From NCBI GenBank assembly GCA_040902655.1, contig JBBDWV010000009.1:1-43875 (forward strand): a stretch of DNA of 43,875 bases, in the 5' to 3' direction. This DNA comes from Mycobacteriales bacterium. GTDB lineage: Bacteria > Actinomycetota > Actinomycetes > Mycobacteriales > SCTD01. Position numbers and translations under genes: made by a program. This document shows, one piece after another, positions 1-43,875 of the stretch (the first letter of the stretch is position 1; each line of letters starts with the position of its first letter). A model generated the notes under the pieces. It ran no database searches, was not told the origin of the DNA, and saw nothing but the letters and a program-made list of their open reading frames with translations.

Positions 1-110
1 ATCTTCATCGGCGTGTCGCCCGCGAGGCGAAGGTTGCCGGCAGCGGCACTAGGTCGCTGCGCGCCGCGTCCGCCTGCCGTGGCCGGCGCCTGCCAGTCCC
101 GCCGCCTGCG

Positions 111-1484
111 CTACTCGGGATCGGCGATGTCCTGTGGTGGAGGGAGCGACAGCGTCGCGTCCTGAGGCAGGCACAGGCCGCCGCGGGCGGACAGGAACCG
201 GAAGATCCCGAGGGCGAGCAGGGCGGCCAGGGCGGAGCCGGCCAGAATGCCGATCTTCGCCTGCTGCTGCAGGGCCGGGTCCTCGAAGGCCAGGTCGGTG
301 ACGAACAGCGCGATGGTGAAGCCGATCCCTGCCACCGCGCCGACGCCACTCAGTTGACCCCACCGGACCCCGCCGACGAAGGTCGTGGCCGGCAGCCGCA
401 GGGCCAGCCAGGTCCCTGCCACCACACCGAGCAGCTTGCCGACCACCAGGCCGAGCACGATGGCCCAGGCCAGCCGGCCACTCACGGCGTCCCGCAGAGC
501 TTCGGTGTCCAGGGCGACGCCGGCGTTGGCCAACGCGAACAGCGGCACGACGGCGAAGCTCACGACCGGGTGCAGTCGCAGCGTCAGCCGCTCGTTGGCC
601 GACAGCGATCCGGTCAGGGTGCGCACCACCTCGCGGGCGCGCTGCGGAGACGGCGCGGTGAGGAACCGCCGGCCGAGCGCCTGGGTCTGCGCGAGCGCGT
701 CCTCGCGGGGTGGGTAGGCGGCAAAGAGCAGGCCGAGCGCGACCCCCGCCACGGTGGGGTGCACGCCCGACGCATAGGTGGCCAGCCACAACGCGATGGC
801 CAAGACCACGTACGGCGCCGGGTTCTGCAGGCCGAAACGGCGTGCTGCGGCGACGGCGACGAGGAGCCCCCCGGCGAGCGTCAGCGGCAGCACCTCGAGG
901 TCGTCGGTGTAGAAGACGGCGATCACACCGATGGCGGCGATGTCGTCGACGATCGCCAGCGCCAGCAGGAAGATCCGCAGCCGGTTGGGGCAGCGCGGGC
1001 CGACCAGCGCCAGCACACCGAGCGCGAAGGCGGTGTCGGTGGAGATGGCGATCCCCCAGCCGCGGGCGGCGTCGCCGCTCGTGCCGACCACCGCGAGGAA
1101 CAGCGCTGCCGGCAGGACCAGCCCGCCCAGAGCAGCCAGAGCGGGCGCCGTGACGGCGCGCCGGTCCCGGTACTCGCCGATGGACATCTCGCGCGCGATC
1201 TCCAGCCCGACGAGCAGGAAGAACAGCGCCATGAGCAGGTCGTTCACCCAGTGCCGCAGCGACTCGGTCAGCGCGGAGTCGCCGAGCTGCAGGGACAGTG
1301 GCGTCTCCCAGAAGTGCTCGTAGCTGCCGGACCACGGGCTGTTCGCCCAGGCCAGGGCGACCACGGTCGCGACCAGCAGCAGCACGGCTCCGCCGGCCTC
1401 GGTGTGCAGGTAGCGGCGGGCGGCGGCGGTCACGCCCTGCGGCTGCGGCCGGAGACCGGCAGCGTTGTCAGCGGCAGTCGTCAC
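111..1484 (-). CDS. nhaA: Na+/H+ antiporter NhaA
   Basis: This 457-aa integral membrane protein should exchange internal Na+ for external H+ and so control pH and sodium. About 12 hydrophobic segments are visible. The family signatures are present: a WVNDLLMALFFLLVGLEI helix, STDTAFALG, and AIVDDIAAIG, whose adjacent aspartates correspond to the ion-binding Asp pair of E. coli NhaA. I chose the GTG at 1484 because it overlaps the TGA of the upstream DsbA-like gene (GTGA) and gives normal NhaA length; a longer in-frame reading would run through that gene. The overlap implies translational coupling with the thiol protein. Confidence 0.95.
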   Translation of the reverse strand: MTTAADNAAGLRPQPQGVTAAARRYLHTEAGGAVLLLVATVVALAWANSPWSGSYEHFWETPLSLQLGDSALTESLRHWVNDLLMALFFLLVGLEIAREMSIGEYRDRRAVTAPALAALGGLVLPAALFLAVVGTSGDAARGWGIAISTDTAFALGVLALVGPRCPNRLRIFLLALAIVDDIAAIGVIAVFYTDDLEVLPLTLAGGLLVAVAAARRFGLQNPAPYVVLAIALWLATYASGVHPTVAGVALGLLFAAYPPREDALAQTQALGRRFLTAPSPQRAREVVRTLTGSLSANERLTLRLHPVVSFAVVPLFALANAGVALDTEALRDAVSGRLAWAIVLGLVVGKLLGVVAGTWLALRLPATTFVGGVRWGQLSGVGAVAGIGFTIALFVTDLAFEDPALQQQAKIGILAGSALAALLALGIFRFLSARGGLCLPQDATLSLPPPQDIADPE

Positions 1485-2002
1485 GGCGCCGCCGCACGGT
1501 CCACCGCGCCGAGCAACTGAGGAAGCGTCGGCGTACGGAGCAGGCGGAGCTCGTCGACGAACAGGCCCGGCGTCCCCTGCACACCGCTGTCGACCCCACT
1601 CCGGAAGTCCTCCCGGACCTTGGCGTCGTGCTCCTCGCTGGCCGGGCGCAGCAGTTCGGCAGGATCCAGGCCCAGTTCCGACGCGTGGTGGGCCAGGACG
1701 CGGCGGCCGAGGCGGGCCGGCTCGGACAGCAACCGGTCGTGCAGCTCCCAGAACCGTCCGTGCTGCCCGGCAGCCTCCAGCGCCAAGGCGGCGGAGTAGG
1801 CGTGCGGGTGCTCCTGCACCAGCGGAAAGTGCCGATACACCAGTCGCACCGCAGGCCGCTGCGCCAGCACCTCCCGCAGCACCGGCTCCAACCGGCGGCA
1901 GTACGGACACTCGACGTCGGCGTACTCCACCAGGGTCACGGCGGCCTCCGCGGCGCCCCGCACGTGGTCGCGCGGTCCGACCGGAAGCGACAAGTAGGTC
2001 AT
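1481..2002 (-). CDS. DsbA-like thioredoxin-fold protein coupled to nhaA
   Basis: A 173-aa thioredoxin-fold protein. It has a CPYC active site at residues 32-35 and a cis-proline region GTPGLF near residue 142, as in DsbA/FrnE-type disulfide oxidoreductases. No signal peptide or membrane anchor is visible, so a cytoplasmic location is likely. The ATG is preceded by a GGGAGG-like stretch. It is the first gene of a two-gene operon with nhaA and overlaps it by 4 nt. Thioredoxin-fold domains fused to NhaA are known in some actinobacteria; here the domain is a separate gene. The substrate is unknown. Confidence 0.88.
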   Translation of the reverse strand: MTYLSLPVGPRDHVRGAAEAAVTLVEYADVECPYCRRLEPVLREVLAQRPAVRLVYRHFPLVQEHPHAYSAALALEAAGQHGRFWELHDRLLSEPARLGRRVLAHHASELGLDPAELLRPASEEHDAKVREDFRSGVDSGVQGTPGLFVDELRLLRTPTLPQLLGAVDRAAAP

Positions 2003-2137
2003 CGGGAGGCTCCTGCCCCTGTCGGAGGCGGCCCTACCGCTCCCGGCCGGCGGATCAGGCGGCTGTGGTGCAAGCCCACCGACACGGGTGGCCGGGCGTC
2101 ACCGTTTGTCCCCCAGCCGCCCGGGTAGGCGCGGAAC

Positions 2138-2153
2138 ATCCGGAAACCCGGAT
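2138..2153. promoter_or_regulatory. Inverted repeat in the divergent dsbA-like/oxidoreductase intergenic region
   Basis: A perfect 6-bp inverted repeat ATCCGG-AAAC-CCGGAT lies between the divergent genes starting at 2002 (-) and 2233 (+), 80 bp before the latter. It is a possible operator; no regulator is assigned. Confidence 0.3.
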
Positions 2154-2232
2154 ACTCAGGCGCTGCCTCGAACCCACCGCGTCAGCGGTCACGAGCTCGC
2201 CGCCCCACCCTTGACGGCGACAGGAGATCTGC

Positions 2233-3582
2233 ATGAGCGAGCCCTTCGACGCGATCGTGATCGGCATGGGACCAGGTGGTGAGGTCGCTGCGAGCAAGCT
2301 CCTGCGGGCAGGCAAGCAGATCGCGATCGTCGAGCGTGAACTCATCGGCGGCGAGTGCGGCTACTGGGCCTGCATCCCGAGCAAGACGCTGCTGCGACCT
2401 CCGGAGGCCAGGACCGGGGTCGCTCGCGCCGAGGGCGTCGGCGGCGCGACCCTCGACTGGCCGTCCACCCGCGACTACCGCGACTACATGATCCGCGACC
2501 TCGACGACAGCAATCAGGTCAAGGGGTACGAGAAGTCCGGCGCGACCGTGGTGAAGGGCGCCGCCCGGGTGACCGGCCAGGGACAGGTGGACGTCGACGG
2601 GCGAACGCTGACAGCCGACCACATCATCGTCGCGACGGGCTCCGAGGCGTTCGTCCCGCCGATCGACGGTCTGGACAGCGTCCCGGTCTGGACCAACCGC
2701 GAGGCGACGACGCTCGAGGAGATTCCCCGGCGCGCGGTGCTGATCGGCGGAAGCGCGGTCGGTGTGGAGCTCGGGCTGTTCCTCGCCCGCTACGGCGCGC
2801 AGGTCACCATCCTGGAGCGCTCCGGCCGGCTGCTGTCACGCGAGGACCCCCGGCCCGGCGAGCTGACCGAGCAGTACCTGCGCGAGGAAGGCATCGACGT
2901 CCGCACCGGCACCAGCGCCGTGCGCGCCCACAAGGACGGCGCCGACACCGTGGTGGAACTCGACAGCGGGGACGAGGTGCGCTGCGACGTCATCATCGTC
3001 GGGACCGGCCGGACCCCCCGGGCCGGTGACCTCGGGCTGGAGTCGGTCGGCATCGAGCTCGGGAAACGCGGCGAGGTGGTCGTGGACGACCACTGCCGGG
3101 CGGGCGAGGGTGTGTGGGCGCTCGGTGACGTCACCGGCGTCATGCCGTTCACCCATGTCGCGATGTACATGGCGCGAGTGATCGTCGACAACATCACCGG
3201 CAGGGACCGCACCGCCCGCTACGGAGGCGTTCCGCGGGTGGTCTTCTCCGACCCGGAGGTCGCGGCCGTCGGCCTGACCAGCGAGCAGGCGCAGCAGCAG
3301 GGCCTCAGCACGGCCAGCGCAGAGGTGGATCTCGCGAAGGCGATCGCGCGACCGTGGACCTATGAGAACAACCCGCGCGGACACCTCGGCGTGCTCGCCG
3401 ACACCGACCGGCGCACCCTCGTCGGCGCCTGGGCCGTCGGGCCGCAGGCCAGCGAGTGGATCCACACCGCGGCCCTCGCCGTCCGCGAGCAGATCCCCAT
3501 CGAGCGCCTGCTCGATCAGGTCGCCCAGTTCCCGACGTACAACGAGGGCTGGCTGCAGGGCCTCGAGCGGCTCGAACTCTGA
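2233..3582 (+). CDS. FAD-dependent pyridine nucleotide-disulfide oxidoreductase (class I, divergent)
   Basis: A 449-aa flavoprotein of the lipoamide dehydrogenase/mercuric reductase family. It has an N-terminal dinucleotide-binding motif GMGPGGE (11-17), the redox-active pair C42-x4-C47 in GGECGYWACIPSK, a central NAD(P)H motif IGGSAVGVELG near residue 173, and a C-terminal ALGDVTG FAD motif. The usual C-terminal HPTxSE catalytic His-Glu is replaced by QFPTYNE, so the acid/base histidine is missing and it is unlikely to be true lipoamide dehydrogenase. The start has an AGGAG 7 nt upstream. It may reduce another disulfide, quinone or metal; the substrate is unknown. Confidence 0.85.
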   Translation: MSEPFDAIVIGMGPGGEVAASKLLRAGKQIAIVERELIGGECGYWACIPSKTLLRPPEARTGVARAEGVGGATLDWPSTRDYRDYMIRDLDDSNQVKGYEKSGATVVKGAARVTGQGQVDVDGRTLTADHIIVATGSEAFVPPIDGLDSVPVWTNREATTLEEIPRRAVLIGGSAVGVELGLFLARYGAQVTILERSGRLLSREDPRPGELTEQYLREEGIDVRTGTSAVRAHKDGADTVVELDSGDEVRCDVIIVGTGRTPRAGDLGLESVGIELGKRGEVVVDDHCRAGEGVWALGDVTGVMPFTHVAMYMARVIVDNITGRDRTARYGGVPRVVFSDPEVAAVGLTSEQAQQQGLSTASAEVDLAKAIARPWTYENNPRGHLGVLADTDRRTLVGAWAVGPQASEWIHTAALAVREQIPIERLLDQVAQFPTYNEGWLQGLERLEL

Positions 3583-3628
3583 ATCCTGCTGGAGGCCCAC
3601 CCGAGGCGGCGACAGCATCCCGAGAGAG

Positions 3629-3648
3629 CATCCTGGCGGATCAGGATG
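3629..3648. terminator. Hairpin between convergent genes
   Basis: CATCCTG-GCGGAT-CAGGATG forms a perfect 7-bp stem in the 72-bp gap between two convergent genes. It is a plausible bidirectional terminator, with no T-tract, as is common in high-GC actinobacteria. Confidence 0.45.
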
Positions 3649-3654
3649 GTGCTG

Positions 3655-3936
3655 CTAACTGACCTCGACACCCTTCCAGAACGCGACATGACCGGCGATG
3701 TTCTCGGCCGCCTCGCTCGGCTCCGGGTAGTGCCAGGCAGCGTCGGCATTGGTGTGGCCACCGACCTCCAGGCTGAAGTAACTGGCGACGCCCTTCCACG
3801 GGCAGCGACTCTGCGTGCTGCTGTCGCGCAGCACGTCCTCACGCACGGACGCGCGGGGGAAGTAGTGGTTGCCCTCGACGACGATGGTGTCACCGCTGTC
3901 GGCGATGACCTCGCCGTTCCACACTGCCTGAACCAT
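3655..3936 (-). CDS. DUF427 domain protein
   Basis: A 93-aa single-domain protein of the DUF427 family. The characteristic features are VWNGEVIADS at the N-terminus, GNHYFPRASV, and CPWKGVASYFS. The whole chain is the domain, which is normal for stand-alone members. The family is common in actinobacteria and has no established biochemical role. It lies 40 bp downstream of the HAD hydrolase gene on the same strand and may be cotranscribed with it. Its end faces the oxidoreductase gene across a hairpin. Confidence 0.85.
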   Translation of the reverse strand: MVQAVWNGEVIADSGDTIVVEGNHYFPRASVREDVLRDSSTQSRCPWKGVASYFSLEVGGHTNADAAWHYPEPSEAAENIAGHVAFWKGVEVS

Positions 3937-3976
3937 CGTGTACTCCCTCCGGGCGCCCTGATGCCGCCGACCGGCG

Positions 3977-4663
3977 TCAGGCGGTCGAGCCGTCGGCGAG
4001 CTGCCGGGCCAGGTCGTCGATCCCGGAGACGGTGCGCGTCGGCGGGGTGAAGTGCGGTGGGTACGGCGTGCCGCTGCGGTCGGCCCAGGCCGTCTGCAAC
4101 CCGGCGCGGGCGGCCCCGTCGATGTCCCACGGGTGGACCGCGACGAGGAGCATGTCGCCGAGCTCGACCTGGCACTGCTGAGCGGCGTGCTCGTACGCCG
4201 CGCGCACCGGCTTCCAGGCGACGGCGTCCTCCACCGTGAGCAGCCGCTCGAAGGACTCCCGCAGGCCGGCAGTGCTCAGCAAGGTGTCCGCGACGGCGGC
4301 CGATCCGTTGCTCAAGGTGACCAGCCGCAGGCCGGCGTCCGTCAGCGCCCGGACGCCGGGGGGGACGTCGGGGTGCACCTGCAGAGCGGTGAACCCCTGC
4401 ATCACGTGCTCGACTGCGGCGTCGGTGTCCCTGTCGGGCGGCTGGCCGGCGAACACGGTGCGCAGCGCGCCGTCGGCGATGGCCGCGAAAGGAGCCCGAC
4501 TGCCCGCGGCGGCCAGGGCGAAGCCGTCCCGCAGGACGCTGGCGAACCAGACGGCGGCGAGCTGCGGAGGGAGCCCGAGGTCCGTAAACCGGTCGGCCAT
4601 CGGGCGCATGTCGGAGAGCGTCTCGTTGACGTCGAACACCACCACGCTCGGACGATCTGTCAT
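3977..4663 (-). CDS. HAD-superfamily hydrolase, haloacid dehalogenase type II-like
   Basis: A 228-aa HAD-fold hydrolase. Motif I is FDVNETLSD near residues 9-17 with the nucleophilic Asp. Motif II is TLSNGS, and the motif III/IV region is the Lys of AWKPVRAAYEHA followed by VHPWDIDGAARAG. The FDVNETL form matches the type II 2-haloacid dehalogenase-like subgroup, but many members act on phosphorylated substrates, so the substrate is open. I start at the ATG encoding MTDRPSVVVFD, which gives normal family length; the longer upstream reading is non-conserved. Confidence 0.85.
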   Translation of the reverse strand: MTDRPSVVVFDVNETLSDMRPMADRFTDLGLPPQLAAVWFASVLRDGFALAAAGSRAPFAAIADGALRTVFAGQPPDRDTDAAVEHVMQGFTALQVHPDVPPGVRALTDAGLRLVTLSNGSAAVADTLLSTAGLRESFERLLTVEDAVAWKPVRAAYEHAAQQCQVELGDMLLVAVHPWDIDGAARAGLQTAWADRSGTPYPPHFTPPTRTVSGIDDLARQLADGSTA

Positions 4664-4881
4664 CTCACCAGCCTGAACCTGTCCGGGCCCACCCAAACCG
4701 CCACAGGCCGTTTCGCGTGCGCGGGCGGATGTCCACGATCGGCCCGTCTTCCGACGAGCCGTGCCATCTTGGCCATCTCGGTGACTGTCGGAGCCGTAGC
4801 TCAGGCAGGAACTGATAGGGAGGAACATTCACGACGTCGCCCCGACACACGTCCCGACCACCCCAGGAGCACGAGGTACCC

Positions 4882-5370
4882 ATGTCGATCACCGACGAGT
4901 TGCTCGCCAACAACGCCGAGTACGCGAAGTCCTTCAACGGGCCGCTGCCGCTGCCGCCCGCCAAGCACGTGGCGGTCCTGGCCTGCATGGACGCCCGGCT
5001 CAATCCGTACGGCCTACTGGGGCTGGCCGAGGGTGACGCCCACGTCATCCGCAACGCCGGCGGAGTCGTGACCGCCGACGAGATCCGCTCGCTGACGATC
5101 AGTCAGCGGCTGCTGGGCACCACCGAGATCGTCCTCATCCATCACACCGACTGCGGGATGCTGACCTTCACTGACGACGAGTTCCGGCGCCAGCTCCAGC
5201 AAGAGGTCGGCATCAAGCCGGACTGGGCACCCGAAGCCTTCCCCGACCTCGAGGAGGACGTGCGGCAGTCGAAAGCGCGCCTGCAGGCGAGCCCGTTCCT
5301 CCTCCACAAGCAGTCCATCCGCGGTTTCGTCTTCGATGTGGCCACAGGAAAGCTGACGGAAGTCAGCTGA
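4882..5370 (+). CDS. Beta-carbonic anhydrase
   Basis: A 162-aa cytosolic zinc enzyme interconverting CO2 and bicarbonate. The zinc ligands are visible as C35 (in CMDARLNP, with the D37-R39 dyad), H88 and C91 (in HHTDCGM), and RNAGG at 57-61 is the conserved loop. The length and motifs fit the short mycobacterial-type plant-like beta class. The ATG follows a purine-rich CAGGAGCACGAGG stretch. It is transcribed alone, divergently from the HAD gene. Confidence 0.93.
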   Translation: MSITDELLANNAEYAKSFNGPLPLPPAKHVAVLACMDARLNPYGLLGLAEGDAHVIRNAGGVVTADEIRSLTISQRLLGTTEIVLIHHTDCGMLTFTDDEFRRQLQQEVGIKPDWAPEAFPDLEEDVRQSKARLQASPFLLHKQSIRGFVFDVATGKLTEVS

Positions 5371-5397
5371 TCATTTCCGCGGCCTGCGGTGACGCGC

Positions 5398-6048
5398 TCA
5401 GAGGGACCGGTCGGCACGCTGCAGCCAGGCTCGCCGGAGGGTGGTCAGCATGTTCTGGGAGCTCTGCGCTCCGGGGATGACGAAGCGGCCGTCGAGAAGG
5501 AACGTGGGGACCGACGTGACCTCCCGGCGTCCCGCCTCGGCCTCGTCCGCACGGACCTGCTCGGCGTAGGCGTCGGTGGACAGCATGCGCAGCACGGCGA
5601 CTTCGTCGAGCCCCGCCTCCGCAGCGAGCCGGTGCAGCGTCGCATGGTCGCTGAGCAGGGCTCCCTCGGCCAGGAAGGCGCCCATCAGCCGACGGTTCAG
5701 GTCGTCCTGCAGCGCTTGTTCCTTGGCCAGGTGCAGCAAGCGGTGGGCGTCGAAGGTGTTCGCCGACCGCGCCAGGTCGAACCGGGCCTGGATCCCCGCC
5801 TGCTCCGCGGCCGCGCTCAGCCGCCCGACCATCGACTTGCCACCGGCGGCGCTCGTGCCGTACCTCGCTGCCAGCAGCACGTCGTAGGCGCCCTCGCGCG
5901 CCGGCGGAGCGCCCGGGTCCAGCTCGAAGCTGCGCCAGACGATCTCGACCTCGTCCGCGTGCTCGAAGCCGCTCAGCGCCTTCTCGAGATGGGCCTTGCC
6001 GACCGCGCACCAGGGGCACACGACGTCGGACCAGATGTCGATCCTCAT
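5398..6048 (-). CDS. FrnE-type DsbA-family oxidoreductase
   Basis: A 216-aa DsbA-fold protein with a CPWC active site at residues 11-14 (SDVVCPWCAVGK), a long alpha-helical insert, and the cis-Pro region SVPTFLLDGRFVIPGAQ near residue 172. This is the architecture of FrnE and other cytoplasmic thiol oxidoreductases; there is no signal peptide. The gene starts 30 bp after the end of the membrane-protein gene at 6079-6627, on the same strand, so the pair is probably one operon. That operon carries the ECF-type promoter match at 6673-6699. Confidence 0.88.
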   Translation of the reverse strand: MRIDIWSDVVCPWCAVGKAHLEKALSGFEHADEVEIVWRSFELDPGAPPAREGAYDVLLAARYGTSAAGGKSMVGRLSAAAEQAGIQARFDLARSANTFDAHRLLHLAKEQALQDDLNRRLMGAFLAEGALLSDHATLHRLAAEAGLDEVAVLRMLSTDAYAEQVRADEAEAGRREVTSVPTFLLDGRFVIPGAQSSQNMLTTLRRAWLQRADRSL

Positions 6049-6078
6049 CGGATGTCAGGCACGTCGTGAGCGAGCCCC

Positions 6079-6627
6079 TCAGCCGTTGCGGGCGGGGCGG
6101 AGTTCGTAGGCCCCCCACAGGGCGAGCAGCGCGGCGTAGACCCACGTCTGGCCGGCGAACGGGCTGACCCTCTGCTGCTCGAGGAGCGCGAAGACGCCGA
6201 ACAGCAGCACCGGCATCGCCACGCTCATGGCGCTGATCGAGAAGCCGCGGATCTGCGTGAGAAGGGCGGCCAGGACGCCACCGAGACCGAGCGCCATCAC
6301 CGCGAGGGCGAGGAACTGGAAGCTGTCGGGCATCCGGCCGTCACGCAGCCAGAGCGCGGCGGCCAGGCCGACGCTGGTGACGACGAACCCCGGCCCCCAC
6401 AGCGTCCCGCGGCTGCGTCCTGCGGCGGCAGCCGCCAGATAGGTCAAGCCCGTGAGGGCCGGGAACCAGTAGAACGGGATCGTCTCGGTCTCGACGAGCG
6501 CCACGATGAGCAGCGCGCCGACGATGAGCGCGATACCGCGCGCCCGGCGGGCGCTGACGTCGTCGTCGGCGCATGCCGTGTCGGCGGTGCCGCTGGTGGT
6601 CCCGGTCGCGCTGCTGGCGTACATCAT
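6079..6627 (-). CDS. Six-helix membrane protein, function unknown
   Basis: A 182-aa protein with a polar N-terminus of about 30 residues followed by about six hydrophobic segments, including ARGIALIVGALLIVALV, a YWFPALTGLTYLAAAAAG segment and WVYAALLALWGAYEL. I do not recognise a named family. An AGGAGAACC ribosome-binding site precedes the ATG. It heads an operon with the FrnE-like gene and has the same promoter motif as the sigma and tlpA operons, which suggests an extracytoplasmic stress or thiol-redox connection. Confidence 0.75.
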   Translation of the reverse strand: MMYASSATGTTSGTADTACADDDVSARRARGIALIVGALLIVALVETETIPFYWFPALTGLTYLAAAAAGRSRGTLWGPGFVVTSVGLAAALWLRDGRMPDSFQFLALAVMALGLGGVLAALLTQIRGFSISAMSVAMPVLLFGVFALLEQQRVSPFAGQTWVYAALLALWGAYELRPARNG

Positions 6628-6672
6628 GGTTCTCCTGTCGAGTCGGCCGCCTGGTGGCGGTCACTTCTGTTC

Positions 6673-6699
6673 GAACACGGCGGGGCCGTGGTTGATTGC
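6673..6699 (-). promoter_or_regulatory. Candidate ECF sigma promoter for the membrane protein-frnE operon
   Basis: On the minus strand GCAATCA-N13-CGTGTTC lies 46-72 nt upstream of the ATG at 6627. The same two-box pattern with identical spacing occurs upstream of the tlpA and sigma-factor genes. Confidence 0.6.
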
Positions 6700-6704
6700 G
6701 CGGG

Positions 6705-7853
6705 CTACTGGGTGACGACTTCCGTGTCCGGCTGAAAGGCGGCCCAGGCGAACCAGAAGGCGTCCTGGTGCGGCAGGGGGGTCAGCCGCCTACCCTCCAA
6801 GGGACCGTCGACCGCGAGCCCGGCGAGCGTCCACCGGCTGCCCGTCTCCCGATCGGTGAACGCGACCCGGCCGGCCGGGCGGAAGGTGAGGGAGCGCCCG
6901 TCGAGGCGAGGGTCGTACACCCCCGTGCTGCCGACGTCCCGCCCCTCGCGGACATCCGCCTTCTCCAGCGGCGACGCACTACCGGGCGCCCACAGGACCA
7001 CCAGCGGCTGCTGCCCCACCGTGAAGTTGACCACCCGGTGACGGCGCAGCACGTCGTACGACCATGCCTTCGACTGGCCGTCGAAGGACACACCTGCGAC
7101 GCGGACGAACGCCGGGAGACGCTCATCCACCTCACCGCGGAACAGGAAGGGCTTACCGGAGACGTCGTAGCCGTCGTACGGGTTCACTGTCTGCTCGAGT
7201 TCGTTCTCCGAGGCGAGGACCACCTCGACGTCCGGGTGCGCAGCGCGAGCCTCACGCCACGGCAGCAGCGACGAGGCGACCACGGTGAGCTCGGCGCCGA
7301 GCAGCGGCCCGAGCACGGCCTGGCCCAGCGGCTGCGGCCAGAGCGACTGCGTGCGCCGGTCGAACATGACCAGCGCGGAGCGGTACAGCGCGCCGCTGAC
7401 GCCGAACACCTCCGCCTGCCCGTGGACGCGCCGGTCGAAGGCGATGCCGGTGTTGCACAGCGGGCACCACGTGACCGCGACCGGGAGCCCGCCCACCACG
7501 TCGTTGGCGATCTCGTGCCGGATCAGGGAGCGGACCGGGTAGGCACGGGCCTGCCCCGCGTGCTCGACGAGCATCACCTGCTCCGTCTCGACAAGGATCG
7601 AGTCCGCACGCTTCCGGTCGATCACGAACGGCTCGTCGATCGAGGGGATGCCGTCGTAGCTGGCGGCGTCGACGAGCTCGCTCGGGTCGATGAGCGGCTC
7701 GCCGTCGGTGGCCAGCAGGGCGATTGCCGCGATGTCGCTGCGGACCTCCCCGCTCCCGGGGCGGTCCTCAGCGAGCTGCCCCGTCGGTGGGCTGCTGCAG
7801 GCGGTGACTGCGGCGGCGACGGCGACGACCGAAGCGAGCAGGCGCACGTTCAT
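6705..7853 (-). CDS. DUF3179 lipoprotein
   Basis: A 382-aa secreted protein. A short signal sequence ends in a lipobox-like VTACSS at residues 17-22, so it is probably a membrane-anchored lipoprotein. The body is a DUF3179 domain, with the conserved TWCPLCNTGIAFDR cysteine motif near residue 130, GVSGALYRSALVMFDR and an SLWPQPLG segment. The ATG follows the ccdA gene by 8 bp on the same strand, making a tlpA-ccdA-DUF3179 operon. DUF3179 is not characterised biochemically; pairing with TlpA and CcdA suggests its CxxC pair is kept reduced from the membrane. Confidence 0.85.
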   Translation of the reverse strand: MNVRLLASVVAVAAAVTACSSPPTGQLAEDRPGSGEVRSDIAAIALLATDGEPLIDPSELVDAASYDGIPSIDEPFVIDRKRADSILVETEQVMLVEHAGQARAYPVRSLIRHEIANDVVGGLPVAVTWCPLCNTGIAFDRRVHGQAEVFGVSGALYRSALVMFDRRTQSLWPQPLGQAVLGPLLGAELTVVASSLLPWREARAAHPDVEVVLASENELEQTVNPYDGYDVSGKPFLFRGEVDERLPAFVRVAGVSFDGQSKAWSYDVLRRHRVVNFTVGQQPLVVLWAPGSASPLEKADVREGRDVGSTGVYDPRLDGRSLTFRPAGRVAFTDRETGSRWTLAGLAVDGPLEGRRLTPLPHQDAFWFAWAAFQPDTEVVTQ

Positions 7854-7861
7854 GCGTTCTC

Positions 7862-8611
7862 CTACAGGGCGGGGGTGAAGCCGGAGACGGTCGGCTGAAG
7901 GGCGAGCAGGACGCGGTCCCACAGGCCGGTGACGAGCAGCACCCCGACGAGCACCAGCACGGCGCCACCGGCGCGCTCGAGCCGGAGGCTGTGCCGGCGC
8001 AGCCGGGTCAGGACACCGGTGCCCCGGTCGAGCAGACCACCGATGACGATGAACGGGATGCCGAGACCGAGCGCGTAGGCGAACGCGAGGGTGGCGCCGC
8101 GCGCCGGCGATGCTCCGCCGTCCGCGGCGGTGAGGGTGAGGATCGCGGCCAGCGTCGGCCCGATGCAGGGCGTCCAGCCGGCGGCGAAGACCAGACCCAG
8201 GGGGAACGCCCCGAGCAGGCCCCCGCGGCGCACCCGCGACAGGGCCCGGGCCTCCTGCTCCAAGACCGCCGGACGCAGCACGCCGAGCAGGAAAAGCCCC
8301 ATCGCGATGACCAGGATCCCGCCGAGCGCCCCCACGAGCTGTCGGTGCTCCGCGACAGCGCGGCCGAGCCCGCCGAATGCCCCGCCGAGCACCGTGAAGA
8401 ACACCGCGAAGCCCAGGACGAACAGCACGCTCGCCAGCAGGACCGTTCCCCGGCCGCGGCCGCCTGAGCTGCGGGCGCCGGACAGGCCCGAGGCGAACGC
8501 CAGGTAGCCGGGCACGAGCGGCAGCACGCACGGCGAGGCGAAGCTCACGACGCCCGCCGCCGCACTGACGGCGATGGCGACGGTCAGCGGCGCCCCGGCG
8601 GCGTCGACCAT
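7862..8611 (-). CDS. ccdA: CcdA/DsbD-type thiol electron transporter
   Basis: A 249-aa polytopic membrane protein of the CcdA family, which carries reducing equivalents from cytoplasmic thioredoxin to extracytoplasmic thioredoxin-like proteins. Six hydrophobic segments are visible. The two membrane cysteines sit in the hallmark contexts SFASPCVLPLVPG (C28) and GWTPCIGPT (C149). It directly abuts the tlpA gene (end of tlpA at 8612, ATG at 8611), so the two are cotranscribed. Confidence 0.93.
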   Translation of the reverse strand: MVDAAGAPLTVAIAVSAAAGVVSFASPCVLPLVPGYLAFASGLSGARSSGGRGRGTVLLASVLFVLGFAVFFTVLGGAFGGLGRAVAEHRQLVGALGGILVIAMGLFLLGVLRPAVLEQEARALSRVRRGGLLGAFPLGLVFAAGWTPCIGPTLAAILTLTAADGGASPARGATLAFAYALGLGIPFIVIGGLLDRGTGVLTRLRRHSLRLERAGGAVLVLVGVLLVTGLWDRVLLALQPTVSGFTPAL

Positions 8612-9220
8612 CTAGACCTGCACGTCCAGCGACGCCGCGATCTCGTCGAGGAGCAGCTGCTCGGTCAGCAGGCCGTTGTGCACCTTGCGTACGACACCGT
8701 CTGCGCTGACGAAGACCGTGATGGGCAGGCCGCCGGTGCTGTTGAACTGGCGCAACAACTCGTCCTGAGGGTCGGGCAGTGTCGGATAGGTGATGCCGGC
8801 CCGCTCGATCATCCGGGCTTGCGCCGCGTCGGTGTCGTTGCTCTGCGGGTTGATTCCGAGCACCTGCACGCGGCCGTCGAGCCGCTCCGCGACGCGCTGG
8901 AAGTCAGGCAGCTCCCGATCGCAGACCGTGCACCAGGAGGCATAGAAGTTGAGCACCACCGGCGTGCCCCTCAGCGCCTCGGAGTCGATCGTGCCGCCGG
9001 CGAACGTCCCGCCACGGAAGTCCAGGACCTGGGAGTCGCGGTCGTACGACACCGACAGCGTGCCGCTGCCCGGCCCCCCGCTGGTGGTGACCAGCGCAGT
9101 GACCACCGCCAGCGCCAGGCCGAAAGCGACCGCGACCGCAACGACCGGTGGACGCCGCGTGGGTGTGCTGCGGGACGTGCCGCGGCCGCGAGCGGTGGCG
9201 GTGCCAGACGACGTGCTCAT
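8612..9220 (-). CDS. TlpA/ResA-like membrane-anchored thioredoxin
   Basis: A 202-aa protein with a basic N-terminus, one membrane anchor at about residues 25-46, and an extracytoplasmic thioredoxin/AhpC-TSA domain. The active site is WCTVC at 96-100 and the cis-Pro region is GGLPITVFV. It probably reduces exported thiols or apocytochrome c using electrons from CcdA. I chose the ATG at 9220 because GGGAGAG lies just upstream; in-frame starts further upstream have no site and would run over the promoter. Confidence 0.9.
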   Translation of the reverse strand: MSTSSGTATARGRGTSRSTPTRRPPVVAVAVAFGLALAVVTALVTTSGGPGSGTLSVSYDRDSQVLDFRGGTFAGGTIDSEALRGTPVVLNFYASWCTVCDRELPDFQRVAERLDGRVQVLGINPQSNDTDAAQARMIERAGITYPTLPDPQDELLRQFNSTGGLPITVFVSADGVVRKVHNGLLTEQLLLDEIAASLDVQV

Positions 9221-9250
9221 GGTCTCTCCCGGGTGTGGACTCATCCCTCC

Positions 9251-9277
9251 GGACGCGGCGGGTCGAGTCGTGATTGC
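9251..9277 (-). promoter_or_regulatory. Candidate ECF sigma promoter for tlpA-ccdA-DUF3179
   Basis: GCAATCA-N13-CGCGTCC on the minus strand, 31-57 nt before the tlpA ATG. It shares both boxes and the spacing with the sigma operon promoter on the other strand. Confidence 0.6.
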
Positions 9278-9388
9278 GCCGAGCCTGCCCTGGGTTCTGC
9301 GCGCTGCCGGCGTGCACGGCATCCCTGGCTGCCGTTGCTGTGCGGGCAGTCCCTGCGACGGCGGAGACTGTGGTCGAACGCGGCGCCT

Positions 9389-9415
9389 GCAATCAACCGG
9401 GACGTTCCCGCGTCC
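9389..9415 (+). promoter_or_regulatory. Candidate autoregulatory ECF sigma promoter
   Basis: GCAATCA-N13-CGCGTCC on the plus strand, 44-70 nt before the sigma-factor ATG. The match to the two other sites suggests the sigma factor drives its own operon. Confidence 0.6.
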
Positions 9416-9458
9416 TCACCGGATGTGGCGTGGCAGCCCCAGACGAGGGAGGTGGGCA

Positions 9459-9977
9459 ATGGACGACCGCGAATTTCTCGAGGCGTTCACCGAGCACCTC
9501 GACCGGCTGCACAACCTCGCCCGAGGCCTGACCAGCAGCCGCCAGGACGCCGAGGATCTGGTGTCGGAGACGTGCCTGCTGGCGCTGCGCGGGTGGCGAC
9601 GACGCGCCCCCGATGATCCCGCTGCATGGTTCGCGACGATCTGCCTGAATGCCGCCCGGTCGTCCTACCGCCGCAGCGCAGCGCGGCCGGTCGAGATCGC
9701 GGCCGAGGACTGGCTGCTGGCGCAGGCGGACGAGCGAGCCGACACCGCACGCTCGGCGCTGGCGTCGGTCGAGGCGACGCGGGTGCGTGAGGCGCTGGCC
9801 CGGCTGCCGGCACCGCAGCGCGAAGCAATCACGATGATGGACCTCGCGGGGTACACCGCCGCGCAGACGGCGACGATCGTGGGTGCGCCGCGCGGAACCG
9901 TGCTGGCCCGTGTGCACCGGGGTCGCAAGGTGCTGGCCCGAATACTGACCGGAGACAGGGAAGGGGGCGGCACGTGA
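9459..9977 (+). CDS. ECF RNA polymerase sigma factor
   Basis: A 172-aa sigma-70 family protein with region 2 at about residues 10-65 (QDAEDLVSETCLLALRGW) and region 4 at about 110-160 (LPAPQREAITMMDLAGYT, then an HTH ending GTVLARVHRGRKVL). There is no region 1.1 or 3, as expected for the ECF group. A strong GAGGGAGG precedes the ATG. The stop overlaps the GTG of a zinc-finger anti-sigma gene. Three local promoters share one two-box motif, which I assign to this factor by position; the trigger is probably thiol or redox stress, inferred from the genes. Confidence 0.93.
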   Translation: MDDREFLEAFTEHLDRLHNLARGLTSSRQDAEDLVSETCLLALRGWRRRAPDDPAAWFATICLNAARSSYRRSAARPVEIAAEDWLLAQADERADTARSALASVEATRVREALARLPAPQREAITMMDLAGYTAAQTATIVGAPRGTVLARVHRGRKVLARILTGDREGGGT

Positions 9978-10696
9978 GGAGACACGACCCGGAGCGCGAC
10001 GCTGCCCGCTTCCTCGGCGCCGCGATGTCGGTGCAGGAGCGTGCGGAGTTCTCCGCACATCTGCTCAGCTGCGCCGACTGCTGGAGCGAGGTGCGCGAGG
10101 CGCGGCGTGGCCGGACGCTGGTCGAGTCGACGAGGACGGCAGCACCTGCCTCACTGCGCGACCACGTGCGGGGGCTGGTCGAGTCCGAGTCGCTCGACAC
10201 CTCGGACATGCCCTCGTCCCCTTGGTCGCAGAGGCGATGGCTGGCGCCCCTCGCCGTGCCCGTGGCCGCCGTGGCCGCAGTCGCTCTGATCCTGTCCCTC
10301 GGCGGCGGGACGAGCGAGCCACCCTCCCTCCGGCAGGCCGTCGCGGACTTCTCCGCCAAGCAGCTGCCGGGCGTACAGCTGCCGCAGCAGGCGGCCCCGG
10401 ACCTGTCGCAGCTCGACCTCCAGCCGGTCGGTGCGGGCGGCGGCAGGTACGCCGGGCTGGACGTCGACGGCTACGCCTACCGCGACCCGGCCGGCCGCCG
10501 CGTCGTGCTCTACCTCTCCGACCAGCCGTTCCCCGAGGCGCCCGGAGCGCAGCGGCTCGCGGGCGAGGACGGCCCGTGGATCGTCCAGCGCGGTGATGTG
10601 ATCGTGCTGTGCGCACGCCTGCCGCATGCGCTGCTCGTGGTGGGACAGGACGACCGCCTGGTCCGCAGCACGGCCAGCGCGCTGGGTGTGCTGTGA
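9974..10696 (+). CDS. Zinc-finger anti-sigma factor
   Basis: A 240-aa membrane protein. The N-terminal domain has the HxxxCxxC motif of ZAS-type anti-sigma factors (HLLSCADC near residues 30-37) and would bind the ECF sigma in the cytoplasm. One transmembrane helix (residues about 90-106) follows, and then an extracytoplasmic domain of about 130 residues that may sense the signal. The GTG start overlaps the sigma stop (GTGA), and its own stop overlaps the next GTG, so three genes are translationally coupled. Confidence 0.9.
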   Translation: MRRHDPERDAARFLGAAMSVQERAEFSAHLLSCADCWSEVREARRGRTLVESTRTAAPASLRDHVRGLVESESLDTSDMPSSPWSQRRWLAPLAVPVAAVAAVALILSLGGGTSEPPSLRQAVADFSAKQLPGVQLPQQAAPDLSQLDLQPVGAGGGRYAGLDVDGYAYRDPAGRRVVLYLSDQPFPEAPGAQRLAGEDGPWIVQRGDVIVLCARLPHALLVVGQDDRLVRSTASALGVL

Positions 10697-10950
10697 GCCG
10701 GGGCCCTGCTGCGGCCGCCACCGAGCAGCTGCCCCAGCCCACGGACCTGGAGCGCTGGGTGGGCGAGGGCGGGTGGTTCGTCGAACTGCTCCTGCCCAGC
10801 ACCGACGCAGGTGTCGCGGCGCAGGCCGTGGTCGTCGCGTTCGTGTTCGCTCTGCTGCTCGTGCCCGCACGCCGGCTCCAGCTGGTCCAGCTCTGGGCGG
10901 GGGGGCTGGCCTTCACCGTCGGGCTGTTCATGCTGCGCGCCAGCCACTGA
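10693..10950 (+). CDS. Small two-helix membrane protein in the sigma operon
   Basis: An 85-aa protein with two hydrophobic segments, AAQAVVVAFVFALLLVPA and LWAGGLAFTVGLFML, separated by a short basic loop. GTG overlaps the anti-sigma TGA. I know of no named family. Its tight coupling suggests it may modulate the membrane anti-sigma factor or be an output of the response; neither is shown. Confidence 0.75.
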   Translation: MSRGPAAAATEQLPQPTDLERWVGEGGWFVELLLPSTDAGVAAQAVVVAFVFALLLVPARRLQLVQLWAGGLAFTVGLFMLRASH

Positions 10951-11103
10951 CGGGGCCCTGCGGCGTTGTTTGGTCATCCAGGTGACCGAGTACGTCCGCC
11001 ACCAGGTGGAACGGGGTAATGCCGGACGCAGACGGTCGACGGCGTGCGACCTGCGCAGCAGCGTCCGCCCGGGCGGCCCACCCGATGGGACGTGGAGGTC
11101 GAG

Positions 11104-12288
11104 ATGAAGGCACTGACCTGGCAGGGCACCGGAAAGGTGTCGGTCGAACAGGCTCCGGATCCGCAGATCCAGGAGCCGACAGATGCGGTGGTACGCATGA
11201 CGTCGACGGCGATCTGCGGGTCGGACCTGCACCTGTACGACGTGCTCGGTATGTACCTGACGCCGGGCGACATCATCGGCCACGAACCGATGGGCATCGT
11301 GGAGGAGGTCGGCTCCGACGTCACGCACGTCAAGCCGGGCGACCGGGTGGTGATCCCGTTCAACATCTCCTGCGGGCGTTGCTGGATGTGCACCCGCGGC
11401 TTCATGGCGCAGTGCGAGACGACCCAGGTGCGCGAACAGGGCAAAGGCGCGGCGCTGTTCGGCTACACCAGCCTCTACGGCGCGGTGCCGGGGGGGCAGG
11501 CGGAGTACCTGCGGGTGCCGCAGGCCCACTTCGGGCCGATCAAGGTCCCGGCAGAGCACCCGGACGAGCGCTGGCTGTTCCTGTCCGACATCCTGCCCAC
11601 AGCCTGGCAGTCGGTGAAGTACGCCGACATCGAGCAGGGCAGCACCTGCGCGGTCATCGGGCTCGGCCCAGTGGGGCAGTTCGCCGCAAGGATCGCCCGC
11701 TACCTGGGCGCCGAGACGGTGATCGGCGTCGACCGCGTGCCCGAGCGGCTGGAGATGGCCCGCCGGCACGGCATCACGGTGCTCGACGAGGCTACGGTCG
11801 ATGACATCCCCGGTGCGATCTTCGACCTGACTGGCGGGCGCGGTGCGGATGGGGTGGTCGACGCGGTCGGTATGGAGGCGCACGGCACGCCGATCCAGGC
11901 GGCGATGCAGACCGCGGCCGGCAAACTCCCCGGGCCGGTGGCGCGCAAGGCCGCCGAGACCTTCGGCGTCGACCGGATGGCGGCGATGCGGACGGCGTTC
12001 AAGAGCGTGCGACGAGCCGGCAGCGTCTCTCTGATCGGCGTGTACGGCGGCCAGGCCGACCCGATGCCGATGATGGACCTGTTCGACAAGGGCATCACGA
12101 TGCGGATGGGCCAGGCGCACGTGAAGCGTTGGATCGACCAGATCCTCCCGGCTCTGCAGGACGACACCGACCCGCTGGGGACCGAGGACCTCACCACGCA
12201 CCCGCTGCCGCTGGAGCAGGCGCCGCACGGCTACGAGATCTTCAAGAAGAAGCAGGACGGCTGCATCAAGGTCGTGCTCAAGCCATGA
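11104..12288 (+). CDS. Zinc-dependent alcohol/formaldehyde dehydrogenase family protein
   Basis: A 394-aa medium-chain dehydrogenase. The catalytic zinc site is C38 (CGSD), H60 and E61 (GHEPMG). The structural-zinc cysteines are C90, C93, C96 and C104. The Rossmann motif GLGPVGQFAA lies near residue 184. The long insert and sequence resemble the glutathione-independent formaldehyde dehydrogenase-like branch common in actinobacteria; the substrate is not determined. The ATG follows GGAGGTCGAG. The stop overlaps the SDR start (ATGA). Confidence 0.88.
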   Translation: MKALTWQGTGKVSVEQAPDPQIQEPTDAVVRMTSTAICGSDLHLYDVLGMYLTPGDIIGHEPMGIVEEVGSDVTHVKPGDRVVIPFNISCGRCWMCTRGFMAQCETTQVREQGKGAALFGYTSLYGAVPGGQAEYLRVPQAHFGPIKVPAEHPDERWLFLSDILPTAWQSVKYADIEQGSTCAVIGLGPVGQFAARIARYLGAETVIGVDRVPERLEMARRHGITVLDEATVDDIPGAIFDLTGGRGADGVVDAVGMEAHGTPIQAAMQTAAGKLPGPVARKAAETFGVDRMAAMRTAFKSVRRAGSVSLIGVYGGQADPMPMMDLFDKGITMRMGQAHVKRWIDQILPALQDDTDPLGTEDLTTHPLPLEQAPHGYEIFKKKQDGCIKVVLKP

Positions 12289-13253
12289 GGCGGGGTGTCG
12301 AGCTGGCCGGAGCCGCCGTCGTCGTCACCGGTGCCTCCAGCGGCATCGGCCGGGCCGCGGCTCGACGCTTCGCGGAGAAGGGCGCCGACGTCGTGCTGGC
12401 CGCGCGCGGCGGCGCCTCTCTGGAGCAGGCAGCCCAGGAGTGCCGTTCCAGGGGGGTGCGCGCATTCGTCGTGCCCACTGACGTCACCGACGGCGACGCC
12501 GTCCAAGCGCTCGCCGACCGGACGGTCCAGGAACTGGGACGCGTCGACGTCTGGGTCAACGACGCCGCGGTGATGGCCTACGGTTCGATCGGCGAGGTCC
12601 CTTTCGAGGTCCAGCGGCGGATCATCGAGACCAATCTGTTGGGCACCATGTGCGGCGCACGCGCCGCCCTGCCGTTACTCAAGGCACAGGGCCGCGGCGT
12701 GATCATCAATGTCGCCTCGCTGTACGCGAAGATGACCTCTCCGTACGTCAGCGCCTACGCCACCAGCAAGTTCGGTGTCCTGGGCTTCTCCGAGGTGCTG
12801 CGCCAAGAGCTCCAGAGCGACCGGCACCTGCACGTCTGCACGATCCTGCCTGGGTCCATCGACACGCCGATCTTCCGGCACGCCGCGAACTACACCGGGC
12901 GGAGCATCCGCCCGGTGCCGCCGGTCGCCGCGCCCGAGCGGGTCGCCCGCGCCATCGTGCACTGCGCCCGGCGGCCGCGGCGCGAGGTCACCGTCGGGCA
13001 GCTGCACCACGTCGCCTCCTGGGGGCACGCGCTGCTGCCCCGCACCTACGGCGTGCTGGCGCCGAAGGCCATGCGGCTCGCCGCCCTCGGCAACGACCCG
13101 CAGCCGCACGACGACGGCAACGTCTTCACCCCGCAGCCGGAGCTGGATGCCCTCCGAGGGGGCTGGCGCAACCAGCCCGCGCGGGCCGCCGTCGGGGCAG
13201 GTGCTGTCGCGGGCGTCGCCATCGCGGCGATCGCTGCCCGCCGCCGCGGCTGA
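12285..13253 (+). CDS. SDR-family oxidoreductase
   Basis: A 322-aa classical short-chain dehydrogenase. The cofactor motif is TGASSGIG (15-22), NDAAVM corresponds to the NNAG motif, the catalytic Ser is in VASLYAK, and YxxxK is YATSK. An extra C-terminal section of about 90 residues ends in a hydrophobic stretch AAVGAGAVAGVAIAAIAA plus basic residues, so it may be membrane-associated. ATGA overlap with the alcohol dehydrogenase suggests linked oxidation and reduction steps. Confidence 0.88.
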   Translation: MRRGVELAGAAVVVTGASSGIGRAAARRFAEKGADVVLAARGGASLEQAAQECRSRGVRAFVVPTDVTDGDAVQALADRTVQELGRVDVWVNDAAVMAYGSIGEVPFEVQRRIIETNLLGTMCGARAALPLLKAQGRGVIINVASLYAKMTSPYVSAYATSKFGVLGFSEVLRQELQSDRHLHVCTILPGSIDTPIFRHAANYTGRSIRPVPPVAAPERVARAIVHCARRPRREVTVGQLHHVASWGHALLPRTYGVLAPKAMRLAALGNDPQPHDDGNVFTPQPELDALRGGWRNQPARAAVGAGAVAGVAIAAIAARRRG

Positions 13254-13301
13254 GCGGGCTCTGGACGGGGCAGCCCGAACCGACGAGTGAAGGAGAACGA
13301 T

Positions 13302-13775
13302 ATGCACAGCACGCTGCGACTGGCGCTGTGGGGAGCGGCGGCCGGCGCCGCTGGGACGACCGCCCTCAACGGCCTGACCTACGTGGACATGGCTGTCCGC
13401 GGCCGACCCGCGAGCAGCACGCCCGAGACCACCGTCGAGAAGCTGTCCGAAGTGGCGCACGTGCCGATTCCGGGGGACGAGGACAGCCGTGAGAACCGGG
13501 TGTCAGGCCTCGGTCCCCTGAGCGGCCTGCTGGCTGGAGTGGGCATCGGCGCGGTGCTCGGCGTGCTGCGTGCCGCCGGCTGGCGACCGGGTGCTCGCGT
13601 GAGCACGGCCGTGGCCACCCTGGGGGCGATGGTCGGCACGAGCGGGCCGATGACCCTGCTCGGCGTCACCGACCCACGGACGTGGCCCGCGTCATCCTGG
13701 ATCGTCGACATCGTGCCGCACCTGGGCTACGGAGCCGTGACGGCCGTCGTGCTCGAGCGGCTGGACCAGGACTGA
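13302..13775 (+). CDS. Membrane protein, function unknown
   Basis: A 157-aa protein with hydrophobic segments at the N-terminus (LALWGAAAGAAGTTALNGL), the middle (GLLAGVGIGAVLGVLRAAG) and near the C-terminus. The ATG at 13302 is preceded by GAAGGAGAACG. It lies 48 bp after the SDR gene on the same strand and 1 bp before the DUF1622 gene, so it belongs to the same transcription unit. I do not recognise the family. Confidence 0.75.
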   Translation: MHSTLRLALWGAAAGAAGTTALNGLTYVDMAVRGRPASSTPETTVEKLSEVAHVPIPGDEDSRENRVSGLGPLSGLLAGVGIGAVLGVLRAAGWRPGARVSTAVATLGAMVGTSGPMTLLGVTDPRTWPASSWIVDIVPHLGYGAVTAVVLERLDQD

Positions 13776-13776
13776 G

Positions 13777-14160
13777 GTGCATCGCGACGGTTTCGCCGGC
13801 GTGGCGGAGAAGCTCGGGTTGGCCATCGAGATGCTGGGAGTGGCAGCCATCGCCGCCAGCGTCGTGCTTGCGGCCCTTGTCTTCCTCACCCGCAGCGTCC
13901 GCCCACAGACGCGAGACCGGGCCTACGGCGACACCCGGCGCTGCCTGGGGCGTGGAATCCTGCTCGGCCTCGAGCTGCTGGTCGCCGGCGACATCGTGCG
14001 CACTGTGGCGGTGGATCCGACGTTCCGCTCGATCGGGGTGCTCGGGCTCATCGTGCTCATCCGCACCTTCCTGTCCTTCGCACTGGAGGTGGAGCTGAAC
14101 GGCAGGTGGCCCTGGCAGCAGGCGCCTGACCGGGCGTCCCCAGGTCGGCACCCTGGGTGA
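13777..14160 (+). CDS. DUF1622 membrane protein
   Basis: A 127-aa protein with three hydrophobic helices; the core GILLGLELLVAGDIVRT and SIGVLGLIVLIRTFLSFALE are typical of DUF1622. The GTG start at 13777 sits one base after the preceding stop, consistent with coupling. No function is established for the family. Confidence 0.82.
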   Translation: MHRDGFAGVAEKLGLAIEMLGVAAIAASVVLAALVFLTRSVRPQTRDRAYGDTRRCLGRGILLGLELLVAGDIVRTVAVDPTFRSIGVLGLIVLIRTFLSFALEVELNGRWPWQQAPDRASPGRHPG

Positions 14161-14284
14161 CCGTCAACTCGGCCACCTGGGTTGCCCACTCGGTGCCGCG
14201 ACGAGAAGGCACGGGAAGGCACCGGTCGCTCATGAACCAAGTCACAGCCGGTGTCACAGCCGCGCACGTCGAGAGGACAGAGCC

Positions 14285-15262
14285 TTGAGCGATACCCTGC
14301 AGTCCCCCTACGAGGTCCACTTCGACCCGGCGCGCACCGCGCTGCTCATCATCGATCCGGTGAACGACTTCCTGCACGAGGAGGGGGCGGCATGGGAGCT
14401 CACCAAATCGACGGTGAAGAAGAACGACGTCGTGGCCACGCTCGCGCGCCTGGCCGACGGCGCGCGCGCCGCTGGTGTCCCCGTGCTGTTCGGGCCGATG
14501 GCGTACACCCAGGAGGATTATGCCGACCAGGAGCTGCAACGGCGATCGGGAATCAACCGGATCATGTTCGAAAAGAAGATGTTCCTGGCCGGGAGCTTCG
14601 GCGCCGATTTCCACGAGGACATCCAGCCGCAGCCCGGTGACGTGGTCCTGGAGCCGCACAAGGGCACCGACGTCCTGCAGACCGACCTCGAGCAGCACCT
14701 CGACCGGCTCGGGACGACCCACCTGGTGCTGGCGGGCATGACGGCCAACCTGTGCGTCGAGTCCACCGGCCGGCACGCCAGCGAGCTCGGCTATGACGTG
14801 ACGTTCCTGTCCGATGCCGTGGGCTCCGAGAGCCTGCCGTCGTACGAGGCCGCGATCCACCTGAACTACCCGCTGATCGGCAACGCCGTCCTCGAGGTGG
14901 ACGACTTCCTGGCCGCCATCGGCACGGCGGCGGACGGGGAAGCGGTGCGCATCGGTGACGAGGTGCACGGCTCCGACCGCGGCAAGATCGGCACGGTCGA
15001 CGAGGTCGTGCTGCCGCAGGGTGAGGCACCCGGGTACTTCTCGGTGCCGCGCGGGCTGCTCGACAAGGACACCTACATCCCGTTGGACGCGGTGACGCAC
15101 CGGGCTGAGGATCGGGTCTACGTCAACGTCCCCAAGCTGGTCGTGGGCAAGATGCCGTGGAGCGAGCGTCCGACGGCCGAGGAGGCTCGAGCCAAGCTCG
15201 GTCCTCCTGCTGCTGACGTGAGCGCGCTGTACCGCAGTCAAGCCCCCACCGGCCCGCGCTGA
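14285..15262 (+). CDS. Isochorismatase-family hydrolase fused to a C-terminal PRC/DUF2171-like domain
   Basis: A 325-aa two-domain protein. Residues about 15-210 are an isochorismatase-like cysteine hydrolase: catalytic Asp in LLIIDPVNDF, a Lys in the EPHKGTD region, and the nucleophile Cys in GMTANLCVESTGRHA. Residues about 225-300 begin GDEVHGSDRGKIGTVDEV and look like a PRC-barrel/DUF2171 module. The fusion is uncommon to my knowledge. I chose TTG at 14285 because GAGAGGACAG precedes it and the family N-terminus begins here. The substrate is unknown. Confidence 0.85.
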   Translation: MSDTLQSPYEVHFDPARTALLIIDPVNDFLHEEGAAWELTKSTVKKNDVVATLARLADGARAAGVPVLFGPMAYTQEDYADQELQRRSGINRIMFEKKMFLAGSFGADFHEDIQPQPGDVVLEPHKGTDVLQTDLEQHLDRLGTTHLVLAGMTANLCVESTGRHASELGYDVTFLSDAVGSESLPSYEAAIHLNYPLIGNAVLEVDDFLAAIGTAADGEAVRIGDEVHGSDRGKIGTVDEVVLPQGEAPGYFSVPRGLLDKDTYIPLDAVTHRAEDRVYVNVPKLVVGKMPWSERPTAEEARAKLGPPAADVSALYRSQAPTGPR

Positions 15263-15295
15263 GGTCGGCCTGACGGCAGGTCGCGGCACCGGCGG

Positions 15296-15990
15296 TCACG
15301 GCAGTGGCTGGCGTCCCATGGCCTGTCGGAGTGCAGCCTCGTCCTCGAGAAGGGTCACGCCGTAACGGGTCGAGACGAGCCCGCGGTCGCGCAGCTGGGC
15401 AAGACCCGGGTCACGGACTGGCGGCGAGCTCCGAGCAGGTGCGCCATGGTCAGGTGGCTCAGGTGGACGACGCGGTGCTGGTCACCCTCGGCCTCCGCCT
15501 GATCCAGCAGCAGGTACGCGACCTGGGCGATCAGCGGCCGGGACGTCACGACGACGAGCCGGGGACGGTCCTGATCCAGACGTCGGGCGATCGAGCTCAT
15601 CCAGCGCGTCGACAGGGACGCCGACGACTGCAGCAGCTCGACCCATTGCTGCCGCGACAGCGCCACCATCTCCGTGTCTCGGCTCGCGACGGCGTCGAAG
15701 GGCATGCGTCTGCGCAGCAGCAGGGGGATGTCGAGGATGACCCCTCCGGTGCGCACCACCGCAACGGTGGTGCGGCCGGTGGGCAGGCGGGCCATCAGCT
15801 CCAGCTCCCCGTCCGTCACGAACTGGACGTGCGTGGCCGGCGATCCGGCCGCCGCCACGACCGTCCCGGCGTCGACGTCACGCACGGTGCCGAGCTCGCG
15901 CAGCACTGCCAGCTCATGCCGGGTCAGCAGACCGTGGTTGTCGCACGTCGAGGACTGGCTGAACCACTCGGCGGGCGACCCGACGGCCAT
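15296..15990 (-). pseudogene. Crp/Fnr-family regulator with a frameshift before the recognition helix
   Basis: A cyclic-nucleotide-binding-like domain and the first half of the winged HTH read in one frame down to GARRQSVTRV. Near 15400-15405 the frame breaks. A shift by one base restores LAQLRDRGLVSTRYG and on to GRQPLP-stop at 15296, matching the intact paralogue at 18027-18752 through its last residues. Without the shift the protein ends in an unrelated tail at 15355. The start is the ATG at 15990, preceded by GGAGGACGG. This is either a one-base deletion inactivating DNA binding or a sequencing error. Confidence 0.85.
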
Positions 15991-16038
15991 TCCGTCCTCC
16001 ATCGATAGGACGTCATCGAGCATGCGGCAGCCACAGCA

Positions 16039-16059
16039 GATGCCGATGCTGTCGGCATC
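16039..16059. promoter_or_regulatory. 8-bp perfect inverted repeat between the Crp/Fnr-like gene and a membrane-protein gene
   Basis: GATGCCGA-TGCTG-TCGGCATC, centred 59 bp upstream of the minus-strand start at 15990 and 173 bp upstream of the plus-strand start at 16222. It is a candidate operator for the divergent pair. Confidence 0.4.
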
Positions 16060-16221
16060 CTGGGCTGCCGTACCGCCTTGCCCCGCTGCAAAGGGCTCGG
16101 AGTGCCTGCGCAAGGTGGCATCTCACGCTCGGCAACCTGCGTGGCCATGCGAATCCGCAGACGTGGTCGTTGGGCTTCTCTTGTCTTCCAGGACACGACG
16201 GAGTGCCAGAGGAGGCGCAGG

Positions 16222-16818
16222 ATGACAAGCAGTTCTGTGAGAACAGACCGGCTCGGACGTTGGACGCTCATCGGGTTGATCGGCGGGCTGCTCGGCAGCG
16301 TCCTGATGATCCTGTACGCGATGGTGGTCAGCCTCGCCTACAAGGACGTCGGCTTCTTCACGCCGCTGTACCACATCGGATCCGCCTTCGCCGAGCCTGC
16401 CGCGATCATGGCGTCGATGGAGGCGGCCATGGGTGGCGACGGCTTCTACCTCGAAGCAGGTGCGGCAACCTTCGGCTTGTTCGTGCACCTGCTGACCGGC
16501 GCCGGAGTCGGCGCGCTGTTCGGGGCCCTTGTCTCGCTCGCGTCCCCGAACCGCATGATGACGGTGCTCGCCGGTGCCGTGTACGGGATGATCGTGATGC
16601 TTGGCAACGCGTATGTCGGCCTGCCGATCGTCGCGGAGATCTTCGGCGGCGGGGAGCCGATCGCCGACATGCCGTCGATGGCCGGGTGGGGCACGTTCTT
16701 GGTTGAGCATCTGATCTTCGGCGTCGTGCTCGGCCTCGTGGTCGCGACCTGGGCCACCAGGTCCACGCCCCGGCGCACCCACGCGGCGCGGGACTCCTCG
16801 GTCGGGTCCTCCGTATAG
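16222..16818 (+). CDS. Membrane protein, function unknown
   Basis: A 198-aa protein with four hydrophobic segments: LIGLIGGLLGSVLMILYAMV, LFVHLLTGAGVGALFGALVS, VLAGAVYGMIVMLGNAYVG and LIFGVVLGLVVATWA. The middle contains an ALVSLASPNR loop and an extracytoplasmic-looking FYLEAGAATF. The ATG at 16222 follows AGGAGGCGCAGG. It is divergent from the Crp/Fnr-like gene and ends at a strong hairpin. I do not recognise a named family. Confidence 0.75.
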   Translation: MTSSSVRTDRLGRWTLIGLIGGLLGSVLMILYAMVVSLAYKDVGFFTPLYHIGSAFAEPAAIMASMEAAMGGDGFYLEAGAATFGLFVHLLTGAGVGALFGALVSLASPNRMMTVLAGAVYGMIVMLGNAYVGLPIVAEIFGGGEPIADMPSMAGWGTFLVEHLIFGVVLGLVVATWATRSTPRRTHAARDSSVGSSV

Positions 16819-16854
16819 CGGCGACGGTCCGTCGCGGTCGTTCCCTCTGCCGCG

Positions 16855-16894
16855 TCAGCAGGCCCGGGCAGCTGATGCCGCCCGAGCCTGCTGA
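16855..16894. terminator. Strong bidirectional hairpin
   Basis: Two 15-nt arms (16855-16869 and 16880-16894) pair with one mismatch around a 10-nt loop, between the convergent genes ending at 16818 and 16905. It is the clearest terminator in the window. Confidence 0.75.
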
Positions 16895-16904
16895 GTACGC
16901 GCGG

Positions 16905-17444
16905 CTAGAGCGCGGGGGCGGCCGGCAGATCGAGGTCGGTCTGCACCGAATGGTTGAAGATGTTGGTGAAGTAGTTCAGCGCGACGTGCACCGTCGACTC
17001 GGCGAGTTCGGTGTCGGACCAGCCGGCGTCCAGTGCGGCCTGCCAGCTGGCGTCCTGGACCTGGCCGACGTTGCTGATCTGCTCCCGGACCACCGTCAGC
17101 AGCGCCTGCAGCTTCGGGTCACTGCTGGTGCCGCGGCGGATGTCCAGCGTCTCCTGCTCGGTCCAGCCGGCGGCCTTGCCGCCTGCCGTATGAGCGGCCG
17201 AGCAGTACGCGCACTGGTCGACTGCTGCGACCGTCAGCGCGATGGCCTCACGGGTCTTGCCGTCGAAGGTGCCCAGCTCTCCGATGCTGTGCTGCAGCGA
17301 GGCGTAGACGTCGAGGACGACGGGCGAGTGCGCCATCGCGCCGTGGATGTTGAGCACCTTGCCCATCTGCGCCTCGAGCGCCTTCAGGGTGTCGCGACTG
17401 GCCTCGGGGGCCGACGGGACGGTGTGGACGGGGACGCGGGTCAT
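16905..17444 (-). CDS. Carboxymuconolactone decarboxylase/AhpD-like protein
   Basis: A 179-aa protein with the CMD/AhpD redox motif CAYCSAAH (CxxCxxxH) near residues 81-88 inside an all-helical domain, as in alkylhydroperoxidase AhpD-type proteins. It probably has peroxidase or thiol-redox activity; stand-alone members vary. The ATG is preceded by AAGGAGAACC, which fixes the start against a longer reading that runs into the phosphatase remnant upstream. Its location beside Crp/Fnr and thioredoxin genes fits oxidative stress defence. Confidence 0.88.
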   Translation of the reverse strand: MTRVPVHTVPSAPEASRDTLKALEAQMGKVLNIHGAMAHSPVVLDVYASLQHSIGELGTFDGKTREAIALTVAAVDQCAYCSAAHTAGGKAAGWTEQETLDIRRGTSSDPKLQALLTVVREQISNVGQVQDASWQAALDAGWSDTELAESTVHVALNYFTNIFNHSVQTDLDLPAAPAL

Positions 17445-17661
17445 GGTTCTCCTTGGGGTCTGGTGCCGACAGGTGTGGTTGCGGCACGACTGAGGCAACC
17501 CGTCTCCAGCGAGTCGCCGTCCCCGACGGCAACCCAGGAGACAGAGCTGGCGCGCGCCTATCGAGCCGATCCTGCCTGCTGCCTGCTGCCGGGCCACGTC
17601 CCGCCGGGGCAGCCCGCTCCGTCCGCGGTGTGCAGAGGCGGCTTCACGGGTCGACGGCCCG

Positions 17662-17970
17662 TCAGGCACGCAGGTGTGTGGTGTCGTTCCAGGTCGCGAT
17701 GACGGGTGTCTCCCGCTTCCAGCCGAGTCGGCTGATGCTCGCGGTGCCGAACTCGAACAGCGGCCCGTCGGCGGCGGCGACGCCCACCCAGCGCAGCGAC
17801 AGCGCTTGGAGGAGGTGACCGTGTCCGAAGACGAGCGTGTTCCCGCGGTCGGCGGCTCGCCCCTGCAGCTCACGCGGATCTGCACTGTGGTCAGCCCTTC
17901 GTCGTCGCCGTAGTCCCACTCCCTCAGCTGCTCACGCACCTCGGTGGCTGTGACGCGGTCACTGACTGGT
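17662..17970 (-). pseudogene. Histidine phosphatase remnant
   Basis: One frame contains LREWDYGDDEGLTTVQIR, a hallmark of phosphoglycerate mutase-like histidine phosphatases. Another frame contains NTLVFGHGHLLQAL, a second catalytic-His region, and WKRETPVIATWND to a stop at 17662. The two are joined near 17860 with a frame change and roughly 35-45 family residues missing between them. The N-terminal RHG motif is absent upstream. The gene is therefore a truncated, internally deleted relic. Confidence 0.75.
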
Positions 17971-18026
17971 GCGCGAGGTGCACCCGGCCGGCTGAGGTGC
18001 CGCCGCCGTCCCCGTGCGCTGGCAGT

Positions 18027-18752
18027 ATGGGCCGCATGGCGACGAAGCTCGACCTCGGCCGATCACCTGCGACCGGCCGTTGGATCAGCCAGTCCTCGGC
18101 ACAGGCCAACCTCGGTCTGCTGAAGCGCGGAGAGCTGGCGGAGCTCCGGACGTTCGGTACGGTGCGCTACGCGGACGCGGGCACCGTGGTGGCGGCGGCC
18201 GGCTCACCGGCCACGCACGTGCAGGTCGTGGCTGACGGCGAGCTGGAGCTGATGGCCCGGTTGATCGGCGGACGGGCGACCATGGCCGTCGTCCGCACCG
18301 GCGGCGTGATCATGGACATCCCGATGCTCCTCGGCAACCCGATGCCGTTCGACGCCGTCGCCAGTCGGGACACCGAGATGGTGGCGCTGTCCCGGCAGCG
18401 CTGGACGCAGCTGCTGAGCAGCTCGGCGTCGCTGTCGCTGCGGTGGATGACCTCGATCGCGCGGCGCCTCGATGACGACCGCCGGCGGCTGGTGGTCGTC
18501 ACGAGCAAGCCGCTGATCGCGCAGGTCGCCTACCTGCTGCTCGACCTGGCGGAGACGGACCTGGACGGCCGGCCGGTCGCCCGGCTCAGCCACACCACGA
18601 TGGCGCACCTGCTGGGGGCGCGCCGCCAGTCGGTGACCAGGGTCGTCGGCGAGCTCCGCGAGCGGGGCCTGGTCGAGACGAGCTACGGCTCCACCCTCAT
18701 CCTCGACGCCAACGGCCTGCACGACGTGATGGGGCGCGATCCGCTGCCCTGA
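18027..18752 (+). CDS. Crp/Fnr-family transcriptional regulator
   Basis: A 241-aa protein. An N-terminal cyclic-nucleotide-binding-like beta-barrel (ADAGTVVAAAGSPATHV) is followed by a dimer helix and a C-terminal winged HTH (LSHTTMAHLLGARRQSVTRV, then GELRERGLV). No clear cysteine cluster for an Fe-S sensor is seen. It is highly similar to the frameshifted gene at 15296-15990. The start is uncertain: ATG at 18027 or 18036, neither with a ribosome-binding site, so a leaderless transcript is possible. Its targets may include the neighbouring redox genes. Confidence 0.85.
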   Translation: MGRMATKLDLGRSPATGRWISQSSAQANLGLLKRGELAELRTFGTVRYADAGTVVAAAGSPATHVQVVADGELELMARLIGGRATMAVVRTGGVIMDIPMLLGNPMPFDAVASRDTEMVALSRQRWTQLLSSSASLSLRWMTSIARRLDDDRRRLVVVTSKPLIAQVAYLLLDLAETDLDGRPVARLSHTTMAHLLGARRQSVTRVVGELRERGLVETSYGSTLILDANGLHDVMGRDPLP

Positions 18753-18843
18753 GCAGAGCGCGGTCGGCAACCTCTGTGACGCTCCGGCACCGGCCTGCAC
18801 AGGTCGCGGGCAAGACTGGGCGACACCGACCTGGAGGAGAACC

Positions 18844-19242
18844 ATGTGGGGCACACACCGCTCCCGTACACGCGAGCAGGAGCCCGAGCCGGCATCGGCG
18901 AGAACGCCGGAGCCGAGCCGCCATGTCCTCGTGATCGACGACGCCTCCTTCTTCGAGCGCACCGAAGGCGGCTACACCGTCGTCGACTTCTGGGCGGGCT
19001 GGTGCGCCCCCTGCCGTGGCTTCGCGCCGGTGTTCGCCTCCGTCGCTGCCGCCCACCGGGGGCCGGTGCGGTTCGGCAGCTGTGACGTCGACGCCAGCCC
19101 GCGGACCGCGGAGCTGCTGCAGATCCGGAGCATCCCGACCCTCGTGGTGTTCGGCCCCGACGGCAGCGAGGTCGGTCGCTCGGCCGGCGCCGTCTCGCGT
19201 GGCGACCTGGAGGCGACCGTCACCCAGCTGAGCACGCGGTGA
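18844..19242 (+). CDS. Thioredoxin-like protein
   Basis: A 132-aa thioredoxin with the canonical WCAPC site (53-57), FWAGWCAPC context, the buried Asp in CDVDASP and cis-Pro in SIPTLVVF. A polar, Arg/Glu-rich extension of about 25 residues precedes the fold; it has no hydrophobic signal. CTGGAGGAGAACC precedes the ATG. It lies 120 bp before mycoredoxin-trxB and would accept electrons from that reductase. Confidence 0.92.
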   Translation: MWGTHRSRTREQEPEPASARTPEPSRHVLVIDDASFFERTEGGYTVVDFWAGWCAPCRGFAPVFASVAAAHRGPVRFGSCDVDASPRTAELLQIRSIPTLVVFGPDGSEVGRSAGAVSRGDLEATVTQLSTR

Positions 19243-19315
19243 CCTGCGCACCGGCACCCGGACAGCCAGAAAGGTCACGCATGTTGCGGAGCAGGCACAG
19301 ACCCGCTGCCGCAGC

Positions 19316-19334
19316 GTTGTCACCGTCTGACAAC
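19316..19334. promoter_or_regulatory. Inverted repeat upstream of the mycoredoxin-trxB operon
   Basis: GTTGTCA-CCGTC-TGACAAC is a perfect 7-bp inverted repeat 28 bp before the mycoredoxin ATG. It is a candidate operator. Confidence 0.45.
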
Positions 19335-19361
19335 CGCTGACCGCCCGCTGAAGGAGCCCGC

Positions 19362-19607
19362 ATGACCTCGACCCTCACCGTCTACAGCACCCCGTGGTGC
19401 GGCTACTGCCACCGGCTCATGAAGCAGCTGGACCGCCAGGGCATCGAGTACGCCTCGGTGGACATCGAGCGCGACGCCGCGGCGGCTGACTACGTGATGA
19501 CCGTCAACGGCGGCAACCAGACGGTGCCGACGGTCGTCTTCGCGGACGGCACGGCGCTCACCAACCCCAGCCTCGCGCAGGTCACCGCCAAGCTGGTCGC
19601 AGCATGA
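19362..19607 (+). CDS. Mycoredoxin (glutaredoxin-like)
   Basis: An 81-aa glutaredoxin-fold protein with the CGYC active site (13-16, [10 protein letters not shown]) and the TVPTVVF cis-Pro motif, matching mycoredoxin-1 in length and motifs. Mycoredoxins reduce protein-mycothiol mixed disulfides, which is the main reason to infer mycothiol use. AAGGAG precedes the ATG. It overlaps trxB by 4 nt (ATGA). Confidence 0.92.
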
Positions 19608-20647
19608 GCGACTCGCAGGTGCGCAACGCGATCGTGGTGGGTTCTGGTCCGGCGGGGTACACGGCGGCGATCTACCTGGCGCGGGCGGCGTTGGAGCCGC
19701 TGGTCTTCGAGGGGTCGGTCGCCGCCGGTGGTGCGCTGATGAACACCACCGACGTGGAGAACTACCCCGGCTTCCCCGACGGTGTGCTGGGTCCGGAGCT
19801 GATGGACGACCTGCGCAAGCAGGCCGAGCGGTTCGGGGCCGAGCTGGTCACCGACGACGTCACCGAGCTGGACCTGACCGCCGACCCGAAGGTGGTCAAG
19901 GTCGGGAACACCACCTACCTGGCCAGGACGGTGGTGCTGGCGATGGGCTCGGCCTACCGCAACCTGGACGTGCCCGGGGAGTCCGAGCTGTCCGGCCGGG
20001 GGGTGTCGTGGTGCGCGACCTGCGACGGGTTCTTCTTCCGCGACCAGGACATCGTGGTCGTCGGCGGTGGTGACTCCGCGGTGGAGGAAGCCACCTTCCT
20101 GACCCGCTTCGCGCGCAGCGTGACGATGGTGCACCGCCGGGACAGCCTGCGCGCCAGCAAGATCATGCAGGAGCGGGCGTTCAGCAACGACAAGATCCGC
20201 TTCGAGTGGGACAGCGAGGTGCTCGAGGCGGTCGGCACCGCCAAGCTCGAGGCGGTCCGGCTGCGCAACCGCCGCACCGGCCAGGACAAGACCCTGGCCG
20301 CGACCGGGCTGTTCGTCGCGATCGGCCACGACCCGCGCTCGGAGCTGGTCAAGGGCCAGGTCGACCTGGACGACGAGGGCTACGTCGTGCTGCACGCCCT
20401 GCACTCCACCGCCACCAACCTGCCCGGCGTGTTCGCCGCCGGCGACCTGGTCGACTCCACCTACCGGCAGGCCGTCACCGCCGCCGGCACCGGCTGCGCC
20501 GCCGCGCTGGACGCCGAGCGCTACCTGGCCGCCCAGGAAGACACCCCACCCGCGCCCGCCGTCGGCTTCGACACCGCCGTCCCGGCCGAACCACCGGACC
20601 GCCCCCAGGTCAAGGGCGGCCAGGGCAGCCCCCCGGCCAGCGTCTAG
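19604..20647 (+). CDS. trxB: Thioredoxin reductase
   Basis: A 347-aa FAD/NADPH flavoprotein. The FAD motif is GSGPAGY (13-19), the redox pair C137-x2-C140 is in [10 protein letters not shown], the NADPH motif is [10 protein letters not shown], and the C-terminal FAD motif is [20 protein letters not shown]. The C-terminal tail, about 35 residues rich in proline, is longer than usual. ATGA overlap with mycoredoxin implies joint expression of two thiol-reducing branches. Confidence 0.95.
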
Positions 20648-20657
20648 CTGCCCTTGC

Positions 20658-20945
20658 ATGGCTGTGGCCCGGCTCCGGCCCTGGACGCGCCCGCGCGAGG
20701 CGGCGTGGCTGCTGCTGTGCGGCGCCACGTTCCGGACGTGCGCGCCGATCGCGCTCGTGGTCGGCACCGTGCTCAGCCTGGTCAACCAGGGCGACCTGGT
20801 CGCCGCGGGGATGGCTGACGAGCGCGTGGCGTGGAAGATCGCAGCGAACCTGCTGATCCCCTTCCTGACGTCGAGTCTCGGCGCGCTGCTGGCCGTGCGG
20901 CAGCGAGCAGCGCGCTCCGACGCCGGGTGCACGGCGCGGCGGTGA
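20658..20945 (+). CDS. NrtS-like small membrane protein
   Basis: A 95-aa protein with two hydrophobic helices (APIALVVGTVLSLVNQGD and NLLIPFLTSSLGALLAV). The VVGTVLSLVNQGD and IPFxxSSxGA patterns resemble the NrtS family linked to nitrate/nitrite transport in cyanobacteria; the role here is inferred only. It starts 10 bp after trxB and converges with the reductase gene at 20955 without room for a hairpin. Confidence 0.65.
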   Translation: MAVARLRPWTRPREAAWLLLCGATFRTCAPIALVVGTVLSLVNQGDLVAAGMADERVAWKIAANLLIPFLTSSLGALLAVRQRAARSDAGCTARR

Positions 20946-20954
20946 CCGGACGGG

Positions 20955-22397
20955 TCAGCTGCCAGGCCTGGCCGGGCGCCACCTCGAGCCGGCGAAGTCG
21001 CCGAAAAGCCGGGCGGCCGCCATCCGCAGCCCCAGCGCGTAGGTCGGGTACGGCGCGATCGTCTGTGCCAGCCGGGCCGCCAGCATGTCGGTGCGCATGG
21101 CGAGCGCCACCTGTGCGGCGAGCTCCCCGCCGGCCGGGCTCACGGCGGTGAAGCCGACGACGCGGTCCAGGACGTGCGCCCGCGCCAGCTTGCGGGGGCC
21201 GGCGATGAGCTTGAGGTAGCCGTCGGTGTGCCCGGAGGTCCGCGGCCGGTCCATCTCGTCCAGCCGTACGACGGCGACCCGGGCCCGCTCGCCGTACTGC
21301 TCGTACGCCTCCTGCTCGGTCAGGCCGACACGGCCGATCTCCGGGTCGGTGAAGGTGACCCACGGGACGACCCGGTCGTCGAACTCCCTCAACCCGCCCG
21401 CGAAGCCCGGGCGGAGCCGGCCGGAGGCGAAGGCGTTGCCGGCGGCGAGGCGACCCTGCTCGTCCCCCACGTGCGTGAACTGCAGGGGGGTGGTGCAGTC
21501 GCCCGCAGCGAAGATGTGCTCGGCCGAGGTGCGCAGGTGGGCGTCGGTCACGACCTGCTTCTGCTTGCCGAGGGTGACGCCGACCTCCTCCAGCTCCATG
21601 CCGCCCGTCGCCGGCCTGCGCCCCACGGCAACCAGCAGGTGGGAGCCGCTCACGGTCTGCCCGCCGGCGAGGTGCAGGGTGGGTCCGGCGGTGACCCGCT
21701 CGACGGCGTTGCCGATGCGGACGTCGACGCCGCTGCGCTCCAGCACCGTCGTCATCACCTCGGCGACCTCCGGCTCCTCCTTGGTGAGGATGCGCGGCAG
21801 TGCCTCGATCAGCGTCACCCGCGAGCCCAGCTGCGAGAAGGCCTGCGAGAGCTCGACGCCGATCGCGCCGCCACCCATGACGAGCAGGTGCTCCGGGCGC
21901 TCGGTGAGGTCGAACAAGGTCTTGTTGTCGAGGTGGGGGACCGTGTCCAGGCCCGGGATCGGCGGGATGGCCGCGTGCGCCCCCGTCGCGAGCACGAAGC
22001 GGGAGCCGGTGACCGCGCGGCCGTCCACGTCGACGGTGTGCGGGGAGGTGAAGCGGGCCCAGCCGTCCAGCAGGTCGATGCCCTCGGACGCCAGCCGGGC
22101 GGGGGACTCGTCCTGCTCGATCTGCTCGATGACGTCGTGGACGTGCCGCATCACCTTGGCGAAGTCGAGGTCTCCGACGGATCCGAGACCCCACTGCTGA
22201 GCCTCCCGGGCGCCGGACACCCGGTGGGCCAGATCGAGCAGGGTCTTGCTCGGCACACAGCCGTAGTGGGTGCAGTCGCCCCCGGGCCGCGCCTTCTCGA
22301 CCAGCGCGACGCTCCTGCCGGCGTTGCGGGCGGCGCGCGCCGCGGCGAGGCCGGTCGCTCCCGCGCCGATCACCACCAGGTCGTAGCTGCTCGTCAT
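20955..22397 (-). CDS. FAD-dependent disulfide oxidoreductase, mercuric reductase/lipoamide dehydrogenase-like
   Basis: A 480-aa flavoprotein with GAGATGLAAA (11-20), the redox pair C42-x4-C47 (GGDCTHYGCVPSK), NADH motif MGGGAIGVELS and FAAGDCT. The C-terminal catalytic HPTxSE is replaced by PYPTYALG, so the family His is missing, as in the enzyme at 2233-3582. GAAGGAG precedes the ATG. The ATG overlaps the stop of the 6-phosphogluconate dehydrogenase, which lies upstream in the same operon and could supply NAD(P)H. Confidence 0.85.
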   Translation of the reverse strand: MTSSYDLVVIGAGATGLAAARAARNAGRSVALVEKARPGGDCTHYGCVPSKTLLDLAHRVSGAREAQQWGLGSVGDLDFAKVMRHVHDVIEQIEQDESPARLASEGIDLLDGWARFTSPHTVDVDGRAVTGSRFVLATGAHAAIPPIPGLDTVPHLDNKTLFDLTERPEHLLVMGGGAIGVELSQAFSQLGSRVTLIEALPRILTKEEPEVAEVMTTVLERSGVDVRIGNAVERVTAGPTLHLAGGQTVSGSHLLVAVGRRPATGGMELEEVGVTLGKQKQVVTDAHLRTSAEHIFAAGDCTTPLQFTHVGDEQGRLAAGNAFASGRLRPGFAGGLREFDDRVVPWVTFTDPEIGRVGLTEQEAYEQYGERARVAVVRLDEMDRPRTSGHTDGYLKLIAGPRKLARAHVLDRVVGFTAVSPAGGELAAQVALAMRTDMLAARLAQTIAPYPTYALGLRMAAARLFGDFAGSRWRPARPGS

Positions 22398-23347
22398 CGT
22401 CGTCGCTCCTTCTCGTCGGCCCGGTGGATGGCGTGCCCGCCGTACTGGTTGCGCAGCAGCGCGACCGACTTCGCGGTCGGCCAGTCGAGGTCGCGGTAGG
22501 CCATCAGCATCTGCTGGGACATCCCGGTGACCGGCGTCGGGATGTCGTGCTCCATCGCCCAGTGGACGACCCACTTCACCTCGTCGGTGTCCTCCACGTA
22601 GGTGGAGATGCCCGCGGCCCGGGGTCCGACGTCGCTCTCCGGCCCGATTCCACCATGCGCCAGAGCGTTGCCCATCAGCTCGACCAGCCAGCTGCGGATC
22701 ACACTGCCGTGGTTCCAGTGCTCGAACAGGCTCGGCAGGTCCAGCTCGTGGTCGAATCCCTTCAACATCTCGACGCCCTCGGCGATCGCCTGCACCATGC
22801 CGAACTCGATCGCGTTGTGCACCAGCTTGACGAAGTGTCCGGAGGGGGAGGGGCCGGCGTAGAACACGCCCTGCTCGTCGACGGCCAGGTCCCTCAGCAG
22901 CGGGGCGACGACGTCGAAGCCGGCCCGCGGGCCGCCGGCCATGAAGGCGGCTCCGGTCCAGCCCGGGGCCTCGGAGATGCCGCCGCTGGTTCCGATGTCC
23001 AGGAAGTGCAGGCCCTGCTCGGCCAGCTCGTCGTGCCGCCGGCGGGAGTCCTCCCAGAAGGAGTTGCCGCAGTCGGCGACGACGTCACCGCGCTCCAGCC
23101 CGGGCGCCAGCTGCGCGAGGTTGTCGTCGACCACCTGGCCGTGCGGTGCCCACATCAGCACGACCCGAGGCGCCTCCAGCCGAGCAGGCACGTCCGCGAG
23201 GTTGTCCACAGTGGAGATGCCGGCCTTCCCGGCCGCCTGCCGGGCCTCCTCGTCCGGGTCCCAGCCGACCACATCGTGGCCCTGCTCCACGGCCAGCTGG
23301 CCCAGGCTCAGACCCATCCGGCCCAGTCCCGCGATGGCAAATCTCAT
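22394..23347 (-). CDS. gnd: 6-phosphogluconate dehydrogenase, decarboxylating (GndA-type)
   Basis: A 317-aa short-form 6-phosphogluconate dehydrogenase. The N-terminal cofactor motif is GLGRMGLSL, followed by WDPDEEAR at the second strand; substrate motifs are DIGTSGGISEA and the catalytic SGHFVKLVHNAIEFGMVQA. The acidic residue after the second strand suggests NAD rather than NADP, an inference. It oxidises 6-phosphogluconate to ribulose 5-phosphate and CO2. I start at the ATG encoding MRFAIAGLG, with GAGGAGCGCCG before it. Confidence 0.92.
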   Translation of the reverse strand: MRFAIAGLGRMGLSLGQLAVEQGHDVVGWDPDEEARQAAGKAGISTVDNLADVPARLEAPRVVLMWAPHGQVVDDNLAQLAPGLERGDVVADCGNSFWEDSRRRHDELAEQGLHFLDIGTSGGISEAPGWTGAAFMAGGPRAGFDVVAPLLRDLAVDEQGVFYAGPSPSGHFVKLVHNAIEFGMVQAIAEGVEMLKGFDHELDLPSLFEHWNHGSVIRSWLVELMGNALAHGGIGPESDVGPRAAGISTYVEDTDEVKWVVHWAMEHDIPTPVTGMSQQMLMAYRDLDWPTAKSVALLRNQYGGHAIHRADEKERRR

Positions 23348-23458
23348 CGGCGCTCCTCTTCTGCTGCGGTCGGCATCGTGGCCCATGCCTACCCACCGCA
23401 CCCTCTCCCGGGGAGTGCACAGCCACCTGGGTTGCCGTCCGGTCGACCTTCAGCACCC

Positions 23459-23765
23459 GAAGGTTCGCCGCGCTGTCAGGGGATCCCGATGTCGGCCGGC
23501 GGCAGTTCGCGCTGGCCGTGCTCGAGGACCTGCCGGCTGCCGAGGGCGCCGTGCGGTCACTGCTCGATGACCCGGTCGCCCGGCCGTACGCCGGGATGTG
23601 GCTCGAGTCGACCGGGCATGAGGTGGCGGAGGTCTACCGGTACGCCGCCGACGCCGGGTGCTGCAGACGCTGGCCACCTCCGCTCCGCCGATGCTGAGCA
23701 AGGCGGCGCGCAAGGCGCTGTTCTCGTTCCGTTCGGCGCAGAAGGGTGACGATGACGTCGAATCC
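23459..23765 (+). pseudogene. Remnant of an unidentified gene
   Basis: A protein-like stretch (DPDVGRRQFALAVLEDLPAA, then YAGMWLESTGHEVAEVYRYA) breaks near 23655. It continues in another frame as LQTLATSAPPMLSKAARKAL and FSFRSAQKG with no stop before the ATPase gene end. There is no start or ribosome-binding site. I read it as the decayed 3' part of a gene of unknown function. Confidence 0.45.
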
Positions 23766-23768
23766 CGT

Positions 23769-24887
23769 CTACTCGGCCGGCCAGGTCTGCGGTCGACCCG
23801 AGCGCAGCCAGAGCGCGAGCAGCGGGTCGACCACGCGGTAGCCGCTGCGGGCCGCGCGTTCCGGGACGACTTCGCCGCGGTCGGCCAGCGCCCGGACGGC
23901 GGTGCGGTTCGAGCCGCTGCGGCCACCCGGTGCGTCGCCGGCGTACAGGCCGACCACGCCCTCGGCGACGCGGGTCAGCACCCGACGCTGACCGACCGGC
24001 AGGGTGGTCCAGGTGCCCTCGAACTCGCGCAGTTGCTCGGTCATGACCTGCGTCAGCGCCTCGGCGAACGTTGCCTCGTCGGCGATCTGCCCGGGAGGGG
24101 TGAGCTCCCACATTCCGTGCGCGAGCAGCACGGTCCGCTGCGGATGCCCGTCGGCGAGGTCGAGCAGCGGTGTCAGTGCCGTTCCAGGATCGCGCGAGGT
24201 GTCGGCGAAGCGTCGAACGATGAAGTCCGCTGCGGCCTCCGGGTCGAGACGGGGCAGCTCCACCTCGCGGGCCTGGGCGTAGAAGGCGCGGCGGCGGTCG
24301 CCGAACAGCTCACGCATCATGCCGACGTGCGAGCCTGCGAAAACGTAGCTGGCGGCGTCGCCGTGGTGCTGGATCTCGGCGCGGATGAGTGCATCGACCT
24401 CGTCCTGGGTGGCGAGCACGCTCTGGAACTCGTCGAAGACGACCAGCGTGCGCCGACCGTGCCGCTCGTGCAGCCGGCGCGGCAGGTCCAGGCGGTCCTG
24501 CAGCGCGGCGACGCCAGGGCGCAGCGACACCCCCGCGGTGATCGGACCGGCACCCACCTCCACCGACTGCAGCGTGCGGCGGACGCCGTCGAACCAGCGT
24601 CCGGCCGGCCCGGACAGGTCGCGTCGGTAGGCGCGCTCGATGCGGGCCGCCACGTCAGCGAGCGTCAGGACGCCGAAGAAGTCGACGTACACGGCCTCCC
24701 AGCCGTCGGACCGGGCCTCGGTGACCAGCTGTCGCAGCAGGCTCGTCTTGCCGAAGCGGCGAGGAGCGACCAGCCGGCTGTTGTTGCCCTCCTCCGCCGT
24801 CCGCTGCAGCTGCTCCAGCTCGACGTCCCGGCCGACCAGGTCGTCGCCGCCGACCGGCGCGCTGTAGCGGAAAGGGTTCACGGTCAT
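23769..24887 (-). CDS. AAA/archaeal-type ATPase, P-loop NTPase
   Basis: A 372-aa ATPase. The N-terminal NPFRY...LVGRDVELEQL resembles the archaeal-type ATPase/AAA_16 entry. The Walker A is degenerate, VAPRRFGKTSLL near residues 40-51; Walker B is LVVFDEFQSV near 148-157. A sensor-like FAGSHVGMM and a C-terminal winged-helix region (residues about 300-372) ending VVDPLLALWLRSGR follow. This architecture is typical of stand-alone, often mobile NTPases of unknown function. The start codon is immediately next to a palindrome, so autoregulation is plausible. Confidence 0.82.
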   Translation of the reverse strand: MTVNPFRYSAPVGGDDLVGRDVELEQLQRTAEEGNNSRLVAPRRFGKTSLLRQLVTEARSDGWEAVYVDFFGVLTLADVAARIERAYRRDLSGPAGRWFDGVRRTLQSVEVGAGPITAGVSLRPGVAALQDRLDLPRRLHERHGRRTLVVFDEFQSVLATQDEVDALIRAEIQHHGDAASYVFAGSHVGMMRELFGDRRRAFYAQAREVELPRLDPEAAADFIVRRFADTSRDPGTALTPLLDLADGHPQRTVLLAHGMWELTPPGQIADEATFAEALTQVMTEQLREFEGTWTTLPVGQRRVLTRVAEGVVGLYAGDAPGGRSGSNRTAVRALADRGEVVPERAARSGYRVVDPLLALWLRSGRPQTWPAE

Positions 24888-24976
24888 GCGCTAAAAAATA
24901 GCGCAGAAGTGCGTTCTTCGATAGAGCACTGCCAGCAAGGCTCGCCGGCTCGTAGAGCACTGCGGCGATGCTCTAC
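24888..24976. promoter_or_regulatory. Repeat-rich operator/promoter region of the ATPase gene
   Basis: An unusually AT-rich patch directly before the ATPase ATG. It holds GCGCTA-AAAAA-TAGCGC (24888-24904), a TAGAGCACTGC direct repeat at 24922 and 24953, exactly 31 bp apart, and GTAGAGCA-N9-TGCTCTAC (24952-24976). I infer a regulator binding site. Confidence 0.55.
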
Positions 24977-25146
24977 CGCGCCGCCCGCGGTTCCGGCGCG
25001 ACCGTGTGGCTGTCAGCGCGGTCACGGTGGCGGAACGTGGGCGCCGAGGACCTCGTCGACGCGGCAACGCGCGTTGCAGAGGCGTGGCGATGAGTTCGAC
25101 TGTCAGGAGACGGGCTGAGTGGTCCTCCCAGACAAGGAGCTGTGCG

Positions 25147-25481
25147 ATTCCGAAGTTCATCACCATCGGGTACGGCGATGCCGCTGGCTACGACCGCACC
25201 GATGCCCGAGTTCGCGACGCGGCTCACGCGCACGACGACCGGCTCCGCGGGGCGGGTGTCGAGTGGGCATAGCGGGCCGGCCGGTTCAGGTACGCAACCA
25301 CGACGCGGCCGGAGTCAGCAGCGAAGAGGGCCCGTTCATGTCCTCGCAGCTCCCCGTGGCCGGCTTCGCGATCATCGAGCCAGCGACGTTGGCCGATGCC
25401 GTCGACCTAGTGTCGGGCACGCCTTGCGCCGTTGCGCACGGGGTCGTGGGGGTGTGGCCGCTCCAGACGTCTCCCGCGTAA
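25147..25481 (+). pseudogene. YCII-domain (DGPF) protein, frameshifted
   Basis: The N-terminal half, KFITIGYGDAAGYDRTDARV, reads in one frame to a stop at 25272. The rest, VGIAGRPVQVRN and then EEGPFMSSQLPVAGFAIIEP to GVVGVWPL, reads in the next frame to a stop at 25481. Together they make a normal-length YCII-related protein with the DGPF-like motif. The break is at about 25255-25263. No start codon precedes the KFI segment at the expected position, so the start may also be lost. Confidence 0.72.
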
Positions 25482-25492
25482 CTGCTGCGCGT

Positions 25493-25518
25493 CGAAAGAA
25501 CCCATCTGCGGTCTTTCG
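25493..25518. terminator. Hairpin after the YCII remnant
   Basis: CGAAAGA and TCTTTCG arms with an inner CC/GG pair and one bulged A, 12 bp after the remnant stop codon. It is a possible terminator without a T-tract. Confidence 0.4.
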
Positions 25519-25681
25519 GGTGCGAGGCTCTGTGCCGCTACGCCTGCCGCGGCACGCCGTGGGTGTGGTCAGCGACCAGGTCGGCCCGGTGAACAGCGCT
25601 GCCGAGCCGGGCCGATTGTGCAGCTGGCAAGCAGCCGCCCGGCTGCTGGTGCGCGGCGCGCCGCTGTGCAAACTTGGGCGG

Positions 25682-26707
25682 ATGCCCGACAGACATGCAC
25701 TGCTCACCGGATCGACCGGATTCCTCGCCTCCCACCTCCTGCCCGCCCTGCTGGCCGACGGCTGGAAGGTCCGGGCCTGCGGACGACGTACCCGCCCGGA
25801 CCGGTTCCCCGACGAGGTGGACTACCGCTCGGTCGACCTGGCGGAGCCCGACCAACTGGGCGGCTTGTACGACGGGGTGACCCACCTGTTCCACCTGGCC
25901 GGGGCGTCCAGCTCCACCTCCACCGACGAGGAGATGCACCGCTTCAACGTGGTGACCACCAGGAACCTGCTGGCCGCAGCGCCACCCGGGCTGGAACGCG
26001 CCCTCTACATGAGCTCCACCTCCGTCTACGGCGAGGAGGTCCAGCTGCCGGTACCGGTCAGGGAGGACGCGCAGCCGAGCCCCAGTCGCGGCTACGGCAA
26101 GGCGAAGTGGGAGAGCGAGCAGGAGGTATGGGCCGCGGCCGAGGCAGGCCTGCCCGTGGTCGTGCTGCGCCCGGTATCGGTCTTCGGCCCCGGCAACGTC
26201 AAGCTGCTGGGCAGCGCGGTGCTGGACACCGCTGTCGAGGCGTGGGCGGGGCTGGACACCCTGGCCGTCCACGACCGACCGGTCGAGCAGCGGCTGGTGC
26301 ACGTCGAGGACCTGGTGCGCGCCACCCTGCACCTGGCCGGGCACGACGCTGCGGTAGGTCACGCCTACAACGTCGTCGCCGACGAGTACCCATCCAGTCA
26401 CGAGGTGGCGCGGGTTCTCGCCGGGACCTTCGGGATGACCGTCGAGCTCCATAAGGACCCCGACGGCGGGCCGGCGTACGACGAGCGGGCGGCCCTGCAC
26501 CGCGAGATGCTCGAGCAGGGGATGCGGCCGGACATCCTGCTCACCGAGCAGCGCTTCCGGTTCATGCGCAAGTCCAACCGCAACAACCGGCTGAGCATCG
26601 ACGCCGTGCTCGGGACCGGCTTCCGGTTCCAGCACGGCGACCTTGAGCCGGCCATCGGTCGGACCATCGACTGGTACCGGAAGAACCGCTGGGTCCTCAC
26701 CCGCTGA
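25682..26707 (+). CDS. NAD-dependent epimerase/dehydratase (extended SDR)
   Basis: A 341-aa protein with the Rossmann motif TGSTGFLASHL (8-18), a GVTHLFHLAGASS segment, catalytic Ser in MSSTSVYG and YxxxK as YGKAK, then VLRPVSVFGPGN. This is the extended SDR layout of nucleotide-sugar epimerases and dehydratases; the exact substrate is not evident, and no sugar-biosynthesis neighbours are present. The ATG at 25682 has only a weak GGGCGG upstream. It is a single transcription unit in a region of remnants. Confidence 0.85.
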   Translation: MPDRHALLTGSTGFLASHLLPALLADGWKVRACGRRTRPDRFPDEVDYRSVDLAEPDQLGGLYDGVTHLFHLAGASSSTSTDEEMHRFNVVTTRNLLAAAPPGLERALYMSSTSVYGEEVQLPVPVREDAQPSPSRGYGKAKWESEQEVWAAAEAGLPVVVLRPVSVFGPGNVKLLGSAVLDTAVEAWAGLDTLAVHDRPVEQRLVHVEDLVRATLHLAGHDAAVGHAYNVVADEYPSSHEVARVLAGTFGMTVELHKDPDGGPAYDERAALHREMLEQGMRPDILLTEQRFRFMRKSNRNNRLSIDAVLGTGFRFQHGDLEPAIGRTIDWYRKNRWVLTR

Positions 26708-27133
26708 GCCGGCCGGAGCCGCCCGCCCGGCGCGCCGACGGACCCGTCTCCTGGCCGGCGGTGCGTCCGGTGGACCCGTGCCTCCCATGGTTGCTGGTCG
26801 CACGCACCTCCGCACACGCCGCATCAGGCGGCCGCTGTGCCCGAGCGGCTCGAAGGCTGGCTGTCGACAGCAGCGTCGCCGCGCGTGGGCCTCGATCGCC
26901 CTCCTGCTCCCGCCCGGTCTCGCCGTGGCCCTGGCGTGGCTGCGATGGGTCCGATGACCAAGGCACGACTGGCTTCCTACCAATCTCGCTTGGCCTGAGC
27001 GAGGGCGGACTGGCCGCCCCGTGCTGGGTCGTCGTCACCCGCCGAGACAACGGGAGGAAGGTCGGGCGGCTTTCCGCTGGTCAGGGGCCCGGCTCAGGCG
27101 AGTACTTGCTGGCATCCGTGCAGTCGTCGTTGG

Positions 27134-27220
27134 GCACCTGCTGCTGCGCTCGCTCCGGGCGGCCTTGCCCACCCGTGGCGCGGTCAGTTCGCGCCACGGC
27201 TTCATGCGTTCGTCGAAGAC
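27134..27220 (-). pseudogene. Fragment of a metallophosphoesterase gene 5' end
   Basis: On the minus strand this 87-nt stretch matches 31646-31733 with a few substitutions and one missing base. It encodes FDERMKPWRELTAPRVGKAA against FDERMTPWRELTAPRVGEAA in the intact gene. It joins directly to the 287-bp repeat. Confidence 0.75.
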
Positions 27221-27498
27221 CGCCCGGGCCGAGGCGTCCAGGTGCAAGGGCAGCTGCCGTCGTCCGGTGAGCGGCCCGCAAAGAGCGGCGAGAGCGGGTG
27301 CCAAGATCACTTGGCGCAACGCGAAACCGGTGCCGGGGGTCGACCCGCCCACAGTGCTCGCCCTGCTCATGTGCCCAGCGTCGTACCGAGCAGCTCGGCC
27401 TCTGGTTTCCGAGCACCCCGGGAGCGCGACCGCTGACCCGGTGCCTGCCCTGGGCGCGCCGGTTCCCCAGCGTCGTCGTCCAGGTGCGAGGCTGTCGC
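27212..27498. repeat. 287-bp duplicated segment, copy 1
   Basis: It is the same as 36185-36471 apart from two substitutions (27437 and 27488), without gaps, in the same orientation. The minus strand has an open reading through it (ALRQVILAPALAALCGPL), fused in frame to the metallophosphoesterase fragment. No transposase or terminal repeats are visible. Confidence 0.9.
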
Positions 27499-27884
27499 TG
27501 CCACGGCAGTGACGTTCGCTGAGTGTCGTCATCGTCCGCCACGTCCATGGACTGGACGTCGAATGACAAGAGGCACCCTTGAGCCGGCCCAGGGCTCAGG
27601 CCCTCCCCAGAAGCCTTTCTGGGCCGTCTGCTCCCAAACCAGGCCGAAATCAACTCTCAGGCGAGGGGGAGCACACCTCGCACCGTGCGAAACCGAGAGC
27701 AAGCGCCTTGCGCCGCGTCAGTGCAACCGCGCCCTGACGCGCCTCTGGCCACCGACGACGTTGGGGACTGCGGGATCCTTCGGAACAAACGCCTCCGTCA
27801 GAAGTGTCGGCCATGCACCGCAGGCACGCTGCCGACGCACGGCGGCTGGCCGGCCCGAACTGTCGGAGGTCGGCCCTAGCGTCC

Positions 27885-28829
27885 GTGGCCGGCCAACGGG
27901 GCCGGGGAGAAGGGGCAGCCACGACCGCCATCAACACCAAGAACATCCAGTCCTTGCCCGCCGACGGCGTTCTAGTCATCACCACCGAGAGTTCGACCCA
28001 CGTCATCGACTTCTCCGCCCGCACCCTCGTGCGTGCGCCGGACACCGGAGGCGGCGGCGCCCACGTGCGGGTCTCCGCGTTGCGGCGTGATCATGTGCCG
28101 CTGACGCTGCTGGGTCTCGGACCGCTGCGGCACGGCGAGCCGGCCGTACTCATGCTGCAGGTGGTTCCCGGACGTCTGACCGTCCGACAGACAACCCGCG
28201 TGGTCGACGTCCGCTGGGCCGTGCCGCCGTCGGCGCCGGTCCCGGCTGACCTCGCGCTGTCCGTTGCGGGCGGACCGGAGACCGCCCTCTCGCCGGCGCT
28301 GGCGCAGACCCGCGACTGGCTCGAGGGCAGGGTGGACAGCACGCCGCACCACTTCGGCCCGCCGTGCCCGGAGACGCTGCCGCTCCTGCAGGCGCTCGTC
28401 GAGTTGAACGACGCGTCGATCCTCACCGTCTGCAGCCAGCCGAGCGTCAGCAGCGGGCGTCTACGGCAGCGCGCTTACCTCGACATGATCACGTCGGCAT
28501 CGCGGGCCGCGCGACTGACGGCCGTCCTGTCCGCGCAGCGGCTGCTCGTCGATCACTGGCCGCTAAGCCAGGTGCCGGCCGGCCGCGGGCCGGTGCCGGT
28601 CACGCTGACCGACGGTCAGCCGTCCACCTGGTCCATGCTCCCGGTGGAGCCGTCCGACGTCCGGCCGGACTTCGCGCAAGGGTTCCAGCAGGCGCACCGC
28701 GAGGCCTTCCCGCCGCTGGCCTACGCGCTGGGTCGCGCGCACGCGCTCGTTGTCGTGGAGCCGTCGTGGGAGCCGAGCGACCGGCTCTGGCAGGCCGTTG
28801 TCCAGGGCGCGAAGCAGGTGCAGCCGTGA
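27885..28829 (+). CDS. DUF6919-like protein
   Basis: About 314 aa. The N-terminal ~130 residues are beta-rich (DGVLVITTESSTHVIDFSA, LTLLGLGPLRHGEPAVLML) and unfamiliar. Residues about 145-210, with TRDWLEGRV, PPCPETLPLLQALVELND and TVCSQP ahead of LRQRAYLDMI, resemble DUF6919 of streptomycetes, whose role is unknown. The start is uncertain; GTG at 27885 is the nearest in-frame start with GGAGGT about 14 nt upstream. It opens a chain of overlapping genes; its stop overlaps the next GTG. Confidence 0.65.
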   Translation: MAGQRGRGEGAATTAINTKNIQSLPADGVLVITTESSTHVIDFSARTLVRAPDTGGGGAHVRVSALRRDHVPLTLLGLGPLRHGEPAVLMLQVVPGRLTVRQTTRVVDVRWAVPPSAPVPADLALSVAGGPETALSPALAQTRDWLEGRVDSTPHHFGPPCPETLPLLQALVELNDASILTVCSQPSVSSGRLRQRAYLDMITSASRAARLTAVLSAQRLLVDHWPLSQVPAGRGPVPVTLTDGQPSTWSMLPVEPSDVRPDFAQGFQQAHREAFPPLAYALGRAHALVVVEPSWEPSDRLWQAVVQGAKQVQP

Positions 28830-29140
28830 CCGCCGCTGGTTGCCGGGCGCTGACTCTGGACTGGCCCGGCGTACAGAACGGCGATGGGCTCGTCGGCCGC
28901 ATGAGCTGTGCCTGCGGCCAGGTCTGCCTGTTCCGGCTCAAGCCCCTGACGAAGCCCTTCACGGTGGAGGGAGCGGGTCACCTGCACGATCAGCAGCACG
29001 CCGCCGCGGTGTGGCTGGTCTGCCACGAGCTGCTCAGCGGCACGCTCGATCCCGTCGCTGCCGTCTCCGCGCTGCAGGAGACGGCACCCTCTGAATGGGT
29101 GAGCAGCTACGCGCAGTCCCAGGGCTGGAGCGGCCGATGA
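28826..29140 (+). CDS. Hypothetical protein with Cys/His residues
   Basis: A 104-aa protein starting at a GTG that overlaps the preceding TGA. C28, C30 and C34 (SCACGQVC) and H52, H54 and H59 (GHLHDQQHAA) could bind a metal. The C-terminal half is helical (AVWLVCHELLSGTLDPVAAV). I do not recognise a family. The stop overlaps the ATG of a 37-codon gene. Confidence 0.65.
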   Translation: MTAAGCRALTLDWPGVQNGDGLVGRMSCACGQVCLFRLKPLTKPFTVEGAGHLHDQQHAAAVWLVCHELLSGTLDPVAAVSALQETAPSEWVSSYAQSQGWSGR

Positions 29141-29250
29141 GAAGGGAACTGCTGCATAGCGGTGTTGCCGCAGGCTCCCTGGCGAGAAACTGCGAACTCC
29201 TCATCCGCGGCCAGCGCTGCCCCACCCTGGTTGTGGCGGGTGCGCAGTGA
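29137..29250 (+). CDS. Possible 37-aa coupled mini-gene
   Basis: ATG at 29137 overlaps the upstream stop (ATGA) and its own TGA overlaps the downstream GTG (GTGA), so it fits exactly between two genes with 4-nt overlaps on both sides. The product (MRRELLHSGVAAGSLARNCE and 17 more residues) has no recognisable motif. The double overlap argues it is translated, at least to couple its neighbours. Confidence 0.5.
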   Translation: MRRELLHSGVAAGSLARNCELLIRGQRCPTLVVAGAQ

Positions 29251-30329
29251 ACGGCCTCGATGAGCCGGGCAGGAGACGCCGGTCGCGTCGCCTGCAAGCC
29301 GTCACGCTCGGCGACCAGCCACCGCAGCACGCCGCTGCAGCTGAGTCCGAACCCGCCGAGCCGTGCTCGCCGCACGGCAGCAGCGCCGCGCAGAAATGCG
29401 TGCTCGACGAGGCGCTCACGGAGCTGCTCCAGGACAGCGGCCAGGAGCTGGCGGCGCAGGCTGCACACCCTTCGCTTACTCACCGCTGCTTTCAAGCCTT
29501 GGTTGACGCGCCGGCCGAGCGGGTGTTGCTGGTGAGCTTTGCGCCCCTCGTCCCGCTGCTCCTCGCACTGCTCGCGACCGAGCACCCGCGCGCGGCAGCG
29601 CTGCTGCTGGGCGCCGGCGGGGCGATGCTCGTACGGGCGTGCGCCCGCTACATGCGGCGGACTGGCGGGCTGCGGCTGATCCTGGCGGGGCTGCTCGCCC
29701 GGTCCGACCCCTGCTCGATCGTCGCGGGCGAGACGCTGCGCCTGCGTGCGGCCGCCCGTCGGGCGGCGGCCCTCGTACCGGCGCTGCGTCCGACAATTTC
29801 TGAGCTGCTCCGTGACCTGAAGGCGGCGGAGGACGTCGTCGGGGAGGCCCGGATGGAACAGCTTGTTCTGGATCGCCTCGTGCGGCGCCTACGGCGGCTG
29901 ACGCCAGCACTGGACCATGCCTCGGCCGCCGCCCTGCTCACGCTAGGCGGGCGCCAGGACCTCGAACCGCTGCTGACCGACGCCCTGTCCCGACTCACCG
30001 ACGAGCAGCTCAACTGGCTCACCCCGGCACGGGCCCGCGACACGTTAGACGTCAAGCTGAACGGCGCCGAGCACATGGTCGGCAAGATCGCGGAACTGGG
30101 TCACCACCCGTCCGTCAGCCAGCACTTGGACCAGCATGCGTACATCGTCCTCGTCCTGGGGCAGGCACGACGCGGCCGACGCGCGACAGCCCTCATACCC
30201 CACAGCGTGCTGCACGAGCTGGCGCAGGCATACCGAGCAGCGCTCACCAGCCGCAACACCCACCTCGGGAACGCCCGACAGACTTTGCGGGAAACTGAAC
30301 AGCACCTACGGCAGGCCCACACCTCATGA
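29247..30329 (+). CDS. Hypothetical 360-aa protein
   Basis: Mostly alpha-helical with an Arg-rich N-terminus and a hydrophobic region at residues about 92-130 (VLLVSFAPLVPLLLALLAT, then AAALLLGAGGAMLVRA) that could be one or two membrane segments. The remainder is rich in Leu/Arg/Ala helices, ending ARQTLRETEQHLRQAH, a likely coiled coil. It has a GTG start with a 4-nt overlap, and its stop overlaps an ATG. I do not recognise a family. Confidence 0.62.
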   Translation: MNGLDEPGRRRRSRRLQAVTLGDQPPQHAAAAESEPAEPCSPHGSSAAQKCVLDEALTELLQDSGQELAAQAAHPSLTHRCFQALVDAPAERVLLVSFAPLVPLLLALLATEHPRAAALLLGAGGAMLVRACARYMRRTGGLRLILAGLLARSDPCSIVAGETLRLRAAARRAAALVPALRPTISELLRDLKAAEDVVGEARMEQLVLDRLVRRLRRLTPALDHASAAALLTLGGRQDLEPLLTDALSRLTDEQLNWLTPARARDTLDVKLNGAEHMVGKIAELGHHPSVSQHLDQHAYIVLVLGQARRGRRATALIPHSVLHELAQAYRAALTSRNTHLGNARQTLRETEQHLRQAHTS

Positions 30330-30647
30330 CCGGCGACCACCGCGGCCGACGGGATCCCACCACGGCAGGCCGATCTGGCTGGGCGTCGGCAGCGCGGATC
30401 TGCCGAAAGGCCCGCCGTTCAGCCCGGCCGACGAAAGCCGGGGCAGTGGCCGGTCCGGCCACTCCGCTATCGCCGCTGCCCGTCCCGCGAGGGCTGGGTC
30501 GACGTCGTCAGCCCCCAGGACCAGGTGTTCCACCTCGGCAGCTCCGCGACGGCCCGGCTCACCCACATGCTCCAGATCTTGCTCCGCATCCACGACCGCA
30601 AGCAGCATGCCCGAACCCTGCAGGCAGGCCGTGATGGCGCCCGCTGA
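30326..30647 (+). pseudogene. Broken reading frame with a conserved-looking C-terminal part
   Basis: An ATG overlaps the previous stop (ATGA), but that frame soon looks non-protein-like. A second frame gives RPIWLGVGSADLPKGPPF, and a third gives EGWVDVVSPQDQVFHLGSSA and ARLTHMLQILLRIHDRKQ to TGA at 30645. The third frame has no start before GTG 30525. I read it as one gene with two frame breaks. Confidence 0.42.
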
Positions 30648-30996
30648 CCCGCTGTCTGAGCCTGCAGTGACCGAGTTGATGCGAGAGCGTGCTCGGCTGC
30701 GGCTGGGGAAGAAGCGGGGCCACGTGATGGCCGGCCGCGCGGCAGAGGACGACGTTCCCCCGCAAGCGATCGCTGCGCAACTGGGCCTGTCCGAGCCGAC
30801 CGTCTCGAACATGATTCGGCGCTACCGCAACAACCCGGACGCCTTCACGCGGGCACCGATGGACGTCGTGCTCGAGCGGGCTGCGGGCGAGATCGACCAG
30901 GCGACGATGCTGGAGCAGCTGGTGGACTGGCCGTACACCGCGACAATTGCACACGACGCCAATAGGGGTGAGCTGGCTGAGCACATGACGGTGTAG
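30607..30996 (+). CDS. Helix-turn-helix protein with an in-frame amber codon
   Basis: 129 aa from ATG 30607 (or 120 aa from 30634), with an HTH PPQAIAAQLGLSEPTVSNMI near residues 56-75 and a following basic segment RRYRNN, like Trp-repressor/sigma-region-4-like HTH proteins. The reading stops at TAG 30994-30996. The same frame continues directly as NLADLTLALIDGLLSEQEFQ to TGA 31084-31086, which looks like genuine C-terminal protein. The amber codon is therefore a nonsense mutation, a sequencing error or a readthrough site. Confidence 0.6.
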   Translation: MPEPCRQAVMAPADPLSEPAVTELMRERARLRLGKKRGHVMAGRAAEDDVPPQAIAAQLGLSEPTVSNMIRRYRNNPDAFTRAPMDVVLERAAGEIDQATMLEQLVDWPYTATIAHDANRGELAEHMTV

Positions 30997-31086
30997 AACC
31001 TCGCGGACCTCACCCTCGCACTCATCGACGGACTGCTGTCCGAGCAAGAGTTCCAGCACGTGGTGTCTAGGGTGAAGCCGAGGTGA

Positions 31087-31527
31087 ATCCCGACGCAGCA
31101 AGGACCGGGTCCGCATGCCGGAGCAGGCAGCCGAGTTCGTCGCCGGCCTTCGCTGCGTCGCCTAGCGCTACGTTCTCACCCGCGCGGGGCGCGGCCTCCG
31201 CTGCGGGCAGGAGCCGTTGCACTCGCTGGGCTGGTGCCAGCCGCGCAAACGCCGTCCTGGGACGCCCTACTTTGAGCAGGAAAGAGCAGTTCGAGACCCG
31301 GGTCGACGGAGTCAGTCTTGTCGAGAGAGCGGCTCGACCTCGGCCCGGTCCTTCCTGGCATCGCCGGAACCTCGTTCTCCTTGACGCTCGTGCCCGGCTG
31401 CGGACGAAACTGTCGGTGGCTCCGCGTAGGTTGACCCGTACCGCGCTGGTAGGGCCTGATCTCGACGTTGCATCGACACCCACCCTGAGGTGGGGCGCGG
31501 TCTCCCGCACTTACCAAGGAGACCGAC
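31087..31527. other. Stretch without a supported gene
   Basis: Both strands have long open frames, but none has a ribosome-binding site, recognisable motif or convincing composition. It separates the HTH gene from the 34-aa ORF and metallophosphoesterase pair. Confidence 0.5.
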
Positions 31528-31632
31528 ATGACGCATCAGCAAGAACGCTTCGCCACGACCGCTGAGGTCGGCACGCTCAACCTCGACCGCACCGACCACG
31601 CCGGCGACGGCGACGGCGGGCAAGGGGCCTGA
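31528..31632 (+). CDS. Possible 34-aa leader/mini-protein before metallophosphoesterase
   Basis: ATG at 31528 with an ideal AAGGAG 7 nt upstream, ending one base before the GTG of the metallophosphoesterase gene. The product starts MTHQQERFATTAEVGTLNLD and is acidic and glycine-rich at its end. It could be a coupled mini-protein, a translation leader or an eroded gene. Confidence 0.45.
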   Translation: MTHQQERFATTAEVGTLNLDRTDHAGDGDGGQGA

Positions 31633-31633
31633 G

Positions 31634-32599
31634 GTGCTCGGTCCTGACTTCGACGAGCGCATGACGCCCTGGCGCGAACTGACTGCGCCACGGGTGGGCG
31701 AGGCGGCGCGCGAGCGAGCGCAGCAGCAGGTGCTGGAGCTGACCGCCGGCCAGGATCCGTTGCGGGAGCCGGGCGGCAACCCGGTGCTGCTGGTCGGCGA
31801 CGTCCACGGCAACGCGCACCACATGGTTGCCCTCATCGAGCGCGCCGCGGACGCGGGCATCAGTCTGCTGATCCAGCTGGGCGACACCTTCGGGACCCAT
31901 CCCGACACCGCGCAGGGCGCGATGGAACTGGTCTCGGCCGCGTGTACCCGGCACGAGGTCGACTTCGTCTGGCTGCACGGCAACCATGACCGGCACCCAG
32001 ACGTGCCGCTGTGGCCAGTCCAGCAGTCGAGTGGCCTACAGCCTGTCCGGCCGCGGGTGTGGCACCTGCCGCGCGGACACACCTGGACCTGGCACGGCGT
32101 GCGCTGGACCGCGATCGGCGGGGCCGTCTCCGTCGACGCCGCCATGCGAACGTTCGGTACCAACGTCTGGTTCGAGGAAGAGATCAGCGACAGCGAGGCG
32201 GACAAGATCATCACCGACGTCCTCGCCAGGCACGGCGGGACCGATGTCCTGCTCACCCACGACCGACCGGCCTGGGTTGAGCAGGCGCTCGGCCTGACAC
32301 CGGGCGGCTGGTGGCAGCACGCCCCCGGGTTCTGGGCCGAGGATGACTTCCACCGCTCACAGGCGCACCAGCAGCGGCTCGACCGGATCGTCACCGCCCT
32401 GCGTCCCCGGCTGCACCTGCACGGCCATCTGCACCGTCGCTACACGCTGGTCAGCGACGACACCCCCTACCGGCAGCGCTGCCGGGTCGAGGGTCTTGCA
32501 CACGAGGGTCTTGGCAACGCCAACACCCTCGTACTGCCGTGCAGCCCTGACCTGGACGCCCTGCTCTCCGAGCCGTTCGTGCGGGGCGACGCCAGATGA
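31634..32599 (+). CDS. Calcineurin-like metallophosphoesterase 1
   Basis: A 321-aa dinuclear-metal phosphoesterase. The motifs are in order: GDVHGN (55-60), GD (83-84, LIQLGDTFG), GNHD (116-119, WLHGNHDRH), THDRP and the C-terminal GHLH (LHLHGHLHRR). The N-terminal ~45 residues are a separate segment found duplicated as a fragment at 27134-27220. The substrate is unknown; the GDVHGN form resembles symmetrical bis-phosphatase or protein-phosphatase-like members. GTG start; the stop overlaps the second metallophosphoesterase (ATGA). Confidence 0.88.
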   Translation: MLGPDFDERMTPWRELTAPRVGEAARERAQQQVLELTAGQDPLREPGGNPVLLVGDVHGNAHHMVALIERAADAGISLLIQLGDTFGTHPDTAQGAMELVSAACTRHEVDFVWLHGNHDRHPDVPLWPVQQSSGLQPVRPRVWHLPRGHTWTWHGVRWTAIGGAVSVDAAMRTFGTNVWFEEEISDSEADKIITDVLARHGGTDVLLTHDRPAWVEQALGLTPGGWWQHAPGFWAEDDFHRSQAHQQRLDRIVTALRPRLHLHGHLHRRYTLVSDDTPYRQRCRVEGLAHEGLGNANTLVLPCSPDLDALLSEPFVRGDAR

Positions 32600-33480
32600 C
32601 CGAGACCGACCGGCTGCTCGCGCCCTTCAGCCAACCGGTGCCGCTGCCCGAGCCGCAGCGGTGGCTAGGGCTGATCGGCGACCTGCACGGCGAGACGGAG
32701 TGGGCGCTGCTGGTCCTGCCCGCGCTCAGCCGCAGCGGGGTGCGAACGGTGCTCGCGCTCGGTGACGTCGGGGTGTGGCCCGGCCCGGATGGGTCGGCCT
32801 ACCTGGACGCGCTCGAGCGCGAGGCCCAGCGCAACAAGCAGCTCTTCCTGATGCTCGAGGGCAACCACGACGACGCCGAAGCTCGAGGCGTGCCCGCGCG
32901 ATCAGCACGGGGTGGGCAGGCTCCGCCCGCACGTCTGGCACCTGCCGCGGGCCCTGCGCTTCACCTGGCACGGCGTGTCTTCGCCGTACCTGGCGGCGCC
33001 ACCAGCCTCGACGCAAGGGAACGGCGGCCACACGCCTCCTGGTGGCCACAGGAGGCCCTGCGACCTCATCAGGTGCAGCGGCTGGCCGACGGCGGGCCGC
33101 TGGACGTGCTGCTCACCCACGACGCCCCGGCCGGTGCGCGTGTACCGGGCCTCAGCACGAACTGGCCTGAGGACGCGCTACGCCACGCCACGCAACACCA
33201 ACAGCGGGTGCGGGAGGCGGTCGACGCGGTCGAGCCGGCGCTCCTCGTCCACGGGCACCTGCACGTCCGCTATCAGGACACGCTGGACCTACCGACCGGC
33301 CGGCAGACGTTGGTCGTCGGACTCGCGCCCGACCACACCCACTACGACGACAACGTCGTGGTCCTGGACCTGCCCCAGCTCGCCCAAATCCTCTTGCAGC
33401 CAGCCGATCAACGAACCGCTGCTCTCATCCGACCGACCCGGCTCCCTCCGACGGCAGGTCGCCCGGACCTCCTGGACTAG
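32596..33480 (+). CDS. Calcineurin-like metallophosphoesterase 2, with an internal out-of-frame block
   Basis: 294 aa with GDLHG (28-32), GDVGVW (56-61), GNHDD (89-93), THDAP and GHLH (VHGHLHVRY). Residues about 97-130 look non-homologous in the annotated frame, while another frame over that block encodes DQHGVGRLRPHVWHLPRALR and FTWHGV, matching the first enzyme (VRPRVWHLPRGHTWTWHGV). One base is gained near 32885 and one lost near 32985, so the ends stay in frame. This is real divergence by paired indels or two sequencing errors. Confidence 0.82.
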   Translation: MTETDRLLAPFSQPVPLPEPQRWLGLIGDLHGETEWALLVLPALSRSGVRTVLALGDVGVWPGPDGSAYLDALEREAQRNKQLFLMLEGNHDDAEARGVPARSARGGQAPPARLAPAAGPALHLARRVFAVPGGATSLDARERRPHASWWPQEALRPHQVQRLADGGPLDVLLTHDAPAGARVPGLSTNWPEDALRHATQHQQRVREAVDAVEPALLVHGHLHVRYQDTLDLPTGRQTLVVGLAPDHTHYDDNVVVLDLPQLAQILLQPADQRTAALIRPTRLPPTAGRPDLLD

Positions 33481-33682
33481 CGCGAAGTGCCGCGGTGACG
33501 GGATAGGTGACCTGCCGCGAGCCCGAGCTCACGTAACAGGTCGAAGGAGGCGGTAGCCACCATGCCGACACGGTGCCTCCGCGACCGCTGTCACCAACCG
33601 TCGATGGAGTGGCAACACGCGGACGCTTGTCACCCTCGGCTGGTGGCGGGCTCAGCGGGTGTCTGCACCGGGGCGGGTGCGG

Positions 33683-34777
33683 TCACCGCGGCTCAGGGCG
33701 CGGCTCCGGGGAGCAGGTGCAGATGTAACAGCGCGTGGGACTGCAGTGCACTTCACCGGCCCGACCACCTGACGAGTTGACCGAGAGCCAATCTCGGTAC
33801 TTTTTCTGCTGCATCGGCTCGCGCCAAGTCTGCGCGCAGGAGTCAGTGACCTTCCAATCGAGAATGAGGTGCTCAACCCGACGTCGGCCACTCTGAAGGA
33901 CTACGTCTGCACGGCCAGCCTCACCCAGGTGCTTCTCAACCAGCAGAACGGAGAAGCCACCCCGCAGTTGGGCGAGGCGGGGCAGCCCATTGCCCAGGGC
34001 CTGGCCGACGCTGGCCCAAATCAGCGCAGCCTCCTCGAGTTGCGTTCGTCGGGCGGCCTCTGCCAAGGCGGTGATCTGGTGGCGGTAGGCGACATTGTAA
34101 GCACTGCTTTCGTTGCCCGGCTCGTAGATGGCAGTCATGCTGTGACCCTGGGGGTCGACCCCCCGGCTGTCGATCAGTGCGAGATACATCGCGGACTCGG
34201 TCCAATCGGCATTCTTTGATAGCTGCAGAACCGTCGCGATGAGCAGCATGTGGTCGAGCAACTCGACTTCTGTGGGGTCCGCTGCAAGCTTGTTTGCAAT
34301 TCGAAGCGGCACATGGATCACGGCGTCGAAGAGAGTGCCGGCCAGCAGCGCTTCGGTGACCTTCACGTGGTCACGCAGCACACGCCCCTTGCCGGCTTCA
34401 GAATCGGCATTACGCAGAGCTTGGATGGTGCTGGACGCCGTGGTCACCGCGCCGCGAAGGGCGGCACCATCCCGGTTGGGGTAGAGGTCGGCCAGTCGGG
34501 CAGCAAATGCATGTCGCACGCGATCCCAGCCCGCGTCGAAAGTGGAATCAGTTAGGTAGGGATGCCAAGCGGGCAGCGCTGCAAAATACCGGGCGAGCAG
34601 TTCCTCCGCGGACATGATGCCCGCCAGCGCATGCCGTAATGCCATCGCTGCGTGCGATCGACGTACTGGATCCGCGCTTATCAGGTCGCCAGGTGCGGTG
34701 GCGAGACACTTGTTGAGCCGGCCTAGCGCCCTGCTTGATGGCTCCCGCGCGGCGACGGAACGGACATGCGTCGTCAT
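33683..34777 (-). CDS. Hypothetical protein with a candidate PD-(D/E)XK site
   Basis: 364 aa, mainly helical, with no overall family recognised. Residues 281-309 contain E281, D291 (RADVVL) and D307-x-K309 (LILDWKV), in the order and hydrophobic context of a PD-(D/E)XK nuclease core, followed by QQKKYRDW. The last ~25 residues are Cys-rich and unusual. The gene is visibly less GC-rich than its neighbours, suggesting recent transfer. I chose ATG 34777; a GTG-rich upstream extension is possible. A defence role is conceivable but only inferred. Confidence 0.6.
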   Translation of the reverse strand: MTTHVRSVAAREPSSRALGRLNKCLATAPGDLISADPVRRSHAAMALRHALAGIMSAEELLARYFAALPAWHPYLTDSTFDAGWDRVRHAFAARLADLYPNRDGAALRGAVTTASSTIQALRNADSEAGKGRVLRDHVKVTEALLAGTLFDAVIHVPLRIANKLAADPTEVELLDHMLLIATVLQLSKNADWTESAMYLALIDSRGVDPQGHSMTAIYEPGNESSAYNVAYRHQITALAEAARRTQLEEAALIWASVGQALGNGLPRLAQLRGGFSVLLVEKHLGEAGRADVVLQSGRRRVEHLILDWKVTDSCAQTWREPMQQKKYRDWLSVNSSGGRAGEVHCSPTRCYICTCSPEPRPEPR

Positions 34778-35184
34778 GCTCGGAGCATCGCAGGTGGCTA
34801 CGACAACCCGCGGGCGTTGCAAGGCGTCGCCCGCACTTCGCGTCGTCCGCCCCCCGGGCTACGTGGGGGCAAGTCCGCGTCGCAGGTTCCTCAGACGGCG
34901 ACACAGACGCAGCCTTCGCTGCGGTCAGGTTCCGTAGACCGAACAGGCACGCCTGCACCTCACCTGGATGAACGACGGCTGCCTTCCTGCCTGCCGAGGT
35001 GAATGCACCCGCCAGGGTGCCGCAGGGGAAAGGCCTCCGCCGCGAGCGGCCACTGACGACGTTCGGCTCGCTGCGCGGATTGACAGGTCGTCGACGATTT
35101 ACGCCGGCTCGTTCAGTCGCAACCGCGCCTGGACGCCCGCATACGTCGTTGACGCGGAGGTATGACCGGGTCATACTCGCGTAC
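34778..35184. other. Intergenic region before mazEF
   Basis: About 400 bp between divergent genes. No gene is supported. The only clear structure is the mazEF operator palindrome at its right end. Confidence 0.5.
35160..35176. promoter_or_regulatory. MazEF operator palindrome
   Basis: GTATGACC-G-GGTCATAC is a perfect 8-bp-arm palindrome ending 8 bp before the antitoxin ATG. Its position fits autorepression by the antitoxin or the complex. Confidence 0.7.
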
Positions 35185-35430
35185 ATGAAGGCCGCCATCT
35201 CCGTCCCGGATCCGACGTTCGAGGCGGCTAGTCGTCGTGCGCGAGAACTGGGGATGAGCAGGTCGGAGTTCTTCTCGCGTGCTGCTGCGCACTACCTGAC
35301 CGAGCTCGATGCGGCCTCCCTGACCGCGCGCATCGACGCCGCACTGGAGGTCGCCGCGGACGAGGAGACCGAGACGGCGGTCGTGCACGCGAGCCGTCGG
35401 GCACTTCTTGCCGCCGACGAGGAGTGGTGA
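35185..35430 (+). CDS. mazE: MazE-type ribbon-helix-helix antitoxin
   Basis: An 81-aa protein starting MKAAISVPDPTFEAASRRAR with a ribbon-helix-helix DNA-binding N-terminus (residues 1-45, including LGMSRSEFFSRAAAHYL) and an acidic C-terminus (AADEETETAV, ADEEW) that would wrap the toxin. Its stop overlaps the toxin GTG. The perfect palindrome upstream is its likely operator. Confidence 0.88.
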   Translation: MKAAISVPDPTFEAASRRARELGMSRSEFFSRAAAHYLTELDAASLTARIDAALEVAADEETETAVVHASRRALLAADEEW

Positions 35431-35774
35431 TCCAGCGGGGTCGGATCTTCTGGGTCGACCTCGGCGAGAGCACCGGCAGCACACCGGCCAAGCGGCGGCC
35501 TGTCGTCGTGGTGTCAGCGGATGCGTTCAACCGCAGCAGGTTGCGCACGGTGCTTGCCGCGACCCTCACGTCCAACACGGGCGTGGCCGCGCACCCCGGC
35601 AACGTCTTCCTGCCAGCCACCGCGACCGGCCTCGCACAGGACTCGGCGGTCAACGTCACCCAGATCGTGACCCTCGACCGCGGCACGTTGGAAGGCCAAG
35701 AACCCGCGGGGGAGGTGCCGGGCTACCTCATGACCGACCTGGACGCGGGGCTGCGCCTCGTGATGGACCTGTAG
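35424..35774 (+). CDS. mazF: MazF-type endoribonuclease toxin
   Basis: 116 aa from GTG 35424 (or 115 from 35427). The PemK/MazF fold is clear: RGRIFWVDLGE at the N-terminus, KRRPVVVVSAD, the TSNTG loop region, and VTQIVTLDRGTL. It would cleave mRNA at short motifs; sequence specificity cannot be read here. It overlaps the antitoxin, as is usual for such pairs. Confidence 0.92.
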   Translation: MVIQRGRIFWVDLGESTGSTPAKRRPVVVVSADAFNRSRLRTVLAATLTSNTGVAAHPGNVFLPATATGLAQDSAVNVTQIVTLDRGTLEGQEPAGEVPGYLMTDLDAGLRLVMDL

Positions 35775-35989
35775 CCCATCGACGCCCGTGGCCCTGTCGG
35801 AGGCAGACGACGTCGACCCTCGGCACGCGGCTTTGAACAGGTCGACGTCCTCGGTCCGCCGGCTCAGCGACCCGGGGCACCGACCGCATGGCGACCGGCG
35901 AGGGCGACTCTTCAGCGGCAGCAGCGTCGAGCGCCAGCTGCGCAACGGTCGCCTGAAACGGCTCGACCGGCACGACGACGCCTGCGGAA

Positions 35990-36146
35990 CGTGCGGTCCA
36001 GCACCGACATGTACCAGTACCGGATGCCGGTCCTGCCAAGCGACACGCAGCACTCGTGGCAGCTACAGAGCGGGCCACAGCCGAAGCAGCTCATCGCCGT
36101 CCAGCCACTGCTCGAGGTCGGACACCCTGCCAGCCTCCAACAGCAC
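35990..36146 (-). pseudogene. C-terminal gene remnant with an amber codon
   Basis: The minus strand reads VLLEAGRVSDLEQWLDGDEL, LRLWPAL, stop, then LPRVLRVAWQDRHPVL in the same frame. The pattern (LWPxLYLPRxVRxAW) is familiar as the end of actinobacterial hypothetical proteins, but I cannot name the family. It has no start and an internal stop at 36062-36064. Confidence 0.45.
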
Positions 36147-36184
36147 GACCTAGTAGGCCTTTCGCGATCGGCAGCTACTGAGAT

Positions 36185-36471
36185 GTCGAAGACCGCCCGG
36201 GCCGAGGCGTCCAGGTGCAAGGGCAGCTGCCGTCGTCCGGTGAGCGGCCCGCAAAGAGCGGCGAGAGCGGGTGCCAAGATCACTTGGCGCAACGCGAAAC
36301 CGGTGCCGGGGGTCGACCCGCCCACAGTGCTCGCCCTGCTCATGTGCCCAGCGTCGTACCGAGCAGCTCGGCCTCTGGTTTCCGAGCACCCCGGGAGCGC
36401 GACCGCTGATCCGGTGCCTGCCCTGGGCGCGCCGGTTCCCCAGCGTCGTCGTCCAGGTGCCAGGCTGTCGC
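36185..36471. repeat. 287-bp duplicated segment, copy 2
   Basis: It matches 27212-27498 with two substitutions. At the 36185 end, similarity stops exactly where copy 1 joins the metallophosphoesterase fragment, so only the first part of that composite was duplicated here. Confidence 0.9.
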
Positions 36472-36900
36472 CTGTGGAGCGTCGCATCTTCGGGATCGAG
36501 AACGAGTCGCACGTACAAGACCGCAGGTCAGCCGGGGTGCGGTGGGCGCCGCGCACCAGACTCGCACCAACACACGCTCTCTCCACGTCCTAGCGATGTT
36601 GAGGAGGCTTCAGTACGTTCTTGTCGGTGCCCGTTCGAGGTCAAGACCAACGAGACCTGACTTCTGCGTCATCGCAGGGTCAGGCCCCGGTTGCCAACGA
36701 TCGTGGCAGGACTTATCAGTAGGGGCTCTGATCTCACCCCGCGGGAAGCCGTGAGGACAGGCGTGTCGGGGGCCGAATGTGCGGTCCTCTGGTTGGCGTC
36801 CCTCGGCGGCGACCGACGGCGCGACGAACGGGAGGCCGACGTCGAAGGCGCGGGTGCCGGACTAGCCCAACGACGCAGGTGATCATCGGAAAGTGGTGTC

Positions 36901-38115
36901 TTGCAGAGCGACGCGCGCAACGACCGAGATCCCGCACCGCCTGCCGACGAGTCTGTCGCCGGTTTGGGTGAGGAGGGCCGCCGGGCGTGGGCCCGCCGGG
37001 TGGACGCCTGCGTCGCGCAGGCCGCGGCACGCGAGCCGAGGTCGCCGTGGATGGTGCACCCGCCGGACGTGCGACTCGGCGAGACCACGATGGTCGACTG
37101 GACGGGGCTGCCGCTGCGCGTCGCATCGTGTCTGCCGCGGAAGGACGGGCTGGCGCTGCTCGACTGGCAAGGAATGTCGGGCTGCGAGGGGCGCCAGCGG
37201 CTTCAGGAGGAGTACGTGGAGTGGCGGGTCGTACGGGACCCGGACGGGGGCGTACGGCGCGTGGAGTTCACCACGGAGCTGGCCGACTTCTGGCGGGTGC
37301 TCGCCGCGCATGCGCCTGCGGAGGCGCTGCGGGTGGCGGCCACGTTTGCTGGCGAGCCGAGCTTGCCGGCGGCGGCGCTGTTCGGGTCGACGGACCCGTT
37401 CGCCGCGGGTGTGTCGCCGGAGGACCGAGAAGCCGCGTTCGCGGCGGCGATGCTCGACGAGCCAGGGCCCTACAACTCGGGCGATCGCTCGCTGTGCTGC
37501 ATGGTGCACCCGTCGAACACGCTCCAGGCACTTGTGACGTTGCTGTCGGCCGCAGCGTTCTCGTTCGTGACCGGAGAGCCTGCCGGCTGCGCACCCGCCT
37601 GGCAGACGATTCCGCTGCTTTCCGGTGCGGCGCAGGATGGGCGCGGCAGCGACCCGGTCCTCGTCGAGCGGCTCGGTCGTCTAGCGTTCGAAGGCCGACT
37701 CATCGGGATTGACGACCCGGTCGGGATGTTCATCGTTGGCGTCGAGCACAGTCGGCTGCACCGGCCGGACGGTCGGCCGGTTCCACCCGAATGGTTTTCG
37801 TTCGGCCGTGGCATGGCTGCGGGCGGCGCTGCCGACGGCCGGGCGCGGTACCGCCGGCTGGTGCTGGAAGTCCCGCCGGGGGAGGGACTGCGGGTGAGCG
37901 ACCTGGTGGACACAGCAACAGAGCAGCCGATCGCGTTCGGCTGCCAGGTGGCCGACCTGGTGCAGCTGGCAGTCGTCCTGAAGGTCAGCGCGCCGGGCGC
38001 TCTGAAAGAGCATCCGCGGCAGTGCGAGCCGATCCCGCGCCCTGCAGACGGTCTCTCGTGCGCGGGTGTCCTCGACGCGTGGGCAGACTTCCGTGCTGCA
38101 GGGGCGGCGCGGTGA
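36901..38115 (+). CDS. Uncharacterised DyP-associated family protein, divergent long form
   Basis: A 404-aa protein beginning at TTG 36901 with GGAAAG 7 nt upstream. It shares with the protein at 40968-41975 a signature block at about residues 102-125 (QEEYVEWRVVRDPDGGVRRV, EFTTELADFW), an NTLQALVTL region, and a C-terminal DDPVGMFIV, then FGCQVADLVQLAVVLKV. It is longer and Cys-richer than its partner (LCCMVHPSNT, CEGRQRL). No function is known to me. Its stop overlaps the peroxidase GTG. Confidence 0.75.
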   Translation: MQSDARNDRDPAPPADESVAGLGEEGRRAWARRVDACVAQAAAREPRSPWMVHPPDVRLGETTMVDWTGLPLRVASCLPRKDGLALLDWQGMSGCEGRQRLQEEYVEWRVVRDPDGGVRRVEFTTELADFWRVLAAHAPAEALRVAATFAGEPSLPAAALFGSTDPFAAGVSPEDREAAFAAAMLDEPGPYNSGDRSLCCMVHPSNTLQALVTLLSAAAFSFVTGEPAGCAPAWQTIPLLSGAAQDGRGSDPVLVERLGRLAFEGRLIGIDDPVGMFIVGVEHSRLHRPDGRPVPPEWFSFGRGMAAGGAADGRARYRRLVLEVPPGEGLRVSDLVDTATEQPIAFGCQVADLVQLAVVLKVSAPGALKEHPRQCEPIPRPADGLSCAGVLDAWADFRAAGAAR

Positions 38116-39320
38116 GCGCCGACGGCCATCTGCTGCAGGAGGGCATCTTCTGGCGGCACGGGGAGCGCCCGCCGCTCAGCCTTCGGCTCGTGCTGCTCGA
38201 CTTCACCGCGGGCGCGACTGCCGAGCAGGCCGGCGAGGCCCTCGCCCTGATCGTCGAATGCGTCCAGCGGTTGCGGCGAGGGGAGGTGCGCGACCTCGCT
38301 GGGCAGGCCGAGCGGACTCGGGCCGAGAGCACGGCGCAGTTCGCCGGCCTGCGACTGCTGCTTGGGTTCGGGCGGCGGCTGTTCGACGACCAGCGTCACG
38401 ACCCGCCGGTCGTTGCGCTCCCGCGGCCGGACTTCCTGGCCTACCTCCCTCGAACCGGCGAGCCGTTTCCGGCGCTGCCCTGGGACGGTGGGCGCCGGAC
38501 GGGAGAGGCCGACGTCCTCATGCAGCTGACCGCAGAAAGCGAGGCGGCAGTCAACGCTGCTGCGGTGGAGATCTGGAAGGTCATCGCCGACCACGCGCTA
38601 CCGGTCGCGGTCGCCGAGAGCTACCCGGGCTTCGGACGGCCCGATGGGCGCGGTTGGCTGGGCTTCCACGATGGCGTCAGCAACCTGCGAACTGAGGACA
38701 GGGCGGCAGCCATGGTGGCCGGGCAGCACCCGGCCTGGATGGCCGGCGGGACGTACTTGGCGTTCCTGCGGCTGCGAGTCGACCTGGCGGCGTGGCGAGC
38801 CTTGTCGCGCGCGCAGCAAGAGCTGTTGGTCGGGCGCGACAAGCTCAGTGGCGCGCCCCTGATCGGCACCGAGCGTGGGCCGTCGGGCGAGCTCCGGCCG
38901 GTCGCCGCCTCTCCGCCGGCGCTGGGCGCGAACCTTCCGTCCGACTACAGAGACCCGCCGCAGGTCACCGATCCGGTGATCGAGGCGTCGCACGTGCACC
39001 GCGCGAACCAGAACCGGGCGTCGGGCTCGGCTGCCGGGGGTCTGCGGATGTTCCGGCAGGGCTATGAGTTCCTCGACGGTCTGGGGCCGGAAGGACCGTC
39101 GCTCGGGCTGACCTTCGTCAGCTTCCAGCGCGACCTGTCCACGGTCCAGCACTTGCTGCACCTGCCGGGATGGCTCGGCGACGTCAACTTCGGCGGACGG
39201 GCCGGGCGCGGGCCGGACGAGCCGCCAGCCATTGCGTTCGTGTCGCTCGTTGCCGGCGGCCTGTACGCGATGCCCCCGCGGGCAGCGCCGTTCCCCGGCG
39301 CGGACGTCTTCTCGCGCTGA
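38112..39320 (+). CDS. DyP-type heme peroxidase
   Basis: A 402-aa heme peroxidase. The DyP signature is GFHDGVSN (residue 184 onward) with the catalytic distal Asp, followed by GGTYLAFLRLRVDL. The proximal heme-ligand His is probably H294 in SHVHRAN, and FRQGYEF and GLTFVSFQRDL complete the family pattern. No signal peptide or Tat motif is visible, so it is probably cytoplasmic unless exported with partners. GTG overlaps the upstream stop. It should oxidise a substrate with H2O2; the two flanking families are candidate partners or substrate-handling proteins. Confidence 0.88.
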   Translation: MSADGHLLQEGIFWRHGERPPLSLRLVLLDFTAGATAEQAGEALALIVECVQRLRRGEVRDLAGQAERTRAESTAQFAGLRLLLGFGRRLFDDQRHDPPVVALPRPDFLAYLPRTGEPFPALPWDGGRRTGEADVLMQLTAESEAAVNAAAVEIWKVIADHALPVAVAESYPGFGRPDGRGWLGFHDGVSNLRTEDRAAAMVAGQHPAWMAGGTYLAFLRLRVDLAAWRALSRAQQELLVGRDKLSGAPLIGTERGPSGELRPVAASPPALGANLPSDYRDPPQVTDPVIEASHVHRANQNRASGSAAGGLRMFRQGYEFLDGLGPEGPSLGLTFVSFQRDLSTVQHLLHLPGWLGDVNFGGRAGRGPDEPPAIAFVSLVAGGLYAMPPRAAPFPGADVFSR

Positions 39321-39391
39321 CGTCGCGCCTGGTCAGCTACCGCGCGATCCGCGCGTACGGTGGGCGCTTCGCCGCGAGGAAGGAAGAGCAC

Positions 39392-40964
39392 TTGACCCCG
39401 ACGATGGTCATCGATGAGTCGTGCGGCGCCTTCCGCAACCTGCCAGAGGAGGCGCTCGCGCCCGACGCGATCCAGCGCATGGTGATCGGCGAGGACGCAG
39501 CGCTGCGCACACTGACGGCCGAGCAAGCCGCGGCCGAGCTCGGCGACGTGTTCGCGAGGACGCTGCTGCTGCGCGGCCGTTTCCCGAGGACCGCCGGCGA
39601 AGTGCTCGCCTTCTTCGCCGAAGCAGGGGACGCCGACGGTTCGGTGGGCGAGCCGAGCTTCTTCCTGGTTGGCGACGGCAGCCAGATCGCGATGACGCCC
39701 GACACAGCGGGCGTCGCGCGGAACCTGCGCTTCCTCGTTGCGCTCGGCGGTGGCCCAGAAGGCCCGGACGTGCTCCTGAGCACGCTCTCCCGACCAAGGA
39801 GAAGTCGAGGTCATGGCCTGGGACCGGGAACGGGGCGGCTTCAACTACTACCGCACCGTCGGCGCCAGCTCCGGGTGGGTGTTCGCGGGAAACTCCCGGC
39901 ACGCGCTGAGCGACCCCACCCAGGGAAAGGGACCCTTCGAGAGTCACACGTCGGGCAACTTCCTCATGAAGGAGCTGCGCTCGCCGTGGATCCATTGGGA
40001 CTCCCCGGCAGCGCAGATCTTCCCCTCGGTGTTAGGTGGCCCGCCGCACGAGTGGTTCGGCCGTAAAGAGCTCAGCGGCGCACTGGCGTGCGAGACGGCT
40101 GTGGCCCGGCCCAGCATCGTGCGGTGGACGAAGGCACGCTTCGACGGCTTGGTGGCTGCCGGCGGCAAGATCACCGACCCGGCGCGGATCATGCGACAGC
40201 TGCTCGAGACGCCGACGGTCAACTTGATCTCCAGCCACACTGAAGCCAGGAACGCCGCATCAGGGACCGTTGACCTGCCCCAGACGTTCTTCATCGACTC
40301 CGAGGAGCTGTCCGAGGTCCTCGGGTTGCAGGCGCCGCCACCCTTCGCGGTCTCCGGGCCCATCTACGAGCAAAGCCTGACGAACTTCGGTGTGCACCTG
40401 AGCGACGGTAAGGGATTCGAGCAGGCCGGCGACACGCACTTCGCCTTCTGCGTGCCCGAGCGGGCGCTGGAGGACACCCAGGTGCTGCGCGAGGCCCGGC
40501 GCATCGGGCTCCTGAGCGATCGGCTCGCGGCGAGCCTGCTCATGACCGACTTCGCCAACCCGATCTTCTCGGTGCGTCGCGCGTCGTTGATGGCGCATGT
40601 TCCCGCAGCGGCAACAGTGGCGGCCGGCGCCGCCTCGTTCTCCGTCGACATGGCCGCGGCGATCCTGGCCGCGGCCGAGACCTCGCCGGCCGACAGCGCC
40701 GAACGGGAGTTCGCCGAGCTGTGGGCAGTCGGCGAAGACTTCAAGCCCTCCTTCGACGCGCTGCTGAGTGCCTACTACGACCAGATCACCGAGCGGCTGC
40801 AGACCCAGGCGGGCTACGACGATTACTTCCGCCTGGCCGAGTCCCGGCGTGAACACGTTGAGGAAACGATGCCGATCGCCGAGAGCCCGCTGCTGTTCGC
40901 AAAGGCGCGAGAGCGCGTCGGGGCTCTGCGGATGCTTACCGACGGTTCTGTGGCAGCGGGCTGA
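39392..40964 (+). pseudogene. Large GFNYY-type protein of unknown function, split by a 1-bp frameshift
   Basis: The first part reads from TTG 39392 (AGGAAGGA upstream) through FPRTAGEVLAFF, FFLVGDGSQIAMTPDTAG and GPDVLLSTLS. The next part, in another frame, reads DQGEVEVMAWDRERGGFNYY and on to TGA at 40964, including HTSGNFLMKEL, SPWIHWDSPAAQI, TVNLISSHTEARN and AGDTHFAFCVPE. Removing one C near 39790 joins them into a ~523-aa protein. An internal ATG at 39813 with AAGGAG could allow a 383-aa product alone. I recognise the pattern from unnamed bacterial proteins only. Confidence 0.72.
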
Positions 40965-40967
40965 ACC

Positions 40968-41975
40968 GTGGCGACGCTCAGACAATTCGCTGCCCCGGCC
41001 CGGCTCGCCGAGCCCAACGAGGCGGATGGTGCGGCCTGGAGCGACGTCGTCAGTGACATGCTCGCCCAGTTCGCGGCGGAGTTCCCGCAGTTCTACGATC
41101 CGACAGCAGCCGACACGCCCGCCGACGCGATTGTTGCGCGCATCGGCTGGCCTGCCTTCCCAGCACCGCTGCTGCGCGGGGCGACCACCGAGACCGGGCG
41201 CTGGGAGACCGCGGACGACCGCGACCAGCAGGTCGAGTACTGCGAGTGGAGCGTCGAGCGCGATAGCGACGGCACGATCAACCGGGTGACGTTCAGCACC
41301 GAGGTTCCCGAGTTCTGGGAGCACGTCGCGAACCGGGACCCAGAACGACTCCTCGCGATGTACCGCGAGCTGGTCGACGGACGGGTGGAGGAGAAGGACC
41401 TGTTCGACTCCGGCAAGTACGTGCCGCGCAACAAGTGGAACACCACAGCCGAGGGCCGCCTCGCGCATCTCGTACAGAAGAACAACACGCTGGGCGCCGC
41501 GGCACGGCTGGCGGCCGAGGCAACGGTGCAGCGCGTCGACAGCGGCGGCCGCCGCGTCAGCGACCAACAGATCCTCGTACGCTGCGCGGGACTCGGCGAT
41601 GAGTTCCGCAACAGCGACCCGCGGATCGCCGCGGCCGTCAACGACGCTGCCGCCACCGGCGCTGAGATCACGCTGCAGGACCCCATCGGGCTGTACCTGC
41701 ACGAGATCAGGACGACAGGCATGGTGACTCCTGAGCGAGACACTGACCGGGCCGACCCGGCGGCGTTCTGGACGATCGAGCGCGGCGACATCGACCACGC
41801 GGTGCGCGCGAGCTTCGCCGTCCCGCCCGAGCTTGGCTTCGCGGTCGGCGACATCAAGCTCGACGGCCGCCCGATCCAGTTCGGTGCGCAGCTGGCCGAC
41901 CGAGTGACTGTCCGTCTCACCGCACTGGTGAAGCCAGCGGCGCACGAGCCACGGGTCGAGGGCTGCGTCACGTAG
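40968..41975 (+). CDS. Uncharacterised DyP-associated family protein, short form
   Basis: A 335-aa protein with the signature QVEYCEWSVERDSDGTINRV and TFSTEVPEFWEHVA at about residues 88-120, KYVPRNKWNTT, LVQKNNTLGAAARLAAEAT, RNSDPRIAAAVNDAA and ITLQDPIGLYLHEI. It is a paralogue of the first gene of this operon. GTG starts 3 bp after the preceding stop. The family is widespread but, to my knowledge, without a known function; it shows no obvious metal or cofactor motif. Confidence 0.78.
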   Translation: MATLRQFAAPARLAEPNEADGAAWSDVVSDMLAQFAAEFPQFYDPTAADTPADAIVARIGWPAFPAPLLRGATTETGRWETADDRDQQVEYCEWSVERDSDGTINRVTFSTEVPEFWEHVANRDPERLLAMYRELVDGRVEEKDLFDSGKYVPRNKWNTTAEGRLAHLVQKNNTLGAAARLAAEATVQRVDSGGRRVSDQQILVRCAGLGDEFRNSDPRIAAAVNDAAATGAEITLQDPIGLYLHEIRTTGMVTPERDTDRADPAAFWTIERGDIDHAVRASFAVPPELGFAVGDIKLDGRPIQFGAQLADRVTVRLTALVKPAAHEPRVEGCVT

Positions 41976-42261
41976 GACGCACACCGGCTGGGCGTACGCC
42001 GTCGGGCGCTGCCACGGATTCAAAGCGTCTTTGTGCTGCCGGCACCGGCGAGCTGCATTCGGGCGCTGACTCAATGCGCGCGCCGAGGGTCGTTGGGCTG
42101 TTCCCGATCCTGGGCTGGCAGGGACCGCCATTTCGGTTGGAGCCCAGCGTGCCCGGCACCGACCACGACTCTATAACTGGCGGCAAGACCGGCCCCACCA
42201 CACTGGGCCAGCAGTCGCGTCAGCGCCGTCCTCTGACTCACCTCAGCAGAGGGATTGTCGA

Positions 42262-42579
42262 GTGGCGCGGTCAGCGGTACGAGGACGACGGCGAGCAATA
42301 GTCCGCCGCCTCGCGTACAAACGCCCTCGTCGTCCCCTCGAACCGCATCGCCCTGCCCCGTGGCTGTTGCGCGGCGCCTCGTGGCTGTCGATCACAGCCG
42401 CCATGCTTCTCTCTGCGCCAGTTCCTGCCCTCGTCGCCATCGGCCGCTTCGAGCAAGTCGGAGTAATGCTCACCATCGCCGCGACTTGGCTCGCCTTGGG
42501 CGGTGTCGCTCTTCGTGCGCTCGCCATCTTGGTGCAGCCGACTCCTGTCGTGCTCGGGCAGCCGGACGACGAGGCGTGA
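42262..42579 (+). CDS. Small membrane protein
   Basis: 105 aa from GTG 42262 (GAGGGATT upstream). A very basic N-terminus of about 30 residues precedes two hydrophobic helices (LSITAAMLLSAPVPALVAIG and VMLTIAATWLALGGVALRAL). Its stop lies 1 bp before the next gene's GTG. No family recognised. Confidence 0.6.
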   Translation: MARSAVRGRRRAIVRRLAYKRPRRPLEPHRPAPWLLRGASWLSITAAMLLSAPVPALVAIGRFEQVGVMLTIAATWLALGGVALRALAILVQPTPVVLGQPDDEA

Positions 42580-42580
42580 G

Positions 42581-43108
42581 GTGACCGTCGTCTGGGTGCT
42601 GTCGGGGCTCTGGGCGATCGCGTGCCTGGTCCTCGCCGTCGGGTCCACCCGCGTCGCACTGCGCAACCTTGCCGAGTTCCGCCGTACCCGCACCCGAGAA
42701 CCACTGGAGGTGGGGGAGATCTTCAGCGGGGAGCCGCTCCGCTCCGTCGTACCCGACTCGTGGCCATCACCAGCCAGTGTCGACCAACAACGAACCGCCG
42801 CCGCCTACCGGGACTACGCGCGCGAGCGACGAGAGTCTGTGATCCTGACCGGCGAACTCATGCTGCTCACCGCTGGTGCAGGGCTGGGCGCCTCGCTGGC
42901 TCTCCTACTGCGTGGCGGTTGGCACATGCTCCCCTCCGCAGTCGCCCTGCTGGTCGGCGCCCTCGGCATCATCGTCAAGCGCCACGGGGAACAGAGATGG
43001 ACCGACGTCGCGCGGCTCTACGAACGCAGGCGCGCCCAGTTGCACGACGGGGCCGTTGCAGCAGAACAACCTCCTCGCCGACGCCCTCGCTGGCTGCGCC
43101 GCTGGTGA
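42581..43108 (+). CDS. Membrane protein, function unknown
   Basis: 175 aa with an N-terminal helix (VWVLSGLWAIACLVLAVGS), a central charged region with many Arg (AAAYRDYARERRESV), two further helices (MLLTAGAGLGASLALLLRGG and LPSAVALLVGALGIIV) and a basic tail. It is probably translated with the upstream 105-aa membrane protein. No family recognised. Confidence 0.62.
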   Translation: MTVVWVLSGLWAIACLVLAVGSTRVALRNLAEFRRTRTREPLEVGEIFSGEPLRSVVPDSWPSPASVDQQRTAAAYRDYARERRESVILTGELMLLTAGAGLGASLALLLRGGWHMLPSAVALLVGALGIIVKRHGEQRWTDVARLYERRRAQLHDGAVAAEQPPRRRPRWLRRW

Positions 43109-43197
43109 CGGGCTGACGCAACCCACGTCAGGACGGTGACGCTGCGACGGCGATCGCGTCCGTGAGCCAACGTACGCAGGGCCGGGAGATGTCTCAG

Positions 43198-43239
43198 GGG
43201 GACTTCTCGTGGCCACCAACGGGGACTTTCACTGGCCAC
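43198..43239. mobile_element. IS21-like terminal repeat remnant
   Basis: Two 19-nt direct repeats, GGGGACTTCTCGTGGCCAC (43198-43216) and GGGGACTTTCACTGGCCAC (43221-43239), separated by 4 nt. Multiple GGGGACTTTN5GGCCAC-type repeats are typical of IS21-family ends. No istA/istB gene is present, so only an end remains. Confidence 0.45.
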
Positions 43240-43344
43240 GGACAGACCGAACGAGGCTTCGCCGGAGAACCGGCACGCGGGGTCTCACCCAGAACGCGGC
43301 CGGAGGCTGTCACGATGGCACTCAGGATACTGAGGAGGACACCG

Positions 43345-43770
43345 ATGACCGCTCCGCAGCCGGACGTTGGCCCGCCGCCTCGCGCCGTCGAGCCCTGGAC
43401 ACGAGTCCCCGGCCACGTCTTGAACCCAGGGCTTGCTGGCGGACGTGCCGGACGGCCGCTCTGCTCATGCGGATGGACCGGCCCGGGCGACGCGCCCCGG
43501 GATGAGCAGCGGGAGCACCTACGGCAGGCCTGGCCGGAGCTCCTCGAGCGTCTTCCCGACGAGAAGCGCCTCGACTGGCGGGCGCGGGTGGCGCTGGCCC
43601 ACACCGAGGCCCAGGAGGAGGAAGAGCGGTTGTGGCAGGCACACCGGCTCTACGACGGCGTGCGTCCTGGTGAGCCGATCCCGCTCGTCCCCGCAGAAGT
43701 CGCCGCGGCCGGTGAGCGTGTCGCTGTGCTTGAACACCAGCTCCAGTCGATCGCGACCGAGCCCTTCTGA
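43345..43770 (+). CDS. Hypothetical protein
   Basis: 141 aa from ATG 43345, supported by GAGGAGGACACCG upstream. An N-terminal PCSCGWTG-like element (LCSCGWTGPGD, residues about 40-50) is followed by charged helices (WRARVALAHTEAQEEEERLW, VAAAGERVAVLEHQLQSI) with coiled-coil character. It could bind zinc through the two Cys only with partners. No family recognised. Confidence 0.62.
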   Translation: MTAPQPDVGPPPRAVEPWTRVPGHVLNPGLAGGRAGRPLCSCGWTGPGDAPRDEQREHLRQAWPELLERLPDEKRLDWRARVALAHTEAQEEEERLWQAHRLYDGVRPGEPIPLVPAEVAAAGERVAVLEHQLQSIATEPF

Positions 43771-43875
43771 TGCCACCGCTGTCTCCGCACCGCCGCCGGG
43801 GACAGCGGATCGGACGCTGCTCTGACCCAGATCCGCGAGTAGTGGCTGGTTCGGGCGCGTCGTGAACAGGCAGAT

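Follow-up and report, generated by a model that had tools for sequence, protein, structure and literature searches.

The gene cluster considered here, found in a window of 43,875 nucleotides (the whole stretch of DNA that was analysed), is composed of two modules, in which one member of a partner family, A, accompanies a DyP peroxidase and a second member, B, accompanies a protein named GFNYY, rather than of a duplication around the peroxidase. The pairing of the genes, its conservation, the fusions of GFNYY with B and the occurrence of DyP or CxxCH genes beside further members of the family are direct observations, and the gene association is well supported, while the role of the A/B family as a partner is moderately supported. 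Our main reading, to which a probability of roughly 45% is given, is that these two enzyme-plus-partner modules would form the oxidative arm of conflict arrays of a known type. The conflict role is a reasoned proposal, which fits the relatives of the cluster better than the window.

The open reading frames and the sequence confirm the original prediction of four same-strand genes, overlapping or 3-71 bp apart, in the order A, DyP, GFNYY and B on the + strand (Table 1). The stop of A at 38115 overlaps a possible GTG start of DyP at 38112, and a gap of 71 bp separates the end of DyP (39320) from GFNYY, if the TTG at 39392, which is preceded by an AGGAAG-type ribosome site, is the start. Between the GFNYY stop (40964) and the GTG start of B (40968) there are 3 bp. 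The scan for promoters returned no promoter-like site and that for terminators two terminator-like sites, against 1.9 expected, both results being uninformative. Upstream of the cluster, the window holds a MazF-like/ribbon-helix-helix pair, as well as ordinary redox and sugar genes.

Table 1. Genes and gene parts of the two modules, with positions in the window.
Feature	Position	Strand	Description	Evidence
A	36901..38115	+	404-aa undescribed partner-family member, A clade	ORF, homology to B, alignment, clade
DyP peroxidase	38112..39320	+	P-type-like, about 402 aa	Pfam/NCBIfam, PDB sequence matches, alignment
GFNYY, N-terminal part	39392..39791	+	First frame, probable TTG start	ORF and family profile
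GFNYY, main part	39786..40964	+	Second frame, invariant His of GPFESH motif kept	ORF, alignment, family profile
B	40968..41975	+	335 aa, partner family, constant GFNYY partner	ORF, alignment

The GFNYY-B module was recognized through a profile scan of genome contigs, which recovered 50 loci with relatives of GFNYY, B being the next gene in 48 of them and the two loci that lack it (L066 and L067) being remote matches. The two proteins are fused in three genomes, two of Azospirillum (L009 and L055) and one of Microvirga (L115), and among 396 evenly sampled genomes of the phylum they occur in the same four (three and three once the genome of the window is removed) and neither occurs alone. Given that G055 and G167 of this sample recur among the loci as L021 and L054, the sample and the 50 loci are partly dependent. 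The A-DyP module, on the other hand, has A directly preceding DyP in all three genomes, and within the fetched flanks it lies beside GFNYY-B in the window, L015 and L021 only, where, in both L015 and L021, it is carried on the opposite strand and converges on GFNYY-B. GFNYY-B thus occurs independently of the peroxidase, an outcome that the original proposal had named as counting against it, since 49 of the 50 genome loci of GFNYY-B show no A-DyP of the window's kind in the fetched flanks, the exception being L021. When the six-member clade of the window's B is taken together with L015 and L019, which were added from outside the tree, six of the eight have a peroxidase gene within about 3.4 kb, which is a DyP in the window, L015 and L021 and an animal-haem type in L018, L019 and L020.

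A and B are homologous (26% identity over 268 aa, E 8e-14), as expected if an unnamed family is present twice in the cluster. In a tree of 40 family members, midpoint-rooted and with 13 B loci omitted by choice, the three A proteins form a separate group whose stem is 2.96 changes per site long (support 100/100), and the tree program flagged possible long-branch attraction. Given these separate clades and the long, fully supported stem, it is improbable that A arose recently by duplication of B, and the two proteins appear from their sequences to be old paralogues that belong to two modules, which replaces the earlier view of a partner duplicated on both sides of the peroxidase.

The hosts of the GFNYY loci belong to the Actinomycetota, Pseudomonadota, Verrucomicrobiota, Planctomycetota and Candidatus Dormiibacterota, together with one poor Flavobacterium MAG, and plasmid records include 13 with GFNYY and 25 with the partner family. 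Among 60 close relatives searched, GFNYY was found in none of the eight genomes of the genus and none of the 15 of the family, and a single weak, short match (E 5e-4) came from another family of the order. A sample of 385 genomes was taken from the class of L051, a Bradyrhizobium that was its chosen centre and is counted in it; three of them have the partner family and one, L051 itself, has GFNYY. In viral contigs, 15 stretches matched the GFNYY pattern and none was a true relative. The rarity and patchiness of the module suggest horizontal spread.

GFNYY had been described as a protein of ~520 aa, and this does not correspond to one open frame in the window, where a frame offset had been missed. 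The gene is split over two frames (ORFs 39170-40066 and 39813-40964), of which the family profile aligns the first up to 39790 and the second from 39786, with a single offset near 39786-39791, within the CTCTCCCGACC stretch. A programmed frameshift was considered and rejected, given that GFNYY is a single ORF in 46 of the 48 GFNYY-B loci (the exceptions being L060 and the fragmentary L062, where the frame is broken) and that the rhizobial breaks are of another kind. The cluster may instead be decaying in this genome, with GFNYY as a pseudogene, a reading compatible with the others and one that we hold as tentative, somewhat short of an even chance: it accounts for the frame break itself and has a parallel in the Rhizobium copies L060 and L083, which have a stop at a conserved Trp and a later break, but both frames of the window are open up to the break and the second part keeps 17/17 of the invariant residues that it covers. 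Because of this complete retention, the break would be either recent or an assembly error, and small offsets in C runs are a common assembly fault, which the offset seen here would fit.

The company kept by the relatives provides the basis of the conflict role. Profiles were built from labelled neighbours (S8 and trypsin peptidases, NucA-type and type I endonucleases, caspase, LodA, VioB-type ferritin-like proteins, PLD, animal-haem peroxidase and the two kinds of DyP) and searched in 48 loci, over 7 kb to either side. At least one profiled neighbour was present in 28/48 loci and none in the remaining 20, against 0/18 random 20-kb stretches, all of them actinobacterial, which is not true of all the loci; this tally is biased, given that the seeds came from 16 of the 48 loci and that domains fused to B were counted as neighbours. 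With the seed loci excluded, the comparison becomes 12/32 against 0/18 (p = 0.002), one of the 12 (L022) being a weak DyP fragment that lacks Pfam confirmation. The caspase profile matched none of the 48 loci, while Pfam gave a caspase in 2 of 97 neighbours.

B is itself fused to PLD in L010, L055 and L057, to an S8 peptidase in L054 and, in L065, to trypsin, Exo_endo_phos and a NucA-type nuclease, the next gene being EAD1-trypsin. A NucA-type nuclease and a trypsin-like peptidase share one ORF in L065 and in L043. In seven Streptomyces loci (L035, L039, L040, L041, L042, L045 and L064), the same trypsin plus endonuclease I ORF, checked by Pfam in L035 and L039, lies just after B, and in five of the seven an S8 peptidase lies just before GFNYY.

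These arrangements recall System 3 of Kaur 2020, with its NucA nuclease, trypsin/S8 peptidases and EAD1 (PMC7159879), and the peptidase-nuclease sets described for LypC, in the CARD-NLR-like LypABC (PMC13236601). The likeness lies in relatives of GFNYY-B that are near or fused to trypsin, S8 peptidase, NucA-type or type I endonuclease or PLD, with EAD1 in L065; the difference is that our own profiles found none of those genes in the window. Over its full 43.9 kb, the profiles for S8, trypsin, nuclease, caspase, LodA, VioB, PLD and animal-haem peroxidase were unmatched, and a NucA-type nuclease with a trypsin-like peptidase in one operon, the mark of a peptidase-nuclease array, was not found, so that the conflict role rests on the relatives. 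A word search of PMC7159879 found neither peroxidase nor LodA, and in PMC13236601 LodA was absent and the single occurrence of "peroxidase" was an antibody label. A further parallel is offered by the quinoprotein oxidases LodA/LodB and GoxA, in which the oxidase is made with a dedicated partner (flavoprotein) gene. LodA/LodB genes share arrays with GFNYY-B or B-DyP, but LodA and GFNYY show no profile relation and B, unlike the partner of LodA, has no flavoprotein or other Pfam match.

Other arrays point elsewhere, given that LodA/LodB, VioB-type and radical SAM genes near the relatives would fit a metabolite pathway equally well. DyP and GFNYY would then be peroxide- or oxygen-dependent enzymes that tailor a specialised metabolite or peptide, and A and B would serve them as catalytic or carrier partners. 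This draws on the Pfam matches of 97 neighbour ORFs from 12 of 16 loci outside Streptomyces and Geodermatophilaceae (L057, L060, L066, L067 and some ORFs being omitted and a few added), which include LodA_N (5), Trp_halogenase (6), FAD_binding_3 (7), VioB-type Ferritin-like (5) and radical SAM (3). In the same 97 neighbours, PADLOC reported subtilase (4), pVip (3, probably generic radical SAM), RT-Protease_XI (3) and caspase (2). We consider a tailoring role rather unlikely, given that no peptide- or polyketide-assembly family appears among the 25 of 87 neighbour Pfam families listed, that B occurs in fusions with nuclease, protease and PLD domains, and that the Streptomyces loci share few neighbour clusters, most neighbours there being unannotated.

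The partner role is approached through members of the A/B family in stretches from which GFNYY is absent, where the next gene is a DyP or a CxxCH gene in 11/11 loci. The DyP_N class follows in seven (L011, L012, L013, L014, L078, L079 and L114), with Pfam DyP domains confirmed in L011-L014, near the cut-offs in L078, and with the calls for L079 and L114 resting on our own profile and the NCBI product name. A CxxCH-family (cytochrome-like) gene with one CxxCH motif follows in the other four (L077, L110, L111 and L113). The PLSDB records with the family and no GFNYY number 12, of which nine were examined, the other three being Paracoccus with the same match as L077. The DyP of the window, which is P-type-like, belongs to a class other than DyP_N, so that the family is linked to two kinds of DyP. 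Given this linkage in 11/11 loci, and A preceding DyP in 3/3, haem enzymes seem to have a dedicated partner in the A/B family, and the fusions and the gene spacing make it plausible that the two members of each pair form a complex.

The roles might also be reversed, with catalysis residing in the B-family proteins and only electrons or peroxide being supplied by DyP, GFNYY or the CxxCH protein, a reading suggested by His167, Cys92 and Cys206, which are invariant in all 42 aligned B members (the window and 41 of the 48 genome loci with B). In a 15-row alignment, however, His167 is kept in 12/12 non-A members and replaced in 3/3 A proteins, by Cys in that of the window and Phe in its two relatives, even though A is paired with an apparently intact DyP that keeps its presumed catalytic residues, which makes this reversal improbable.

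That the gene is a DyP peroxidase was verified by PF20628 (Dyp_perox_C; 80.7 bits, cut-off 20) and TIGR01413 (113.2 bits, cut-off 100.5), both above curated cut-offs. Asp187 of GFHDG, H294, H296 and Arg315 are identical in the window and both close relatives (3/3), in which the first Gly of GFHDG is Glu; we take Asp187 to be the distal Asp (GxxDG), H294 and H296 the candidate proximal His and R315 the distal Arg. In the PDB, the sequences that match it best are deferrochelatase/peroxidases (6kmm, E 5e-14), as for EfeB/deferrochelatase-like P-type DyPs, but the score for the EfeB equivalog TIGR01412 is far below its cut-off (75.7 against 428 bits) and, unlike those enzymes, this DyP is paired with A and shows no Tat signal by eye. 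The earlier doubt about encapsulin and secretion roles is upheld, as the encapsulin family PF04454 has no match in the genome of the window (97.9% complete; control matches in 3/14 genomes), which leaves no shell gene of this family for a cargo DyP, and inspection by eye found neither signal nor Tat motif at the N-terminus. That this is an unremarkable DyP, serving peroxide defence or the oxidation of aromatics beside genes unrelated to it, is very improbable, for although it is the only DyP gene of its genome and ordinary metabolic genes lie upstream, A precedes DyP in 3/3 genomes and the partner family precedes DyPs of another class in seven loci.

GFNYY was originally held to be unlike any characterised class, and it has no useful match in Pfam, NCBIfam or the PDB. 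Pfam matched one of 48 GFNYY members (DUF7224, E 0.0005, and nothing else) and none of 42 B members, NCBIfam matched neither A, B nor either GFNYY frame of the window, and PDB sequence searches with B and GFNYY, singly and as profiles, gave no meaningful match. In profile comparisons, no relation emerged between GFNYY and the CxxCH family, animal-haem peroxidase, LodA, DyP or B, nor between B and DyP. AlphaFold2 models had a mean pLDDT of 92.6 for GFNYY, taken from Geodermatophilus (L022) because the window copy is broken, and of 95.1 for the window's B. Against the PDB, Foldseek found no match at E <= 0.001 for either model, and with VIA-align the best Z for GFNYY was 3.0 and B had no row; viral structures also gave none for B at E <= 0.001. 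On these models, a new fold is not proved. A single His (186) is invariant in 48/48 aligned GFNYY members (the window and 47 of the 50 loci), which is compatible with haem binding and no proof of it. From its gene company, GFNYY looks like a new oxidative enzyme, putatively haem- or metal-dependent. No description of the GFNYY or A/B families, which have no searchable name, was found in open-licence PMC text.

In the two-module reading, each oxidative enzyme (DyP or GFNYY) would be co-produced with a partner-family member of its own (A or B), which may bind it and aid its assembly, cofactor state or docking. GFNYY itself would be a haem- or metal-dependent oxidative enzyme with a fold as yet unsolved. 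The modules would add an oxidative effector activity to multi-enzyme conflict arrays, where the adjoining proteases and nucleases would activate or accompany it, and in this genome they stand without such neighbours, with a GFNYY that may be decaying or mis-assembled. A bolder version, which we consider doubtful, is that GFNYY founds a new class of oxidative enzymes, with its unsolved fold, and that A/B is a general subunit recruited by several unrelated haem oxidoreductases (two DyP classes, the CxxCH protein and GFNYY), which would provide bacteria, for immunity triggered by proteases or for competition, with an interchangeable oxidative effector.

Two sizeable families that co-occur in at least five bacterial phyla are nameless, with no useful domain model and no fold match in the PDB, and one of them is tied to several classes of haem enzymes. 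If the partner role is true, it would explain the assembly or targeting of such haem enzymes and, if the conflict role is true, oxidation would join proteases and nucleases among the weapons of bacterial immune arrays.

Upstream of the four-gene cluster (partner-family gene A, DyP peroxidase, the GFNYY protein and the second partner-family gene, B), a ribbon-helix-helix protein, whose PF01402 score falls slightly below the cut-off, and a PemK/MazF-type toxin (PF02452, E 2.2e-22) are encoded, which probably constitute a toxin-antitoxin pair. Elsewhere in the window, redox genes are represented by a thioredoxin reductase, with TIGR01292 above its cut-off, and a MerA/disulfide-reductase-like gene, whose scores are under the cut-offs shown.

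Features in the window outside the cluster
Feature	Position	Orientation	Basis
Thioredoxin reductase gene and MerA/disulfide-reductase-like gene	19604-20647 and 20955-22574	opposite strands	profile matches
Ribbon-helix-helix protein and PemK/MazF-type toxin gene	34999-35774		Pfam

In a Sinorhizobium meliloti SM11 plasmid, a partner-family gene immediately precedes the gene of a 1174-aa protein in which a DyP domain and leucine-rich repeats are combined (L078:10328-13849). In loci L077, L110, L111 and L113, the partner family is represented by a second lineage, accompanied by a cytochrome-like CxxCH protein; in L077 and L110 these genes are adjoined by a tyrosinase.

In the rhizobial loci L060 and L083, the GFNYY gene has a stop at the conserved Trp and a further break later, and these copies are probably pseudogenes.

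Finally, in three loci (L008, L033 and L037) the GFNYY-B pair lies near a recurring protein that has no Pfam match and is named as heme-binding in the NCBI annotation of L008. A recurrent group of four genes adjoins either GFNYY-B or B-DyP in L051, L056, L058, L080 and L013; they encode LodA, a flavoprotein resembling LodB, a protein containing HExxH and a smaller protein.
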